Shown: one piece after another, positions 1 through 64,000 of the stretch | Numbering within the stretch: the stretch's first letter is position 1 | Layout of the letters: every line of letters begins with the position of its first letter | Origin: an uncultured Candidatus Pelagibacter sp. | Lineage (GTDB): Bacteria > Pseudomonadota > Alphaproteobacteria > Pelagibacterales > Pelagibacteraceae | Assembly: GCA_905616395.1 (NCBI GenBank) | Contig: CAJQSQ010000004.1 | Location: 1-64,000 of the forward strand | Reading direction: 5' to 3' | DNA length: 64,000 bases | The notes under the pieces: generated by a model | The model's database searches: none | What the model was told of the DNA's origin: nothing | The model's input: only the letters and a program-made list of their open reading frames with translations | Program-made: the position numbers and the translations under genes

Positions 1-36
1 AGTATTTCTTTGGCAGAAGAGTTAGCTAGTTTATGA
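1..36 (+). CDS. 3' end of an unidentified gene (partial)
   Basis: The first frame reads SISLAEELASL and then a TGA stop at 34-36, which looks like a genuine C-terminal tail. The other two forward frames also close within 30 bases, so the frame choice is uncertain. Too short to identify; the gene body lies upstream of the window. Confidence 0.3.
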   Translation, partial: SISLAEELASL

Positions 37-49
37 AAAAACATTTGTT

Positions 50-499
50 GTGGATATAAATTTAACTATTGATAATTTTCTAAATACTATTTTTGGTGAG
101 GTAGATTTAACTGTTCCTGGAGAAGAAAAAACAATGTTAGGTTTATGCTTTTATCAGTATTTAAAAAACAAAATTTATCCAGCTGAATTTGAAGCAAACA
201 TTAGCAAAGAATCTATAAGAATTAATCCAATAGATAAACCAGAGCTTACTAAGTTTATAGGAAAGGACGATGCTTGGAGCGATGGTTGGCTAACTTGGAA
301 GCATTCTTTAAATGATAAGCAAATACTTCATCTAATTGTTATTTATCGTTTGTCCTACCTGCAACATTGTTATCTTGAAAAATATAATCAAATCCAAGAC
401 ATATCTTTTTCAAAAGATATGAATGAATACTTTAGCATCTCTAAGGAAGAATTGCAGATTGAGTATAACAAGGTTAAAGTTAATGTGGGTGGAAATTAA
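50..499 (+). CDS. hypothetical protein, 149 aa, family not recognised
   Basis: An open frame starting with GTG at 50 encodes an acidic, soluble-looking protein with no signal peptide or membrane segment. It contains the aromatic stretch DDAWSDGWLTWKHSLND near residues 74-90. I do not recognise a family. The codon use resembles neighbouring genes and the length makes a chance ORF unlikely. A second short frame starts inside its end at 489, suggesting translational coupling. It sits next to a broken tRNA-Asn, so it may belong to an accessory segment that extends upstream of the window. The function is unknown. Confidence 0.6.
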   Translation: MDINLTIDNFLNTIFGEVDLTVPGEEKTMLGLCFYQYLKNKIYPAEFEANISKESIRINPIDKPELTKFIGKDDAWSDGWLTWKHSLNDKQILHLIVIYRLSYLQHCYLEKYNQIQDISFSKDMNEYFSISKEELQIEYNKVKVNVGGN

Positions 500-593
500 A
501 GTAAAAAGTTCTAATTTTTTTTATGAAAAAAAATATTATGAAGAAAACTTTAGCGAAGGTATGAAGTTTGATCATGAAGATGTTGTTAAATAA
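489..593 (+). CDS. possible small ORF, 34 aa, overlapping the 149-aa gene
   Basis: A GTG at 489 opens a 34-codon frame ending in TAA at 591-593. The predicted peptide is charged and ends GMKFDHEDVVK. It overlaps the end of the preceding gene by 11 bases, a typical coupled arrangement here. The amino-acid mix (K, E, Y, F, D) is like real proteins of this genome, but the frame is short and could be a remnant of a longer gene. No function can be assigned. Confidence 0.3.
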   Translation: MEIKVKSSNFFYEKKYYEENFSEGMKFDHEDVVK

Positions 594-614
594 AGAGCTA
601 AATATGACTCACTC

Positions 615-626
615 AGTCAATTGACT
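615..626. repeat. perfect 12-bp palindrome
   Basis: AGTCAATTGACT is its own reverse complement. It lies 22 bases after the stop of the possible small ORF, in about 200 bases (594-786) that carry no supported gene. It could be an operator or a weak terminator stem, but no T-run follows directly. Confidence 0.35.
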
Positions 627-786
627 TTTAGGTGCAGGGTTAATAAATATTTTACTGAAGTATAGATTGTACATTTGGTTGTCATTTAATTTACATAAGT
701 GATGTGACGTAAGAAATAAATGAATATGAAAATTATACCTTAATTATACTTTAAAGGTAAAAGTCAAGTATAGCTAGGTTCTGGTG

Positions 787-837
787 TACGACCTAATGCT
801 TAACAGTCAACTGCTCTACCAACTGAGCTACCGAGGA
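787..837 (-). pseudogene. tRNA-Asn 5' half, 3' half lost or diverged
   Basis: Read on the minus strand, the sequence starts TTCCTCGGTAGCTCAGTTGG and continues with a normal D arm and the 5' anticodon stem and loop (TTGAC, then TGTTAA with anticodon GTT). After the anticodon loop the match collapses: CATTA cannot pair with TTGAC, no canonical TTCGA T-loop is present, and there is no CGAGGA acceptor 3' strand. It is therefore a truncated or decayed tRNA-Asn. It lies about 50 bases downstream of the intact tRNA-Cys on the same strand. Truncated tRNAs often mark integration or deletion boundaries. Confidence 0.7.
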
Positions 838-887
838 ATATCAAAATCACAATCTACTTTTTTTTTAAAGTAAAACAAGATTTTTTT

Positions 888-961
888 TGGAGGCAACGCC
901 CAGAATCGAACTGGGATACAAGGATTTGCAATCCTCTGCGTAACCATTCCGCCACGTTGCC
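888..961 (-). tRNA. tRNA-Cys (anticodon GCA)
   Basis: The minus strand shows GGCAACG/CGTTGCC acceptor pairing, the D arm GCGGAATGGTTACGC, the anticodon loop TTGCAAA with GCA, a T arm with TTCGATT, discriminator T and an encoded CCA. It is 74 nt long. It reads toward the broken tRNA-Asn, so the two were probably one transcription unit. Confidence 0.95.
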
Positions 962-1020
962 CTCACATTTCATAATAAATCAAATAGTGAAGCTTTTATA
1001 TATAAAATATTAATAATTAG

Positions 1021-1040
1021 TCTACCAAATAAGCTACCAA
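1021..1040 (-). pseudogene. faint tRNA 5' remnant (D-arm like)
   Basis: On the plus strand, TCTACCAAATAAGCTACCAA matches the D-arm portion of the tRNA-Asn fragment at about 812-832 (TCTACCAACTGAGCTACCGA) at 16 of 20 positions. No other tRNA parts are visible around it. It may be an old duplicated tRNA fragment or chance. Confidence 0.3.
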
Positions 1041-1090
1041 ATTGATTATTGTTAATTGATATTATTAAATTATAAACTTATGAATACCTT

Positions 1091-3718
1091 ATGAGTAATG
1101 ATAAATACATACATTCTAATGTTGAAGATAAGATTTACTCTTATTGGGAAAAAAATAATTTATTTAAACCTACAACAAATAAAAAGAAATTTTCAGTAGT
1201 TATACCACCACCAAATGTAACAGGCAGTTTACATATGGGTCATGCTCTAAATAATTCAATTCAAGATCTTTTAGTGAGATATCACCGAATGAACAGCTAT
1301 GAAACGTTATGGCAACCAGGAACTGATCATGCGGGAATTGCTACTCAGGCCTTAGTTGAAAAAAAGTTAATTGCAGATGGAATTGATAAAAATGAAATTG
1401 GGAGAGATAAATTTATCGAAAAGGTATGGGAATGGAAAGAGCAATACGGTGACATTATAATCAATCAACTTAAAAAATTAGGCTGTTCGTGTGATTGGTC
1501 AAGAAATGCCTTTACGATGGATGAAAATCTTTCTAAATCTGTAGTAAAAGTTTTTGTTGAACTTCATAAAAAAAAACTAATTTATAAAGATAAGAAATTA
1601 GTTAATTGGGATACGGTTTTAAAAACTGCCATTTCTGACTTAGAGGTCGATCAGAGAGAAGTTAACTCTTTAATGTATTATATAAAATACCCTATTGATA
1701 ATTCTAATGAATTTATTACAATTGCAACCACAAGACCTGAAACAATGCTTGGTGACACAGCCATAGCTGTAAATCCAAAAGATGAACGTTTTAAAAGTTT
1801 TGTAGGTAAAAATGTTACAGTTCCAATCGTTGGTAGAAAAATTAAGATTATAGAAGATGATTATGCTGACCCTGAACAGGGAACGGGTGCATTAAAAATA
1901 ACGCCAGCTCACGATTTTAATGATTATGATGTAGGTCAAAGAAACAATCTTGAAATAATAAATATTTTTACAGAAGCTGGTAAAATAAATCAAAATGCAC
2001 CAAAGGATTATATTGGTCTTGATCGTTTTGAAGCTAGAAAGAAAATATTAAAAGAACTTAAAACAAAAGAATTTTTTGTAAAAGAAGAAAATATTAAAAA
2101 TAAAGTTCCATATGGAGATAGATCAAACTCTGTAATTGAACCTTTTTTAACTGAACAGTGGTTTGTCGATGCAAAAAAATTATCCACCAAAGCTAAAGAA
2201 GTTGTTACTTCAAAAAAAACTAATTTTTTTCCTGATAATTGGTCAAAAACTTATTTTCAGTGGATGAATAATATTGAACCCTGGTGTATTTCAAGACAGT
2301 TATGGTGGGGCCATCAAATACCAGCTTGGTATGGTCCAGATAAAGAAATATTTGTTGCAGTTAATGAAGAGGATGCAAAAATTGCCGCAAACAAACATTA
2401 CAATAAAGATGTAGAATTAGTGCGAGATCCTGACGTATTGGATACATGGTTTTCATCTGGTCTTTGGCCTTTTGCAACATTAGGTTGGCCTGACAATAAA
2501 GAATATGTTGAAAAATTTTACCCAACATCAGTTCTTGTAACGGGTTTTGATATTATATTTTTCTGGGTTGCTAGAATGATTATGTTTGGAATGGAATTTT
2601 TAGATAAGGAGCCTTTTAAAGATATCTATGTACATGCACTTGTTAAGGATGAGAAGGGTCAGAAAATGTCAAAATCAAAAGGAAATGTAATTGATCCTTT
2701 AGATTTAATTAAAAAATATAGTGCTGATGCTTTGAGGTTTACCTTACTTTCAATGGCCTCGCCAGGAACAGATGTAAAACTGTCAGAAGATAGAGTTAAA
2801 GGATATAGAAATTTTTTAAATAAATTATGGAATGCTAATAATTTTCTAATAACGAATAATTGTGATTTTAGTAAGATTGATAAAACTCCAAAACTAACAA
2901 TTAATATTAATAAATGGATTTATTCAGAATTACTATTGGCTAAAGATAAAATTGAAAAAAATTTAAAAGAATATCGGTTTGATGAGGCTGCTAAAAATGC
3001 ATACCAATTTTCTTGGCATTCATATTGTGATTTATATATAGAATTGTCAAAAACAATACTATTTTCAGAAGATGAAAAAGCCAAAGATGAAGTAAGAGAG
3101 GTATCAGCCTATATATTTAAACAAATACTAATACTATTACATCCATTTATACCATTTGTTACTGAAGAAATTTGGTTAAAAAACAAGTTTGATAACTCTG
3201 GAAAAAATTTTTTAATGTTAGCAAATTGGCCATCTGGAAATTTTGCAAAAGATTCTAGTACAGATCAAGTTGTGAAAATTATCAGTATTATTTCTGAATT
3301 AAGATCTTTTAAAAATGAATTAAGCGTAAGTCCTGGATCTTTTATTGATATTTCAATTCAAGGTATTGATAAAAATGCTAAAGTTTTTTTTACTGAAAAT
3401 GAAATTATTTTAAAAAGATTAGGACGAATTAATAATTTATTTGACAAAGATCTAGACAAACCTGCCCCCACATTAATGGTATCTGGTGATTTGTTTAAAG
3501 TATATTTTGCTGAAGATGTTGATTTAAAATTGATTAAAGATAATTTGATAAATAAGCAAAAAAAATATCAACAAGAAATGGATAAAATATCAAAAAGATT
3601 AGCCAATAAAGGCTTTGTTGATAGAGCACCAAAAGATATTGTTGACCAAGAAAAAAATAATTATAATAATTTAGAAAATGATATTAAAAAGATATCGGTA
3701 ACAATAGAAAGTTTATAA
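1091..3718 (+). CDS. valS: valyl-tRNA synthetase
   Basis: Charges tRNA-Val with valine in the cytoplasm. At 875 aa it has the usual bacterial length. The class I HIGH signature appears as HMGH at residues 48-51 after PPPNVTGSL, the editing domain follows ([17 protein letters not shown]), and KMSKS is at 525-529. The C-terminus carries the anticodon-binding domain and a lysine-rich coiled-coil arm typical of ValRS. The stop overlaps the ilvD start by one base (TAATG), so valS, ilvD and manC look like one operon. Confidence 0.97.
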
Positions 3719-5436
3719 TGGGTAAATTCAATAAAAAAAAACTACCAAGCAGACATACTTCACTTGGAGCAGATAGAGCTCCACACAGATCATTTTATTA
3801 TGCCATGGGAGAAACTGAAAAAGATGTAGCGAAACCTTTTGTTGGAGTTGTTTCAACGTGGAATGAGGCTGCGCCTTGTAATATCGCTTTAATGAGACAG
3901 GCTCAATCTGTTAAAAAAGGTGTTAGAGCTTCAGGTGGCACACCAAGAGAATTTTGCACAATAACTGTTACAGATGGTATTGCGATGGGTCATGAGGGAA
4001 TGAAATCTTCTTTGGTATCTCGTGAAATTATTGCTGACTCAACAGAACTTACTGTTCGTGGTCACTGTTATGATGCATTGGTTGGTATTGCTGGTTGTGA
4101 TAAATCTTTACCAGCTTTGATGATGGCAATGGTTAGATTAAATGTTCCAAGTGTATTTATCTATGGTGGTTCAATTTTACCTGGTCAGTATAAAGGTAAA
4201 GATGTAACTGTTGTTGATGTTTTTGAAGCTGTTGGAAAACATTCGGCAGGTAAAATGTCTGCAAAAGAATTAAGAAAATTAGAACTTGTTGCTTGTCCAA
4301 GTGCAGGTGCTTGTGGTGGACAGTTCACTGCAAATACTATGGCCTGTGTCTCTGAAGCTATTGGTTTAGCATTACCTTATTCTGCTGGAACTCCTGCTCC
4401 ATACGAAGAAAGAGATAAGTATGCATTATTAAGTGGAAAAAATGTAATGAACTTATTACAAAAAAATATCAGGCCTAGAGATATTGTTACAAAAAAATCT
4501 TTAGAAAATGCTGCAACAATTGTAGCTGCTACGGGTGGATCAACGAATGCTGCTCTACATTTACCAGCACTTGCAAATGAAATTGGGATTAAATTTGATT
4601 TAATGGATGTTGCTAAAATATTTAAGAAAACTCCTTACCTTGCTGATTTAAAACCAGGAGGAAAATATGTTGCCAAAGATATGTGGTTAGCTGGTGGAGT
4701 TCCGATGCTATTAAAAACACTTTATGATGGTGGATTTATTCATGGTGATTGCTTAACTGTTACAGGCAAAACTATGAAACAAAATTTAAAGAACATTAAG
4801 TTTAATCCTAAGCAAAAAGTTTTAAGAGCTTATGACAATCCTCTTTCACCAGATGGTGGAGTTGTTGGCCTTAAAGGTAATTTAGCACCAGATGGTGGTA
4901 TTGTTAAAATTGCTGGATTAAAGAAACTTCAATTTACGGGTAAAGCAAGATGCTTTGATAATGAAGAGGCAGCAATGGCTGCAGTACAAAATAAAAAATA
5001 TAAAGAAGGTGATGTAATTATTATTCGTTATGAAGGGCCTGTAGGAGGTCCTGGTATGAGAGAAATGCTTTCAACAACTGGTGCCATTTATGGACAAGGT
5101 ATGGGTGAGAAGGTTGCTCTAATTACTGATGGCAGGTTCTCTGGTGCTACAAGGGGTTTTTGTGTGGGTCATGTTGGACCTGAGGCGGCCTTAGGCGGCC
5201 CTTTAGCTTTATTACGTAATGGAGACATTATTGATATAGATGCTAAAAAAGGAACAATAAACGTTAGATTGACTAAATCACAATTAGCCGCAAGACGTAA
5301 AAAATGGAAACCAAAAAAATCAAGCTTTGGATCTGGAACTATTTGGAAATATGCCCAAACAGTAGGTCCTGCTTATTTAGGTGCACCAACACATCCTGGT
5401 AAAAGAAAAGAAGTAAAAGTTTACGCTGATATTTAA
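3718..5436 (+). CDS. ilvD: dihydroxy-acid dehydratase
   Basis: Dehydrates 2,3-dihydroxy-isovalerate and the isoleucine homologue to 2-keto acids in branched-chain amino-acid synthesis. It has 572 aa, and the iron-sulfur cysteines occur in the expected contexts ([14 protein letters not shown] and [13 protein letters not shown]), along with the C-terminal [19 protein letters not shown] block. It is co-transcribed with valS, a link between valine synthesis and valine charging, and overlaps manC by one base. The lysine-rich N-terminus is slightly longer than the core family. Confidence 0.97.
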
Positions 5437-6641
5437 TGAAAATTAGACCTGTTATTTTATGTGGCGGAGCTGGAACAAGACTTTGGTCACAATCTAAAAA
5501 TAATTTAGCAAAACAATTCATTGATTTTGGTGGATGGAGTTTATTAGAAAAAACTTTAGAACGTGTTAAAAGTCCAACTTTTGATTATCCAATTATCAGT
5601 ACAAATGCTAAGTACTTAAAATTAGTAAAAAGTTACTTAAAAAAGTTTAAAGTTAAAAACTATAAAATAGTACTAGAGCCATCTAAAAGAAATACAGCAC
5701 CAGCAATTCTAGCTTCAGCATTAATTAAAGATATTCCAAACGAACAACCCCTGATGTTTTTTGCAGCTGACCATTTGATAGAAAAAGCAAGTATTTTTAA
5801 TAAAGCTATAAATAAAAATAAAGACAATTTAACTGATCAAAATATATTTATTTTTGGTATTAAACCAACAGCTCCTTCTAGTGAATATGGTTATTTTATA
5901 ACAAAAAAAGTTAAAGGAAATATTAATAAAGTAACTAGATTTATTGAAAAACCAACTGAAGCTAAGGCTAAACAAGTGATTAAACAAAAAGGGTATTGGA
6001 ACTCTGGAATGTTTTTTTTAAGAAAAGACTCAATAATAAATAACTTTAAAAAGTACCAACCAACAATATATAAAAACTGTGTTAATGCTGTTTCAAAAGC
6101 GAGACTTAAAGATAACACTTATTATTTAAATAAAACTTCTTTTGAGAGAGCTACTGCTAAATCTTTTGATTATGCAATTTTAGAAAAAACTAAACAAATC
6201 AATGCAATTAAATTAGATATTCCTTGGTCAGATCTTGGTAGCTGGAAAGAGATCTTAAAAATGTACGATAAAAATAAGAATAAATATTATAAGAAAAAAA
6301 ATGTTTATTACCGACCATGGGGTAGGTATGTTAATTTATTTGAAGGTAAAGGTTTTTTAATTAAAGAATTATTTGTAAAACCAAAAGGTGTTTTAAGTTT
6401 ACAAAAACATCACCATAGATCTGAACACTGGCTAGTTACTCAAGGAACACCAAAAATTACACTTAACAAAGATAGTTTTTCTAAAAAACAAAGCGATCAT
6501 ATTTTCATTCCATTAGAAGCAGTTCATAGGATTGAAAACCTTGGTAGCAAACCAGTTAAAATTATTGAAGCTCAAGTTGGATCAATATTAAAAGAAAGTG
6601 ATATTGTAAGGTTTCAAGATGTATATGGCCGTATTAAATAA
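5436..6641 (+). CDS. manC: mannose-1-phosphate guanylyltransferase / mannose-6-phosphate isomerase-type protein
   Basis: Makes GDP-mannose from mannose-1-phosphate and GTP for surface glycans. The N-terminal nucleotidyltransferase domain has the signature GGAGTRLWS at 10-18 and FIEKP further on. From about residue 285 a type II PMI cupin follows, with PWGRY and HHHRSEHW near 325-332. At 401 aa it is shorter than the usual 460-480 aa bifunctional enzyme. The linker is reduced, so isomerase activity is less certain. It is the last gene of the valS-ilvD-manC run, far from the glycan cluster near 50-58 kb. Confidence 0.88.
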   Translation: MKIRPVILCGGAGTRLWSQSKNNLAKQFIDFGGWSLLEKTLERVKSPTFDYPIISTNAKYLKLVKSYLKKFKVKNYKIVLEPSKRNTAPAILASALIKDIPNEQPLMFFAADHLIEKASIFNKAINKNKDNLTDQNIFIFGIKPTAPSSEYGYFITKKVKGNINKVTRFIEKPTEAKAKQVIKQKGYWNSGMFFLRKDSIINNFKKYQPTIYKNCVNAVSKARLKDNTYYLNKTSFERATAKSFDYAILEKTKQINAIKLDIPWSDLGSWKEILKMYDKNKNKYYKKKNVYYRPWGRYVNLFEGKGFLIKELFVKPKGVLSLQKHHHRSEHWLVTQGTPKITLNKDSFSKKQSDHIFIPLEAVHRIENLGSKPVKIIEAQVGSILKESDIVRFQDVYGRIK

Positions 6642-6668
6642 ACCCAATACATTAAAATAACTAATAAT

Positions 6669-7634
6669 TTAGAAAAATCCATTTGGAATAATAATGTAGT
6701 GAATTGCTAATACAATTGCTACAGACACAGTTAATCCCAATGTCATTTTAAGAAAATCTTTACCAATAAGTGGGAAAACATATTTGAATTTGTAATCACT
6801 ATTCATCGATGCAATCGCTAATTCTCTTCCACATAATAGTCCCACAAACACCCAAGTTGTAGACATTGGTAAGTCATTAAGTTCCTTAAAGTAATAAAGA
6901 ACACCAGCATAAATAATATTTATTATTGTTGCAGATCTTGCGTATCTTGTGCCAGTTTTCTCTAAAACAACTTTTTGGATTGCTCCACCATGAATGTAGA
7001 AAATATAAAATAATAAAACTGTAAAATAACCCAGAACAATTAATAATAATGCTACATCCAATTGTCTTGGTAGATATACAGCTATATTAGCTACATCATG
7101 AGATAACCAAGCCCACCATAATAAACCCGAAGTAAACCATACTGAGTTACGCCAAAAACCAATCCATTTATCTTCAACTTCATCTAATTTTTCATTAATA
7201 AATTTTGAGATAATAATCCAGCAAATGTAAGCAGCTATTGCTGCAAGACCATAACCCACAACACTTTTCATAAGCATTTTTTCAAGAATTACAGTTGACG
7301 CAAAAGCAGATAAAACTAAGAAAGTTGTAGAAACGGGTATTCCAAATCTCGTTAATACCAAAAGTATTCCGGGTGCAACAGCATGATACCATTGAATTTC
7401 CTGGTAAGGTATTTGGGTTAATCTTCCATATGAGATATCACCATCATTACTGTACCAGCCCCAAGTAATAGCAAGGATCAGTACAAATGATGCTGCACTT
7501 GCAAGTGTATACCATTTAAACCATTTTTGTTTTGAGGCAATAAAAGTACCCAATGTTTGAATTGAGTCATTTGCTATTACGCTATATCCAGCTAACGCAA
7601 ATCCAACGATTGTATATATTAGTGTCATTTCCAT
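6669..7634 (-). CDS. PiT/PHO4-family inorganic phosphate transporter-like protein
   Basis: A membrane protein of 321 aa with about nine to ten hydrophobic segments. Two half-signatures typical of PiT permeases are visible: GYSVIANDSIQTLGTFIASK at residues 16-35 and LPMSTTWVFVGLLCG near 255-268. These correspond to the paired GANDVANAFGT and PVSTTH repeats of the family. It is short for PiT, and the substrate could be phosphate, sulfate or another anion. No phoU or other transport partner is adjacent. The gene converges on manC and has a 210-base leader. Confidence 0.7.
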   Translation of the reverse strand: MEMTLIYTIVGFALAGYSVIANDSIQTLGTFIASKQKWFKWYTLASAASFVLILAITWGWYSNDGDISYGRLTQIPYQEIQWYHAVAPGILLVLTRFGIPVSTTFLVLSAFASTVILEKMLMKSVVGYGLAAIAAYICWIIISKFINEKLDEVEDKWIGFWRNSVWFTSGLLWWAWLSHDVANIAVYLPRQLDVALLLIVLGYFTVLLFYIFYIHGGAIQKVVLEKTGTRYARSATIINIIYAGVLYYFKELNDLPMSTTWVFVGLLCGRELAIASMNSDYKFKYVFPLIGKDFLKMTLGLTVSVAIVLAIHYIIIPNGFF

Positions 7635-7770
7635 CTTATTTTCCTATTTTATATTTTCTTTATTGTTTTCCATTTCAAACGATTCTTATTCTTGATGATG
7701 ATTTAATATGGGAGGAAATATATATCTACAATTAAATTTGATAAGATTAATTATATGATGCTGATTCATC

Positions 7771-7785
7771 GTTAATTATATTAAC
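7771..7785. promoter_or_regulatory. candidate operator: inverted repeat upstream of the PiT-like gene
   Basis: GTTAAT-TAT-ATTAAC is a perfect 6-bp inverted repeat. Its core TTAATTATAT also occurs at 7747-7756, 25 bases away, giving a tandem arrangement. It lies in the 210-base space before the PiT-like gene (minus strand). It could bind a regulator, but such AT-rich repeats arise easily by chance here. The rest of 7635-7844 shows nothing else I can support. Confidence 0.25.
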
Positions 7786-7844
7786 TGATATATTTGTCTA
7801 GTTCTAAAATACTTTAAATACAACTTGTCGTATTCATATTAAAT

Positions 7845-8066
7845 CTAAAATATAACCTTATAAATTCCCATTAAGAAAAGAGGTATTTGTAAACCAAAAT
7901 TAGTCAATATAGCCTTATCCTTTGATATAAAACCAGCAATTGTCCAACCAACAACACCCAGCCCATGAAAGTAAATATTGATAGGGTAGATGTTTAGATT
8001 GGTTAATAATATTCCTATTAATACTAAAGCTGTACTAATCCATTTAAGGTATTTTTTTATAAACAT
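7845..8066 (-). CDS. small membrane protein, 73 aa, unknown
   Basis: Two to three hydrophobic segments cover nearly the whole protein (about residues 8-25, 34-48 and 55-72), with a basic N-terminus MFIKKYLK. It resembles the short uncharacterised inner-membrane proteins (DUF6552-like) found in alphaproteobacteria, but I am not certain of the family. It is transcribed divergently from zur across a 113-base region that also contains the zur operator, so it could share zinc control. Confidence 0.55.
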   Translation of the reverse strand: MFIKKYLKWISTALVLIGILLTNLNIYPINIYFHGLGVVGWTIAGFISKDKAILTNFGLQIPLFLMGIYKVIF

Positions 8067-8143
8067 AGTCTCCTTTATATGTAAGTTTTGTTATTAATTT
8101 ATTACAATTATAGAGAAACAAAAATCTTTATTACCATAGGGTA

Positions 8144-8171
8144 TTGACATTATAAAGTGTTATGTTATAAC
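8144..8171 (+). promoter_or_regulatory. zur promoter, possibly leaderless
   Basis: TTGACA at 8144-8149 and TATAAC at 8166-8171 are separated by 16 bases. The expected transcription start lies about 7 bases beyond, at roughly 8178-8180, which is the ATG of zur at 8180. The mRNA may therefore have little or no 5' leader. No ribosome-binding site is visible before the ATG. Confidence 0.6.
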
Positions 8172-8177
8172 ATCACA
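8158..8177. promoter_or_regulatory. Zur-box-like palindromic operator
   Basis: TGTTATGTTATAACATCACA pairs at 18 of 20 positions around a perfect core ATGTTATAACAT (8162-8173). It resembles the GTTATAATATAAC-type Zur box known from proteobacteria. It covers the -10 element and ends two bases before the zur start, so bound Zur would block transcription: classic autorepression. Confidence 0.7.
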
Positions 8178-8179
8178 TA

Positions 8180-8542
8180 ATGAATAATAATGACATAGTT
8201 TTTGATATAATTAAAAAATCCAAGAAGCATTTAACTGCTTATGAAATATTAGATAAATTTCAAAAATTTAAGAAGATACAACCGATGGCTGTTTACAGGT
8301 CTTTAAAAAAACTAATAGAAGAAGATAAGATACATAAATCCAATCAAAATAAGACTTATGTATTGTGCAGTCATGAACATGTTAAACATAATCCATCTAT
8401 AGCTATTTGTAGAGATTGTGGAGATACAGAAGAGCTTAATTCAGAATTATTTGAAACAATATTTAAAAAAAACCCAATAAAAAAATATGACTTCAGCAAG
8501 TTTCAACTTGAAGTCTCAACAATATGTAGGAGATGTAACTAA
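8180..8542 (+). CDS. zur: Fur-family transcriptional regulator, probably Zur
   Basis: A metal-dependent repressor of 120 aa. The N-terminal winged helix spans about residues 1-60. The C-terminal metal domain carries CSHEHVKH at 63-70, CRDC at 77-80 and CRRC at 116-119. The paired CxxC motifs are the structural zinc site of Fur/Zur proteins, and the cysteine/histidine group at 63-70 fits the sensing site. Zur is favoured over Fur because of the operator immediately upstream. No znuABC genes are nearby; instead the next gene, overlapping by one base, encodes an unknown membrane protein. Confidence 0.85.
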   Translation: MNNNDIVFDIIKKSKKHLTAYEILDKFQKFKKIQPMAVYRSLKKLIEEDKIHKSNQNKTYVLCSHEHVKHNPSIAICRDCGDTEELNSELFETIFKKNPIKKYDFSKFQLEVSTICRRCN

Positions 8543-8940
8543 TGGAACACGCACACGAATTACCAGAATTTCTTCATTTTTTAGAAGAACTTATAGAAGA
8601 ATACGGAATATTAAGAGGTTTTATCTTTGGCTTCATACATACATTAATTCCATTAATCGGATTTTATTCAGGTTGGAGTATTAACCGTTTTTTAAAATTA
8701 GTTTCTAATGGTGCAATTGCTGGAATTATTGGAATAGTTTTAGCTCATATTATAGCGGATTTTATAGCAGCCATGCTTGATCCCAACTTAAAAAGTGCAG
8801 CTTATGGAATTGTTCTTGGTGGATTCTTGCCTTTATTAGCAGTACCTTTTTTAGAAAAGTATGTAACCAAAAGTCAATATCATAATGTGGTAGGTGATCA
8901 CGAAGATTTAAAAAAGGATTTGAAAAGTAAACATAAATAA
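8542..8940 (+). CDS. unknown membrane protein translationally coupled to zur
   Basis: A 132-aa protein with three predicted membrane segments (about residues 24-44, 57-78 and 87-106) and a charged, lysine-rich tail. Histidines lie at 3, 5 and 12 in the N-terminal MEHAHELPEF region, at 33 and 69 within membrane segments, and at 114, 120 and 131. This distribution would suit metal binding. The start overlaps the zur stop (TAATG). I do not recognise a characterised family. A role in zinc uptake, export or sensing is inferred only from the coupling to zur and the histidines. Confidence 0.75.
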   Translation: MEHAHELPEFLHFLEELIEEYGILRGFIFGFIHTLIPLIGFYSGWSINRFLKLVSNGAIAGIIGIVLAHIIADFIAAMLDPNLKSAAYGIVLGGFLPLLAVPFLEKYVTKSQYHNVVGDHEDLKKDLKSKHK

Positions 8941-8955
8941 TATTTAATAGTTTGT

Positions 8956-9954
8956 GTGAATACAGTTTCCTTAACTTTAGATGAAATATTAGAATTAGCT
9001 AAAAAAACATTATTAACTAATGGTTGTGATAATGAAAATGCCAGTATTTTAGCGGATACTATTATGAGAGCTGAAAGAGATGGCTCTGTATCACATGGTC
9101 TTTTTAGACTCCCAGCTTATGTAGCTGGTTTAAAAAGCAAAAAAATTAATGGCAAAGCAAGACCCGAATTAGAAAATGTTGCTCCAAGTATTATTAAAGT
9201 ATTAGGTAATAATGCTGTTGCACCAATGGTTTTAAGTTTAGGACTACCAGCGGTTATTGATTTAGCTAAAAAAAATGGTGTCGCTGTTCTTGCTATAAAA
9301 AATTCACATCACATGGCAGCTCTTTGGCCTGAAACTGAAGCTATTGCTGAAGCAGGACTTGTTGGTATAGCTTGTACTTCTTATAAGCCAGCTGTTGCTC
9401 CAGCAGGTGCTACAAAACCTTTGTATGGAACAAACCCAATTTCTTTTGCTTGGCCTAGACCTGGTAAAACTCCAGTTGTCTATGATATGGCAACAGCATC
9501 AATGGCTATGGGTGAAGTTCAAATTGCAAAAAGAGAAGGGCATAAAGTACCCCTTGGAACTGGCTTAACTAAAGATGGAAAAGAAACTACCGATCCTGGA
9601 GAAATTGCAGATGGTGGAGTTATATTACCGTTCGGTGGTTACAAGGGATCAAGTATAGCAATGATGGTAGAATTACTTGCTGGTGCATTAATCGGTGAAA
9701 ATTTTAGTTTTGAAACTGCTGCTAAAGATAATAACGATGGTGGTCCTCCTAGTGGTGGTGAATTTATTATAGCAATCTCACCTGAGAAAATTTCTGGTAA
9801 AGGCTGGGATAAACATGCTGATGAGTTTTTTAGTAAAATGTCAGCTATGGATGGTGTTAGGCTACCTGGAGAAAGAAGACATAAAAATAGACTAGATAAA
9901 GGTCCAAGAAATATTAATGAAGAACTTGTTAATAAAATCAAATCTTTAAGTTAA
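8956..9954 (+). CDS. Ldh/malate dehydrogenase-family NAD(P)H oxidoreductase
   Basis: A member of the type 2 malate/L-lactate dehydrogenase family (YbiC/DpkA-like), 332 aa, starting with GTG 15 bases after the previous stop. Visible family blocks are the SHGLFRLPAYV region near residue 50, the catalytic-histidine motif SHHMAALWP at about 116-124, YGTNPISFAWP and the glycine-rich PFGGYKGSSIAMMVE. Such enzymes reduce cyclic imines (piperideine/pyrroline-2-carboxylate) or 2-oxo acids. The substrate cannot be decided from the sequence. It may be co-transcribed with zur. Confidence 0.82.
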   Translation: MNTVSLTLDEILELAKKTLLTNGCDNENASILADTIMRAERDGSVSHGLFRLPAYVAGLKSKKINGKARPELENVAPSIIKVLGNNAVAPMVLSLGLPAVIDLAKKNGVAVLAIKNSHHMAALWPETEAIAEAGLVGIACTSYKPAVAPAGATKPLYGTNPISFAWPRPGKTPVVYDMATASMAMGEVQIAKREGHKVPLGTGLTKDGKETTDPGEIADGGVILPFGGYKGSSIAMMVELLAGALIGENFSFETAAKDNNDGGPPSGGEFIIAISPEKISGKGWDKHADEFFSKMSAMDGVRLPGERRHKNRLDKGPRNINEELVNKIKSLS

Positions 9955-10721
9955 TTCAATTTCAATAGGTGTGTGATCTGAAGGTTTTTCTTTTCCTCTA
10001 GGGTCTTTATTAATATAAACATTCTTAACTATATTTAATAAAGAATTTGATACTAAGAAGTGATCAATTCTTAATCCATTATTTTTTTGCCAAGCACCTC
10101 TCATATAATCCCAATAAGTATAACCTTCTATTTCACCATGAATATGACGGTAAGCATCATGGAAACCTAGATTAATCATTTCTCTAAATTTTTTTCTTAT
10201 CTCAAGTCTATACAGAGCATCATCTTCAAATCCTTTAATATTATATGCATCTTCTTCAGAAGGCAGAATATTGAAATCACCAGCTAAAATAATATTTTCA
10301 TTTTTTTTGAAAGAGTTTTTAATTGTTTAATCAAAGTATCTAACCATTCTTTTTTATAAGTATATTTATCAGTATCTACTGGATTACCGTTTGGTGTGTA
10401 AATGTTAATCAGTTGAATATTCTTTTTCTTATATTTTAATTCTGCCGAAATAATTCTAGATTGTTTTAACTTATCTTTAATCAAATCTAATCTAACATTT
10501 TCTAGTTTGTGCTTAGAAATGATAGCAACACCATTGTAACTTTTTTGACCAAAAACATGACTTTCATAATCTAATGCTGAAAAATCATCATAAGGAAAAG
10601 TTTCGTCTTGAGTTTTAATTTCCTGCATCATGACAACATCTGGAGAAAATTTTTGCAGATATTCTTTAATATTTTCAATTCTTGCTCTAACTGAATTAAC
10701 ATTCCAAGATGTTATGATCAT
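9946..10721 (-). pseudogene. xthA: exodeoxyribonuclease III, interrupted by a -1 frameshift
   Basis: Repairs abasic sites and trims 3' ends in base excision repair. The N-terminal part begins MIITSWNVNS at 10721 and holds the catalytic QEIK (E34). Its frame ends about 144 residues in, at SKKMKILF. The C-terminal part continues in the -1 frame with NENIILAGDFNI, GLRIDHFLVS and PSDHTPIE, all catalytic blocks. The switch falls at an A8 run (T8 at 10301-10308), where one extra A restores one frame. The in-frame heptamer A-AAA-AAA is a slippery site. It could be a sequencing error, slippage expression or a real mutation. The start overlaps the erpA stop by one base. Confidence 0.85.
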
Positions 10722-11038
10722 TATACTGAGAATGAAACACCACAACCACAAGAAGATTTGCTTTGTGGGTTAGAGATTTTAAATTGATCGCCAATTAGTT
10801 CTGAGACAAAGTCTACTTCTGAACCTTTTAATAAGTCTGCTGAAGTTTTATCAATGAGAATATTTTCATGCTTTAAGTCATCTGCTTCTAATTTTTTGTC
10901 AAAAGTAAACTCATATTGAAAACCTGAGCAACCACCACCTTTAATAGCGATTCTAAAAAATGACCCTGGATCTTTTTGAGACAACAAATTATTAATCTGT
11001 TTTATAGCTTTATCTGTAAATTTAATTTCTTTAATCAT
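10721..11038 (-). CDS. erpA: ErpA/IscA-type iron-sulfur carrier
   Basis: An A-type carrier of 105 aa that delivers Fe-S clusters to target proteins such as IlvD. The three conserved cysteines are C37 (GGGCSGFQY) and C97/C99 (SSCGCGVSFSV at the C-terminus). IscA, SufA and ErpA cannot be separated securely by eye; the location next to xthA rather than in a suf operon favours a stand-alone ErpA role. It is divergent from dgt across 50 bases. Confidence 0.9.
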   Translation of the reverse strand: MIKEIKFTDKAIKQINNLLSQKDPGSFFRIAIKGGGCSGFQYEFTFDKKLEADDLKHENILIDKTSADLLKGSEVDFVSELIGDQFKISNPQSKSSCGCGVSFSV

Positions 11039-11088
11039 ATAACAACACTGATATTACTAATATAATATCAATTTATTAAATTTAAAGT

Positions 11089-12204
11089 ATGAATAATTAC
11101 TCAAATTTAGCTCTATCTAAAAGTAAAGGCCGTATTTTTAAAGAAGCCAATTCACTTTATAGAACACCATTTCAAAGAGATAGGGATAGAATTATTCATA
11201 GTGCCTCATTCAGAAGGCTAAAGCATAAAACACAAGTTTTTGTTAATACAGAAGGGGATCACTTTAGAACTAGAATTACTCATTCGATTGAAGTTGCGCA
11301 AATTGCTAGATCTATAGCTAAACATTTAGGCCTAAACGATGATCTAGCTGAAACCTTAAGTTTGGCACACGACTTGGGACATACACCGTTTGGGCATGCT
11401 GGAGAAGATGCTCTTAGTGAATGCATGGTTAACTTTGGAGGCTTTGACCATAATCTTCAAACCTTAAGAATAATTATGTTTCTTGAGCATAAATACCTTA
11501 AATTTAAAGGCTTAAACTTAACATTAGAAACTTTAGATGGATTATTAAAGCACAACGGTCCAATTAAAGATCTATCTAAAGTTAATAAGTTGATTGGATT
11601 AAAAAGTTTAAAGAATAAAATAAATTTTATTAACTCTGGATCATTGGAGGCTCAAATATCAGCAATCTCTGATGACATTGCCTATAATAATCATGACATA
11701 CAAGATGGAATTAGAGCCAAAATGTTTAATTTAAACGACTTGATTGAAATTAATTTTTTTAAAGATATTTATAAATCACACAAAAAAAATATTAAAAATA
11801 ATAATAAAGATATTTTGATATATCAAATAATACGGGATTCAATTGATTTAATGGTTAGAGATTTGATTAAAAATACTAAAAATAATTTAAAAACCAATAA
11901 GATCAAATCTTTAAATGATGTTTATAAATTAGATAATCCAATGGTATGTTTTTCTAGTAAATTTCTAAAAATTGAAAAAGAAGTTAGGTTTTTCCTAAGA
12001 AGCAAAATGTACAATAATAAGAAAGTATTATTAAAAAATAATCATGGAAAAAAAATTGTTAATAAACTTTTTTATAAAATTAAGAATAAGCCCAAAAGAT
12101 TCTTAAATGCTGACCAATTAAAGAATGACTCTAATAGAGCAATTGCTGATTTTATTTCAGGTATGACAGATAGATATGCAATCAATTTAAACAAAATTAT
12201 TTAA
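11089..12204 (+). CDS. dgt: deoxyguanosinetriphosphate triphosphohydrolase-like HD protein
   Basis: Hydrolyses dNTPs to deoxynucleoside and tripolyphosphate. It is 371 aa, the typical length of the alphaproteobacterial form. The HD metal site is visible as RITHSIEVAQIAR, then LAHDLGHTPFGHAGEDAL, then SAISDDIAYNNHDIQDG. It opens the conserved run dgt-argS-(small gene)-nagZ-scpAB-tatABC-serS and overlaps argS by one base (TAATG). Confidence 0.93.
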   Translation: MNNYSNLALSKSKGRIFKEANSLYRTPFQRDRDRIIHSASFRRLKHKTQVFVNTEGDHFRTRITHSIEVAQIARSIAKHLGLNDDLAETLSLAHDLGHTPFGHAGEDALSECMVNFGGFDHNLQTLRIIMFLEHKYLKFKGLNLTLETLDGLLKHNGPIKDLSKVNKLIGLKSLKNKINFINSGSLEAQISAISDDIAYNNHDIQDGIRAKMFNLNDLIEINFFKDIYKSHKKNIKNNNKDILIYQIIRDSIDLMVRDLIKNTKNNLKTNKIKSLNDVYKLDNPMVCFSSKFLKIEKEVRFFLRSKMYNNKKVLLKNNHGKKIVNKLFYKIKNKPKRFLNADQLKNDSNRAIADFISGMTDRYAINLNKII

Positions 12205-13937
12205 TGAACATTTTTGATCTCTACTTAGATAAAATAATAATTTTGATTAAAAAGCTAAATAAAGATGGTTCCTTAGAAATACCTGAATCTTTAAAAGGAA
12301 TTAATGTAGATATACCACCATCAAATTTTGACTGTGATATATCGACCAATGTAGCCATGGTACTCTCTAAAGCGAATAAAAAATCTCCAATCGATATTGC
12401 AAACACTCTAATTGATTTAATTAAAAATGAAGATGAAAAAATTAAAACTATTTCTGTAGCAAAACCTGGATTTATTAATATTAAATTTAAACAAACATAT
12501 TGGAACAATTTTATTAAAAATGTTAACGAAAATTACAAAGATTTTGGTGTCAATATAAAAGAAAAAAAACAGAAATATCTTGTAGAATTTGTTTCAGCTA
12601 ACCCAACAGGTCCTCTTCACGTAGGACATTGTAGAGGTGCAATATTAGGAGATGTAATTTCAAATATATTAATTTTTAACAAACATGATGTTTCGAAAGA
12701 ATATTATGTAAACGACTATGGTAATCAGATCATAAATTTTACAAAGTCTGTTTTTTTTAGAATTAGAGAAATACTTTTTAATGAAAAATTTCCCATTGAA
12801 AATTCAGATTTATATCCTGGTGATTACTTAGTTGATATTGCTAAAAATATTATAGAATCTAAAAATGTTTTAAAATTTGATAAATTTGAAGATGTTTCAA
12901 AAGAATTAACTTTATTGTCAGTCTCAGAATCTTTAAAATTAATTAAAAGCAATTTATTAAACCTTGGAATAGTGCACGATAAATTTACCAGTGAAACTGA
13001 TATCGTCCTAAATAATGAAGTTCAAAAAGCAATTGACAAATTAAAGGATAAAAAACTAGTTTATAGTGGAAAAATTAAGGCTCCTAAAGGTGAGGATGAT
13101 CAAAACTGGGTTGAAAGAGAGCAACTTTTATTTAAATCAACAGATTTTGGTGACGATAAAGATAGAGCACTTCAAAAATCTGATACATCATGGACTTACT
13201 TTGCTAGTGATGTGGCTTATCACGATAATAAATTGGATAGAAATTACGATACACTTATTAATATATTGGGAGCTGACCATGCCGGTTATATAAAAAGGAT
13301 AACTGCTGTCGTTGAAGCGTTGTCTGGAGATAAAAAAAAATTAATTTGCAAGGTAAGCCAACTCGTTAAACTAATTAAAGATGGAAAACCTTTCAAAATG
13401 TCGAAAAGAAAAGGTGACTATATAACAGTTGAAGACTTGATTTCTGAAGTGGGCAGGGATGCTACAAGATTTATTATGCTTAATAGAAGTAGCGATGTAG
13501 AGTTAGATTTTGACTTTACAAAAGTTAAAGAAAAATCAAAAGATAATCCTCTTTATTATGTTCAGTATTGTTATGCTAGAATATCATCTGTTTTTAGACA
13601 TGTGGATCTTAATATAGAAAATGATTTAGATATAAAAGATTACGAATTTGAATACACAGAAGATGAAATCAAGATATTAAAAAAAATAGCTGAATGGCCC
13701 AAGTGTATTGAAACTGCAAGCTTAAGACTTGAACCTCACAGAATACCTGTTTATCTTTATGAGCTATCATCAGAATTCCATTCTTATTGGAATATGGGTA
13801 AAGATGATCCATCAAAAAGATTTATTAATGAACAAAAGAAAATACCAAATGATAAGTTAGTTTTTTTAAAAGTTATATCTAATGTTATCAAATCTGGAAT
13901 GGATATTGTTGGAGTGGAAACTCCGCAAAAAATGTAA
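12204..13937 (+). CDS. argS: arginyl-tRNA synthetase
   Basis: Charges tRNA-Arg. It is 577 aa with the N-terminal Add-1 domain, the HIGH equivalent in ANPTGPLHVGHCRGAILGD near residue 133-151, and FKMSKRKGDYI near 395. The C-terminal DALR anticodon-binding domain ends in VETPQKM. The stop overlaps the next small gene by one base. Confidence 0.97.
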   Translation: MNIFDLYLDKIIILIKKLNKDGSLEIPESLKGINVDIPPSNFDCDISTNVAMVLSKANKKSPIDIANTLIDLIKNEDEKIKTISVAKPGFINIKFKQTYWNNFIKNVNENYKDFGVNIKEKKQKYLVEFVSANPTGPLHVGHCRGAILGDVISNILIFNKHDVSKEYYVNDYGNQIINFTKSVFFRIREILFNEKFPIENSDLYPGDYLVDIAKNIIESKNVLKFDKFEDVSKELTLLSVSESLKLIKSNLLNLGIVHDKFTSETDIVLNNEVQKAIDKLKDKKLVYSGKIKAPKGEDDQNWVEREQLLFKSTDFGDDKDRALQKSDTSWTYFASDVAYHDNKLDRNYDTLINILGADHAGYIKRITAVVEALSGDKKKLICKVSQLVKLIKDGKPFKMSKRKGDYITVEDLISEVGRDATRFIMLNRSSDVELDFDFTKVKEKSKDNPLYYVQYCYARISSVFRHVDLNIENDLDIKDYEFEYTEDEIKILKKIAEWPKCIETASLRLEPHRIPVYLYELSSEFHSYWNMGKDDPSKRFINEQKKIPNDKLVFLKVISNVIKSGMDIVGVETPQKM

Positions 13938-14200
13938 TGTTAAAAGAACTTAAATATCTTTTATTTTTGATTGTTATAGTTTTATTTTTTTTTCTATCTT
14001 TCAAATACTACTTTTCAAATGAAAATAAAAAAAATTCATATAGATCTTTAAAAAATATTGAAGATAAAACTAAAAATTATTCTCGTAATCTTATTTTACT
14101 TAATAGTGATACTGTTGATATCGTAGAATATGTTGAAAAAAGCATAGATAAAAACAAAAAGAATTACAATTTTTGGAAATTAATAAATAATGATGGATGA
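13937..14200 (+). CDS. small membrane-anchored protein at the SPOR-protein position
   Basis: An 87-aa protein with one hydrophobic segment at about residues 7-24 and a lysine-rich soluble tail. In many alphaproteobacteria the gene between argS and nagZ encodes a SPOR-domain cell-division protein with the same N-terminal anchor topology. Here the tail is only about 60 residues and no SPOR repeat is recognisable, so it may be a shortened descendant. It overlaps nagZ by 11 bases. A function in the septum or cell wall is inference from position alone. Confidence 0.65.
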   Translation: MLKELKYLLFLIVIVLFFFLSFKYYFSNENKKNSYRSLKNIEDKTKNYSRNLILLNSDTVDIVEYVEKSIDKNKKNYNFWKLINNDG

Positions 14201-15140
14201 TCGTAAAAGTTTTATAGTTGGTTTAAAATCAACTAAATTATTGATTAATGAAAAAAAATTTCTAATTAAACATAAGCCCTGGGGAATAATACTTTTTTCA
14301 CGAAATATTAAAAATATTACACAAGTAAAAAAATTAACAGATGAAATTAGAAAAATATTTAATGATAAGAAATATCCTATTTTAATTGACCAAGAGGGTG
14401 GCAGAGTAAATAGATTAAGAAAATTTTTTAATGCAGATAAGTTTACAGGAGAGTTTTTTGGCAATCTGTATATAAATGATAAAAAAAAATTTTATATTGA
14501 GTATAAAAAGTTTATAAATAAAACTGTCTTATTATTAAAAACTGTAGGCATAAATATTAATACTTTACCCGTTCTTGACGTAAGATCAAAAGGGTCTAGC
14601 TCAATAATTGGTGACAGATCATTTTCAAGTAATGCGAAAATTGTTTCACAAATTGGTGATATTTGTATTAAAGAATTGCATAATAATAAGATTGCTGCTG
14701 TAATAAAACATATTCCTGGTCACGGTTTGGCTAAAGTTGATAGTCATAAAAAAACTCCTACAATCAACAAGGAATTAAGACATCTAAATAATAATGATTT
14801 TATGGCATTCAAAAATAAAAATAGTTTGTTTGCAATGACAGCGCATCTTATTTACAAAAATATCGATAAAGTTAATACCGCAACACATTCGAAGAAAATT
14901 ATAAAATTAATAAGAAACCAAATTAAATTTAAGAATATTTTGATGTCTGATGATATATCAATGAAGAGTTTAAAAGGCTCTATAGCAATTAATACAAAAA
15001 AATCTTTTAGTGCTGGTTGCGATCTAGTTCTTCATTGTAATGGAAATTTAAAAGAAATGAATGTTGTCGCTCTTTATTCACCGATTATAAGTAAGTTTAT
15101 TATAAAAAAAACATCACAATTTTATAAGATTATAAGTTAA
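14190..15140 (+). CDS. nagZ: beta-N-acetylhexosaminidase (glycoside hydrolase family 3)
   Basis: Removes N-acetylglucosamine from peptidoglycan fragments during cell-wall recycling. It is 316 aa. The family signature KHIPGHG lies at about 173-179, the substrate-binding IDQEGGRVNRL near 67-77, and the catalytic aspartate in SDDISMKS near 253. There are two adjacent start codons (14190 and 14193). It belongs to the argS-scpA run. Confidence 0.92.
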   Translation: MMDDRKSFIVGLKSTKLLINEKKFLIKHKPWGIILFSRNIKNITQVKKLTDEIRKIFNDKKYPILIDQEGGRVNRLRKFFNADKFTGEFFGNLYINDKKKFYIEYKKFINKTVLLLKTVGININTLPVLDVRSKGSSSIIGDRSFSSNAKIVSQIGDICIKELHNNKIAAVIKHIPGHGLAKVDSHKKTPTINKELRHLNNNDFMAFKNKNSLFAMTAHLIYKNIDKVNTATHSKKIIKLIRNQIKFKNILMSDDISMKSLKGSIAINTKKSFSAGCDLVLHCNGNLKEMNVVALYSPIISKFIIKKTSQFYKIIS

Positions 15141-15148
15141 TATTTAAT

Positions 15149-15889
15149 ATGCCTGACACCGATTCTAAAAATTTTAATGTAGATCTTGATAATTATAACG
15201 GCCCGTTAGATGTTTTGTTAGATTTGGCAAAAGCCCAAAAGGTTAACCTTGAAGATATTTCAATAACATTACTGGCTGATCAATTTCATAATTATATTAC
15301 TAACGAAAAAAATCTTAATCTAGAATCTGCATCAGAATATTTATTGATGGCTACCTGGTTAACCTATCTTAAATCAAAACTTTTGTTGCCAGGAAATCCA
15401 GAAGAAGAATTTAAAGTTTTAGAAGTTGCTGAAAAATTAAAATTACAATTAAAAAAATTAGAGTTGATTAGATTACTTTCTGACCAAATGTTAAAAAGAA
15501 AAAGACTTGGAAGAGAAATAAGAGTTAGAGGAATTAAAGGAAATATACGATCTATATATAGTACAGAATATAAACTAAATCTTTACGAACTATTAAAATC
15601 TTATTCCTCAATTATTATGACTAAAGATTTTCAAAGGATGAATATTCCTAAACTTCCAGTTTTTACCACTGAAGATGGCATTAAAAGAATAAAAGAATTC
15701 TTTGGTAAGTTAATTGATTGGAGAAACATTAATGAATTAATACCATCTTCATTTAAGAATGGCTCAAAATATAAAAGAACTGGTAAAGCGGGAATTTTTG
15801 CTGGTTCTTTAGAGCTGGTTAAAGAGGGCAATCTAACTATAAAGCAAGAAAACTTATTTGATGATATTTATATTAAAGAACTAAAATGA
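15149..15889 (+). CDS. scpA: segregation and condensation protein A
   Basis: A kleisin that bridges SMC heads during chromosome condensation. It is 246 aa, with the N-terminal helical domain beginning with the characteristic NYNGPLDVLLDLAKAQKVNLEDI and then YLLMATWLTYLKSKLLLP. The end overlaps scpB by four bases (ATGA), the normal partner arrangement. Confidence 0.93.
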   Translation: MPDTDSKNFNVDLDNYNGPLDVLLDLAKAQKVNLEDISITLLADQFHNYITNEKNLNLESASEYLLMATWLTYLKSKLLLPGNPEEEFKVLEVAEKLKLQLKKLELIRLLSDQMLKRKRLGREIRVRGIKGNIRSIYSTEYKLNLYELLKSYSSIIMTKDFQRMNIPKLPVFTTEDGIKRIKEFFGKLIDWRNINELIPSSFKNGSKYKRTGKAGIFAGSLELVKEGNLTIKQENLFDDIYIKELK

Positions 15890-16587
15890 CAAAAATAAAA
15901 AAAGAAACAAAAGATAATATAGTTACTTTCCCTTCAAAAATGAATGATGGCGAAAGAGAAGTTGAGGCAATAATTTTTGCTGCTGCCGAACCGTTAGATA
16001 TCGACACCATTGAATCTAAAATTTCAAAAAAAATTGATGTTTTAAAATCATTAGAAAAGCTTCAAAAAGAATACTCATCAAGAGGAATTAATTTAGTTTG
16101 TATTTCTAAGAGATGGTCTTTTAGAACCTCTGAAAATTTATCAAACCTTATGTCTCAAGAAAAAACTGTAGAAAAAAAACTATCTAGAGCTGCTATTGAA
16201 ACATTAGCTATAATTGTTTATCACCAACCTGTTACTAGAGCTGAAATAGAAGAAATAAGAGGTGTTGCTTTTGGTACAAATACACTTGATATTTTAATGG
16301 AGCTCAATTGGGTAAAACCACAAGGGCGTAAAGATGTCCCGGGTAAACCAATTCAGTACGGAACCACTAATGATTTCTTAAGTCATTTTAGTCTTCAGAA
16401 GTTGTCAGATTTACCTACAGTTGATGAATTGGGATCCGCCGGACTGATTGATAGTTCAAACATAGATAATGCAATATTTGGTACAGGTAAATTTTACAAA
16501 GAAAAACAAGAAGAAAAAAAAGAAGACATCTATGAAAATATAGATGAAATGTTAGGTGGAACGCTTAGTCCTGATGAAGAAAAATAA
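15886..16587 (+). CDS. scpB: segregation and condensation protein B
   Basis: The winged-helix partner of ScpA in the SMC complex. It is 233 aa and shows VEAIIFAAAEPLD near residue 23 and the conserved AAIETLAIIVYHQPVTRAEIEEIRG core near 104-128. The C-terminal tail is acidic and variable. A 42-base gap separates it from tatA. Confidence 0.93.
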   Translation: MTKIKKETKDNIVTFPSKMNDGEREVEAIIFAAAEPLDIDTIESKISKKIDVLKSLEKLQKEYSSRGINLVCISKRWSFRTSENLSNLMSQEKTVEKKLSRAAIETLAIIVYHQPVTRAEIEEIRGVAFGTNTLDILMELNWVKPQGRKDVPGKPIQYGTTNDFLSHFSLQKLSDLPTVDELGSAGLIDSSNIDNAIFGTGKFYKEKQEEKKEDIYENIDEMLGGTLSPDEEK

Positions 16588-16629
16588 AAAGTTACTTTAA
16601 AGTTAAATCTAAAAAGGGTATAAAATTAT

Positions 16630-16830
16630 ATGAGCATAGGAATTTGGCAAATAGCAATAGTTGTTATCTTAGTTGTCCTTCTATTCGGTAGAGGTAAAAT
16701 CTCTAGTTTAATGGGTGATGTAGCTAAAGGTATTAAAAGTTTTAAAAAAGGCATGGCTACAGACATCACAGATGAGCCAGAGCCTAAAAATGTTTCTGAA
16801 AATAATCAAGACAGCAAAGATAAAGAATAA
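16630..16830 (+). CDS. tatA: Sec-independent translocase subunit TatA
   Basis: The pore-forming subunit of the twin-arginine export system. It is 66 aa: an N-terminal membrane helix (residues 4-20), the FGRGKI hinge at 19-24, an amphipathic helix ([12 protein letters not shown]) and a short acidic tail. It is followed five bases later by tatB. Confidence 0.95.
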
Positions 16831-16835
16831 ATCAA

Positions 16836-17057
16836 ATGCCTACTATTGGCTGGTTTGAGATTTTACTCGTAGTAGCTGTAGCAATCATCGTTATTGGACC
16901 CAAAGATTTCCCACATATGTTAAAAAAAGTTGGTTCATGGATCGGAACGATAAAAAGATATATTAGCAATATACAAAGTGAGGTAGCTGACCTTGATATT
17001 GGTTCTAATGAAATAGAAAAGCCACCAGAAGATGAAAAAAAAGATGACAAAATCTGA
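16836..17057 (+). CDS. tatB: Sec-independent translocase subunit TatB
   Basis: Receives substrates together with TatC. It has 73 aa and the hallmark GWFEILLVVAVAIIVIGPKD start, with the proline of the GPK hinge. It is very short compared with the usual 110-170 aa of TatB, because the C-terminal tail is cut to a few acidic residues. Its end overlaps tatC. Confidence 0.92.
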   Translation: MPTIGWFEILLVVAVAIIVIGPKDFPHMLKKVGSWIGTIKRYISNIQSEVADLDIGSNEIEKPPEDEKKDDKI

Positions 17058-17808
17058 AAATGAAGGTGGCTTTGTAAGTCATTTAACAGAACTTAGAAAA
17101 AGATTAATTCATTCGTTTATTTTTTTATTCATATTTTTTATTGGATGTTATTTTTTTTCAGAACATCTCTATGGTTTTTTAGTCGAGCCTTTTGCTAAAG
17201 CAGTAAATGAAAGTGGTACAGATAGAAGGTTAATTTTTACAGCTCTACAAGAAACGTTCTTAACATACTTGAAGGTTTCTTTTTTTGCAGCATTCTTTGT
17301 TACTTGTCCTTTCATATTAGTGCAAATTTGGAAATTTATTGCACCAGGGCTCTATAAACATGAAAAAATTGCAATTGTTCCTTATCTAGTTTTAACGCCT
17401 ATATTATTTTTTCTAGGAGGGATGCTAGTTTATTATTTAATAATGCCACTAGCGATAAAGTTTTTTCTCTCTTTTGAAAGCACAGGGGCCTCAACAGGGT
17501 TACCCATCCAATTAGAAGCAAAAGTTAGTGAATATCTTTCACTTGTAATGAAATTAATTTTTGCATTTGGTATAAGTTTTCAGCTACCAGTTGTTCTTAG
17601 TTTGTTAGCTAGAGTTGGCATAGTTAATGCTAAATTTCTTAGAGAAAAAAGAAAATATGTCGTTGTAATGATTTTTGCAGCAGCCGCACTATTAACACCG
17701 CCTGATCCTATAACTCAAATTGGACTAGCAATACCATTATTGATTTTATATGAATTATCTATATTTTCTGTAAACATTATTGATAAGAAAAATAAAAAAA
17801 ATGCATAA
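17044..17808 (+). CDS. tatC: Sec-independent translocase subunit TatC
   Basis: The six-helix core of the Tat translocase that binds RR signal peptides. The preferred start is MTKSENEGGFVSHLTELRKR at 17044; an in-frame ATG at 17032 would add four residues. The conserved HLTELRKRL, the periplasmic loop EPFAKAV, and the C-terminal ALLTPPDPITQIGLAIPLLILYE are present. The M48 lipoprotein at 30.9 kb carries an RR leader and is a possible substrate. Confidence 0.95.
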   Translation: MTKSENEGGFVSHLTELRKRLIHSFIFLFIFFIGCYFFSEHLYGFLVEPFAKAVNESGTDRRLIFTALQETFLTYLKVSFFAAFFVTCPFILVQIWKFIAPGLYKHEKIAIVPYLVLTPILFFLGGMLVYYLIMPLAIKFFLSFESTGASTGLPIQLEAKVSEYLSLVMKLIFAFGISFQLPVVLSLLARVGIVNAKFLREKRKYVVVMIFAAAALLTPPDPITQIGLAIPLLILYELSIFSVNIIDKKNKKNA

Positions 17809-19060
17809 TATAAAAGAAATTAGAAATGATATTGAGGCTTTTAAAAAAGCTTTGAATAAAAGATTCCTAGATATAAATGTGGATAAGATTTTATCATTGG
17901 ATGAGAATAATAGAGAATACATCCAACAAAGAGAATTACTTGAAAAAGAAAAAAAAGATATCTCAAAATCTAAAGATCAATCTCTTTTTGAAAAATCTAA
18001 AAAGATTTCTTCTGAAATTGATAATATTAGTAAATTACAATCTAGTGTTAAAAGTGAATTAGAGGCTATTTTGTCCTCAATACCAAACATACCTCATTCT
18101 GACGTTCCTACAGGTAAAGATGAAAACTCAAATGTAGAAATTTCTAAATCAGGAACATTACCTAATTTTACATTTAAACCTAAATCTCATTATGAATTAG
18201 GTGAAAACTTAAACATGCTTGATTTTGATCTAGCTACAAAAACTACTGGCTCAAGGTTTGTTTTTGTAAAAGATAAATTGGCCTTGTTGGAAAGAGCTTT
18301 ATCAAATTTTATGCTTGATACACATGTGAATACTAATGGTTATGAAGAGATATCACCGCCACTAATTGCAACAGATGATACTATGTATGGTACGGGACAA
18401 TTGCCTAAATTTGATAATGATCAGTTTGAACTTAAATTAGATGATTCTAGTGATAGAAAATTTTTAATTCCAACTGCTGAAGTTATTTTAACCAATATTG
18501 TAAAAGACCAAATTATTGATAAAAAAAAACTTCCTATGCGAATGGTTGCTTCAACTCCATGTTTTAGAAAAGAAGCAGGAAGTTATGGTAAAGATACAAA
18601 AGGCATGATCAGACAGCACCAATTTTACAAAGTTGAAATGGTAAGTATTGTCGAGGTTGATAAGTGTTTACCAGAACTCGATAGAATGACAAATTGTGCC
18701 ACTAAAATTTTAGATTTACTAAAACTTCCATATAGAAAAATAGTTTTGTGCACTGGTGATATGGGTTTTAGTGCTGAAAAAACTTTTGATATTGAGGTGT
18801 GGCTTCCGTCAGAAGATAAATATAGAGAAATCTCAAGTTGCTCTTCATGTGGATCATTTCAAGCAAGAAGAATGAAAGCTAGATATAAAAATGAGAAAAA
18901 AGAAACTCTGCTAGTTGGAACTTTAAATGGCAGTGGTTTAGCTATTGGTAGAACTATGGTTGCTATATTAGAAAATTATCAACAAGAAGATGGATCTATC
19001 ATTGTACCTGAGGTTTTAAAGCCTTACATGAATAATATTGAGAAAATCATTAAGATTTAA
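17801..19060 (+). CDS. serS: seryl-tRNA synthetase
   Basis: Charges tRNA-Ser, such as the tRNA-Ser at 34.8 kb. The start MHNIKEIRNDIEAFKK at 17801 matches the family, giving 419 aa and an 8-base overlap with tatC. An N-terminal long coiled-coil arm (residues 30-100) is followed by the class II core with motif 2 (TPCFRKEAGSYGKDTKGMIR) and motif 3 (NGSGLAIGRTMVAILENYQ). Confidence 0.96.
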   Translation: MHNIKEIRNDIEAFKKALNKRFLDINVDKILSLDENNREYIQQRELLEKEKKDISKSKDQSLFEKSKKISSEIDNISKLQSSVKSELEAILSSIPNIPHSDVPTGKDENSNVEISKSGTLPNFTFKPKSHYELGENLNMLDFDLATKTTGSRFVFVKDKLALLERALSNFMLDTHVNTNGYEEISPPLIATDDTMYGTGQLPKFDNDQFELKLDDSSDRKFLIPTAEVILTNIVKDQIIDKKKLPMRMVASTPCFRKEAGSYGKDTKGMIRQHQFYKVEMVSIVEVDKCLPELDRMTNCATKILDLLKLPYRKIVLCTGDMGFSAEKTFDIEVWLPSEDKYREISSCSSCGSFQARRMKARYKNEKKETLLVGTLNGSGLAIGRTMVAILENYQQEDGSIIVPEVLKPYMNNIEKIIKI

Positions 19061-19103
19061 AGTTGTTTTAATTTAATAGATGTTGTAAGTATTCACTTTA
19101 ATT

Positions 19104-19109
19104 AAGGAG
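19104..19109 (+). promoter_or_regulatory. strong ribosome-binding site for yajC
   Basis: AAGGAG lies five bases before the yajC ATG at 19114. Clear Shine-Dalgarno sequences are rare in this window, so it suggests high expression of the YajC-SecDF unit. Confidence 0.7.
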
Positions 19110-19113
19110 AATT

Positions 19114-19398
19114 ATGGATTCAGGAATAGGACAATTTATACCGCTAATTTTAATATTTGTTATTTTTTACTTTTTTTTAATAAGACCTCAACAAAAGAAA
19201 GTTAAAGAGCATAAAGCCATGGTAGAAAACTTATCAAGAGGCGACAAGGTTGTAACATCTGCTGGTATCATTGGTACAGTTGAAAGAATTATTGATAATG
19301 AAAAAGTTGAAGTACAAATTGCTGATAACGTTAAAGTTGAAATTATCAAATCTACTGGTATCCAAGGATTACTTAACGCTCCTGAAGTAAAAAAATAA
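19114..19398 (+). CDS. yajC: preprotein translocase subunit YajC
   Basis: A single-span accessory protein of the SecDF complex, 94 aa. The membrane helix covers about residues 6-22, followed by the signature FFLIRPQQKKVKEHK and GDKVVTSAGIIGTV. It is directly upstream of secD, as is usual. Confidence 0.96.
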   Translation: MDSGIGQFIPLILIFVIFYFFLIRPQQKKVKEHKAMVENLSRGDKVVTSAGIIGTVERIIDNEKVEVQIADNVKVEIIKSTGIQGLLNAPEVKK

Positions 19399-19410
19399 CA
19401 TCAAACTAAA

Positions 19411-20964
19411 GTGTTATACTTTTCTAAATTAAGAATTACTTTAGTTTTTTTTGTAACCCTTTTTTTTATTTATTTTGCACTGTCAAACTTTCAAGATCCT
19501 GAAAATAGCTTTATCTCGAAAAGAATAAACCTTGGCCTTGACTTGCAGGGAGGGTCTTATTTATTGCTTGAAATAGATAATGAACCTGTCGAAATACAAA
19601 AACTACAAAATACCACTACTGACATAAGGAATTTTCTAAAGAGTAAGAAAATTAATTTTAATGATTTAAGAATACAAGATAAAACAATAGTGTTTACTAT
19701 CCCTATAATGGATGTTGGTTCAGTTGAAGCTTTTTTTCTTGATAAAGAGAGTGAGATTAACCCTTATTACAATCAGTATAAATCACATCAATTTGATGTA
19801 ATAATAGAAGATAGTAAATTTACACTGTCACTTTCTAAATATGGACTTATTGAAATTAAAACATCATCTCAAGATCAAGCTCTAGAAATCGTTAGAAGAA
19901 GAGTTGATGAAGTTGGGACAAATGAACCAAATATAATAAAAAGAGGTAATAATAGAATTCTTGTTGAACTTCCTGGTTTGGATGATCCTATGAGAATAAA
20001 ATCCCTACTAGGTAAAACTGCAAACCTAACTTTTAGATTTGTTACTCAAAATAAGAATGATACTTTTGGCACTGAAATGCTCCAATTTGAAGATGGCATG
20101 AGTGAAGCAATGGTTAGTAAAAGAATAATTCTAAATGGTGAAAACTTACTTGATGCTCAACCACAAATGAACAACCAAACAAATGAAACTGTAGTATCAT
20201 TTACTCTTGATCGGGTGGGTGCTAAAAGATTTGGTAAAGCAACAAGTACAGGAGTTGGTAAACAGTTAGCAATTGTTTTAGATGGAAAAATTGTTAGTGC
20301 ACCAACTATTCAGAGTGTAATAGCAAGTGGAAATGGTCAGATTAGTGGTAATTTTACATTTCAATCAGCAACAGATTTAGCATTATTACTTAGATCTGGA
20401 GCCTTACCAGCACCACTAAATATAATTGAAGAAAGGACTGTAGGACCTGATCTTGGACAGGATTCAATCAATGCTGGTGTTATTGCTCTAATGATTGGTT
20501 TTTTACTGGTGATTATTTTTATGTTTTTTAAATATAAGATATTTGGTTTGATAGCCAATATAACACTTTTAGTTAATCTATTTTTTTTAGTAGGTATACT
20601 GACATTATTTGAAGCAACATTAACATTACCAGGAATAGCAGGAATCATTTTAACAGTTGGTATGGCAGTTGACGCCAATGTATTAATTTTTGAAAGAATT
20701 AAAGAAGAATGTAAGAAAGAAAAAAATAATATAATAGCTTTTGATACTGGTTATGTGAAATCAAAAACGGCAATTATAGATGCAAATATAACTACATTAA
20801 TTGCAGCTGTAATCTTATTCTTTATGGGCTCTGGGCCTGTTAAAGGCTTCTCTGTAACCTTAGCTGTAGGAATTTTTACTACACTGTTTTCAGTTTATTT
20901 TATTGCAAGAATGCTTACCGGTCTTTACGTGGTAAGAAATAAAGAAAAAACTAAACTAATTTAA
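19411..20964 (+). CDS. secD: protein translocase subunit SecD
   Basis: Uses the proton motive force to help complete Sec export. It is 517 aa starting with GTG. It has one N-terminal helix, the GLDLQGGSYLLLEI block, the large periplasmic P1 domain, and five C-terminal helices including GMAVDANVLIFERIKEE. The stop overlaps secF by one base (TAATG). SecD and SecF are separate, as in most proteobacteria. Confidence 0.96.
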   Translation: MLYFSKLRITLVFFVTLFFIYFALSNFQDPENSFISKRINLGLDLQGGSYLLLEIDNEPVEIQKLQNTTTDIRNFLKSKKINFNDLRIQDKTIVFTIPIMDVGSVEAFFLDKESEINPYYNQYKSHQFDVIIEDSKFTLSLSKYGLIEIKTSSQDQALEIVRRRVDEVGTNEPNIIKRGNNRILVELPGLDDPMRIKSLLGKTANLTFRFVTQNKNDTFGTEMLQFEDGMSEAMVSKRIILNGENLLDAQPQMNNQTNETVVSFTLDRVGAKRFGKATSTGVGKQLAIVLDGKIVSAPTIQSVIASGNGQISGNFTFQSATDLALLLRSGALPAPLNIIEERTVGPDLGQDSINAGVIALMIGFLLVIIFMFFKYKIFGLIANITLLVNLFFLVGILTLFEATLTLPGIAGIILTVGMAVDANVLIFERIKEECKKEKNNIIAFDTGYVKSKTAIIDANITTLIAAVILFFMGSGPVKGFSVTLAVGIFTTLFSVYFIARMLTGLYVVRNKEKTKLI

Positions 20965-21851
20965 TGATTAATTTTAATAAGTTTTATAAACTATTTAATC
21001 TCATCTCTTTGGGTCTAGTAGTAGCATCTATTCTATTGTTATTTTTTAAAGGACTTAATTTTGGTGTAGATTTTAAAGGTGGAACTCTAATTGAGTTAAG
21101 ATCAAATGATAAAAATATCAATGTTACATCTCTAAGGCAATCTTTTAGCCAAATGAATTTAGGAGATTTTAATGTTAAAAAATTTGGTAATGAGAATGAT
21201 TTTTTAATTAAGATAGAGAAAAAAGACACAAGTGCAAACGCTATTGAGGTTATTAAAAAAGATTTAATATCTTCCTTGGGAGGGTCTTTTAATTTCAGAA
21301 GAGTTGAAAATGTAGGTCCAAAAGTTAGTTCTGAATTATTAAAGTCTGGTATTATTGCAATCGCACTATCTCTAGCTGCAATGTTATTTTACATATGGAT
21401 AAGATTTGAATGGCAATTTAGTTTAGGTGCTATTTTGGCCTTATTCCATGACGTCATTATAACACTAGGTCTTTTCTCACTATTTAGTTTAGAAATAAAT
21501 CTATCAATAGTTGCTGCTGTTTTAACTATAGTTGGTTATTCAATGAACGATACAGTTGTAATTTATGACAGAGTTAGAGAAAATTTAAGAAAGTTTTCTG
21601 ACATCAAAATTTATGAACTTACAAATATCTCAATCAATGAAACACTTTCAAGAACTATAATTACATCAGCCACAACATTACTTGCTTTAGTTTCAATTTA
21701 TTTATTTGGTGGAGAAATATTAAAAGGTTTTTCTTTAGCTATGATAATGGGTGTTGTATTTGGAACTTATTCTTCAATTTATATAGCCAATCCGATACTT
21801 GTGAAACTTAGAGTTTCACAAAAAACAATCCTAACAGAAGATACCGAGTAG
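20964..21851 (+). CDS. secF: protein translocase subunit SecF
   Basis: Partner of SecD, 295 aa. It shows GVDFKGGTLIELR near residue 33, then the periplasmic domain and five membrane helices with VGYSMNDTVVIYDRVRENLR. It ends two bases before the convergent PuuD-like gene. Confidence 0.96.
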   Translation: MINFNKFYKLFNLISLGLVVASILLLFFKGLNFGVDFKGGTLIELRSNDKNINVTSLRQSFSQMNLGDFNVKKFGNENDFLIKIEKKDTSANAIEVIKKDLISSLGGSFNFRRVENVGPKVSSELLKSGIIAIALSLAAMLFYIWIRFEWQFSLGAILALFHDVIITLGLFSLFSLEINLSIVAAVLTIVGYSMNDTVVIYDRVRENLRKFSDIKIYELTNISINETLSRTIITSATTLLALVSIYLFGGEILKGFSLAMIMGVVFGTYSSIYIANPILVKLRVSQKTILTEDTE

Positions 21852-21853
21852 AT

Positions 21854-22459
21854 TTAATAAAGATTTTGAGCTGCTACCATTGAAAGTAACATTGGTAATG
21901 ATAAAAGAGTGTTTGTTCTTGAAAACAACATGGCTGTTCTTGCTGATTTCGCTTTAACATCAGGTTCGCACTCAACCATACCTAGTGCTCTTTTTTGATT
22001 TGGCCAAATTATAAACCAAACATTGAAAGCCATGTATAAACCAAGCCACATCCCAATGCCAATAGCCGTACTTTTTCCTCCACCACCTAAAGTCATGGCA
22101 TCGTGTAAATAACCATTTAAATGTGCTAAAATTAATCCAGATAATATTGTTAGTAAAGCTGCCCATCTAAAATAAAACAAAGCTGCTGGCGCAATAACCT
22201 TGCCAATAGCTGGTTTTTGCTCATCAGGGATTTTTGGCATGTTTGGAATTTGAACAAAGTTAAAATACCAAAGTAGACCAATCCACATGATAGCAACCGT
22301 TACATGAATCAATCTTGTTAACCAACTCCAAAAAATTGTATCAAAATCAAAACCACCATTACCATAAAATAATCCTAGAAATAGAATTATAGCCAATCCT
22401 AATGAGGCATGAATAGTTTTTGGAAGTGATGATAGTAAATTACCCATAATTAGAATCAC
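21854..22459 (-). CDS. urate hydroxylase PuuD-like integral membrane protein
   Basis: A 201-aa membrane protein with about five to six helices. The pattern (WLTRLIHVTVAIMWIGLLWYFNFVQ, then FRWAALLTILSGL, MWLGLYMAFNVWFIIWPNQ and FSRTNTLLSLPMLL) matches the membrane part of PuuD/Urate_ox_N proteins. The cytochrome c domain of full-length PuuD is absent. Histidines in the helices could bind heme. Whether it acts on urate is doubtful, since no purine catabolism genes are adjacent. The start could be the internal Met at residue 5. Confidence 0.7.
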   Translation of the reverse strand: MILIMGNLLSSLPKTIHASLGLAIILFLGLFYGNGGFDFDTIFWSWLTRLIHVTVAIMWIGLLWYFNFVQIPNMPKIPDEQKPAIGKVIAPAALFYFRWAALLTILSGLILAHLNGYLHDAMTLGGGGKSTAIGIGMWLGLYMAFNVWFIIWPNQKRALGMVECEPDVKAKSARTAMLFSRTNTLLSLPMLLSMVAAQNLY

Positions 22460-22474
22460 TTATACACTAATTGT

Positions 22475-25354
22475 TTAAATCTTTAACTTCTTTTTAAATT
22501 TTTCTTCTAGCATAGGCTTTAAGAATTCCCCGGTATAGCTACCTTTTATTTTAATAATATCCTCTGGTTTTCCCTCTGCGATAATATTTCCACCTTTGAC
22601 ACCACCTTCAGGACCCATATCAACAATATAATCAGCTGTTTTGATTACATCCAAATTATGCTCAATAACAACAACTGTATTTCCTAGAGCTACAAATGTA
22701 TGAAGTATTTCTAATAGTTTTTTAATATCATGTTGATGAAGACCCGTTGTTGGTTCATCTAATATGTACATGGTTCTTCCTGTAGATCTTTTTGATAATT
22801 CCTTAGCTAATTTAATACGTTGAGCTTCACCACCAGATAGTGTTGTTGCCTGCTGTCCAATCTTTATATAACCAAGACCTACTTTTTTTAGTGTTAATAG
22901 TTTTGTTTTAATATTTGAAATATTTTCGAAATACTCACATCCCTCGTCTACAGACATATCCAATACATCGGCAATACTTTTATCTTTAAATTTTATCTCA
23001 AGAGTTTCTCTATTATATCGGGTTCCTTTACATTCATCACACTGGATATAAACATCGGGTAAGAAGTGCATCTCGTATGTAATTACACCATCACCTTCAC
23101 AAGCTTCACATCTTCCACCTTTAACATTAAAAGAAAATCTGCCTGGCTTATATCCTCTTGTTTTTGACTCTGGAAGTGCTGTAAACCAATCTCTAATGGG
23201 GCCAAAAGCTCCTGTATAAGTTGCTGGGTTTGATCTAGGTGTTCTTCCAATAGGAGACTGATCTATATCAATTATTTTATCTATAAGCTCAACACCTTTA
23301 TAACTCTTAAACTCTTTAGGGACTTTTCTAGCTTTGTTATTCAAGGTTAAATTTAATGCATGATATAATGTTTGTAATATAAGTGTTGATTTACCGCTAC
23401 CTGAAACACCAGTTACGCAAGTAAAACTTCCTGTTGGAATTTTAAGATTAACGTTATTCAAGTTATTTCCACTAGCACCATTAATTTCAACAAATCTTCC
23501 ATTTTTTGCAAGCCTTCTGGTTCTTGGAATTTCTATATACTTTTTATGAGATAAGTATTGACCAGTAATACTGTTTTTATTTTTTAGTATTTCATCATAA
23601 GTACCTTGTGCAATTATTTCACCACCATTAGTTCCGGCTTCTGGACCCATATCTATTATATGATCTGCATTTTCCATCGTTTCCGTATCATGCTCAACAA
23701 CAATTACGGTGTTACCTAAATCTCTTAGTCTTTTTAATGCATTTATTAATTTAACATTATCTTTTTGATGCAATCCGATAGAAGGTTCATCAAGTACATA
23801 CAGTACACCAGTTAATCCAGAACCAATTTGTGAGGCGAGTCTAATTCTTTGAGCTTCACCTCCAGAAAGAGTACCTGACTCTCTCGATAATGTTAAATAT
23901 TCAAGCCCAACATTTAAAAGGAATGTTAGTCTTTCATTAATTTCTTTTAAAATATGTTCTGCTATCTTAAATTGTCGTTTATCAAGGTTTTGTTCCAAGC
24001 CTTTAAACCATTTAGCTGCATCTAAAATAGATTTTTTAGTTACTTCACTTATATTCTGATCGTCAATTTTAACACACAAGGCTTCTTCTTTTAATCTATT
24101 ACCGTTACATCCTTCACAAGCAGAATCGGATTGGTATTCAGCTATTGCTTCTCTTTTCCATTCACTATCAGATTCAAGAAATCTTCTTTCAAGATTATTT
24201 ATTACACCTTCAAAAGTTTTTTTATGAGAATATTTTTCATAACCATCGTCATAAACAAACTTAATTTCTTCTTCATCTGATCCAAACAATATTACATCTC
24301 TAAATTTTTTTGAAAGTTTTTTCCATCTTTCATCTAAAGAAAATCCATAATGTTTAGCAATAGAGGCTAAGGTTTGGGCGTAATATAGTGTTGTTGATTT
24401 GGCCCAGGGCTCTATGGCACCATCGGCTATACTTTTTTTCTCATCGGGAACTACTAAATTCGGATCTACATTCAATTTAATACCTATACCTTCACATTCT
24501 GCGCACGCTCCGTAAGGACTATTAAAAGAAAAAAGTCTTGGCTCAATCTCTTCAATTGTAAAACCACTTTCTGGACAGGCAAATTTTGTAGAATAAATTA
24601 ATTTTTCAATTTTTCTAAATTTTTGTGGCAATGTTTCATCTTCATACTCAACAAATACCAATCCATTTGATAAATTTACAGCTGTCTCAATACTTTCCGC
24701 AAGTCTATTACCAAGATTAGAATTCAAAACAATTCTATCAACTAAAACAGATATGTCATGCTTGAGTTTTTTATCTAAATTAGGTGCATTATCTATTTCA
24801 TATAAGACTTCATCAATTTTAATCTTTCTAAAACCTCTTCTTTTATAACTTAAAATATCCTTTCTATACTCACCCTTACGACCACGAACAACTGGAGCAT
24901 AAACATATATAGTAGCTTTTTTAGGTAACTTTTTTATTAAGTCTACAATCTGAGTTATTGTTTGTGATGTTATTGGCTTTCCTGTGAATGGTGAGTAGGG
25001 AACTCCAGCCCTTGCATACAACACTCTCATATAGTCATAAATTTCAGTAACTGTTGCAACAGTTGATCTTGGATTTTTAGATGTATTTTTTTGCTCAATA
25101 GCTATAGCTGGACTTAATCCCTCGATAAGATCAACATTTGGTTTTTTCATTTTATCCAAAAATTGACGAGCATAAGCTGATAAACTTTCAACATATCTTC
25201 TTTGTCCTTCTGCATAGACAGTGTCAAATGCTAGTGAGGATTTTCCTGAACCAGAAAGACCAGTAATTACAACAAACTGATCTTTCGGTATTTCTACTGA
25301 AACATTCTTTAAGTTATGCTCTTTTGCACCCTTAATAACTATCTTTTTAATCAT
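22475..25354 (-). CDS. uvrA: excinuclease ABC subunit A
   Basis: The DNA-damage sensor of nucleotide excision repair, 959 aa. It has two ABC ATPase modules, with Walker [10 protein letters not shown] at 32-40 and [10 protein letters not shown] in the second half, and two LSGGEAQRI signatures. A complete second zinc finger [14 protein letters not shown]...CDECKGTRY is visible; the first has the degenerate CPESG form common in alphaproteobacteria. It is divergent from ssb across 88 bases. Confidence 0.97.
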
Positions 25355-25442
25355 AATTTTAGTTGCTTTAAATTAATAAAATTAATATTGAGTTTGTATT
25401 GTGATATAAAATTAATTAAATAAATAAAGAATTATAAATATT

Positions 25443-25904
25443 ATGGCTGGAAGTTTAAATAAAGTATTATTAATTGGGCGTTTAGGCGCAGACCCAGAAA
25501 TCAAACAAATGTCGAATGGCAAAAGTCTTGCTACCTTAAGTTTAGCTACTAGCCAATCTTGGAAAGATAAAGCAACTGGTGAAAAAAAAGAAAAAACAGA
25601 ATGGCACCGAATAGTTGTGTTTAATGAAGGGTTAGTCAATGTTGTTCAGCAATATTTGAAAAAAGGTGCTCAAATTTATGTTGAGGGACAGATAACGACT
25701 AGAAAATGGAAAGATGAACAATCTGGTCAAGACAAGTATTCAACTGAAATTGTAATTCAAGGATACAATTCTTCACTTACTATGTTGGGTGGTGGAAACA
25801 CTGGCGGTGGTGGTATTCAAAATGACAATTCACAAGCTGTTGCTAGCAATCCTGATGATAGCCCCCAAGCCCCTAATGATATGGATGACGAAATTCCCTT
25901 TTAG
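25443..25904 (+). CDS. ssb: single-stranded DNA-binding protein
   Basis: Coats single-stranded DNA at forks and repair sites. It is 153 aa: an N-terminal OB fold ([27 protein letters not shown]), a glycine-rich linker and the acidic protein-binding tip DMDDEIPF at the very end. It is next to uvrA (divergent) and gyrA, a common alphaproteobacterial arrangement. Confidence 0.97.
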
Positions 25905-25909
25905 TTTCT

Positions 25910-28459
25910 ATGAAAGATACAGAAATTCCTAAAAACGAGAATATAAAACTTATTTCAATGCATGATGAGATGAGTTCATCTTATTTGTCATATGCAATGA
26001 GTGTAATTGTGAGTAGGGCTCTTCCTGATGTCAGGGATGGACTTAAACCTGTTCATAGAAGAATATTGTTTGCTATGTATAAAGGTGGTTACGATTGGTC
26101 AAAACAATTTAGAAAATCAGCAAGAATAGTTGGTGATGTTATTGGTAAATATCATCCGCATGGAGATCAATCTGTTTATGACGCTCTTGTCAGAATGGTT
26201 CAAGATTTTTCCATGAGTTTACCTCTTGTTCAAGGTCAGGGTAACTTTGGTTCTATTGATGGAGATCCAGCTGCGGCTATGAGATATACAGAAACAAGAT
26301 TAGCTAAAGTTTCTCAATACTTAATTGATGATATAGAAAAAAATACCGTTGAATATAAAAGTAATTATGATGAAACGGAAAGAGAGCCAACTGTCTTGCC
26401 TGCTCAATATCCTAATTTACTAGTAAACGGTGCGGGTGGTATTGCGGTTGGAATGGCAACAAGTATTCCACCACATAATTTAGGTGAGATTATAGATGGA
26501 ACATTAGCTTTAATTGAAAATAAAGATATTAAGATTAAAGAATTAATGAAGCATATACCTGGACCAGATTTCCCTACAGGTGGCGTTATTATAGGAAAAG
26601 AAATTATTAAAGCTGGATATAATGTTGGTCGTGGATCATTTAAAATTAGAGGTGAAATTAGCGTTGAAGCACAAAAAAATGGTAGAGAGAGACTCGTTAT
26701 AACTTCTGTGCCCTATCAAGTAAATAAATCAGTTTTAAATGAGAGAATTGCCCAACTTGTTAGAGAGAAAAAAATAGAGGGAATAAAAGATATTAGAGAC
26801 GAATCTAACAGAGAAGGGATTAGAGTTGCTATTGATTTAAGAAATGGTGTTGAACCAGAAACTATTAAAAGATTACTTTATAAAAATACATCTATAGAAA
26901 GCTCTTTTGGCTTTAACACTTTAGCTATTGTTGATGGCAAACCTAAAATTTGTAATTTAAAAGAATTTTTATCAAATTTCCTAACATTCCGTGAAGATGT
27001 AGTAATCAAAAAAACTAAGTTTGATTTAAAAAAAGCTGAAGACAGAGCTCACATCCTTATTGGATTATCAGTATCTGTTGAGAACTTAGACAAAATTATA
27101 AAAATTATACGGTCTTCTAAAACTCCGGATGATGCTAAAAAATCATTATTAAACACTAAGTGGAAAATAAATAAATCTTTAAAGCTAATTTCACTTGTTG
27201 AAGATAAAAAGGGAAAAGACTTATATTCACTAACCGATCCTCAAGTAATTGCTATTTTAGAACTTAGACTTCAAAAACTTACAGCTCTTGGTATTAATGA
27301 AATAGAAGTCGAAATTAAAAAATTAGCTGACCTGATTAAAGGTTATAAAAAAATAATTAATTCTAAAAAAGAACTTTTAAACGTAATAAGTGACGAGCTT
27401 AAAACTATCAAGGAAAAGTTTGCAGTTCCAAGAAGAACTAAAATTATAGATGCTGTTTTAAACTATGATATCGAAGAGACTATTCAAAAAGAAGCAGTGA
27501 TTATTACGGTTACTCTTCAGGGTTATATTAAAAGAGGAGCCTTAAGTAGCGTCAAACAACAAAAAAGAGGTGGTAAAGGAAAATCTGGGATCACAACGAG
27601 AGATGAAGATTCTGTTGTTCAAACTTTATCAGTTAACACTCGTACTTCTGTTCTTTTCTTTTCAACAGAAGGACTTGTTTATAAAATTAAAGCTTGGAAA
27701 ATACCTGAAGGATCAACTACATCAAAAGGTAAATCTCTATTCAACATCTTACCATTAAAAAATCATCAATCTATTAGTTCAATAATGCCATTTCCTGATG
27801 ATGAGAGCGATATGAAAAATCTTCAAATTGTTTTCGCTACTGCAAAAGGTAAAGTTAGAAAAAATAGCCTAGAAGATTTTTCTTCAATTAATTCAGCTGG
27901 AAAAATTGCAATAAAATTAGATCCCAATGACAAAATTGTAGGTGTTGAAATTTGCAAAGATGATCAAGATGTAATGTTAAGTACAAAAAATGGTAAATGC
28001 ATTAGATTTGAATCAAAAAAACTACGAATATTTAAGGGTAGATCCTCTAAAGGTATTAAGGGTATAGAGTTATCACCTAATGATGAGATCGTTTCACTTT
28101 CAATTGCAAATAAAGAAAAAACAAAAAAAGATTCAAAATCCGAGGAAAGATTTGTTTTATCTATTACAGAAAATGGATACGGTAAAAAAACTTTGAATAA
28201 TGAATATAGAGTTACCAATAGAGGTGGTAAGGGTATAATAGGAATTATTAACTCTCCAAGAAATGGTAGTATATGTTCATCATTTCCGGTTATTGAAGGA
28301 GATGATGTAATGATTTCAACAAATAAAGGAAGAGTGATTAGGGTTGCTGTTAAAGAAATCAGAACGGCAGGAAGAAATACTCAAGGCGTAAGAATTATCA
28401 AATTATCTGGTGATGAAAAAGTTGTTTCAGCAATAAAAATTGATGATAACTTGGAGTAA
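25910..28459 (+). CDS. gyrA: DNA gyrase subunit A
   Basis: Cleaves and rejoins DNA to introduce negative supercoils. It is 849 aa with the catalytic tyrosine Y126 in [11 protein letters not shown] and a C-terminal beta-pinwheel with the GyrA box QQKRGGKG. The quinolone pocket reads [11 protein letters not shown]: position 87, equivalent to E. coli Ser83, is glutamine instead of serine. The stop overlaps the coaD start by one base. Confidence 0.97.
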
Positions 28460-28953
28460 TGAATAAAGTTGCGGTATATCCTGGAACATTTGACCCAATA
28501 ACCTTTGGTCATATAGATGTAATTAAAAAAGCCTTAAAATTATTTGATAAAGTTATTATTGCTGCTTCTGATGGTACTAATAAAGATTATCTTTTTAATT
28601 CACTTGAAAGAATACAGTTAATTAAAAAAGCTCTATTTGTTGATTTAAAATTTGATAAAAAAAGGATTGAAGTTATTTCATTCACATCACTAACAACAGA
28701 TTTATGTAAAAAATACAAATCTAATATTATTTTAAGAGGTCTAAGAGTTGTATCTGACTTTGAATATGAATTTCAATTAGCTGGAATGAATAGAAAATTA
28801 AATAACAATATAGAAACAATCTTTTTAATGTCTGATGTTGAAAATCAAATTATTTCATCAAGATTTGTTAAAGAAATAGTGAGACTAAAAGGTGATATAA
28901 AAAAATTTACTACAAAAAGTATAATAAAGTCTTTAAAAGAGAAATATGAATAA
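28459..28953 (+). CDS. coaD: phosphopantetheine adenylyltransferase
   Basis: Makes dephospho-CoA from 4'-phosphopantetheine and ATP. It is 164 aa with the nucleotidyltransferase motifs YPGTFDPITFGHID at 7-20, RGLRVVSDFEYE and the C-terminal ISSRFVKEIV. It overlaps the downstream cyclophilin gene by eight bases. Confidence 0.96.
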   Translation: MNKVAVYPGTFDPITFGHIDVIKKALKLFDKVIIAASDGTNKDYLFNSLERIQLIKKALFVDLKFDKKRIEVISFTSLTTDLCKKYKSNIILRGLRVVSDFEYEFQLAGMNRKLNNNIETIFLMSDVENQIISSRFVKEIVRLKGDIKKFTTKSIIKSLKEKYE

Positions 28954-29500
28954 ATTTATAACAAAATTTTTAATTTTATTTTTTATACTAACCAACAATA
29001 TAAACGCAGAGGAGAATATAATGATTTTAAAACTTAAAGATGGAGACATTAAAATAGAACTTTTTGAAGATGTTGCACCCAACCATGTTAAAAGAATTAA
29101 ACAATTAGCTAAAGATGGGAAGTACGATGGTGTTGTATTTCACAGGGTAATTGATGGCTTTATGGCTCAAACAGGAGATGTTCAATTTGGTAACTCTTCT
29201 AATGACCAATTTGATTTAAAAAGAGCTGGAATGGGTGGTTCTGATTTACCAGACCTTAAAGAAGAATTTAGCGACTTACCCCATGAAAGAGGAACCCTGT
29301 CTATGGCTAGATCACAAGATCCAAATAGTGCTAATAGTCAATTTTTTATTTGTTTCAAAGAGTCATCATTCTTAGATAGACAATATACTGTTTTTGGTAA
29401 GGTTATCGAAGGTATGGAACTAGTTGATAAAATTAAAAGAGGAGACCAAAATAATAATGGTTCTGTCTCTAACCCAGATAAAATTATTAGCTTAAAATAA
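28946..29500 (+). CDS. periplasmic cyclophilin-type peptidyl-prolyl isomerase
   Basis: Speeds proline isomerisation during folding of exported proteins. It is 184 aa: a signal peptide of about 21 residues ending INAEEN, then the cyclophilin fold with FHRVIDGFMAQTGD, ARSQDPNSANSQFFICF and YTVFGKVIEGM. It lies in the gyrA-coaD-ppi-tgt run. The queA gene usually found before tgt in alphaproteobacteria is absent here. Confidence 0.92.
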   Translation: MNKFITKFLILFFILTNNINAEENIMILKLKDGDIKIELFEDVAPNHVKRIKQLAKDGKYDGVVFHRVIDGFMAQTGDVQFGNSSNDQFDLKRAGMGGSDLPDLKEEFSDLPHERGTLSMARSQDPNSANSQFFICFKESSFLDRQYTVFGKVIEGMELVDKIKRGDQNNNGSVSNPDKIISLK

Positions 29501-29517
29501 TATCAATATACATTTTA

Positions 29518-30630
29518 ATGGCATTGAAAAATTTCAAATTTAATGTCATTGAAAATGATAAATTTGCCAGAACTGGCATTATTGAAACTCATAGAGGCAA
29601 CATTCAGACACCAGCATTTATGCCTGTTGGTACACAGGCAACTGTAAAAGCTTGCTTTATTGACGATGTTATTAAAACTGGTTCTGAAATAATACTTTCT
29701 AACACTTATCATTTAATGATTAGACCTGGTGTGGATAGAATAATTTCTGCAGGAGGACTTCACAAGTTTATGAATTGTAAGCTTCCCATACTTACAGATT
29801 CTGGTGGGTTTCAAGTTATGTCACTTTCAAAATTAAATAAAGTAGACAGAGAAAAAGGTGCAATATTCAACTCTCATGTAGATGGTAAAAAATTCATATT
29901 AAGTCCCGAAGAAAGCATAAGAGTTCAAAAGGGACTAGACTCAGATATTGTTATGATCATGGATGAGTGTCCCAAAAAGACTACCGATTATGATGTAATA
30001 AATAAATCTATGGAACTATCCATATATTGGGCTGAAAGATCTAAAATAGCTTTTGGTTTAAACCCACACAAAGCTTTATTTGGAATAGTCCAGGGTGGTT
30101 TATTCAAAGATTTAAGAACAAAATCTCTTAATGAGTTAATCAAAATTGGCTTTGATGGCTATGCGATTGGCGGTCTTGCGGTAGGAGAGAGTCAAAATGA
30201 AATGTTTAGTGTTCTGGATGATTTAGAAAATATTATGCCTGATGATAAACCAAGATATTTAATGGGTGTAGGAACGCCAGCTGATATTCTAGGAGCTGTT
30301 AAGAGAGGTGTTGATATGTTCGATTGCGTAATGCCCACGAGATCTGGAAGAACCGGTTTAGCTTTTACTTGGAAAGGTCGTATAAATATTAAAAATAATA
30401 AATTTAAAAATGACAATGAGCCTCTTGATCCTAATTGTTCAAATCTAAATCTTAACAAGTATTCAAAAAACTATCTAAATCATCTATTTAATACTAATGA
30501 AATACTGGGTTCTACACTTTTAACCTTACATAACATCAACTTTTATCAAGAATTAATGTCCTCGATTAGAGAAAATATAAAAAAAGGTACATTTGATAAA
30601 TTTCATGATGAATACATTGATAAGTTGTAA
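29518..30630 (+). CDS. tgt: queuine tRNA-ribosyltransferase with degenerate zinc site
   Basis: Exchanges guanine-34 for a queuosine precursor in tRNAs with GUN anticodons. It is 370 aa with all catalytic blocks: TDSGGFQVMSL, GLVQGG-like GIVQGGLFKDLR, and FDCVMPTRSGRTG with the nucleophilic aspartate. The C-terminal zinc motif, normally CxCxxC and a distant His, reads C307-x-N309-x-x-L312 with H338 kept at the exact spacing. Two of four ligands are replaced. Confidence 0.94.
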   Translation: MALKNFKFNVIENDKFARTGIIETHRGNIQTPAFMPVGTQATVKACFIDDVIKTGSEIILSNTYHLMIRPGVDRIISAGGLHKFMNCKLPILTDSGGFQVMSLSKLNKVDREKGAIFNSHVDGKKFILSPEESIRVQKGLDSDIVMIMDECPKKTTDYDVINKSMELSIYWAERSKIAFGLNPHKALFGIVQGGLFKDLRTKSLNELIKIGFDGYAIGGLAVGESQNEMFSVLDDLENIMPDDKPRYLMGVGTPADILGAVKRGVDMFDCVMPTRSGRTGLAFTWKGRINIKNNKFKNDNEPLDPNCSNLNLNKYSKNYLNHLFNTNEILGSTLLTLHNINFYQELMSSIRENIKKGTFDKFHDEYIDKL

Positions 30631-30766
30631 TTTAAATATTTGCAATTTGTGATGTTATGGAATAAATAATTGTTTTTGGTAATAAAAATTATTCAAGTTT
30701 GATATTTTTTTATTGTTTAAATTTTTAAGTGTAAAGAAATTTAAAAATTTTAAAAAAGACTTCACC

Positions 30767-30803
30767 AAAAGTTTTTTTTTAAAATTAAATAAAAAAAACT
30801 TTT
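30767..30803. repeat. perfect AT-rich inverted repeat (13-bp arms) before tRNA-Lys
   Basis: AAAAGTTTTTTTT (30767-30779) and AAAAAAAACTTTT (30791-30803) are exact reverse complements with an 11-base loop. It stands between tgt and tRNA-Lys in a 198-base space with no supported gene. It could terminate tgt transcription, though the stem holds only one G-C pair. Confidence 0.5.
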
Positions 30804-30828
30804 ATCTCAACTTAATAAATTTATATGT

Positions 30829-30904
<76 letters not shown>

Positions 30905-30924
30905 CTAAAATAATCTCTTAAATA

Positions 30925-31752
30925 TTAACTAATTGTAATTGGTGGATAGTCTAAAATAACACTACTTTCCCATTCTGCTAAATCTTTTATTCTTTTAGAG
31001 GATGATGGGTGTGTGCTCATAAATTGAGGGGGTTCTTTGCCTTTATTTTCTGCTTTCATTCTTTCCCATAACTTTTTAGTTTCCCTAATATCAAAACCAG
31101 ATAATGATGCAAAAATCATTCCCAGGTAATCAGCCTCACTTTCTTGGGTTCTTGAGAAAGGATTCATTATACCTATTTGGGATAATAGTCCTACAGTGTT
31201 CATGCCTGTTGCTTGATTGATCTGTCCTAATTTTCCACCTGAAAAAATATCAATCAAAGATGTTCCAGTTTGTAAAAGTGCACTTCTACTTGCTCTTTCA
31301 ACAGAATGTTTAGCAACAGCATGCGCAATTTCATGACCCATAACTGATGCAAGGCCATTTGTATTTTTTGTAACATCAAGTATTCCTGTGTACACAGCAA
31401 TTTTACCACCAGGCATACACCAAGCATTTTTAACTTTTTTATTATCTATTAAAATATATTCCCAATCAAAATTAACAGTAGGATCATTTAGACCCGCTCT
31501 ATAAAAATATTCTGATATAGAGTTTTCCATTCTTTTTCCAATATCTTTAATTTCATTTAGTGTTTTAGTGTCATCACTCATTTTCTCTTTTTCTTTGACC
31601 TTTTCAAAAATTTGAGCTGCTTGAGCGTTTAATTTAGATTCGGGTATAATTTTTAATTGCCTTCTGTCAGTTATTGGCGCTGTAGAACAGGCACTTAGCA
31701 TCAAGCCTGAACATCCACACCCAACATAATTTAAAAATTTTCTTCTATTCAT
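30925..31752 (-). CDS. M48-family zinc metalloprotease, Tat-type lipoprotein
   Basis: A periplasmic protease/chaperone-like protein (LoiP/YcaL/BepA group), 275 aa. The N-terminus is MNRRKFLNYVGCGCSGLMLS followed by AC: a twin-arginine pair at 3-4 and a lipobox LSAC with C22, so it is probably Tat-exported and lipid-anchored. The zinc site HEIAH is at 140-144, with a downstream glutamate in TQESEADYLG. It probably helps outer-membrane protein quality control. It sits alone on the minus strand after tRNA-Lys. Confidence 0.9.
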   Translation of the reverse strand: MNRRKFLNYVGCGCSGLMLSACSTAPITDRRQLKIIPESKLNAQAAQIFEKVKEKEKMSDDTKTLNEIKDIGKRMENSISEYFYRAGLNDPTVNFDWEYILIDNKKVKNAWCMPGGKIAVYTGILDVTKNTNGLASVMGHEIAHAVAKHSVERASRSALLQTGTSLIDIFSGGKLGQINQATGMNTVGLLSQIGIMNPFSRTQESEADYLGMIFASLSGFDIRETKKLWERMKAENKGKEPPQFMSTHPSSSKRIKDLAEWESSVILDYPPITIS

Positions 31753-31791
31753 TTTATTAAAATTTTGATAATCATATAAATATATACTTTT

Positions 31792-31869
31792 ATGAATTTA
31801 AACAATAAAATCTTAGTTACACTTTTCATCGTAGCCGTTTCATTTGTTGTTTATTCTAGTTATAACTAA
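31792..31869 (+). CDS. possible 25-aa membrane microprotein
   Basis: ATG at 31792 opens MNLNNKILVTLFIVAVSFVV and five further residues before TAA. The peptide is a polar start followed by one clean membrane helix. It sits seven bases before the start of the DUF502 gene, itself a membrane protein. It could be a genuine small membrane peptide or chance; nothing else supports it. Confidence 0.3.
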   Translation: MNLNNKILVTLFIVAVSFVVYSSYN

Positions 31870-31876
31870 ATTATCT

Positions 31877-32491
31877 ATGCCTATTAAGAAAAAAAAATCA
31901 TTAGCTCTTAAATTAAGAAACTATTTTTTTACAGGTGTAATTGTTTTAATACCTATTGGCTTTACACTTTATTTAAGCAAATTTTTAATAAATTTTTTAA
32001 CAAATTTAGTACCATCTGGATTAAATCCTAATACTTATCTTCCTTATGCAATTCCAGGTATTGAAATAATTTTAACAATTATTTTTATTACAGTTGTTGG
32101 TGGCCTTTCTTTAACTTTTATAGGTAAAAAATTTTTACAAATAATTGACGATTTATTTAAAAGAATGCCGATACTAAGAACTATTTACTCAGCGATTGGA
32201 CAAATGACAGATTCTTTTAGAGAGCAAGAGGATAATAAAAAAAGCGTAGTACTAGTTGAGTATCCAAGAAAAGGATCATGGGCTGTAGGTTTCGCTACCA
32301 AAGAGAATACAGGTGAAATTAAAGCTAAAACAAATATTAACTTGGTTAATGTTTTTATTCCAACGACGCCCAACCCAACAAGTGGCTTTCTGTTAATGAT
32401 ACCAAAAGAGGATTTGATTTATCTGGATATGACATTTGAAGAAGCGTCAAAATTTATAGTTTCAGCGGGAACCTCTAAGCCAAAAAACTAA
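31877..32491 (+). CDS. DUF502 family membrane protein
   Basis: A 204-aa membrane protein of the DUF502/COG2928 family with unknown biochemical role. I chose the start MPIKKKKSLALKLRNYFFTG at 31877, because the basic stretch then precedes the first helix; an in-frame ATG at 31844 would add eleven residues. The family block GIVVLIP-like GVIVLIPIGFTLYL, a second helix near 75-95 (GIEIILTIIFITVVGG) and a soluble C-terminal part with VFIPTTPNPTSGFLLMIP are visible. Its stop overlaps the recG stop. Confidence 0.85.
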   Translation: MPIKKKKSLALKLRNYFFTGVIVLIPIGFTLYLSKFLINFLTNLVPSGLNPNTYLPYAIPGIEIILTIIFITVVGGLSLTFIGKKFLQIIDDLFKRMPILRTIYSAIGQMTDSFREQEDNKKSVVLVEYPRKGSWAVGFATKENTGEIKAKTNINLVNVFIPTTPNPTSGFLLMIPKEDLIYLDMTFEEASKFIVSAGTSKPKN

Positions 32492-34539
32492 ACTATATCG
32501 TTAATTATATCTGCTTGATCGTATAACTTGAGTAATGCTTTATATTTTTTAATATCAATATTTTCTAATTCTATTTTTTTAATTTGCTTTTCTGCCATTA
32601 AAAATAAATCTTCGTTTTGAATTGGGTCTGCTAATTTAAAATTTTTAATACCACTTTGTTTAAATCCAAGTAAATCACCGAAACCTCTTAACTTCATATC
32701 TTCTTCTGAAATTTCAAAACCATCATTAGAGTTTTTTAGAATATTAATTCTTTTTTTTGCATTAACACTTAAATTAGACTTAAACATCAATATACAACTA
32801 GCTTGTTTTGTGCCACGTCCAACTCTTCCTCTTAACTGGTGTAACTGTGATAAACCAAATTTATTAGCGTTTTCTATTATGATTACATTAGCATTAGGAA
32901 AATCTATACCAACTTCTATAATTGTTGTTGAAACTAAAATTGAATATTCTTTGTTTAAAAATTTATTCAATATTTCTTCTTTTTCTTCATTGTCAATTTT
33001 TCCATGAAGTAATGCAACATTGTTTGGAAAAATTTCATTAAGAAATTTATATTTAGTAACTGAAGATTGGTGATCTAATTTTTTTGATTCCTCTATCAAG
33101 GGACATACCCAGAAGATTTGGTTTCCTTCCTTTATTTCCTTTTTAACAAAACTAATAACATCATCTATTTTACTTTCTAATTTACTGTAAGTTTTAACCT
33201 CTTTTCTATTACTTGGTTTTTCCTTAATAATAGAAACATCCATATCACCATAAACTGACATAGTTAGGGTTCTTGGAATTGGTGTTGCAGACATTAAAAG
33301 AACATCACAATTATCACCACCCTTATCTGATAAAAGCTTTCTTTGCCTAACTCCAAATTTATGCTGTTCATCAATTATAATATAACCAAGGTTTGCAAAA
33401 ACTATTTTTTTTTGAAAAATTGCATGTGTACCAAATACCATTTGAATTTCATTGTTTTCTAATTCTTTTACAATTCTTTTTTTTTCACTATTTTCACTTT
33501 TACTGGAAAGTAATTCAACTTTAATATTTTTAGGAAATAGTTTTTTTGCCAAACTATAATGCTGTCTAGCTAATATTTCAGTAGGGGCCATTAATGCAAC
33601 TTGGAACCCTGAACTAATGACACTTAAAGAAGAAATTAATGCAACAATAGTTTTGCCACTTCCAACATCACCCTGTAAAAGTCTAAACATTTTACTTTTA
33701 GAATTTAGGTCATTATTGATATCATTTAATGAACTCTTTTGATCATTAGTAAGAATAAAATCTAATTTATTAATTATATTGTTATGAGCTTTTTCACTAA
33801 AATTTTTTGAAACTTTTTTAATTTTTTTAATTTTTTTTCTAATTTCTGAATTAACTAAAAATGACGCTAGTATTTCATCATAAGCAAGCCTTTTATAGAA
33901 ATCGGATTTATAATTTTCAATATTTTTTGGATCATGTAATTTTATTATAGATTCATTCCAGCTTTGATAATTAAAATTTTTTAATATGTCTTTATCATGC
34001 CACTCTATTAAAGTAGGTAAGTTTTTTAATATTTGATTAATAATTTTATTATAAGTTTTTTCAGTAATGCCTTCTGTTAATGAATACTTATTATCAACAT
34101 TTTCAATTAAAGAACTGTCTTGTGAAATATACGTGGGGTTTGTTATTTGATATCGTCCTTTATAATTACTTATCTTGCCACTAATTGTCACTTCTTCATT
34201 TAGTGGTAAAATTTTTCTCACATATCCTTCATGACTATTAAAAAATATACAATCAATCTTTCCAGTTTCATCAATGCAATTAACTCTATTTGGTAAGTTT
34301 CTAACTCTTGGAAATTGATATTTTAATGGGACAATTCTGATAGTTTGAATAACACCTATTTGGAGGTCGCAAATTTTACTAACGAGTGTTCTGTCAGTAA
34401 AAGATTTAGGCAATCTCCAAAGTAAGTCAAAAATATTATTTACTTTTTTTTTCTTCAAAATTTCCATGGTTTTTTTACCCACACCATTTAATTTGGTTAG
34501 ATCAGCCAATAAATAATCATAATTATTCATATTTTTCAT
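32488..34539 (-). CDS. recG: ATP-dependent DNA helicase RecG
   Basis: Reverses stalled forks and branch-migrates Holliday junctions. It is 683 aa: a wedge/OB domain, Walker A RLLQGDVGSGKTIVAL, DEQHKFGVRQR, the SATPIPRT motif and the C-terminal QLRGRVGRG helicase block. An internal start MNNYDYLLADL at 34530 is also possible. It is convergent with DUF502 and divergent from sdhE, the usual alphaproteobacterial neighbour. Confidence 0.96.
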   Translation of the reverse strand: MKNMNNYDYLLADLTKLNGVGKKTMEILKKKKVNNIFDLLWRLPKSFTDRTLVSKICDLQIGVIQTIRIVPLKYQFPRVRNLPNRVNCIDETGKIDCIFFNSHEGYVRKILPLNEEVTISGKISNYKGRYQITNPTYISQDSSLIENVDNKYSLTEGITEKTYNKIINQILKNLPTLIEWHDKDILKNFNYQSWNESIIKLHDPKNIENYKSDFYKRLAYDEILASFLVNSEIRKKIKKIKKVSKNFSEKAHNNIINKLDFILTNDQKSSLNDINNDLNSKSKMFRLLQGDVGSGKTIVALISSLSVISSGFQVALMAPTEILARQHYSLAKKLFPKNIKVELLSSKSENSEKKRIVKELENNEIQMVFGTHAIFQKKIVFANLGYIIIDEQHKFGVRQRKLLSDKGGDNCDVLLMSATPIPRTLTMSVYGDMDVSIIKEKPSNRKEVKTYSKLESKIDDVISFVKKEIKEGNQIFWVCPLIEESKKLDHQSSVTKYKFLNEIFPNNVALLHGKIDNEEKEEILNKFLNKEYSILVSTTIIEVGIDFPNANVIIIENANKFGLSQLHQLRGRVGRGTKQASCILMFKSNLSVNAKKRINILKNSNDGFEISEEDMKLRGFGDLLGFKQSGIKNFKLADPIQNEDLFLMAEKQIKKIELENIDIKKYKALLKLYDQADIINDIV

Positions 34540-34563
34540 GTTAGGTGTAATATATTAAATTTT

Positions 34564-34830
34564 ATGACTATTAATATAAAGGAATTAAAAAATAAAATAA
34601 TTTATAGAGCAAACTATAGAGGGACTAAGGAAATGGATAAGCTGCTAGGTTCATTTACTAAAAAATATATTAATCAGTTTAATGAACAAGAGTTAATGCT
34701 TTTATGTGATTTGTTAGATTGTGATGATGAAAATCTTTATAAATTTAATCAAGGTCAAAATTTAACAATTCAAATTAAGACAAACAAAGTTACAGAGATG
34801 TTTAAAAATTATAATTATACAAGTGAATAG
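34564..34830 (+). CDS. sdhE: FAD assembly factor SdhE
   Basis: Promotes covalent attachment of FAD to the succinate dehydrogenase flavoprotein. It is 88 aa with the invariant YRGTKEMDKLLG motif (RGxxE) and the acidic LLDCDDENLYKF block. In related bacteria recG-sdhE-mfd are together; here mfd is missing and a tRNA-Ser follows directly, with no gap after the stop. Confidence 0.92.
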   Translation: MTINIKELKNKIIYRANYRGTKEMDKLLGSFTKKYINQFNEQELMLLCDLLDCDDENLYKFNQGQNLTIQIKTNKVTEMFKNYNYTSE

Positions 34831-34920
34831 TGGCGGAGAGACTGAGATTCGAACTCAGGAAAGAGTTGCCCCTTTGCCGGTTTTCAAGACCGGTGCATTC
34901 AACCGCTCTGCCATCTCTCC
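34831..34920 (-). tRNA. tRNA-Ser (anticodon UGA)
   Basis: 90 nt on the minus strand with acceptor GGAGAGA/TCTCTCC, anticodon stem-loop CCGGTCTTGAAAACCGG (TGA), a long class II variable arm, T loop TTCGAAT, discriminator G and an encoded CCA. It is convergent with sdhE and adjacent to its stop. Confidence 0.96.
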
Positions 34921-35018
34921 GTTAGCATCGTTTTATTATTATAAATTTTTAATTCAACAATAAAATTAATAAATTGAACAGATTATCACTTAAAAGGTAT
35001 AAATTTATTACCGTGGAA

Positions 35019-35894
35019 ATGCAAAAATTTAATAAAGGTATAGGATTAACTGCACTAGGATCTTTTTGGTGGGGTGTTATTGGTGTTATTTACTTCAAAT
35101 ATATTTCATTTGCTGGTTCTATAGAGGTAGTGATCCATCGTTGTGTATGGACATCTGTAGTTTTAATAATAAGTACCTTTTACTTTTCTAAATGGGATAT
35201 TTTTTTTGAAATTATAAATAATAAAAGGAGCATAATTTATTTATTTTTTTCAAGCTTACTAATTTTTATAAATTGGGCAACTTGGATTTATGCCGTAGGT
35301 GCAGAAAAGATTATTGATGCAAGCTTTGGCTATTTTATTGTGCCAATCTTAAGTGTATTCCTAGGATATATTTTTTATGGTGAAAAAATAAATAAAAGAA
35401 GAGGTCTTTCCATACTTCTTGTTTTGTTGTCGATATTATTTCTTTTATTTAAAAGTTTCCATTCAATCCCATGGGTTGGAATAATTGTTGCTCTAAGTTG
35501 GGGTCTTTATAACCTTCTTAGAAAAAAAGTAAATGTTGATACTGATATTGGCCTTCTAATAGAAAGTCTCTTTATATTACCATTTGCATTATTTGCATTT
35601 TTTTTACTTTTTAAAAATAATTTAAATATCTTTAGTTTGAATGATCCTTCATTAATGTTTATATTAATGTTAGCTGGGCCAATAACTGTCATACCTCTAT
35701 TTCTACACGTAAGAGGTGTTGAGCTATGTGGTCTTGGACCCACTGGAATGGTTTTCTATATAACCCCAACATTTCAGTTTTTATTAGGTTTTTTTTATTA
35801 TGATGAGGCTTTTTCTTTCGATAAATCATTAAGTTTCATTTTAATATGGATTGCTGTAATTATTTATTTAAAAGATTTATATGAAAATAATTAA
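35019..35894 (+). CDS. RarD-like EamA-family permease
   Basis: A drug/metabolite-type membrane protein, about ten helices, 291 aa from the preferred start MQKFNKGIGLTALGS at 35019. A 15-residue longer form from 34974 is possible. Blocks typical of RarD are FWWGVIGVIYFKY, EVVIHRCVWT, NWATWIYAVG and FGYFIVPILSVFLGYIFYGE. RarD was named for chloramphenicol sensitivity, but the physiological substrate is unknown. Its end overlaps the transglycosylase gene by 14 bases. Confidence 0.87.
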   Translation: MQKFNKGIGLTALGSFWWGVIGVIYFKYISFAGSIEVVIHRCVWTSVVLIISTFYFSKWDIFFEIINNKRSIIYLFFSSLLIFINWATWIYAVGAEKIIDASFGYFIVPILSVFLGYIFYGEKINKRRGLSILLVLLSILFLLFKSFHSIPWVGIIVALSWGLYNLLRKKVNVDTDIGLLIESLFILPFALFAFFLLFKNNLNIFSLNDPSLMFILMLAGPITVIPLFLHVRGVELCGLGPTGMVFYITPTFQFLLGFFYYDEAFSFDKSLSFILIWIAVIIYLKDLYENN

Positions 35895-36882
35895 ATATTT
35901 TATAATTATATTTTTCACAATTATCCAGGGAGCATTAAATGCCAATGAAAAAGAATTTAATGAGTGGTTGGTAGATTTTAAAGTTTATGCTTTAGAAAAA
36001 AAAATTTCAGAAAAAACATTCAATTTAGCAATGTCTGATGTTATGTTTTTACCTAAGGTAATAAAATATGACCGTTTTCAACCCGAGTTCTATGAAGACA
36101 CAAAGACTTACATATCGAAGAGAACCTCTAAACAAAAAGTAAAAATGGGTGTTCAACTTTATGGATTGAATAAAGATTTCATAAATATGATAGATAATAA
36201 GTTTTCAGTTGATAAAGAGTTACTTTTAGCATTGATGGGGATAGAGACTAATTTTGGAACTTATGTAGGAAAAATGGATATATTGTCATCACTTGCAACT
36301 TTAAGTTATGATCAACGAAGATCTGATTTTTTTACTAATGAGTTAATTACAATTCTACAATTAATAGATGCGGGGAAAATAGACCATGATATTTTATATG
36401 GTTCGTGGGCAGGAGCTTTCGGTTTTTTTCAATTTATGCCCTCTACTATAGACAGTTATGCCATAGACTATGACAAAAATAACATTATTGAGCTTAAATC
36501 AACTATAGATTCATTTGCTTCTGCAGCTAACTATATAAATAAAATAGGATGGAAGAAAAAACAACCTTGTTTCATAAAAGTCAAATTAAAAAAAGATATA
36601 CCTAATAATATATTAAACACATCCGCAAAAAAACTTCACAATAAAAATATGTTTAAACTATTAAAAAAATATTTAATTGATGAGGATAGTTTTAATTTTG
36701 TTGACGAAAATTTGATTGTATCAATAATAACACCGGATAAAGATATTATACCTGACGCTCAAAATTTAGATCCCGCCTACATAGTTTTTGAAAATTATGA
36801 AAAAATACTACAATGGAATAGATCCTTGCGATTTGGCCTTGCAGTATGCACTTTAAAGAAAAAATTTGAAAATGCATTGTAA
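35881..36882 (+). CDS. mltB: MltB-type lytic murein transglycosylase
   Basis: Cleaves glycan strands of peptidoglycan in the periplasm. It is 333 aa with a signal peptide of about 20 residues ending LNANEKEF. The catalytic glutamate is E121 in MGIETNFGTYVG. The SLT_2 family blocks YGSWAGAFGFFQFMPSTIDSYA follow. It has no lipobox, so it is probably soluble. It starts the envelope run mltB-rlpA-dacC. Confidence 0.93.
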   Translation: MKIIKYFIIIFFTIIQGALNANEKEFNEWLVDFKVYALEKKISEKTFNLAMSDVMFLPKVIKYDRFQPEFYEDTKTYISKRTSKQKVKMGVQLYGLNKDFINMIDNKFSVDKELLLALMGIETNFGTYVGKMDILSSLATLSYDQRRSDFFTNELITILQLIDAGKIDHDILYGSWAGAFGFFQFMPSTIDSYAIDYDKNNIIELKSTIDSFASAANYINKIGWKKKQPCFIKVKLKKDIPNNILNTSAKKLHNKNMFKLLKKYLIDEDSFNFVDENLIVSIITPDKDIIPDAQNLDPAYIVFENYEKILQWNRSLRFGLAVCTLKKKFENAL

Positions 36883-37630
36883 GAAACTATTAATTTTATG
36901 CTGCTTCATTTTGCTAAATAACTGTACAGCAACTACCTTAAAAAAAAATAAAATTTCCAATTCATTGAATGATCCATTTATAAACAAAGGATTTAGTCTT
37001 ATTTATAGTGATAAGTTTTATGATAATAAGGTTATTTCAAAAAGCATTGATGAACGAAGCCTGGTTATTTTTCAAAAAAATTTAAAAAAAAATACAATTG
37101 TTAAAATTACTAATATTTTAAATAATAAATCTGTTATTGGCACTGTTGGTGGTAGTGCTGTTTATCCCTTATTTAATAATGCAGTATTATCATTCAGAAT
37201 AGCAGAAGAAATAGAGTTAAATGAAAATGAACCTTATGTAGAAATTTTAGAAGTACTAGAAGATGCATTATTTGTAGCAAAAAGAGCTAAAACGTTTGAA
37301 GTAGAAAAAAAAGTTGCCAACAAGGCTCCAGTTAACAATATCAATATTAGTGATCTTAACATTAAAGAAACAAATACCAAAAATGAATTAAGTAAAAAAT
37401 TTTCATATGAAATAAAAATAGCTGATTTTTATTTTAATGATACAGCGTCATTGCTAGTTGATAGAATCATTAAAGAAACAATGATTAGAAATGTTAAAAT
37501 CAAAAAAATTAATGAAAAAAAATATAGAGTATATGCTGGTCCTTTTAATAACATTAACTCTCTACAAAAATCATTTAATGATATAAGCATACTTGAATTT
37601 GAAAATATCGAAATTATAAAAAATGATTAA
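36866..37630 (+). CDS. RlpA-like lipoprotein with C-terminal SPOR domain, catalytic residues not seen
   Basis: A lipoprotein of 254 aa with lipobox LLNNC (C20). The middle shows a remnant double-psi barrel segment (IVKITNILNNKSVIGTVGGS) matching the position of RlpA, and the C-terminus (about 183-254) is SPOR-like with KYRVYAGPFNNINSLQ. SPOR domains bind denuded glycan at division sites. The RlpA catalytic His region and the NDRGPF aspartate are not found, so enzymatic activity is unlikely. Position between mltB and dacC supports the rlpA assignment. Confidence 0.75.
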   Translation: MKMHCKKLLILCCFILLNNCTATTLKKNKISNSLNDPFINKGFSLIYSDKFYDNKVISKSIDERSLVIFQKNLKKNTIVKITNILNNKSVIGTVGGSAVYPLFNNAVLSFRIAEEIELNENEPYVEILEVLEDALFVAKRAKTFEVEKKVANKAPVNNINISDLNIKETNTKNELSKKFSYEIKIADFYFNDTASLLVDRIIKETMIRNVKIKKINEKKYRVYAGPFNNINSLQKSFNDISILEFENIEIIKND

Positions 37631-38774
37631 ATTAAAACTTATAATAATTTTATTAACAACCTTATTAGCATTCAATTCTAATGCTGCGTTTGATGTAAAG
37701 GCTAGAACAGCCATTTTACAAGACTATCTTTCAGGTGAAATATTATTTGAAAAAGATGCAGATAAATCAATTTATCCCGCCTCAATGACGAAAATTATGA
37801 CAGCTATTATAGCATTTGATTTGATAAGAAGTGGTGATTTAAATTTAAATGAAAAATTTTTAGTATCTGAGAATGCCTGGAGACTTTCATCGGCTGGCTA
37901 TTCTTCTATGTTTATAATGGTTGGTGATGAAGTGAGTGTAGAAAATTTACTTAGAGGAATAATCGTTGCATCTGGTAATGATGCATGTGTTGCATTGGCC
38001 GAAGGTATAGCCGGAACAGAGGACGAATTTGCAGTGATGATGACAGCTAAAGCTAAAGAAATAGGAATGGATAATACTAATTTTGCTAATTCATCAGGAA
38101 TTAATAATACTGAAAACGTATCAACTGTAAGAGATATTATGCTTATGTCCAAACATCTTATTAAAGAATTTCCTGAAGAATATAAATATTTTGCAGAAAA
38201 AGAATTTACTTGGGACAGAACAGGTGGTGACCCAATAACCCAAGGTAACAGAAACCCACTATTATATAAAAGCCTTGGAGCAGATGGGATTAAAACTGGC
38301 TATCTAGCAGTCGAAAAATATTCACTAGCGTCATCTGTAGAGAGAAATGGAAGGCGATTAATAGCTGTAGGTAGTGGCTTCAATACTAAAAATGACAGAT
38401 CCCGTGAAAGTGCCAAACTTCTAACGTGGGGTTTAACTAATTTTGATTTAATTGAAATCACAAAAGCTAACACACCAATAGAAAATATTGATGTTTGGTT
38501 GGGTAAAAAAGATACTGTTAAAACTTATATAAAAAATGATATCTATAAAACAATTCCAAAGGCAAAAAAAAGATTACTAAAAGTATCTTTAAATTATAAT
38601 GGCCCCATACAAGCACCCATTAAAAGAGATGACATTTTAGGTAGATTAAAGTTAACCTATGATGGTGATCTTATTGAGGAATATGATTTACTTGCTTATG
38701 AAGATGTTAAAAAATTAAATGTTTTTTCAAGGTTAATGAAATCTATTAATTTTTTAATTTGGGGCGATGTCTAA
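37623..38774 (+). CDS. dacC: D-alanyl-D-alanine carboxypeptidase (PBP5/6 type)
   Basis: Trims the terminal D-Ala of peptidoglycan stems. It is 383 aa with a signal peptide ending FNSNAAF. The serine penicillin-binding motifs are SMTK at 54-57, SGN in IIVASGNDACVAL, and KTG in GADGIKTGYLAV. A C-terminal PBP5_C domain and a hydrophobic tail (LMKSINFLIWGDV) for membrane attachment follow. It overlaps tmk by eight bases. Confidence 0.95.
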   Translation: MIKLKLIIILLTTLLAFNSNAAFDVKARTAILQDYLSGEILFEKDADKSIYPASMTKIMTAIIAFDLIRSGDLNLNEKFLVSENAWRLSSAGYSSMFIMVGDEVSVENLLRGIIVASGNDACVALAEGIAGTEDEFAVMMTAKAKEIGMDNTNFANSSGINNTENVSTVRDIMLMSKHLIKEFPEEYKYFAEKEFTWDRTGGDPITQGNRNPLLYKSLGADGIKTGYLAVEKYSLASSVERNGRRLIAVGSGFNTKNDRSRESAKLLTWGLTNFDLIEITKANTPIENIDVWLGKKDTVKTYIKNDIYKTIPKAKKRLLKVSLNYNGPIQAPIKRDDILGRLKLTYDGDLIEEYDLLAYEDVKKLNVFSRLMKSINFLIWGDV

Positions 38775-39378
38775 AAAACCAATAATCGTATTTGAAGGTA
38801 TAGAGGGAACTGGCAAATCTCATCACATAAAAAATGTTGCAAATTATCTAAAACGTAAAAAAATTAAATTTATTCAAATTAGAGAACCAGGTGGTAGTGT
38901 AAATTCAGAAAAAATAAGAAATCTTATTCTCGATAACAAATCAACATTTAATAATGAAACAGATTTATTGCTTTATTTATCCGCAAGAAGTGAAAATATA
39001 GAAATCATAAAACAAAATGCTGGTAAAAAAATCATTCTGATAGATAGGTTTTCAGACTCAACAATTGCTTACCAGCATTATGGAATGGGTGTAAACCTAA
39101 AATTTATACAAAATATTAATAATCATCTTTTAAGAAATATTAAAATTGATTTTACCTTCTTGAATACGGTTAATTTACCAAATATGAAAAAAAGACTTAG
39201 GCTAAGAAAAAAACTTAACAGATACGATAAATTTAACAGTAAGTTTTATGAAAAAGTACAAAATGGTTTTATAAAGATATTAAAAAAAAATCCCAAAAAA
39301 TATATTAGAATAAATTCAAATCTAGATATAGATCTTAATGAAAATATAATATTAAATAAGATTAACGACTTAATTTAG
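38767..39378 (+). CDS. tmk: thymidylate kinase
   Basis: Phosphorylates dTMP to dTDP. It is 203 aa with the P-loop FEGIEGTGKSHH near residue 9-20, IREPGGS, and the DRFSDSTIAYQHYG block. Four bases separate it from holB, the standard arrangement. Confidence 0.95.
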   Translation: MSKKPIIVFEGIEGTGKSHHIKNVANYLKRKKIKFIQIREPGGSVNSEKIRNLILDNKSTFNNETDLLLYLSARSENIEIIKQNAGKKIILIDRFSDSTIAYQHYGMGVNLKFIQNINNHLLRNIKIDFTFLNTVNLPNMKKRLRLRKKLNRYDKFNSKFYEKVQNGFIKILKKNPKKYIRINSNLDIDLNENIILNKINDLI

Positions 39379-39382
39379 ATTT

Positions 39383-40315
39383 ATGAATTTAAAACCATCA
39401 GAAAATACTAAGATTTATGGTATGGAAAATTTCTTTAACGAGTTAGTTGGGCTATATAAACAAAAAAAATTGCCTAATAAAATTTTATTATCTGGAAAAA
39501 AAGGATCGGGAAAATCAACATTATCCTATCATTTAATCAATTATATTTTATCCGAAAATGAGGAACACAAATATAATTTAGAAAACCTTAGCATCAGTAA
39601 GAATAATAAATCTTATAAACTTTTACAAAATAACTCACATCCTAATTTCTATTTAATAGATCTATTAACTGAAAAAAAAAGCATTGATGTAAGTCAAATA
39701 CGTGAAATGATTAATTACACAAATAAATCAACATTCAATAATAGGGCAAGATTTATTTTAATAGATAATGTTGAAAATTTAAATAAGAATTCTGTTAATG
39801 CACTGCTTAAGATTATTGAAGAGCCAAATGAAAATGTTTTTTTTATTTTAATAAATAATAGTGAAAAATATATACTACCAACTCTTAAATCACGATGTTT
39901 AACATTTAAGATTAATTTAACATTTAATGATTCTATAAATATCTCAAACTCAATACTTGAAAAAAATGTGCTTGAGCTTCTTAGTTATGACTTGCTGAGT
40001 TATTATAATTCTCCTGGTGAAATAATTAGCTTATTTAATTTTGCAGAGGAAAAATCAATTAATTTAAAAGATCATACTATTTCTAGTTTTATCAACTTAA
40101 TAATAGAAAATAATTATTATAAGAAAAATAAACCTATTAAAATTCTGTTAATAAACTTAATTGAGTTATTCTTTTTAAAAAAATACATGGTAACAAATAC
40201 AAAGATTGCACTAATTAATTTTTATCATAAATTTATGAAAAAAATTTATAATATGGAAAATTTTAATCTTGATGAGGAAAGTCTATTTTTAGAATTTAAA
40301 TCAAAATTATTATAA
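39383..40315 (+). CDS. holB: DNA polymerase III subunit delta prime
   Basis: Part of the clamp loader. It is 310 aa with an AAA+ fold: Walker A LLSGKKGSGKSTLS, ILIDNVENLNKNSVNALLKIIEEP, and LKSRCLTFKIN. The zinc-binding cysteines of classic delta prime are not evident. It is directly followed by metG with no gap. Confidence 0.9.
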   Translation: MNLKPSENTKIYGMENFFNELVGLYKQKKLPNKILLSGKKGSGKSTLSYHLINYILSENEEHKYNLENLSISKNNKSYKLLQNNSHPNFYLIDLLTEKKSIDVSQIREMINYTNKSTFNNRARFILIDNVENLNKNSVNALLKIIEEPNENVFFILINNSEKYILPTLKSRCLTFKINLTFNDSINISNSILEKNVLELLSYDLLSYYNSPGEIISLFNFAEEKSINLKDHTISSFINLIIENNYYKKNKPIKILLINLIELFFLKKYMVTNTKIALINFYHKFMKKIYNMENFNLDEESLFLEFKSKLL

Positions 40316-41857
40316 ATGGATAAAAACTACTATATCACAACCCCAATTTACTACCCTTCAGCAAAACCTCATATGGGTCATGCTTACTCGAGCATTACTG
40401 CTGACTTTTTTGCCAGATTTAAACGTATAGATGGTTTCGATGTTCATTTTTTAACAGGCACTGATGAGCACGGTTTAAAAATACAAAGAGCAGCGGAGAA
40501 AAGAAATGTTGATCCTAAGGCTTTTTGTGATGAAATTAGTCAAACATTTAGAGATCTTTCAAAAACATTAAATTTATCTAATACCGATTTCATTAGAACT
40601 ACAGAAGAAAGGCACAAAAAAACAGTTCAACATTTATGGAAAGAGCTTGAAAAAAATGATGATATTTATTTATCAAAATATTCGGGCTGGTATTCTGTTT
40701 CTGACGAAGCTTTCTATAGTGATGAAGAGATTACTGAAAAAGAAAACATTAAGATAGCAACTGCATCTGGTTCAACAGTTGAATGGATAGAGGAAGAGTC
40801 TTATTTTTTTAGGCTGTCTAAATGGCAAGATAAATTACTAAATTATTATGAAACAAATCCTGATTTTATTTCACCAAAATCTAGAAAAAATGAAGTAATT
40901 AGCTTTGTAAAAGGGGGGTTAAAAGACCTATCTATAAGTCGTAAAGCATTCTCCTGGGGCATCAAGGTCCCTAACAATCCAGATCATGTAATTTATGTTT
41001 GGCTCGATGCTCTAACTAATTATATAAGTGCTTTAAACTATCCAGATACAAATGATACTTTATTCAAAAAATTTTGGCCTGCATCAGTTCATTTAATAGG
41101 TAAGGATATATTAAGATTTCACTCTGTATATTGGCCTGCATTTTTAATGGCTGCGAAAATACCTTTACCTAAGAAAGTTTATGGTCATGGCTGGATTTTG
41201 TCTGGTGATGAAAAAATGTCTAAATCTAAAGGAAATATTCTTGACCCTTTAGATATTATTGAAATTTATGGTCTTGATCCATTAAGATATTATTTAATTA
41301 AAGAAGTTTCATTTGGTAATGATGGTAACATTTCCCAAGATAAATTAGAGGATTGTATCAATAGTGATTTAGCTAATAATTATGGAAATTTATGTCAAAG
41401 AGTGACAGCATTTGCTGAGAAAAATTGCTCATCATCTATACCTGATAATAAAAAATTTAACGATGAGGATTTAGTAATGCTAAATAAATTTACTAATAAT
41501 TTAAAGGCAATACGTACTGAAATTGATAATCAAAATATTAATTATTATATTAATTTTATTGTTAGTGCTTTATTTGAAGCAAATAAGTATTTTAATGACC
41601 AGGAACCTTGGAAAAAAAAAGATAATAAAGACAGATTAAATACAATTGTCTATACATCTTTAGAAATGATCAGAAAAATTTCATTCATGCTTTATCCTAT
41701 AATTCCAAGTTCAATAGAAAAAGCCTTAAAGATTTTTAATTTAAATGTAGATGCAATTAATTTTGAATCTATTGCAAAACATGACTATCTTGTATCTGGA
41801 AAACCTATTAACAAAATAGATATTTTATTTAAAAAAATTGAGAAGAAAAATGATTGA
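40316..41857 (+). CDS. metG: methionyl-tRNA synthetase
   Basis: Charges initiator and elongator tRNA-Met. It is 513 aa, with PSAKPHMGHAYSSITADF near residue 14 (HIGH) and [14 protein letters not shown] near 300. The usual zinc-knuckle cysteines are absent, as in the short MetRS class, and there is no C-terminal dimerisation domain. It overlaps tatD by eight bases. Confidence 0.96.
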   Translation: MDKNYYITTPIYYPSAKPHMGHAYSSITADFFARFKRIDGFDVHFLTGTDEHGLKIQRAAEKRNVDPKAFCDEISQTFRDLSKTLNLSNTDFIRTTEERHKKTVQHLWKELEKNDDIYLSKYSGWYSVSDEAFYSDEEITEKENIKIATASGSTVEWIEEESYFFRLSKWQDKLLNYYETNPDFISPKSRKNEVISFVKGGLKDLSISRKAFSWGIKVPNNPDHVIYVWLDALTNYISALNYPDTNDTLFKKFWPASVHLIGKDILRFHSVYWPAFLMAAKIPLPKKVYGHGWILSGDEKMSKSKGNILDPLDIIEIYGLDPLRYYLIKEVSFGNDGNISQDKLEDCINSDLANNYGNLCQRVTAFAEKNCSSSIPDNKKFNDEDLVMLNKFTNNLKAIRTEIDNQNINYYINFIVSALFEANKYFNDQEPWKKKDNKDRLNTIVYTSLEMIRKISFMLYPIIPSSIEKALKIFNLNVDAINFESIAKHDYLVSGKPINKIDILFKKIEKKND

Positions 41858-42614
41858 TTCTCATTGTCATTTAGATCATGAGCCCTTAGTTGAGAATTTA
41901 AGTGAAGTTATAAAAAGATCTAAAGAAGTAGGTATTTCAAAACTACTAACGATATGCACTACAGTAGAAAGTTTTGTTAGGATAAAGAATATTATTAAAT
42001 TAGATCCAATGATTTATGGAACGTTTGGTATTCACCCTCATGAAACTGAGGAAAGTCCTTTAATTGATAAAAATTATATAATTAATCAAATAAATCAAAA
42101 TGAAAGAATTATCGGTATAGGTGAAACTGGCTTAGATTTTTTTTATAATTATAGCAATAAAGAAAGGCAAATTGATAGCTTTAAAGCCCATATAGAGGCT
42201 TCTATAGACCTTGATATACCTATTATCATACACTCTAGAAATGCTGAGGATGAAACATATAAAATCCTAAAGCCATATAAATCAGAAAAATTAAAAATTT
42301 TAATGCATTGTTTCACTGGTTCATTAAATTTTGCAAATCAATTACTTGAATTAGATGCATTTTTTTCTGCAAGTGGAATAATTACTTTTAAAAATAGTTT
42401 AGATCTTCAGGAAACTTTTAAAAATATTCCCTTAGATAAATTACTTGTTGAAACAGATAGTCCATTTTTAGCTCCTATACCTATGAGGGGGAAAAAAAAT
42501 GAACCAAGTTTTATTAAATATACTCTAGAAAAATTATCTATTTTAAAAGAAAAGACCGATCAGGAAATGTCAGATTTAACTACTGAAAATTTTAATAAAC
42601 TTTTTAACCTGTAA
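41850..42614 (+). CDS. tatD: TatD-family metal-dependent deoxyribonuclease
   Basis: A TIM-barrel hydrolase acting in DNA repair/degradation or on 3' ends. The start MIDSHCHLDHEP at 41850 fits the family, giving 254 aa. Metal ligands are visible in DSHCHLD, IGETGLDF, HSRNAE, MHCFTG and ETDSPFLAP. Its stop overlaps the next gene start (TAATG). Confidence 0.95.
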   Translation: MIDSHCHLDHEPLVENLSEVIKRSKEVGISKLLTICTTVESFVRIKNIIKLDPMIYGTFGIHPHETEESPLIDKNYIINQINQNERIIGIGETGLDFFYNYSNKERQIDSFKAHIEASIDLDIPIIIHSRNAEDETYKILKPYKSEKLKILMHCFTGSLNFANQLLELDAFFSASGIITFKNSLDLQETFKNIPLDKLLVETDSPFLAPIPMRGKKNEPSFIKYTLEKLSILKEKTDQEMSDLTTENFNKLFNL

Positions 42615-43387
42615 TGTCTATTAAATTTGTCATTTTGGGTAGTGGTAGCTCAATGGGCGTACCAAGAGCAGATGGATATTCTGGAAATTGTGATTTAAAA
42701 AATAAAAAAAATTTTAGAACAAGATGTTCTGCTTTAATTAAATTTGAAGATCAAAATATTTTGATAGATACATCTCCAGATTTAAGGTCACAACTACTAA
42801 AAAATAAAATTAAATCTATTAGCAAAGTTTTTTATACACATCTACATGCAGATCAAACACATGGTATTAATGACCTTCGTCCATTTTTCTTAACTAACAA
42901 GAAGCAAATTCCAGTCTACGCGGATTCTGTAACAAAAAAATATTTATTTTCGACTTTTAAATATTGTTTTAAATCATCTTATGGTTATCCATCTACTTTA
43001 AATATTAATGGTCTTAAAAAAGAACATCAATTTACAAATAAAAATAAAAAAATTAAAATTGAATCAATACCAGTACAGCATGGTAAAATTGAAAGTATAT
43101 GCTATCTAATTAATAATAAATTAGCCTATGCAAGTGATATTAGTTTATTCTTTAAGAAAGATTACAAAAAATTAAAAAATTTAGAATACTTGATTATTGA
43201 CTGTCTGTGGTACCGTGATCATTCAGCACATTTCAATTTAGATCAAGTTTTGGAAATAGTTAAAATTCTTACTCCTAGAAAAACTATATTAACAAATATG
43301 CATAGCGATTTAGATTATATGAAACTTAAAAAAAGATTACCTAAAAATATTATTCCTGGTTTTGATGGTTTGACTGTTAGATTATAA
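42614..43387 (+). CDS. MBL-fold metallohydrolase (PhnP-like)
   Basis: A 257-aa metallo-beta-lactamase-fold protein with the zinc motif THLHADQTHG, GTSDSLGVPR-like GSSMGVPRADG at the N-terminus, and LIIDCLWYRDHSAHF. Family members include cyclic ribose phosphodiesterase PhnP. The gene follows tatD in many alphaproteobacteria, so the true role may be nucleotide or RNA processing. It converges on the glutathione peroxidase gene. Confidence 0.88.
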   Translation: MSIKFVILGSGSSMGVPRADGYSGNCDLKNKKNFRTRCSALIKFEDQNILIDTSPDLRSQLLKNKIKSISKVFYTHLHADQTHGINDLRPFFLTNKKQIPVYADSVTKKYLFSTFKYCFKSSYGYPSTLNINGLKKEHQFTNKNKKIKIESIPVQHGKIESICYLINNKLAYASDISLFFKKDYKKLKNLEYLIIDCLWYRDHSAHFNLDQVLEIVKILTPRKTILTNMHSDLDYMKLKKRLPKNIIPGFDGLTVRL

Positions 43388-43936
43388 GATTAAATCTATT
43401 TGTTTTGTTATTTTATCTGACATCGGTGTAATAAAAGAATTGAACGTGTCATGTATTTTGCCTTCTTTATTAATTAAAATTTTATGAAAATTCCACTTAG
43501 GAACAGTCGAGCTACCATAATTTTTTTTTGCCCATTTATATAAATCATGGGCATCATCACCTTTAACGTCTGTTTTATCAATTATTGGAAATGTAATATT
43601 AAAATTAGTTTCACAAAAATCCTTAATTTCGGAATTAGACCCTGGTTCTTGTCCACCAAACTGATTTGACGGAACACCAATTACATAGAAACCTTTGTCT
43701 TTATAATTCTCATAAAGGTCTTGAAGGCCTGTATATTGTTTAGTGAAACCACATTTACTAGCAACATTTACTAAAAGTATAGTTTTTCCTTTGTATTGAT
43801 TTAAATCAATAGTTTCATTATCAATATTTTTTATTGAGTGATCAAAAAATAGCTTTTCATACTTAGCATCAACTTTTTCAAAAAATGTAAACATAGATAT
43901 AATTAGTAGGATTAATAAATTATTTTTATAAAACAT
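43382..43936 (-). CDS. glutathione peroxidase-family protein, exported
   Basis: Reduces peroxides using thiols, probably thioredoxin. It is 184 aa with an N-terminal hydrophobic leader (residues 5-20, ending KVDAK). The active cysteine is C62 in NVASKCGFTKQY, with Gln in PSNQFGGQEPGS and Trp in VPKWNFHK completing the triad. It uses Cys rather than selenocysteine. A periplasmic location is inferred from the leader. It lies three bases after nhaA. Confidence 0.9.
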   Translation of the reverse strand: MFYKNNLLILLIISMFTFFEKVDAKYEKLFFDHSIKNIDNETIDLNQYKGKTILLVNVASKCGFTKQYTGLQDLYENYKDKGFYVIGVPSNQFGGQEPGSNSEIKDFCETNFNITFPIIDKTDVKGDDAHDLYKWAKKNYGSSTVPKWNFHKILINKEGKIHDTFNSFITPMSDKITKQIDLIL

Positions 43937-43939
43937 GAC

Positions 43940-45112
43940 TTACTTTTTAGTGGCATACAATAATATAAAATATCCAAATACTGTAGACAGTAAAGATCCC
44001 GCAAGAACACCAATTTTTACACCATCTATATACTGAATATTATCAGCAAAGGCTAAGTTTCCAACAAACAAACTCATTGTAAAACCAACACCTGTTAATA
44101 TTGAAACTCCATATAAGCTTAACCAGTTAGACTTATCTGGCATTTGTGCCACACCAAATTTAACCGCAAAGAAAGAAATCAACATTACTCCAACTTGTTT
44201 ACCCACGAACAACCCTAAAAGAATACCTAATGGAACAGGTTCTAATAAAGATGATAATGATAATCCTTCTAAAGACACACCTGCATTAGCGAATGCAAAT
44301 ATAGGCATAATCATAAAGGCAACATAAGGACTGATTGCATGCTCAAGTTTAATTAATAAAGAGAAATCTTTTTCTTTAATTCTATGAGGTATGGTCGTAG
44401 CTAAAAGAACACCTGCTATTGTTGCATGAATTCCAGACTTATATGTAAAGAACCACATGAAGGCACCAATTATTAAATAGGGTATGAACTTTTTAACACC
44501 AAATTTATTTAAAGTTAGTAATAAAATATATGAGATTAAGATTAAACTTAAATAGCTTATGCTTAAATCACCAGAATAGAAAAAAGCGATAATCAATATC
44601 GCACCGAGATCATCAATAATAGCAAGAGCTGTTAAAAAGATCTTTAAAGAAATTGGAACTCTTGAACCAAGTAAAGATAAAATTCCTAGTGAAAACGCTA
44701 TGTCTGTAGCCGATGGAATTGCCCAACCATTCAATGTTTCAGAATTCCCAAAGTTTATAAAAACATAGACTAGGGCAGGGACCACCATTCCCCCAACAGC
44801 ACCAATAATCGGAAGTAACGCTTTTTTTAAGTTAGAAAGTTCACCTTGAATAAATTCTCGTTTAATTTCTAGCGTTACAAAAAAAAAGAAAATTGCCATC
44901 AATAAATCATTAATCCAGTGATGTACGGAAAGTTTTAAACCAAAATCATTAATACCCACAAAGAGGTATTGGTTTAATGTATCAAAATATAAATTACCAA
45001 AACTAGAATTGCTTATTACAAGAGCAATAATTGCAGCAATTAACAAAACAAGACCACTGGCTGCTTCTAACTGAAAAAACCACTTAAAAGGCTTTGAAAG
45101 ATTTTTGATCAT
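43940..45112 (-). CDS. nhaA: Na+/H+ antiporter NhaA
   Basis: Exports sodium in exchange for protons in the inner membrane. It is 390 aa with about twelve helices. The key aspartates are in SATDIAFSLGILSLLG and ALAIIDDLGAILIIAFFY, and HATIAGVLLATTIP is present. It probably forms one transcript with the zinc-ribbon gene upstream and the peroxidase downstream. Confidence 0.95.
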   Translation of the reverse strand: MIKNLSKPFKWFFQLEAASGLVLLIAAIIALVISNSSFGNLYFDTLNQYLFVGINDFGLKLSVHHWINDLLMAIFFFFVTLEIKREFIQGELSNLKKALLPIIGAVGGMVVPALVYVFINFGNSETLNGWAIPSATDIAFSLGILSLLGSRVPISLKIFLTALAIIDDLGAILIIAFFYSGDLSISYLSLILISYILLLTLNKFGVKKFIPYLIIGAFMWFFTYKSGIHATIAGVLLATTIPHRIKEKDFSLLIKLEHAISPYVAFMIMPIFAFANAGVSLEGLSLSSLLEPVPLGILLGLFVGKQVGVMLISFFAVKFGVAQMPDKSNWLSLYGVSILTGVGFTMSLFVGNLAFADNIQYIDGVKIGVLAGSLLSTVFGYFILLYATKK

Positions 45113-45116
45113 AATT

Positions 45117-45665
45117 TTATGTTAAATCTCTAATAAATAATGAGATATCTTTAATACTTTCATAAAGATTATAAAGTATAAATTCAATATTTGGGACAAA
45201 TTGCCCAATAGGATATTTAAATGTATCTACAATAATTATAAAAGCTACGAATGAAATAATTGCCACAATAAATGAATTTAATATTTTTAAATTTTTTATC
45301 TTTTTGGGTTTGGATATAACGGTTATGTCTTCATTTATATTAACCTCAATATTTTTTCCTGTTTCTTCTTTGTTATAAATTTTAATTTTTTCATCAAGTT
45401 CTTCAACTGTATCTATTTCAACCTGTTCCTTTGATAGGTCTGCTGGATTGATCTCATCGTTGTTTGTAGGGTTATTTTGATCAAAAACACTAACATTATT
45501 ATTGTCAATATCTTCAACAATTGGGCTTACAGTATTTTCAAGAATTTCTTTTTTAAAAAACCATTTATAATTACAACTGGCACACTGCAACAAACGACCT
45601 TTGTCTGGAATTAAATTTGAATCTATATCAAATTTTTTATTACAATTATTACAAGTTATGATCAT
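45117..45665 (-). CDS. zinc-ribbon (MJ0042-type) membrane protein
   Basis: A 182-aa protein with an N-terminal zinc ribbon: CNNCNKKF at 5-12 and CASCNYKW at about 28-35. An acidic linker, one membrane helix near residues 126-146 (FIVAIISFVAFIIIVDTF) and a short outer segment follow. I chose MIITCNNC at 45665, because the 23 residues before it are not typical. Similar alphaproteobacterial proteins are of unknown role. An ATP-free sensory or scaffold role is inference. Confidence 0.8.
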   Translation of the reverse strand: MIITCNNCNKKFDIDSNLIPDKGRLLQCASCNYKWFFKKEILENTVSPIVEDIDNNNVSVFDQNNPTNNDEINPADLSKEQVEIDTVEELDEKIKIYNKEETGKNIEVNINEDITVISKPKKIKNLKILNSFIVAIISFVAFIIIVDTFKYPIGQFVPNIEFILYNLYESIKDISLFIRDLT

Positions 45666-45758
45666 TATTGATGTATATCTGATTCTTATAAAAAAGCCTT
45701 GTTTTTGATGTTCTTTATTCTTTGAAATTATCAATATCTAATGTATTAGTACCTCAAT

Positions 45759-45835
<77 letters not shown>

Positions 45836-45839
45836 ATTT

Positions 45840-46121
45840 ATGAAAAAAGTAAAAATTTATATTCCTACAAAAAATTCCATGCAGTCAGGCCTGGGTAAAT
45901 CAGACAAATGGGTTATCAAATTTGAAACTGAAAATGCTGGTGTTAACCCTTTAATGGGTTGGGAGACAAGTACCAATACTCTTTCAGAATTAAATTTAGA
46001 ATTTTCGACTAAAGAATTAGCAGCTGAATATGCAAAAAAAAATAAAATAGATTTCGAAATTATTGAACCACAAAAAAGAAAAACAATTAAAAAATCATAC
46101 GCTGATAATTTTCTTAAATAA
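45840..46121 (+). CDS. NDUFS4-like NADH dehydrogenase accessory subunit
   Basis: A 93-aa homologue of the 18-kDa accessory subunit of respiratory complex I, found in alphaproteobacteria and mitochondria. The signature [14 protein letters not shown], then [12 protein letters not shown] and [22 protein letters not shown], is clear. The start [12 protein letters not shown] at 45840 is used; a longer frame would run back into tRNA-Pro. It acts at the membrane-facing arm of complex I. Confidence 0.9.
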
Positions 46122-46126
46122 TCTAT

Positions 46127-47119
46127 ATGTTTAAATTTTTTGCAAAAAAAAAATGGCAATTATGGTCTTGGTTAGGTTCATTTGTAATTTTATTATCATT
46201 GTGGGTTCAAGTAAAAATTGATGTAAAAATAAATGAGTGGTTTGGTGTGTTCTACGATATGATTCAAAAAGCACTTGCTAAACCCAACGCTATTACAATT
46301 GAAGAGTACTGGGCAAATTTAGCATCATTTATTACACTAGCTGGAATATATATAGCTCTTTACGTTGTAATTAGTTTTTTTACAGCACACTTCTTGTTTA
46401 GATGGAGAACTGCGATGGTGGAATGGTATCATTCTGTTTATGATAGAGCTCGTAAAATAGAAGGTGCCTCACAAAGAGTTCAAGAAGATACAATTAAGTT
46501 TACCCGTATTATGGAATCTCTAGGTACAAGTTTTATTGAATCAGTCATGGTATTAATACAATTTACTCCAATTTTATTAGGGCTATCAGTCGGTATACCA
46601 ATTTTCTTTTTTGGTGATTGGCAATATGGACTGATAACTGGCGCATTACTTTGGACATTGGGTGGTACAGCATTCTTGATAGGATTAGGTTGGATATTGC
46701 GTTTAGTTGGAGTGGAATATGATCTACAAAAAAAAGAGGCTGCATACAGAAAGATATTAGTAGTAGCTGAAGATGATGGTAACGTTAGACCCAAAACAAT
46801 AAATGAATTATTTGATGACGTTCGATCAATTCACTTTTTAAGCTATACAAGGTATTTATATTTTAATATTGGTCGTATGGCTTACTTACAAGCAAATGTA
46901 TTATCAGCTTATGTTTTCTTGGCTCCAGCTATTGTAGCAGGTGTTGTAACATTAGGTGTTATGCAGCAAATTATAAGAGCTTTTGGAAGAGTTGAAGGTT
47001 CTATGCAATACCTATTAAAAGCTTGGCCTACCATTATAGAGTTAGCAAGTGTTTATAAACGTCTAAGAGAATTTGAGAGTGTAATAAATTCTACTGAAAT
47101 AGTTATTCAAAAAGATTAA
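46127..47119 (+). CDS. SbmA/BacA-family peptide transporter
   Basis: A 330-aa inner-membrane protein with about six to seven helices, homologous to SbmA/BacA, which imports antimicrobial peptides and other compounds using the proton gradient. Recognisable blocks are NEWFGVFYDMIQKAL, FLFRWRTAMVEWYHS, ASQRVQEDTIKFTRIMESLG and a C-terminal YLLKAWPTIIELASVYKRLREFE. There is no ATPase domain. In free-living marine bacteria the natural cargo is unknown; vitamin B12 or peptides are possible. It overlaps glpX by one base. Confidence 0.88.
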   Translation: MFKFFAKKKWQLWSWLGSFVILLSLWVQVKIDVKINEWFGVFYDMIQKALAKPNAITIEEYWANLASFITLAGIYIALYVVISFFTAHFLFRWRTAMVEWYHSVYDRARKIEGASQRVQEDTIKFTRIMESLGTSFIESVMVLIQFTPILLGLSVGIPIFFFGDWQYGLITGALLWTLGGTAFLIGLGWILRLVGVEYDLQKKEAAYRKILVVAEDDGNVRPKTINELFDDVRSIHFLSYTRYLYFNIGRMAYLQANVLSAYVFLAPAIVAGVVTLGVMQQIIRAFGRVEGSMQYLLKAWPTIIELASVYKRLREFESVINSTEIVIQKD

Positions 47120-48066
47120 TGGCTATTGATAAAAAATATGTTGATCAAATCATAAAAGTTTCTGAAAAGGCTGCTCTAGCATCATCTTATTTGGTTGGAA
47201 AAAAGGACAAGATTGCAGCAGATCAAGCAGCTGTCGATTCAATGAGGTTTGAATTAAATAAAATAGATATGAATGGTGAAGTTGTTATTGGAGAAGGTTC
47301 ACTTGATGAAGCTCCAATGCTTTATACTGGTGAAAAACTTGGAAATAAAAACGGTCCATATTTTGATATTGCTGTTGATCCTTTAGAAGGAACAAATTTT
47401 GCAGCAAATAATTTACCTGGCGCAACTTCTGTTATTGCTATTGCTGAAAAAGGAAATCTTTTTAATGCACCAGAAACATATATGGATAAAATTGCAACTG
47501 GACCAATTCAGAAGGGATTAGTAGATCTAGATTTTACATTAAAAAAAAATGTTTCAAATCTGGCTGATTTTCTAAATAAAGATATATCATCACTCACAGC
47601 ATGTGTAATGGATAGGCCAAGACATAAAAAAATAATAGATGAACTAATGCAACTAAATATTAATATTAAATTAATTACCGATGGTGATGTACTTGGTGCA
47701 TTGTATGTTACAAATCCAAAATATAATGTTGATATATTTTTGGGTATAGGGGGTGGACCAGAGGGAGTTCTGGCTGCTTCAGCTCTTGATGCCTTTGACT
47801 GCAATTTTCAAGGAAGATTCATATTTGATAACGACAAAGATATTAAAGATGCAAAAAAAATGGGAATAATTGATTTAGATAAAAAATACGAATTAAATGA
47901 AATTATAAAAGGAGACTCTATATTTTGCTCTACAGGAATTACCTCTAGTGAGATGCTAGACGGAGTGAAGATTGACGGCAATAAGTATATAACTGAAACA
48001 CTCGCTACTCATAAAAGTTTAAAATTTAAAGAAATCATAAAAAGAACAAATTTTATTGAAGAATGA
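47119..48066 (+). CDS. glpX: class II fructose-1,6-bisphosphatase
   Basis: Makes fructose-6-phosphate in gluconeogenesis. It is 315 aa with VIGEGSLDEAPMLYTGE, AVDPLEGTNFAANNLPGA and GIGGGPEGVLAASALD, all typical for GlpX. The end overlaps recJ by four bases (ATGA); glpX-recJ adjacency is conserved in alphaproteobacteria. Confidence 0.95.
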   Translation: MAIDKKYVDQIIKVSEKAALASSYLVGKKDKIAADQAAVDSMRFELNKIDMNGEVVIGEGSLDEAPMLYTGEKLGNKNGPYFDIAVDPLEGTNFAANNLPGATSVIAIAEKGNLFNAPETYMDKIATGPIQKGLVDLDFTLKKNVSNLADFLNKDISSLTACVMDRPRHKKIIDELMQLNINIKLITDGDVLGALYVTNPKYNVDIFLGIGGGPEGVLAASALDAFDCNFQGRFIFDNDKDIKDAKKMGIIDLDKKYELNEIIKGDSIFCSTGITSSEMLDGVKIDGNKYITETLATHKSLKFKEIIKRTNFIEE

Positions 48067-49757
48067 TTTCTGTTTCAGGTAAGAATTGGGAACACAAAAA
48101 AATTAATCAAAATTTAGTAGATAAATTAAAACAGGATTTTGATTTTAGTGACACTTTATCCAGACTAATTATTTCACGAAAATTTGATGATGATGAAATT
48201 GCAACAATCCATACGAATTTAGATTTAAACAATGTTTTTTTAAATAATAAAGATTTCAATCAATCTATTAAGCTTGTTGTAAATTGTATCAATAACAAAG
48301 AAAAAATATGTATTTTGGGTGATTATGATGTGGATGGTTCAGCAGCCACTGCATTATTTGTGAAATTTTTAGAAAGCATAAATCACGCATTTTTTTATTA
48401 TATCCCAGATAGAGAAAAAGATGGGTATGGAGCCACCAAAAAACTGTTTCAAAAATTAATCTTAGACAAACCAAAACTAATTATAATGGTTGATTGTGGT
48501 TCTACTTCTAATGAAGCAATAGATTTTTTAAATGAAAATAAAATTAAATCCCTAATCATTGATCATCATGAAATTAATAATCCATTTCCAAATGCAAACT
48601 CAATTATAAATCCTAAAAAAGATAATGGCTATAAAGAATATGACTATCTATGCGCTACATCACTTTCTTATTTTTTCTTAGATTTACTAATTAAAGAAAT
48701 TAAAAGTGAAATAAATATATCAGATTATTTAATATATGTTTTATTAGCTACAGTGTGTGATGTGATGCCTTTAAGAAAGCTTAACAGATTAATTGCCTTA
48801 AATGCTCTTAAAAATTTTGATATAACAAAAAATTTACCTCTGAACACTTTGTTTGAATTAAATGAAAAAAAAAATAAAATTAATATTAATGATTTAGGTT
48901 ATTTAATTGGTCCTATATTGAATGCTGGCGGTAGACTAGGTAAGTCTCAATATGCTACAGAATTATTATCTTCTAATAATTATCAAGTTGTCAAAGATAG
49001 GTCTGATTATTTAATTAAATTAAATAATAAAAGAAAGGAAATTGAAACCTTAATATTAAATGAAATTGATTTTCAAAAAATCGAAAAAGAAAATAAAGAA
49101 GTAATTATTTATTATAATCCAAATATAAATGAAGGTTTAATTGGAATTATTGCAGCAAGATTAAAAGATTATTTTAATAAACCTTCCATTGTTATTACCA
49201 CGTCTAATGAATTATTAAAAGGATCAGCAAGATCAATTTATAATTATAATATTGGTCGTGTAATTAAAAATTCACTAGATCAATGTATAATTTTAAAAGG
49301 CGGTGGACACAATATGGCTGCAGGATTTACGCTAAATAAAGCAAACCTCAAAGATTTTGAAAATTATATATTAGAAGATTTTTTAGAATCTAATACTGTA
49401 AATAATAATATATTTTCATATGAATCAGAAGTTTCACCATTAGCATTTAATCAAGATTTTTATGATAATATAAAAAAATTAGAACCGTTCGGTACAGGAA
49501 ACTCAGTACCAACCTTCATGTTAAGAGATTTGAGAATAATTAAGCCCATATTATTGAATAACAAGCATATTTCTTCAATATTAAAATCAAAAACAGGATT
49601 TTCGATTAAATCAATATCATTTAATTCTATTAATACTAAGATTGGTGAGTGCTTAATGAACTATAAAAATAATATTAATGTAATAGGCCAAATCAATGAA
49701 AATATCTGGAATAATAAAAAAGCTCTTCAATTAACTATTAGAGACCTTATCTTATAG
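48063..49757 (+). CDS. recJ: single-stranded-DNA-specific exonuclease RecJ
   Basis: A 5'-3' exonuclease for recombination and mismatch repair. It is 564 aa with the DHH motifs ILGDYDVDGSAATALF, MVDCGSTSNEAI and IIDHHEIN, then ATVCDVMPL and the DHHA1 domain with LKGGGHNMAAGFT. The hom gene normally near glpX-recJ lies 12 kb downstream on the other strand. Confidence 0.96.
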   Translation: MISVSGKNWEHKKINQNLVDKLKQDFDFSDTLSRLIISRKFDDDEIATIHTNLDLNNVFLNNKDFNQSIKLVVNCINNKEKICILGDYDVDGSAATALFVKFLESINHAFFYYIPDREKDGYGATKKLFQKLILDKPKLIIMVDCGSTSNEAIDFLNENKIKSLIIDHHEINNPFPNANSIINPKKDNGYKEYDYLCATSLSYFFLDLLIKEIKSEINISDYLIYVLLATVCDVMPLRKLNRLIALNALKNFDITKNLPLNTLFELNEKKNKININDLGYLIGPILNAGGRLGKSQYATELLSSNNYQVVKDRSDYLIKLNNKRKEIETLILNEIDFQKIEKENKEVIIYYNPNINEGLIGIIAARLKDYFNKPSIVITTSNELLKGSARSIYNYNIGRVIKNSLDQCIILKGGGHNMAAGFTLNKANLKDFENYILEDFLESNTVNNNIFSYESEVSPLAFNQDFYDNIKKLEPFGTGNSVPTFMLRDLRIIKPILLNNKHISSILKSKTGFSIKSISFNSINTKIGECLMNYKNNINVIGQINENIWNNKKALQLTIRDLIL

Positions 49758-49807
49758 GTTAATTGCACTTGATAAATAATGACTTTTAAAATAAAAGATC
49801 TCAACAT

Positions 49808-49882
49808 GGTCCCTTCGTCTATCGGTTAGGACAGCTGGTTTTCATCCTGCAAAGGGGGGTTCGATTCCCCCAGGGACCGCCA
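49808..49882 (+). tRNA. tRNA-Glu (anticodon UUC), one anticodon-stem mismatch
   Basis: 75 nt with acceptor GGTCCCT/AGGGACC, D arm GTCTATCGGTTAGGAC, anticodon loop TTTTCAT (TTC), T arm GGGGGTTCGATTCCCCC, discriminator G and an encoded CCA. The anticodon stem GCTGG/CCTGC has a T-T mismatch at its third pair. It marks the left edge of the glycan cluster. Confidence 0.94.
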
Positions 49883-49888
49883 TTAAAT

Positions 49889-50140
49889 ATGTATTATTAC
49901 ACATATATGCTTAAATCTATATCACCTGGTTTTAAAAAAACTTATGTAGGATATACAAATGATCTGGTTTCAAGACTAAATAAACATAATTCAAACAAAG
50001 GTGCAAAGTCTACAATGGGCTATAAATGGTTGTTAATTTATAGTAAAAAATTTAAAACAAAGAGTGAAGCTATGTCTTATGAATATAAATTAAAAAAAAA
50101 TAAAATATTACGAAAAGAAATTGTAGAAAAATCAACTTAA
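49889..50140 (+). CDS. GIY-YIG domain protein (UPF0213-like)
   Basis: An 83-aa single-domain GIY-YIG endonuclease-like protein. The motif appears as YYTYMLKS at 3-10 and KTYVGYTNDLVSRLNKHN at about 18-35, with the arginine and histidine of the family, and a C-terminal glutamate region AMSYEYKLKK. Its exact substrate is unknown. It begins seven bases after tRNA-Glu and overlaps the next glycosyltransferase by one base (TAATG), an odd partner for glycan genes. Confidence 0.88.
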   Translation: MYYYTYMLKSISPGFKKTYVGYTNDLVSRLNKHNSNKGAKSTMGYKWLLIYSKKFKTKSEAMSYEYKLKKNKILRKEIVEKST

Positions 50141-52254
50141 TGAAAATTTCAATACTTTTGCCATATAAAGAAAATTATTCTGTTAACTATGCTGGTGCTG
50201 TATCTTTATTCATAAATGACACAACAAAATTAAGCAAATTTAAGAAAAATATAAGAGTATTTGGTAGTACAAATTTCAAATCTAAACTATCAAAGAATTA
50301 TACAAATATAGATTTAAATAAGAGCAATTTATTACAAAGCCAAAGTAGAATTTATGTAAATAGATTTATTCAATTACAAGAAACTATTAATGCAGATATT
50401 ATTGAAATTCATAATAGACCAAATTATTTAAAATTTATTAAAAAACTTAATACAAAAATTGTTTTATATTTTCATAACGATCCACTTGAAATGGCTGGTT
50501 CTGAAAAAATTAATGAAAGATTAAACTTACTCAAAATATGTCAAAAAATTATTTTTAATAGTGAGTGGTCAAAAAATAGGTTTTTAGAAGGTTTAGAAAA
50601 ATTTTATAGTGGTAGTTCAAAACTAGAAGTTATAAATCAATCTACCAACAAACCAAAAATAGATTTTACAAAAAAAGATAAAATAATAACTTTTGTTGGA
50701 AAGTTAAATTCAGCAAAAGGCTACGATTTATTTGGTGGCGCAATATTAAGAATTTTAGAGAAACATAAGGATTGGAGTGGATTAGTTATTGGTGATGAAC
50801 CTCGTGAAAAATTAATCTTTAAACATAAAAACCTTAATATATTAGGTTTTCAAGAACATAAAAAAGTTCTAAGAATTCTTAAAAAAACGAGTATTGCTGT
50901 GGCTTGCTCAAGATGGCAGGAGCCTTTTGGTCGTACTAGTTTAGAGGCATCTAGTAGGGGGTGCGCTGTTATAATATCAAATAAGGGTGGTTTAACTGAG
51001 ACTATCACAAATGGTACTATACTTAAAAAAAATACAGTAAATAATATTTTTAATGCAATTGATGACTTGATAAAAAATAAAAAAAAATTATTAAATTTAC
51101 AAAAAAAATCACATGAAAATTTTTATTTAACTAATAAATATATAAGTAAAAAAATTGACATTTATAGATCATCCATATTAGATATAAAATCAAAATCAAA
51201 TTCTACCAAAAAATCAAAATTAAAGATTATTCATATAACAAATTTTAATGAAAGACATAATGGAAGATTATTTTATAATACTGGCAAAAGAATTAATAAC
51301 GGTTTAGTACGTTTGGGCCATAGTGTTTTGGAGTTTAGTGATAGAGATATTCTAAGTAATAATAGAAAATTGAATGATTTAAGTGGTGCAAAATATTTAA
51401 ATAAAAAATTACTTACAGTAATTGGTAATTACACACCTGACTTAATAATACTAGGACACGCTGATTTAATTAATATTCAAACTCTGAAAATTATTAAGCA
51501 ATATTATCCAGAAATAAAAATTGCTCAGTGGTTTTTAGATAGAATGGATTCAAATTGGATATTTAATAAAAAAAGATTTCTTGATAAAATTGATGTTATG
51601 GATGCAAGTTTTTGCACAACAAATCCAGATGTTTTGAAATTTTCTAAAAAAAATATGATTTACTATGTTCCTAATCCGGTAGATGAATCTTTTGAAACAT
51701 TGAATAATTATAAAAATAGAAATTTAAAAAATGATGTTTTTTTTGCAATGAGTCATGGAGTTCATAGAGGTATATTAAAAAAAGGAAAGTTTGATGAGCG
51801 TGAAAATCTCCTTAATAGATTAATCAATAAATTACCAAACATAAAGTTTGATATATATGGTATTGAAAATAAACAACCAGTATGGGCTGATAATTTTATT
51901 AAAGCTCTTTCTCAATCAAAGATTGCATTAAATTTAAGTCAAGGAAGTGGATCTAAGTACTATACTAGTGATAGATTTGCTCAATTGATAGGAAATGGAC
52001 TATTAGTGATGATTGACAAAAAGACTAAATTTGGTGATTTTTTTAATAAAGATGAGATCATTTTATATAAAGATATTAATGATTTAGCAAAAAAGATTAC
52101 AAAATACTCAAATGATGATGTATTAAGACAGAAAATTGCTAAAAAAGGCAGAGATAAATATTTTAAATTTTTTAATTCAACAATCGTTGCAGAGTTTATA
52201 ATAAATAAAACTTTTAATATTAATAAAAGATATTTTTGGGAAAATAAAAAATAA
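50140..52254 (+). CDS. double-headed glycosyltransferase (GT4 + CgeB-like)
   Basis: A 704-aa protein with two GT-B-type transferases in one chain. Residues 1 to about 350 are GT4-like, with ITFVGKLNSAKGYDLF and the EPFGRTSLE (E-x7-E) donor motif near 261-269. Residues 360-704 resemble CgeB/Glyco_trans_1_2, with PVDESFE and GSGSKYYTSDRFAQLIGNGLLV. It probably adds two successive sugars to a surface glycan. No membrane segments are visible. It is followed 15 bases later by an epimerase. Confidence 0.82.
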   Translation: MKISILLPYKENYSVNYAGAVSLFINDTTKLSKFKKNIRVFGSTNFKSKLSKNYTNIDLNKSNLLQSQSRIYVNRFIQLQETINADIIEIHNRPNYLKFIKKLNTKIVLYFHNDPLEMAGSEKINERLNLLKICQKIIFNSEWSKNRFLEGLEKFYSGSSKLEVINQSTNKPKIDFTKKDKIITFVGKLNSAKGYDLFGGAILRILEKHKDWSGLVIGDEPREKLIFKHKNLNILGFQEHKKVLRILKKTSIAVACSRWQEPFGRTSLEASSRGCAVIISNKGGLTETITNGTILKKNTVNNIFNAIDDLIKNKKKLLNLQKKSHENFYLTNKYISKKIDIYRSSILDIKSKSNSTKKSKLKIIHITNFNERHNGRLFYNTGKRINNGLVRLGHSVLEFSDRDILSNNRKLNDLSGAKYLNKKLLTVIGNYTPDLIILGHADLINIQTLKIIKQYYPEIKIAQWFLDRMDSNWIFNKKRFLDKIDVMDASFCTTNPDVLKFSKKNMIYYVPNPVDESFETLNNYKNRNLKNDVFFAMSHGVHRGILKKGKFDERENLLNRLINKLPNIKFDIYGIENKQPVWADNFIKALSQSKIALNLSQGSGSKYYTSDRFAQLIGNGLLVMIDKKTKFGDFFNKDEIILYKDINDLAKKITKYSNDDVLRQKIAKKGRDKYFKFFNSTIVAEFIINKTFNINKRYFWENKK

Positions 52255-52269
52255 CATTAAGGTCTATAT

Positions 52270-53142
52270 ATGAAAAATACAATAGTTATTACAGGTGGTG
52301 CAGGATTTATTGGATCAAATTTAATTAAATACATGTTAAAAAAAACTAATTTAAAAATTATCAGTTTAGATAATTACTCCACAGGAACTAAAATGAATCA
52401 TATTAATCATAAAAATGTTAAATATATAAAGGGTGAAAATATTAATATTTCAAAAATACTAAACCGCTATAAAAAAAAAATAAAAGTTATTTTTCATTTT
52501 GGAGAATTCTCAAGAATTTATCAAAGTTTTTTAAACTCAAAAAGATGCTTAAACTATAATATTAAACATTCATTTGAAGTTGTTAATTTTGCTAAGGATA
52601 ATAAAATTAAGATTATTTATTCTGCTACATCTAGTAATCTTGGTAACGGTGGTAAAGATGAGAATTTATCACCTTATTCTTGGTCTAAATCAAAAAATAT
52701 TGAATTGATAAAAAATTATAGTAAATGGTTTGATCTAAAATATGAATTAATATTTTTCTATAATGTTTATGGGCCTGGTCAAATTATGAACGGAAAAATG
52801 TCAGCTGTCATAGGTACTTTTGAAAAACTATATAAAAAAAGAAAGCCTTTAACTATTGTTAAACCAGGTTCACAAAAAAGAGATTTTACTCATATAGACG
52901 ATATTATAAAAGGTTGCTACTTAGCTATGATTAAAGGGAAACAAAATGAATATATGTTATGCACAAACAAATCATATTCAATCAAGCAAATCGCAAAAAT
53001 GTTTAATACTAAGTATAAATTTCTTAAGTCTAGGCCTGGTGAAAGATTTGGCTCAACTATATTAAACAATAATGCCAAAAAAATATTAGGATTTAAGGCA
53101 AAAAAAGATATCAAAACTTATATTGGAAACTTAATTAGATAA
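52270..53142 (+). CDS. NAD-dependent sugar epimerase/dehydratase (extended SDR)
   Basis: A 290-aa nucleotide-sugar modifying enzyme. The Rossmann motif TGGAGFIGSN is at 8-17, FHFGEFSR and the catalytic YSWSK (YxxxK) near 138-142, then NVYGPGQ and RDFTHIDDIIKG. The substrate is likely a UDP- or dTDP-sugar, possibly the UDP-Glc/UDP-Gal step supplying UDP-galactopyranose mutase. It lies in the glycan cluster between two transferases. Confidence 0.82.
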   Translation: MKNTIVITGGAGFIGSNLIKYMLKKTNLKIISLDNYSTGTKMNHINHKNVKYIKGENINISKILNRYKKKIKVIFHFGEFSRIYQSFLNSKRCLNYNIKHSFEVVNFAKDNKIKIIYSATSSNLGNGGKDENLSPYSWSKSKNIELIKNYSKWFDLKYELIFFYNVYGPGQIMNGKMSAVIGTFEKLYKKRKPLTIVKPGSQKRDFTHIDDIIKGCYLAMIKGKQNEYMLCTNKSYSIKQIAKMFNTKYKFLKSRPGERFGSTILNNNAKKILGFKAKKDIKTYIGNLIR

Positions 53143-53146
53143 ATTA

Positions 53147-54034
53147 ATGTTTTCAATCTTAATTCCTAGTTATAATAATTTGAATTATCTTAAATTGTGC
53201 ATAGAGAGCTTAGAGAAAAATTCGAAATTTGAACATCAAATTATAATTCATGTTAATGAAGGTTCGGATGGTACTCTTAATTATGTTCAAAAAAATAATT
53301 TTGATTACACTTATACATCTGAAAATATAGGGATGCCAAAAGCTTTAAATAAAGCATCAAAACTCGCAAATTTTGATTATATATTAATTTCACACGATGA
53401 TTTTTATTATTGTCCAGGGTGGGATACTGAATTTATAAATGAAATAAAAAAAATAAATCATAATAATTTTTATTTATCAGGAACCATGGTTGGTGCTGGT
53501 CAAGTATATTTTGATGCTGGACAATCCATAGAAACTTTTGATGAAAAAAAACTTATCAAAAATATTGAAACAATTAAGACATTTGATTTTCAAGGAACAA
53601 CAAAGTGTCCTGGTTTGGTACACAAAGATATTTGGAACAAAGTAGGGGGCTGGAGTGAAGAATTTTCCCCGACAGGTGGAGATGATAGTGATTTTGCAAT
53701 GAAACTATGGCAAAATAATATTAGAATTTTTAAAGGACTAGGAAGTAGTCTTGCGTATCATTTTGGATCTATTACTACTAGAAAAAAAAATAAAACTTTA
53801 TTTACATACTTGGGTAGTAAAGGAAATAAAATTTTTTTGAAAAAATGGGGAATTACTATTAATTTTTTTGAAAAATTCTATTTAAAGTCTGGTCTTGATG
53901 GAAATAAAAGACTTATTTTTAATAAATTTAGTGGACCATTAAATAATCCAAAAAAAAATTTGAACTTTTATATTAATCTTTTTAAAGGTAAAATTGTTAT
54001 GTTATATTTATCATTAATTAAATTTAAATATTAA
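53147..54034 (+). CDS. family 2 glycosyltransferase
   Basis: A 295-aa inverting GT-A enzyme. The N-terminal SILIPSYNNLNYLKLCIESL, the DxD-like ISHDDFYYCPGWD near 86-98 and WSEEFSPTGGDDSDFAMKLWQ are visible. There is no membrane segment. The acceptor and donor are unknown. It is one base from the following epimerase gene. Confidence 0.83.
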   Translation: MFSILIPSYNNLNYLKLCIESLEKNSKFEHQIIIHVNEGSDGTLNYVQKNNFDYTYTSENIGMPKALNKASKLANFDYILISHDDFYYCPGWDTEFINEIKKINHNNFYLSGTMVGAGQVYFDAGQSIETFDEKKLIKNIETIKTFDFQGTTKCPGLVHKDIWNKVGGWSEEFSPTGGDDSDFAMKLWQNNIRIFKGLGSSLAYHFGSITTRKKNKTLFTYLGSKGNKIFLKKWGITINFFEKFYLKSGLDGNKRLIFNKFSGPLNNPKKNLNFYINLFKGKIVMLYLSLIKFKY

Positions 54035-55033
54035 ATGAAAAAAATATTAATTACAGGTGTTGCTGGTTTATTGGGATCAAGGCTTTCTGATTGGATTATT
54101 GATAATACAAATTATGAGGTGATTGGTATTGATGATTTAAGTGGTGGTTTTATTGAGAATATAAATCCTAAAGTAAAGTTTTATAAATTTAACCTAACCA
54201 ATTTAAATAAACTAAAAGAAGTTTTTAAAAATGAAAATATCGAAATTGTTTATCATTTTGCTGCTTATGCGGCTGAAGGATTGAGCCCATTCATTAGAAA
54301 ATTTAATTATGAAAATAATATAATAGCTTCTTCAAATTTAATAACTTGCTCAATTGAATTTAATATAAAAAGATTTGTTTTTGCAAGCTCTATGGCCGTT
54401 TATGGAGATAAATACGAACCACCGTTTCACGAGGATCTTTTGCAGGCTCCAATAGACCCTTACGGTGTTGCAAAGTATGCTGTAGAAATGGATTTAAAAA
54501 TTGCATCACATCAACATGGATTAAATTACACCATTATTAGACCGCACAATTTTTATGGTATTAATCAAAATATTTGGGATAAATATAGAAATGTCTTGGG
54601 TATTTGGATGTATCAAATTCTAAATAAAGAAAGTCCTACAATTTTTGGAGATGGATCCCAAGTGAGAGCATTTAGTTACGTTGATGATTCAGTTATACCT
54701 TTTTGGAATGCATCTCAAAATGACAATTGCAAGGGTGAAATCATAAACTTAGGTGGTACTAAAGAATATTCTATAAGTGACGCTTGCAACATATTAATTA
54801 ATGTAACGGGCCAAAATATTAAACCAGTTTATTTGGAACCAAGGCACGAAAGTAAATATGCATGGGCAACATGGGATAAATCAATAGAACTCTTGGGTTT
54901 TGAACATAAAGTTAACCTTGAAGAAGGTACTGCAAAGATGTGGGAATGGGCAAAAAAACAACCTAACAGAGAAAGATACGTATGGCCTGAATATGAATTA
55001 AACAAAGGCATATATGAATATTGGAAAAGCTAA
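54035..55033 (+). CDS. NAD-dependent epimerase (UDP-glucose 4-epimerase-like)
   Basis: A 332-aa extended SDR with ITGVAGLLGSRL at 5-16, YHFAAYAAEGLSP, SSMAVYG, and catalytic YGVAK near 148-152, followed by RPHNFYGI and QVRAFSYVDD. The C-terminal region with WEWAKKQPNRERYVWPEYE is a longer tail than in GalE. It probably produces a galactose- or related NDP-sugar for this cluster. It is convergent with the next gene. Confidence 0.83.
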   Translation: MKKILITGVAGLLGSRLSDWIIDNTNYEVIGIDDLSGGFIENINPKVKFYKFNLTNLNKLKEVFKNENIEIVYHFAAYAAEGLSPFIRKFNYENNIIASSNLITCSIEFNIKRFVFASSMAVYGDKYEPPFHEDLLQAPIDPYGVAKYAVEMDLKIASHQHGLNYTIIRPHNFYGINQNIWDKYRNVLGIWMYQILNKESPTIFGDGSQVRAFSYVDDSVIPFWNASQNDNCKGEIINLGGTKEYSISDACNILINVTGQNIKPVYLEPRHESKYAWATWDKSIELLGFEHKVNLEEGTAKMWEWAKKQPNRERYVWPEYELNKGIYEYWKS

Positions 55034-55049
55034 ATATTAAGTGACTATA

Positions 55050-55895
55050 TTAAATTCTTTTTGAAGATTTCTGATTTAAAATCGAAGCGTACAAGCCTGA
55101 TCTTCGAGCTTTATACTTGCCATAATTAATTTTATCATTTTTTAATTTGTACAAAATTACTCGATAATTAATTCTAATAAAAATTGGAACAAAGTAAATA
55201 AGGGCAAAAAGAAATCCATAATGTTTTTTAAAATAATAAAATTTTGACCAAATAAAATGCCAAGTTCTAAAATTGACTTGATCTATTTTTTCTAGGTTAT
55301 TTTTAATTTCAACTGAAGTACCTACATCGTGTTCAACAAGGACATTATTAATTTGATAATTTTTATTTATCTTAAAGGATCTTAAGCAAAAGTCATTTTC
55401 CTCAAAATATAAAAAGATATTTTCATCAAATCCATTCAAATTATCAAAATTGTTTTTATTAAAAAACATGCATGCTCCACTAATAAATTTCATTTCGCTT
55501 ATTGTTCCATTATCAATACTTTGTTTGTGAGATTTGGGATTTGCGTTTATAAATCTAGGGCCTAAAGTGGAAAATTTATTATTTAGTTTTTTGGCAGCAT
55601 TTACGAAGTTAAGTAATGCCCCTTCATTTATACCTGTAAGATCTGGATTACTAATCAAAAAATACTCAGTTTTAACCATTTTGCTTCCATAATTTGCTTG
55701 GTTGCCATACCCATTATTGGGTATTAGCTGAATATCAATATCAGGATAATTGTTATCTATAATTGATTTTAAGCTAACATCATTTGAATTATCAATTATT
55801 ATAATTTTAAATTTTTTGTATAAGTTTTTAATATAATCTAAAACTAACTTTTTACTTTTATGTGTTAAGATAATTATTGTTGCATCATTATTCAT
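55050..55895 (-). CDS. family 2 glycosyltransferase (rhamnosyl/galactofuranosyl type)
   Basis: A 281-aa GT2 enzyme with TIIILTHKSKKLVLDYIK, IPNNGYGNQANYGSK and YFLISNPDLT, then ISGACMFFNKNNFDNLNGFDENIFLYFEE, typical of WbbL-like transferases. A C-terminal hydrophobic segment (FLFALIYFVPIFI) suggests membrane association. It is the only minus-strand glycan gene and diverges from the DUF4422 gene. Confidence 0.83.
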   Translation of the reverse strand: MNNDATIIILTHKSKKLVLDYIKNLYKKFKIIIIDNSNDVSLKSIIDNNYPDIDIQLIPNNGYGNQANYGSKMVKTEYFLISNPDLTGINEGALLNFVNAAKKLNNKFSTLGPRFINANPKSHKQSIDNGTISEMKFISGACMFFNKNNFDNLNGFDENIFLYFEENDFCLRSFKINKNYQINNVLVEHDVGTSVEIKNNLEKIDQVNFRTWHFIWSKFYYFKKHYGFLFALIYFVPIFIRINYRVILYKLKNDKINYGKYKARRSGLYASILNQKSSKRI

Positions 55896-55941
55896 TTACT
55901 TATGTTTTTTTTTATGGAATATATTTATAAAATTATTAATT

Positions 55942-56748
55942 ATGAATAAGTTGAAAATATACTGTTTTGTTACTAATGAGTCAAAATTTTTAAAAAAACT
56001 ACCGACTAATATTGTACCCGTTATTATAGGTAACAATAATTCCACTACTTTTCTTAGTGAGAATGTAGGTATAAATATCTCAAATTTAAACAAATATTAT
56101 GCTGAATTAACTGGTTTGTATTGGGTTTTCAAAAATAGAATTGCATATCATAATGATGATGATTTCGTAGGTTTTTGTCATTACAGAAGATTGTGGATGA
56201 ATGGAATTTTGAATAAAAAAATATCATTTTCGAACATTTATTCCAAACTATTGCAGAATAAAAATAAATCTTTAAATAATTTTGAAACTATATTAGTTGA
56301 TCCAATATATTTAAAAAATGAAAGTATAATAGGTCATTTTAATAACAACCATGGAAAAGAAATATTTGAATTTTTACATAAGATTTTAGATAAAAGTCTA
56401 TATAATGATTTTATAAATTATGGAAATCAAAAAAAATTTAGTCCTTGTAATATGTTTATAACCAAACCTAAAATTTTCATTAATTATTGCAATTTAATAT
56501 TTCCATTGATGGAGAAATTGTTAGAAGAATGTTTAAATAGGAATCTTTGTATTGGAAACAATTTAAAATTACCAGCCTACTTTATAGAGAGATTTACACC
56601 TTATTGGTTTGAAAAACATTCTAAAGTTGGTTATTTGTCTTACGCAGTATTAAATAATTTTTATATATCAGATGCTGTAAATAATATTATAAATCCTTTA
56701 AAATTACCCTTTACATCGTCATTTTTTCCTACAAAACTAGATATATAA
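55942..56748 (+). CDS. DUF4422 capsular-polysaccharide glycosyltransferase
   Basis: A 268-aa protein with the family hallmark YYAELTGLYWVFKN near 53-66 and DFVGFCHYRRLWM near 74-86. DUF4422 proteins occur in capsule and O-antigen clusters and are assumed to be galactosyltransferase-like. It is immediately followed by glf with no gap, consistent with galactose/galactofuranose transfer. Confidence 0.8.
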   Translation: MNKLKIYCFVTNESKFLKKLPTNIVPVIIGNNNSTTFLSENVGINISNLNKYYAELTGLYWVFKNRIAYHNDDDFVGFCHYRRLWMNGILNKKISFSNIYSKLLQNKNKSLNNFETILVDPIYLKNESIIGHFNNNHGKEIFEFLHKILDKSLYNDFINYGNQKKFSPCNMFITKPKIFINYCNLIFPLMEKLLEECLNRNLCIGNNLKLPAYFIERFTPYWFEKHSKVGYLSYAVLNNFYISDAVNNIINPLKLPFTSSFFPTKLDI

Positions 56749-57879
56749 ATGTTCAAAGCAGATGTAATTATAGTTGGTGCTGGCCCAGTAGGCTGTGTTT
56801 TAGCAAATAAAATTGCTACTGAATTAAACTTATCTTGTTTAATAATTGAAAAAAGAAATCATATTGCAGGAAACTGTTATGATGAAAAAAATAAAAAAGG
56901 AGTTTTATACCACAAATATGGACCACATTATTTAAGATTTAAAAATAATAAAATTTTTGAATATTTATCTAAATTTACTAAATGGATACCTGGCAATTAT
57001 ATTGTGCAATCTTTTGTAGATAAAAAACTTTATCCATTTCCGATTAATTTGAATACACTTGAGAAATTTTTTAATATTAAATTTAAATCAAAAAAAGAAG
57101 CAATTGATTTTATTAAAAAAAAACAAATTAAAAATAAGAGTTTAAATAATTCAGAAGATTTTATCCTATCAAAACTTGGCACTGAAATTTATGAAAAATT
57201 CTATAAAAATTATACAATAAAGCAATGGGGTGTTAGTCCAAAAAAATTATCTAGCACTGTCGCTGGCCGTGTTCCTATTAGATATGATCGTAATCCTTAT
57301 TATGTTAAAGAAAAACTTAAATTTATGCCAAGACAGGGTTTTACACTTATGTTTAAAAAAATGATTACTAATAAAAAAATTAAATTATCTTTAAATACAG
57401 ATTTTTTTAAAATTAGAAAACAAATAAAATATAATAAATTTTTAATATATACAGGTACACCCGATAAATTTTTTAATTATAAATATGGTAAGCTTGATTG
57501 GCGATCTTTAGCTTTTAAATTTGAAACATATAAAAAAAATTTGATACAAAATTCAGTACAATATAATTTTCCAAATGATTTTAAATTTACTAGAAAAGTT
57601 GAAATTAAGCACGTTACTAGACAAAAAATTCCATTCACAGTTATTTCAAAAGAATTTCCTAAAAGTAAAGGCGAACCTTATTATCCTATAATAAACAAAA
57701 ATAACCTAAATAAATTTTCTAAATATGAAAAATTAATAAAAAAAGTTGAAAATAAGAATGTATTTTTTGAAGGTAGGCTTGCTCAATATAAATATTTTAA
57801 TACAGATGAGGTAATTGAAAGAGCATTAAACTTATTTAAGATTTTAAAAAAAAAATATAAAAATAATTCTAATAATTAA
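56749..57879 (+). CDS. glf: UDP-galactopyranose mutase
   Basis: Converts UDP-galactopyranose to UDP-galactofuranose with reduced FAD. It is 376 aa, with the FAD motif VIIVGAGPVG at 6-15, EKRNHIAGNCYDE, GPHYLRF and YTIKQWGVSP. ARG-type substrate residues follow in VAGRVPIRYDRNPYYV and GRLAQYKYFNTDE. It implies that the cluster makes a galactofuranose-containing polymer. Its stop overlaps the recombinase stop. Confidence 0.93.
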   Translation: MFKADVIIVGAGPVGCVLANKIATELNLSCLIIEKRNHIAGNCYDEKNKKGVLYHKYGPHYLRFKNNKIFEYLSKFTKWIPGNYIVQSFVDKKLYPFPINLNTLEKFFNIKFKSKKEAIDFIKKKQIKNKSLNNSEDFILSKLGTEIYEKFYKNYTIKQWGVSPKKLSSTVAGRVPIRYDRNPYYVKEKLKFMPRQGFTLMFKKMITNKKIKLSLNTDFFKIRKQIKYNKFLIYTGTPDKFFNYKYGKLDWRSLAFKFETYKKNLIQNSVQYNFPNDFKFTRKVEIKHVTRQKIPFTVISKEFPKSKGEPYYPIINKNNLNKFSKYEKLIKKVENKNVFFEGRLAQYKYFNTDEVIERALNLFKILKKKYKNNSNN

Positions 57880-58832
57880 ATTTTAATTTTATTTAAGGCA
57901 TTATTTTTAAACAAGTTTGCTTCTTTAATATATCTTCTTACCATTTCTGAAGATTTATGTCCTGTCATTGACATAATGCTTCTTTCTTCCACTCCAGATT
58001 CAGCCGCAGATGTTGCAAATCCTGATCTTAAACTATGACCAGAAAAATTTTTACTATCTATTCCAGCTAAATTTAAATATTCTTTAATAAGCAAAGCTAC
58101 AGTTTGGTTTGTTAATCTTTTTTCTGATAACTTTGATCCCTTAACAAACCTTCTAAATACGGGTCCTGATTTTATTTTTGATAGATCGAGTAGTTTTTTT
58201 AATGATACAACGGGACAATATTGAGAGCTATCAAAGTAGGGTAGAGCTTTCATAAAACCTTCACCAAATTGATCGGTTTTAGACCTTCTAATGCTTAATT
58301 TTAAACCCTCTGGAACAAAATCTAGATCATCATAATCTAGTGAAACTATCTCATTTCTTCTAAATCCACCTGAAAAACCAATTAGGATTATAGATCTATC
58401 CCTTAATTTTTTAATTTCTTCTTTTTTTTGCTGATCTATTGCATTAATTATTTTTTTTAAACTATTGATTAATATGGGTTTTTTAGCTTTCTGAAAACTA
58501 CCTTTTCTTCTTTTAATACCCATAATATTTTCAATGATTGCAGGATGCTTTGTATCTAAATAATGCCCTTTTAACTTATGGATGACACCTATTGATACAA
58601 GTCTGCGCTTCAAAGTGCTCATTTTAGCATCTTTTGTGGATAAATGAGTTAAATATAAAGAAACTACTTTTGGTTCAGATGGTAGTGATTTGAATCCATT
58701 TTGTGCACAGAACACTCCAAAATCACTAAAGTCTGATTTATATGCTCTTACAGTATTACTAGCTTTAGAGTTTTGCAGGTTTATTAATGTTTCTTCTTGT
58801 AAAGCCTTTATGTCAGTTATTATATCATTCAT
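57876..58832 (-). CDS. tyrosine site-specific recombinase/integrase
   Basis: A 318-aa recombinase with an N-terminal SAM-like core-binding domain and a complete catalytic set: R158 (GGFRRNEI), K185 (RRSKTDQ), H266 and R269 (SGHSLRSG), H292 (TGHKSSE) and the nucleophile Y301. XerC/D-like and integrase-like proteins are similar at this length. It faces the glycan cluster. A dif-like inverted repeat lies 10 bases upstream of its start. Confidence 0.92.
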   Translation of the reverse strand: MNDIITDIKALQEETLINLQNSKASNTVRAYKSDFSDFGVFCAQNGFKSLPSEPKVVSLYLTHLSTKDAKMSTLKRRLVSIGVIHKLKGHYLDTKHPAIIENIMGIKRRKGSFQKAKKPILINSLKKIINAIDQQKKEEIKKLRDRSIILIGFSGGFRRNEIVSLDYDDLDFVPEGLKLSIRRSKTDQFGEGFMKALPYFDSSQYCPVVSLKKLLDLSKIKSGPVFRRFVKGSKLSEKRLTNQTVALLIKEYLNLAGIDSKNFSGHSLRSGFATSAAESGVEERSIMSMTGHKSSEMVRRYIKEANLFKNNALNKIKI

Positions 58833-58841
58833 ATATATATA

Positions 58842-58874
58842 TTACTATTGATAACCATTAATTATCGTTAGTAA
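58842..58874. promoter_or_regulatory. candidate recombinase core site: 13-bp inverted arms, 7-bp spacer
   Basis: TTACTATTGATAA (58842-58854) and TTATCGTTAGTAA (58862-58874) match as reverse complements at 11 of 13 positions around the spacer CCATTAA. The inner GATAA/TTATC ends and the spacer length resemble dif and other tyrosine-recombinase core sites. It may be the attachment site, an autoregulatory operator, or both. Confidence 0.5.
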
Positions 58875-58917
58875 TATATTAAGTTGTTTATGTTGTCAAT
58901 ATGTTAAAATATATAAA

Positions 58918-59112
58918 ATGAATAAAATATTTATTATTATAAGCATTATCGGGTCATCCTTTTTCTTTATATCCATAATAGATCATCCAAATTTAATAGC
59001 CTGGGGAATACATTCTATACCAATAAAAGACGGTTTGTTTTTAGCTTTTTTGCCAATTATTTTATTTAATATAGCTGGATGGATAAGAAAAATTTTTACT
59101 AAAAATAGATAA
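58918..59112 (+). CDS. small membrane protein, 64 aa
   Basis: Two hydrophobic segments (about residues 4-22 and 40-55) with a basic end KIFTKNR. It starts 43 bases from the recombinase-site repeat and is divergent from the recombinase. No family is recognised. It may be cargo of the same accessory region. Confidence 0.55.
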   Translation: MNKIFIIISIIGSSFFFISIIDHPNLIAWGIHSIPIKDGLFLAFLPIILFNIAGWIRKIFTKNR

Positions 59113-59154
59113 AAATGTTAAATATCAACTATTTAAAGTTTAAAATTTAAGTAA

Positions 59155-59592
59155 ATGATTAGAAAGTTAGAGCAAAAAGACAAGGAAAATTGGGCTAAAT
59201 TATACAATGGTTATGCCGATTTCTACAAAGTCCCAATGAATACGGGGGTTTTAGACACTCTTTGGGGATGGATTCATGATGAAAGCCACGATGTTAAAGG
59301 TCTTTGCTTTGAATTAGAGGATAAAATCGTTGCTATTGCTCATTATAGAACAATGCCAAGACCAATCAAAGGTCAATATATTGGGTTTTTAGATGATTTG
59401 TTCGTAGACCCAGATTTTAGAGGTCAAAAAATAGCGCAAAAGCTTATTAGTCATCTAAAATCCTTATCTAAAGCCAATAATTGGCAAGGAGTTCGTTGGA
59501 TCACCCACTCTAGCAATGAACATGCAAAGAAATTATACGATAAAATAGCCAATAACACAGGTTTTGAACTCTATGAACTTAAAGGGGACTAA
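59155..59592 (+). CDS. GNAT-family N-acetyltransferase
   Basis: A 145-aa acetyl-CoA-dependent acetyltransferase with FLDDLFVDPDFRGQKIAQKL (motif A, Q/RxxGxG/A) near 81-100 and HAKKLYDKIANNTGF. The substrate is unknown. The codon use and GC content look slightly higher than the neighbouring glycan genes. It overlaps the following MGMT-type gene by up to 29 bases. Confidence 0.85.
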   Translation: MIRKLEQKDKENWAKLYNGYADFYKVPMNTGVLDTLWGWIHDESHDVKGLCFELEDKIVAIAHYRTMPRPIKGQYIGFLDDLFVDPDFRGQKIAQKLISHLKSLSKANNWQGVRWITHSSNEHAKKLYDKIANNTGFELYELKGD

Positions 59593-59851
59593 GTTTCAGC
59601 TAAAAGTCTGGAATTACTTGAAGAAAATACCCAAAGGTAAAGTGAAGACTTATAAGGATGTTGCTAAAGCCATTGGAAAACCTCTAGCAGTCAGAGCAGT
59701 CGCTAATGCTATAGGTAAAAACCCCTATCCTCCTAAAATACCTTGTCATCGAGTGATCAGATCAGATGGAAGCCTCGGCGGATACTCTGGAAAAGGAGGA
59801 ATTCAACAAAAACGCCGTTTATTGAGGTCTGAAAGAGTCTTCATAAAATAA
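59564..59851 (+). CDS. MGMT-family DNA alkyltransferase-type protein (C-terminal domain only)
   Basis: A 95-aa protein consisting of the Ogt/Ada C-terminal domain: KVWNYLKKIPKGKVKTYKDVA, AVRAVANAIGKNP and the active-site PCHRV with C61, then GGYSGKGG. The acceptor cysteine is present, so it can be a methyltransferase rather than an alkyltransferase-like protein. The N-terminal domain of full Ogt is missing. The alternative start at 59573 (MNLKGTKF) is equally plausible. Confidence 0.88.
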   Translation: MNSMNLKGTKFQLKVWNYLKKIPKGKVKTYKDVAKAIGKPLAVRAVANAIGKNPYPPKIPCHRVIRSDGSLGGYSGKGGIQQKRRLLRSERVFIK

Positions 59852-59873
59852 GGTTTTTAAGCTTCTAAACCTT
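59850..59873 (+). terminator. weak hairpin after the MGMT-type gene
   Basis: AAGGTTT and AAACCTT (59850-59856 and 59867-59873) form a perfect 7-bp stem with a 10-base loop, overlapping the stop codon. No T-run follows, so termination efficiency is doubtful. Confidence 0.35.
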
Positions 59874-60447
59874 TAAAAAGTGTTGGTATTAAATACTTAT
59901 AGCTAATTTAGCCATAATTGTTACACAATTTCTTAATGCATCCTTCAGTTGTACTACAAATGACCTTTCAGTTAAAATAAGGTGTCCTATGGACGTTTAA
60001 ACGGCATATTCTCATACTGCATTGCTCTACTTGTCAACAATAGCAACGATTCTGAAAAGGTTAAAAAGCACAATTTTAAAGGGTTTTTTAGACCCCTATT
60101 CCACCCTCAAAATAAAGTAAATTTAATTAAAATTAGCTATAATTTAAATAAGCATTTAGTAGCAACACTTAATAAGCAATCTATTACTCTATTATAAGAA
60201 TATTTGGTTTCTTAAAAATCTAAATTCCTATAATCTTAATTTTTTATCTACGGATAATTAATTTTTCTACTTTTGATGTGTTATTTTACTATTTTAGTAA
60301 ATATATTTTACGTAATTTTAATACTTAACTAGTTTTATTTGACAGTTATTACATAATGTATAAATAATATTAAATCTAATGATTTCAACTGTTTAAATTA
60401 AATAGCTAATGTATGATATTAAGTATTAGTAACAATATGTTAACTAA
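59874..60447. other. 574-base stretch without a supported gene
   Basis: No tRNA, known RNA or convincing gene is seen here. A 71-codon open frame (59982-60197) has no recognisable motif. In another frame, about 39 codons (TAYSHTALLYLSTIATILKR onward, after a TAA) read like a protein piece, so the segment may hold a gene remnant. The right half (60200-60447) is almost pure A and T and includes the region upstream of no gene, since the next gene ends here on the minus strand. Confidence 0.4.
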
Positions 60448-61296
60448 CTAAGATGATTTAATATAAGCCTCTCTTCTTGAAATATAAATACCGCTCATAA
60501 TGATAATCGACAGACCTAAGAATGTCCAATTATCAGGAAAATCACTAAAGAAGTAGTAACCTATAATGATATTGGTAAAGATCTCAAAGTAGCTAAATGG
60601 GGCTAATTTAGAGGCATCCGCATATTTAAGGGATAATATGAGGAATAAGTGCCCAACACAGGCAAAAACACCTATAGAGGCCATCATGGACCACTGTGAA
60701 AGGCTTGGATTAACCCATATAAATGGCATAACACCTGAAACAGCCACTAATCCAACAACTCCAGTTAATAATAAAGTTAATAAAGGGTTGTCTGAAGTGC
60801 TTAATTTACGAGTAATTATTAGGTAAAAACCATACATTACACCCGTTCCTAAAGCTGAAAAACTAGCTAAGTTAAGTTCAACAAAACCAGGTCTTATAAC
60901 CACTAAAGAGCCTATAAAGCCGATGATAACAGCTGTCCACCTCCTAACACCCACCTTCTCACCCAGTAACATAGGAGAAAATGCTGTAACAATAAGGGGA
61001 GCTATAAAAGCAAGAGTTAAAGCTTTTGCTAAAGAGATAACTGATATGGCATAAAAGAAACTAATATTTGCACAAAGCAAAATAAGACCTCTAATTAACT
61101 GCAACTTTGGTTTGCCTGTCCAAACAAGCTGCTTTCTGTAGAAGAAGAACATCACAGGAAGAGTAAATACTACAGTAAAAAAATATCTAGCCCATGTGAT
61201 TTGTAAAACAGGCATATCTGCACTTAAATATTTAGCAAAACCATCCATGATTGGAAGCATTACCCAAGCTAACAGATTAAATGAGATGGCTTTCAT
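60448..61296 (-). CDS. EamA-family (DMT) transporter
   Basis: A 282-aa permease with about ten helices in two EamA repeats; LAFIAPLIVTAFSPMLLGEKVGVRRW and ASKLAPFSYFEIFTNIIIGYYFF are the repeat ends. Characterised members include the threonine/homoserine exporter RhtA. It lies 17 bases downstream of the AEC transporter and hom, suggesting export of related amino acids. The substrate is inferred only. Confidence 0.87.
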   Translation of the reverse strand: MKAISFNLLAWVMLPIMDGFAKYLSADMPVLQITWARYFFTVVFTLPVMFFFYRKQLVWTGKPKLQLIRGLILLCANISFFYAISVISLAKALTLAFIAPLIVTAFSPMLLGEKVGVRRWTAVIIGFIGSLVVIRPGFVELNLASFSALGTGVMYGFYLIITRKLSTSDNPLLTLLLTGVVGLVAVSGVMPFIWVNPSLSQWSMMASIGVFACVGHLFLILSLKYADASKLAPFSYFEIFTNIIIGYYFFSDFPDNWTFLGLSIIIMSGIYISRREAYIKSS

Positions 61297-61313
61297 AAGC
61301 CAATAGATACAGT

Positions 61314-62216
61314 TTAATTAAGGTGTTTTAAAGCAAAGAATACGACCACTGGAACTGTAATAAAAGACATGAGTGTAGAAACAACAATAGTACTAGCAAC
61401 ACTATCGGTAATTTTTTTAGGTGAATAAATTGAAGCTACAAGATAGTTCAAAACAGCACTTGGCATAGAACATTGAATTAATAAAACACCAGCAGCATAA
61501 CCAGAAAGGTCAAAATATATAATAATTAAAAATCCAACAATAGGGCCAAGAATAACTCTTCCAATTGAAGAGATTAGTGCTTTTTTAAAAGAAAAAACTT
61601 TAAATCGTGTTAAGGCAATACCTAAAGACATTAGTATTAAAAAAATTGTAGCATACATTAATAGAAAAGTAGTATTTTCGACAAAAGTTGGCATCTCAAT
61701 CTTGAAATAGAGAAAAATAACAGAAATCACTATTGCATAGAATGGTGGGTTCTTAAGAATGACATTGATATTAAATTTTCTATCAGCAAGAAAAATACCT
61801 AAAGTAAAATGACACAAAATTATCAAAGCTGAAATTGCAGCAGCAACACCTAAGCCTTGTAAACCATAAGCAAACAAACAAATAGGCAGTCCCATATTAC
61901 CTGTATTTGGCATAATAAATGGCGGGAGCTCACGGATAATATCTTTAGTTTTTAAAAGAAATAAAAATATTACTCCAATAAAAGCAAAAGCTGTAATTGC
62001 AATTAGATAATACCAAAAATAATCTTTAAATATTTCAAAAGATATACCTGTACATGTTAATGAATATATAATCATTGCAGGTGATCCAATGTTAGCTGCA
62101 AAATTGGTTATAAAAGTCGTGTCAAGTTTAGGGTTATTTTTACCTAGATAGTAACCAATGCCAACAACAAAAAAGACTGGAAATAAAACCTCAAACAGTT
62201 TTAGATATATTTCCAT
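61314..62216 (-). CDS. AEC-family (auxin efflux carrier-like) transporter
   Basis: A 300-aa membrane protein with about ten helices and the AEC patterns GYYLGKNNPKLD, PFIMPNTGNMGLPICLFAYG and LLIQCSMPSAVLNYLVA. Bacterial members carry malate, malonate or other organic anions. Its start overlaps the hom stop by one base, so it is co-translated with homoserine dehydrogenase. Confidence 0.88.
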   Translation of the reverse strand: MEIYLKLFEVLFPVFFVVGIGYYLGKNNPKLDTTFITNFAANIGSPAMIIYSLTCTGISFEIFKDYFWYYLIAITAFAFIGVIFLFLLKTKDIIRELPPFIMPNTGNMGLPICLFAYGLQGLGVAAAISALIILCHFTLGIFLADRKFNINVILKNPPFYAIVISVIFLYFKIEMPTFVENTTFLLMYATIFLILMSLGIALTRFKVFSFKKALISSIGRVILGPIVGFLIIIYFDLSGYAAGVLLIQCSMPSAVLNYLVASIYSPKKITDSVASTIVVSTLMSFITVPVVVFFALKHLN

Positions 62217-63508
62217 TAATTATAAATTCTAATCAATGTTGGGTATTTAAGAATATTTTTGTCTTTTTTGAAAACAGAAAGGCAATTCTTAGAATTAAGT
62301 TCATTAGTTTTATGGGTAATAATAACAATAGTAGCTTTATTATTTTTTTTATCAGGAGTTTGTATTAATCTTTTTACTGAAATTTTATACTTAGCTAATC
62401 TGTTAGTGATTGTTGATAAAACACCAGGTTTGTCTTTAACTTCAAATCTCAAATATAGTGAATTCACATAATTATCAACGTTGTAACATTTAATTGATTT
62501 ACGTTTATTACCCGGAATACCAAATGGTTTTTTAACATTCCCATTTAATATTGAAAGTAGATCAGATAATAATGATGATGAAGTTGGACCTGGTCCAGCC
62601 CCTTCGCCTTGCAATATACTTTCACCTACTGGTTTTCCTTCAAGAATAACAGCGTTCATAACACCACCAACGTTGCCAATGTATGAATTTTTACTAACTA
62701 AGCATGGATGAACAGTTTCAAAAAGTTGACTATTAATAAGTTCAGAAATACCCAATAATTTAATACGTAAATTTAATTGATTAGCAATTTCAATATCTTT
62801 AAGTTCAATTTTTTGAATACCTTCCATTAAACATTTGTGTTTTGAAATTTTAGTATTAAATGCGAGAGCAGATAAAATTCTTACTTTAGCAAATGCATCA
62901 AAACCATTTAAATCTAATTTTGGATTACCTGGTTCTGCGTAACCTAATTTCTGTGCCTTCTTTAATACATTGGCAAAACTATCGTTTGAATTCTCCATCT
63001 CAGAAAGAATGTAGTTGGAAGTACCATTTAGAATTCCATAAACTTTAGTAATCTTGTTAGTTGCAAGGCCCTCTTTAATAGTTCTTAATATTGGAATACC
63101 ACCTGCAACAGATGCTTCAAATTCTAAGTTAACGTTATTGTCTTCAGCTAACTTTCCTAAATAATCACCATGTTTAGAAATAAGTGCTTTATTAGGAGTG
63201 ATTACATGTATTTTATTCTTTAAAGCAGTTTCTACAACTTTTTTAGATATCCCGTCCGACATACCTATAGCTTCAAATAAAATATCTACCTTAGTCTTAT
63301 TAAAAATTTCTAATGGGTTTTTAAAAAATATATTCTTATTAACTTTAAATTTTCTCTTTTTGGATAAGCTTCTTGCTGAAACAGCTATTATATTAATCTT
63401 TTTACCTGTCTTAAGTTCAATATCTTTTTTTTTAGTATTAAGTTCATTTAACAAGTAAATACCTACTTGTCCTAAACCAACAACAGCAATATTAATTATA
63501 TTTTTCAT
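62216..63508 (-). CDS. hom: homoserine dehydrogenase
   Basis: Reduces aspartate semialdehyde to homoserine for threonine and methionine. It is 430 aa: the N-terminal Rossmann motif VVGLGQVGIYLL at 9-20, the catalytic region GILNGTSNYILSEME with KAQKLGYAEPGNPKLDLNGFDA, and the C-terminal ACT domain (LYLRFEVKDKPGVLSTITNRL) for feedback control. It directly follows the lipoprotein gene with no gap. A compact operon with argC is apparent. Confidence 0.96.
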   Translation of the reverse strand: MKNIINIAVVGLGQVGIYLLNELNTKKKDIELKTGKKINIIAVSARSLSKKRKFKVNKNIFFKNPLEIFNKTKVDILFEAIGMSDGISKKVVETALKNKIHVITPNKALISKHGDYLGKLAEDNNVNLEFEASVAGGIPILRTIKEGLATNKITKVYGILNGTSNYILSEMENSNDSFANVLKKAQKLGYAEPGNPKLDLNGFDAFAKVRILSALAFNTKISKHKCLMEGIQKIELKDIEIANQLNLRIKLLGISELINSQLFETVHPCLVSKNSYIGNVGGVMNAVILEGKPVGESILQGEGAGPGPTSSSLLSDLLSILNGNVKKPFGIPGNKRKSIKCYNVDNYVNSLYLRFEVKDKPGVLSTITNRLAKYKISVKRLIQTPDKKNNKATIVIITHKTNELNSKNCLSVFKKDKNILKYPTLIRIYN

Positions 63509-63733
63509 CTATTTATTAATATCTGGGTATTCTGCATTATTTGAATAATCTTTAAGAAAAAGGTTAAATTCATCAAAAGTCATAGATTTATAATCACCAG
63601 TTTTCTTTAATATCTTGAATAATTTTTTATCTTCTACAGATTTCTTTGTTGGGTCTTCATTCCAGTAAGCAGAGTCTTTGTTTAATGAGCACGAAGTTAA
63701 GAATAAAACTAAAGATAAAAATAAGTATTTCAA
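63509..63733 (-). CDS. small lipoprotein, 74 aa
   Basis: Starts with TTG (63733-63731) inside the argC stop, a 4-base overlap. Residues 1-14 form a lipoprotein leader with lipobox FLTSC (C15), followed by a charged helical segment. No family is recognised. It probably sits in the outer or inner membrane and has no obvious link to amino-acid synthesis other than co-transcription. Confidence 0.7.
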   Translation of the reverse strand: MKYLFLSLVLFLTSCSLNKDSAYWNEDPTKKSVEDKKLFKILKKTGDYKSMTFDEFNLFLKDYSNNAEYPDINK

Positions 63734-64000
63734 ATTAATCCTTTTGCTTCATTAAAACCATATTTAATATTCATATTTTGTATTGCTTGACCTGCCCCAC
63801 CTTTAATTAAATTATCAATAGCAGATAAAATAATAACCTTATTTTTATACTTAGTTTTACAAATTACTATAGAGCAATTATTTGTGTTAATTACGTCATT
63901 TGTACTTAGCAACGAATTTGTTTTTAAAATTTTAACGAATCTACTTTTTGAATATTCTGCATTTAAGGTTTTTTCTAATTTTTTAGAACTTACACCTTTA
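63730..64000 (-). CDS. argC: N-acetyl-gamma-glutamyl-phosphate reductase, C-terminal part (runs off the window)
   Basis: The third step enzyme of arginine synthesis. The frame is open from the right edge to the TGA at 63730 and gives about 89 residues. It contains NAEYSKSRFVKIL and the very characteristic C-terminus ILSAIDNLIKGGAGQAIQNM followed by NIKYGFNEAKGLI. The N-terminal NADP domain and the catalytic cysteine lie beyond position 64,000. Confidence 0.93.
   Translation of the reverse strand, partial: KGVSSKKLEKTLNAEYSKSRFVKILKTNSLLSTNDVINTNNCSIVICKTKYKNKVIILSAIDNLIKGGAGQAIQNMNIKYGFNEAKGLI

Follow-up and report, generated by a model that had tools for sequence, protein, structure and literature searches.

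The window, the whole 64-kb stretch of DNA that was analysed, contains a surface-glycan locus with a tRNA-Glu gene at one end and a tyrosine recombinase gene at the other. The original prediction of sugar genes lying between a tRNA-Glu and a full-length tyrosine recombinase was confirmed by family and tRNA matches, with every part in its predicted place. No structured RNA other than tRNAs was found in the whole window at Rfam thresholds. The features of the locus are as follows.

49808..49882, forward strand: tRNA-Glu(ttc), matching RF00005; left border of the locus, found in 28 of 40 relatives' stretches
49889..50140, forward strand: stand-alone GIY-YIG protein (PF01541); conserved left frame, 35 of 40 relatives
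50140..52254, forward strand: two-domain glycosyltransferase of 704 aa (PF00534 and PF13524); left frame of the glycan locus
52270..57879, mixed strands: variable sugar block as a whole, six genes from the first SDR gene to glf
52270-53142, forward strand: SDR sugar epimerase/dehydratase; first gene of the variable sugar block
53147-54034, forward strand: GT2; variable sugar block
54035-55033, forward strand: second SDR epimerase; variable sugar block
55050-55895, reverse strand: GT2; variable sugar block
55942-56748, forward strand: DUF4422 protein; variable sugar block, 0 of 40 relatives' stretches
56749-57879, forward strand: glf-like UDP-galactopyranose mutase; variable sugar block, 0 of 40 relatives' stretches
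57876..58832, reverse strand: full-length tyrosine recombinase of the Cre/Xer type (PF00589); proposed chromosome-dimer resolvase of SAR11
58841..58875, reverse strand: dif-like inverted repeat of 35 bp, ATTACTAACGATAA-TTAATGG-TTATCAATAGTAAT, with its inner 11+7+11 bp at 58844-58872
58894..58899, reverse strand: TTGACA, likely the -35 box of the recombinase promoter; fixed spacing among relatives
59155-59592, forward strand: GNAT acetyltransferase (PF00583); right frame, yet variable (7 of 40 relatives)
59564-59851, forward strand: MGMT-like protein, named by sequence reading without a family-library scan; right frame, 35 of 40 relatives

The frame is mostly fixed in Pelagibacteraceae, with the tRNA-Glu, the GIY-YIG gene and the glycosyltransferase at one end and the recombinase at the other. 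No tRNA-Glu was found in 12 of the 40 relatives' stretches. A homologue of the two-domain glycosyltransferase was detected in 38 of the 40 stretches and occupies the frame position in 36, where six homologues match over only about half of its length. Within this frame, the same genes in the same order are not shared by all SAR11 relatives, and the sugar block ranges from none to about 6 kb. Between glycosyltransferase and recombinase, the gap spans 2 to 6076 bp, with a median of 1917, across 36 of the 40 relatives, a count that leaves out L061 and L072 (no glycosyltransferase match) and L074 and L087 (glycosyltransferase before the GIY-YIG gene). In eight of the 36 loci (L058, L064, L066, L069, L071, L084, L085 and L086), the gap is shorter than 100 bp. 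A foreign composition of the sugar block was considered and rejected; its G+C content is 0.21-0.30, the remainder of 40-64 kb has 0.23-0.35, and no sharp edge separates them.

The glf-like protein matches PF03275 with 191.8 bits (cut-off 26.3) and TIGR00031 with 297.7 bits, slightly below the cut-off of 303.75. No equivalog cut-off was reached by either SDR protein. Matches to glf with E < 1e-13 were found in 8 of 101 genus genomes, its own genome included. The eight proteins encoded between the tRNA and the recombinase include no match to a flippase, polymerase or exporter family of Pfam, so that a complete polymer pathway is not demonstrated; the galactofuranose idea put forward earlier depends on one gene. 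The glycan genes form a surface locus of their own, replaceable and adjacent to the terminus, and the block is probably exchanged through homologous recombination within the flanking conserved genes rather than by the recombinase. The O-chain cluster (HVR2) of Pelagibacterales likewise consists of surface-glycan genes that vary while their location stays constant. It is described as sitting between the 23S and 5S rRNA genes (PMC11898729, PMC2217521), whereas the glycan locus here lies at the terminus.

The recombinase was found in 109 of 147 family genomes, in 48 of 54 good-quality ones and in 13 of 14 genera, and nearly every carrier genome has a single full copy; 38 of the 147 family genomes and six of the 54 good-quality ones gave no match. 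Of 15 tested family genomes in which the recombinase or the site is missing, 13 are devoid of any XerD-like gene, suggesting that either the assemblies break here or some lineages manage without. In 24 genus genomes (its own and those at least 95% complete), the XerD model picks the recombinase in 23, never above the cut-off, and gives two weak second matches. Against TIGR02224 and TIGR02225 (XerC and XerD), the recombinase scores 66.7 and 74.1 bits, below the cut-offs of 335 and 330. In sister family f2, 9 of 10 genomes have at least two XerD-model matches, with strong XerD- and XerC-like pairs. The curated XerD cut-off is passed by only 4 of 22 outside genomes, so bit strength is the better contrast: 67-78 bits for the SAR11 recombinase vs 244-325 for the sister-family pairs. 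The recombinase is a core gene of SAR11, and no other strong XerD-like gene was found. R158, K185, H266, R269, H292 and Y301 are invariant in 15 aligned orthologues. The roles of these six residues are presumably those indicated by alignment with XerD; the protein thus has the intact catalytic residues of a tyrosine recombinase and would be catalytically active. In strain HTCC1062, a gene named xerD (SAR11_1019) appears with recA in a published list of sulfur-depletion-responsive genes, and xerD and recA are also described as rising in light. The terms xerD, recombinase and integrase occur nowhere in the main text of a paper on structured RNA in P. ubique (PMC2704228).

An inverted repeat lies directly upstream of the recombinase start in 70 of 70 loci (50 distinct sequences). 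It is present at all 80 named loci, within 90 bp of the gene in 79 and about 100 bp upstream in the last. The 35-bp repeat at 58841-58875 was absent from the original prediction. It resembles dif-type sites, which are palindromic, intergenic, low in G+C, about 28-31 bp long and adjacent to a recombinase gene. The window contains a single match to the site where 0.07 would be expected, and the core of the site was found in 31 genus genomes, once in 29 and twice in two. Neither the window nor any of the 80 named loci, which extend to as much as 21 kb, showed a second copy. In 4 of the 50 distinct sites, both arms are changed together (CCGATAA / TTATCGG). The 7-bp centre hardly varies within SAR11 and is conserved like the inner arms. 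TTGAC precedes GATAA by 33 bp (48 sequences) or 34 bp (2) in all 50 distinct sequences. A scan of the site for generic consensus promoters and terminators gave nothing above chance and did not call the TTGACA box; the fixed TTGAC spacing emerged when relatives were compared. TTGACA is likely the -35 box of the recombinase promoter, in which case transcription would start inside the dif-like site.

The cumulative GC skew, whose raw value is partly owed to gene orientation, peaks at 57,823 in the window's own 186-kb contig, 1.0 kb from the site at 58,858, and at 995,999 in the complete relative G026, 2.8 kb from the site at ~998,845. In 20 samples of 20 kb each, the recombinase falls within the peak bin in G026; in G005 and G043 the peak bin is the last one ahead of the gene, and the site lies in the sampling gap beside the peak. 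A switch of gene strand accompanies the skew peak in these three sample sets, and the strand-adjusted third-position skew changes sign near the recombinase in G026 and G005 and is noisy in G043. In 11 complete genomes, the recombinase lies at 0.418-0.486 of the circle from dnaA along the shorter arc, synteny meaning that the terminus positions of different genomes are not independent. By GC skew and distance from dnaA, the dif-like site sits at the predicted replication terminus, opposite dnaA. All 12 family genomes that were tested have the FtsK gamma domain. KOPS-like polarity is weak, with motif counts that are too low (GGGNAGGG 7/1, 4/0 and 1/1).

Relatives of the recombinase are found in 2412 of 72,556 plasmid records vs 9 of 50,697 phage records. 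A phage origin was rejected, as those nine share at most 27% identity with it. The relatives on plasmids include 'site-specific integrases' from Alicyclobacillus, Mesobacillus, Runella, Hymenobacter and Protochlamydia, among others; those named share 34-45% identity with >90% of the length aligned, and the Alicyclobacillus protein is the closest plasmid relative by identity. The tree joins SAR11 and plasmid proteins at 100/100, apart from XerC/D. Support for separate SAR11 and plasmid groups is modest (87/93 and 83/51), so the tree gives no direction of transfer. Of 25 plasmid relatives, 8 carry a GATAA-6/7-TTATC site upstream of the gene, where shuffled sequences gave a mean of 0.04 and at most 1. 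The distance from site to aligned gene match is 126 to 542 bp. The strict motif was not found in the 600-800 bp upstream of the other 17, Alicyclobacillus included. Both 11-bp arms of the Mesobacillus plasmid site are identical to those of SAR11, and the 7-bp centre differs. Cre is the best fold match of the predicted structure (pLDDT 71.7), with 16-20% identity and a TM of ~0.7 for the best; by sequence, an archaeal Xer and XerD chains are the best PDB matches, followed by Cre. The putative recombinase and its candidate site belong to a plasmid recombinase family.

Taken together, gene conservation, the lack of a strong XerC/D, the site, its terminus position and the plasmid kinship of protein and site make it very probable that the recombinase and the inverted repeat form the dimer resolution module of SAR11, with one tyrosine recombinase and one dif site at the terminus. 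Sister chromosomes fused through RecA-made crossovers would have their two dif copies brought together at the closing septum, probably paired by FtsK, whose gamma domain is kept. Recombinase protomers would bind the two arms (..CGATAA / TTATC..) of each site, which are 11-14 bp long, cuts would flank the 7-bp centre, and strand exchange would yield two monomers. The promoter probably reaches into the dif-like site, so that autorepression by bound recombinase is also probable.

A point against the module is that an inverted repeat overlying a promoter may be no more than an operator. The repeat might serve autoregulation only, with the recombinase doing something else, such as a residual plasmid or phage function. 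Promoter palindromes are commonly operators, the repeat overlaps the likely promoter at a fixed spacing from TTGAC, and its centre is nearly invariant within SAR11. We consider this reading unlikely, since the repeat lies at the GC-skew maximum, no strong XerC/D occurs elsewhere, and the plasmid sites, at variable distances from their gene matches, do not behave like an operator fixed to a promoter. Moreover, the SAR11 and Mesobacillus sites differ in the centre and agree in the arms, as recombination sites would.

Two further readings connect the recombinase with the variable genes beside it. The original prediction was that of an integrated island, in which the recombinase would be the integrase of an element that entered at tRNA-Glu and carries the glycan genes. 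The order of tRNA, cargo and recombinase and the variability of the cargo among relatives fit such an island, and the backbone is indeed largely conserved around a surface-glycan locus that varies. Integration at the tRNA by this recombinase was not borne out, and we give it almost no credence: the last 14-24 bp of the tRNA-Glu, with up to two mismatches, occur in the 64 kb only at the tRNA itself, as had been noted earlier; the tRNA was not found in a number of stretches; the recombinase stays in place with or without cargo, is kept across the family as a core gene and forms one SAR11 group in the tree; and its own site, single in the window, and the cargo lie on opposite sides of its gene. 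The site might instead act as an integron attachment site or IMEX target at which Xer-type recombination imports neighbouring genes. Variable genes do flank the recombinase on both sides, the GNAT gene being on the site side, and dif regions have been described as favourable to DNA mobility (PMC2731167). Such gene capture is nevertheless very unlikely, given the single site copy and the position of the sugar genes 3' of the recombinase gene, away from the site. An integron as such is not supported, as the sugar genes lie on the 3' side rather than the attI (5') side and the window holds one site copy. The recombinase probably does not move the adjoining sugar cluster, and a recombinase beside variable genes is not necessarily their mover.

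The dimer resolution module and its site probably came to the SAR11 ancestor from a plasmid, with XerC and XerD lost afterwards. We lean towards a scenario in which this ancestor gave up XerC/XerD, took over a Cre-type plasmid dimer resolvase with its site and fixed both at the terminus, which would become a ready landing site for plasmid-type elements. Because present-day plasmids carry the same site arms, the SAR11 terminus would suit such elements as a landing site, and their landing may partly explain why variable genes crowd either side.

The recombinase and repeat thus probably represent the long-missing machinery of SAR11 for separating fused chromosomes, apparently borrowed from a plasmid. 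A 2009 survey reported no dif/Xer system for SAR11 (PMC2731167). No description of a SAR11 dif was found among the listed titles and abstract openings of the open-licence PMC literature, and a search of that literature for a Cre-like recombinase linked with chromosome dimer resolution gave no match. If the module is real, SAR11 would no longer be an example without dif/Xer, having kept dimer resolution and changed the enzyme. SAR11 genomics would gain a terminus marker, the ocean's most abundant bacterial group would offer a testable recombinase/site pair, and a wide family of plasmid modules, apparently uncharacterised so far, would come into view.

Single-recombinase systems with a dif site beside the gene at the terminus are described as XerS/difSL in streptococci and XerH/difH in Helicobacter and Campylobacter (PMC2731167, PMC5357621). 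The putative SAR11 system resembles them in its single recombinase and adjoining dif at the terminus. However, its recombinase has 318 aa vs ~354-362 for XerS/XerH, its site differs in sequence, and the site centre has 7 bp vs 11 bp in difSL; its kinship was found with plasmid recombinases, and its fold matches Cre better than XerH. XerL/dif of Legionellales is a single recombinase with long inverted repeats in an order said to lack dif/Xer, and is experimentally proven (PMC9765430). SAR11 is similar in having a single recombinase and long inverted repeats in a group said to be without dif/Xer, whereas XerL is longer (catalytic tyrosine Y387) and the SAR11 system is a prediction from sequence. 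The plasmid integrases are alike in protein and in their GATAA-N6/7-TTATC sites, but are carried on plasmids, with the site further upstream and a different centre. Cre resolves plasmid dimers of the phage-plasmid P1, and the centre of loxP has 8 bp. The SAR11 site differs from loxP in sequence and in its 7-bp centre, and is chromosomal, at the terminus and accompanied by FtsK. As Carnoy and Roten note (PMC2731167), the dif defect of E. coli can be suppressed by Cre/loxP placed at the terminus, and the swap proposed for SAR11 would be the natural counterpart of this artificial one.

The sequence under study belongs to a SAR11 bacterium whose assembled genome comprises 1.13 Mb in 43 contigs. 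The neighborhood of its tyrosine recombinase gene was compared with those of 40 relatives, using 19.5 kb around the recombinase in each (14.5 kb in one relative). The features of the locus are as follows.

48063-49757, recJ
49808-49882, tRNA-Glu
49889-50140, GIY-YIG gene
50140-52254, glycosyltransferase
52270-57879, block of sugar genes, including DUF4422 and glf
57876-58832, minus strand, tyrosine recombinase
58841-58875, dif-like inverted repeat before the recombinase start (the site)
58876-59592, interval between the site and the MGMT-like gene
59564-59851, MGMT-like gene

The frame of this locus is mostly fixed and the content between is variable. A glycosyltransferase homologue was identified in 38 of the 40 stretches, the GIY-YIG gene in 35, the MGMT-like gene on the opposite side of the recombinase in 35, and tRNA-Glu in 28. 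The GIY-YIG protein is a stand-alone protein encoded 6 bp after tRNA-Glu. RecJ is patchy in the genus, with a match in 16/101 genomes (two being weak fragments only), and recJ was not found between glpX and tRNA-Glu in many relatives.

The recombinase is a SAR11 core gene, present in 109 of 147 family genomes and in 48 of the 54 good ones. The best 80 named loci are all from Pelagibacteraceae, Pelagibacterales or Pelagibacter, including Ca. Pelagibacter ubique HTCC9565. A XerD model search retrieved it in 23 of 24 genus genomes, none at the cut-off, and gave a weak second match in two of the 24 (22.8 and 24.2 bits). Of 10 genomes from the sister family, which belongs to the same order, nine contain at least two matches; XerD-like genes score 307–325 bits in all 10, and a second, XerC-like gene scores 244–258 bits in nine. 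Among 15 tested family genomes without the recombinase or its site, a XerD-like gene was entirely missing from 13. This absence fits gaps in the assembly of a variable region better than a hidden XerCD pair, and some genomes may have lost the gene. One genus genome without the 17-bp core of the site has a 464-aa open frame with a XerD-like match (67.5 bits; G201:C7:21336-22190); this may be the same recombinase whose 5' end is fused or altered.

The motif GATAA-N7-TTATC, within a longer inverted repeat, precedes the recombinase gene in 70/70 loci (50 distinct). Its 17-bp core, GATAATTAATKGTTATC, is nearly invariant: the K position is A in one sequence, and an inner A is replaced by T in one. 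The arms of the repeat are both changed, to CCGATAA/TTATCGG, in 4 of the 50 distinct sites. When one mismatch was allowed, the core was found in 31/36 genus genomes, two of which have a second copy with one mismatch, and in 0/24 others; a reversed control pattern gave one match across the 60 genomes. All nine core-bearing genus genomes with known recombinase coordinates have the site at the recombinase. In the named loci, the site lies no more than 90 bp from the match start in 79/80 and ~100 bp upstream in the remaining one. The upstream distance from the matched start to the site is larger in loci L009 (65 bp), L238 (~100 bp) and L053 (L009 and L053 are both from genome G017), so the recombinase of these loci may be extended at its N-terminus or start elsewhere. 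All 50 distinct sequences have TTGAC ahead of GATAA, at a spacing of 33 or 34 bp. This fixed spacing suggests that transcription of the recombinase probably starts inside the site, and that the bound recombinase probably represses its own transcription.

Relatives of the recombinase found outside SAR11 are mainly plasmid genes. Plasmids provided 2412 of 72,556 records (best 45.0% over 94%) and phages 9 of 50,697 (at most 27%). At E 1e-30, a search of 289 alphaproteobacterial genomes found the recombinase family in 16 genomes from outside Pelagibacteraceae, which makes it scattered in the class rather than inherited through it. In a tree of 73 proteins, 18 SAR11 and 25 plasmid proteins split from 30 XerC/XerD-like proteins with 100/100 support, and the SAR11 proteins form one group (87/93). 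The fold search with the predicted structure (pLDDT 71.7) ranked Cre first (E 1e-12, TM ~0.7) and XerH and XerA later; a sequence search of solved chains ranked an archaeal Xer and XerD best, then Cre. One relative, annotated as XerC, is encoded on a Rickettsiales (Ac37b) plasmid (CP009219.1, 828-1688; 35% identity).

Upstream stretches were retrieved for 25 of the plasmid relatives. This set was drawn from 85 records at E 1e-40 and comprised 9 top-ranking ones and 16 selected to be diverse. GATAA-N6/7-TTATC occurs upstream of the recombinase in eight of them, from several phyla (L228, L229, L231, L319, L321, L324, L326 and L327), whereas 200 Markov shuffles gave 0.04 on average and never more than 1. 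Both 11-base arms of the Mesobacillus site, ACTAACGATAA and TTATCAATAGT, are identical to those of the window, and its center is TATATAG versus TTAATGG. The Runella site reads ATTACTTATGATAA-ATGAACG-TTATCATAAGTAAT. These motifs provide an independent link between site and recombinase, and the pair apparently represents a plasmid dimer-resolution module. The strict motif was not found upstream in 17/25 plasmid relatives, including the closest protein relative; their site is therefore missing, differs in sequence, or occupies another position.

The recombinase lies nearly opposite dnaA, at the predicted replication terminus, with a shorter arc of 0.418–0.486 of the circle in 11 complete genomes from four genera. 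When GC skew was sampled in 20 bins of 20 kb per genome, the G026 peak fell in the bin containing the recombinase, and the G005 and G043 peaks fell in the last sampled bin preceding the gene. The main coding strand switches at these peaks, and gene orientation accounts for part of the skew. Strand-adjusted third-position skew turns in G026 and G005 and is noisy in G043. Dense skew has its maximum at 995,999 in G026 (281 kb scanned; site at ~998,845) and at 57,823 in the 186-kb contig of the window (site center 58,858).

Judged from these sequence comparisons, the most economical account would be that SAR11 chromosome dimers are now resolved by a plasmid-type module, in which a single recombinase acts at the site. 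FtsK with a gamma domain is encoded in 12/12 family genomes tested; polar KOPS-like motifs are too few for judging FtsK-guided polarity. A 2009 survey reported finding no dif/Xer system in the 1.3-Mb genome of P. ubique (PMC2731167). In HTCC1062, SAR11_1019 is annotated as xerD, and from gene order we infer that it is the recombinase studied here. In published expression data, xerD is listed along with recA among the responses to sulfur depletion and to light, which suits a role in dimer resolution, short of proof.

The sugar genes and their borders, tRNA-Glu and the recombinase, are real, as the original prediction placed them. Its interpretation as an integrated island gives way to that of a replaceable glycan locus. 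The glycosyltransferase occupies its frame position in 36/40 relatives (about half its length matched in 6 of these), at 2–6076 bp from the recombinase (median 1917; 5622 bp in the window). This distance is below 100 bp in 8/36, which therefore have no sugar gene between the two. DUF4422 and glf were found in none of the 40 stretches, and glf was matched at E <1e-13 in 8/101 genus genomes, including that of the window. The interval between the site and the MGMT-like gene also varies, with GNAT in 7/40 relatives and other sequence in the remainder; variable genes thus lie on both sides of the site. The variability of the sugar genes is probably owed to place and function. By analogy with other replacement islands, for which exchange through the flanks has been proposed (PMC4033161), they are probably exchanged through conserved flanks. 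The known O-chain cluster of Pelagibacterales is located between the 23S and 5S genes (PMC11898729, PMC2217521), whereas the glycan locus of the window occupies another place.
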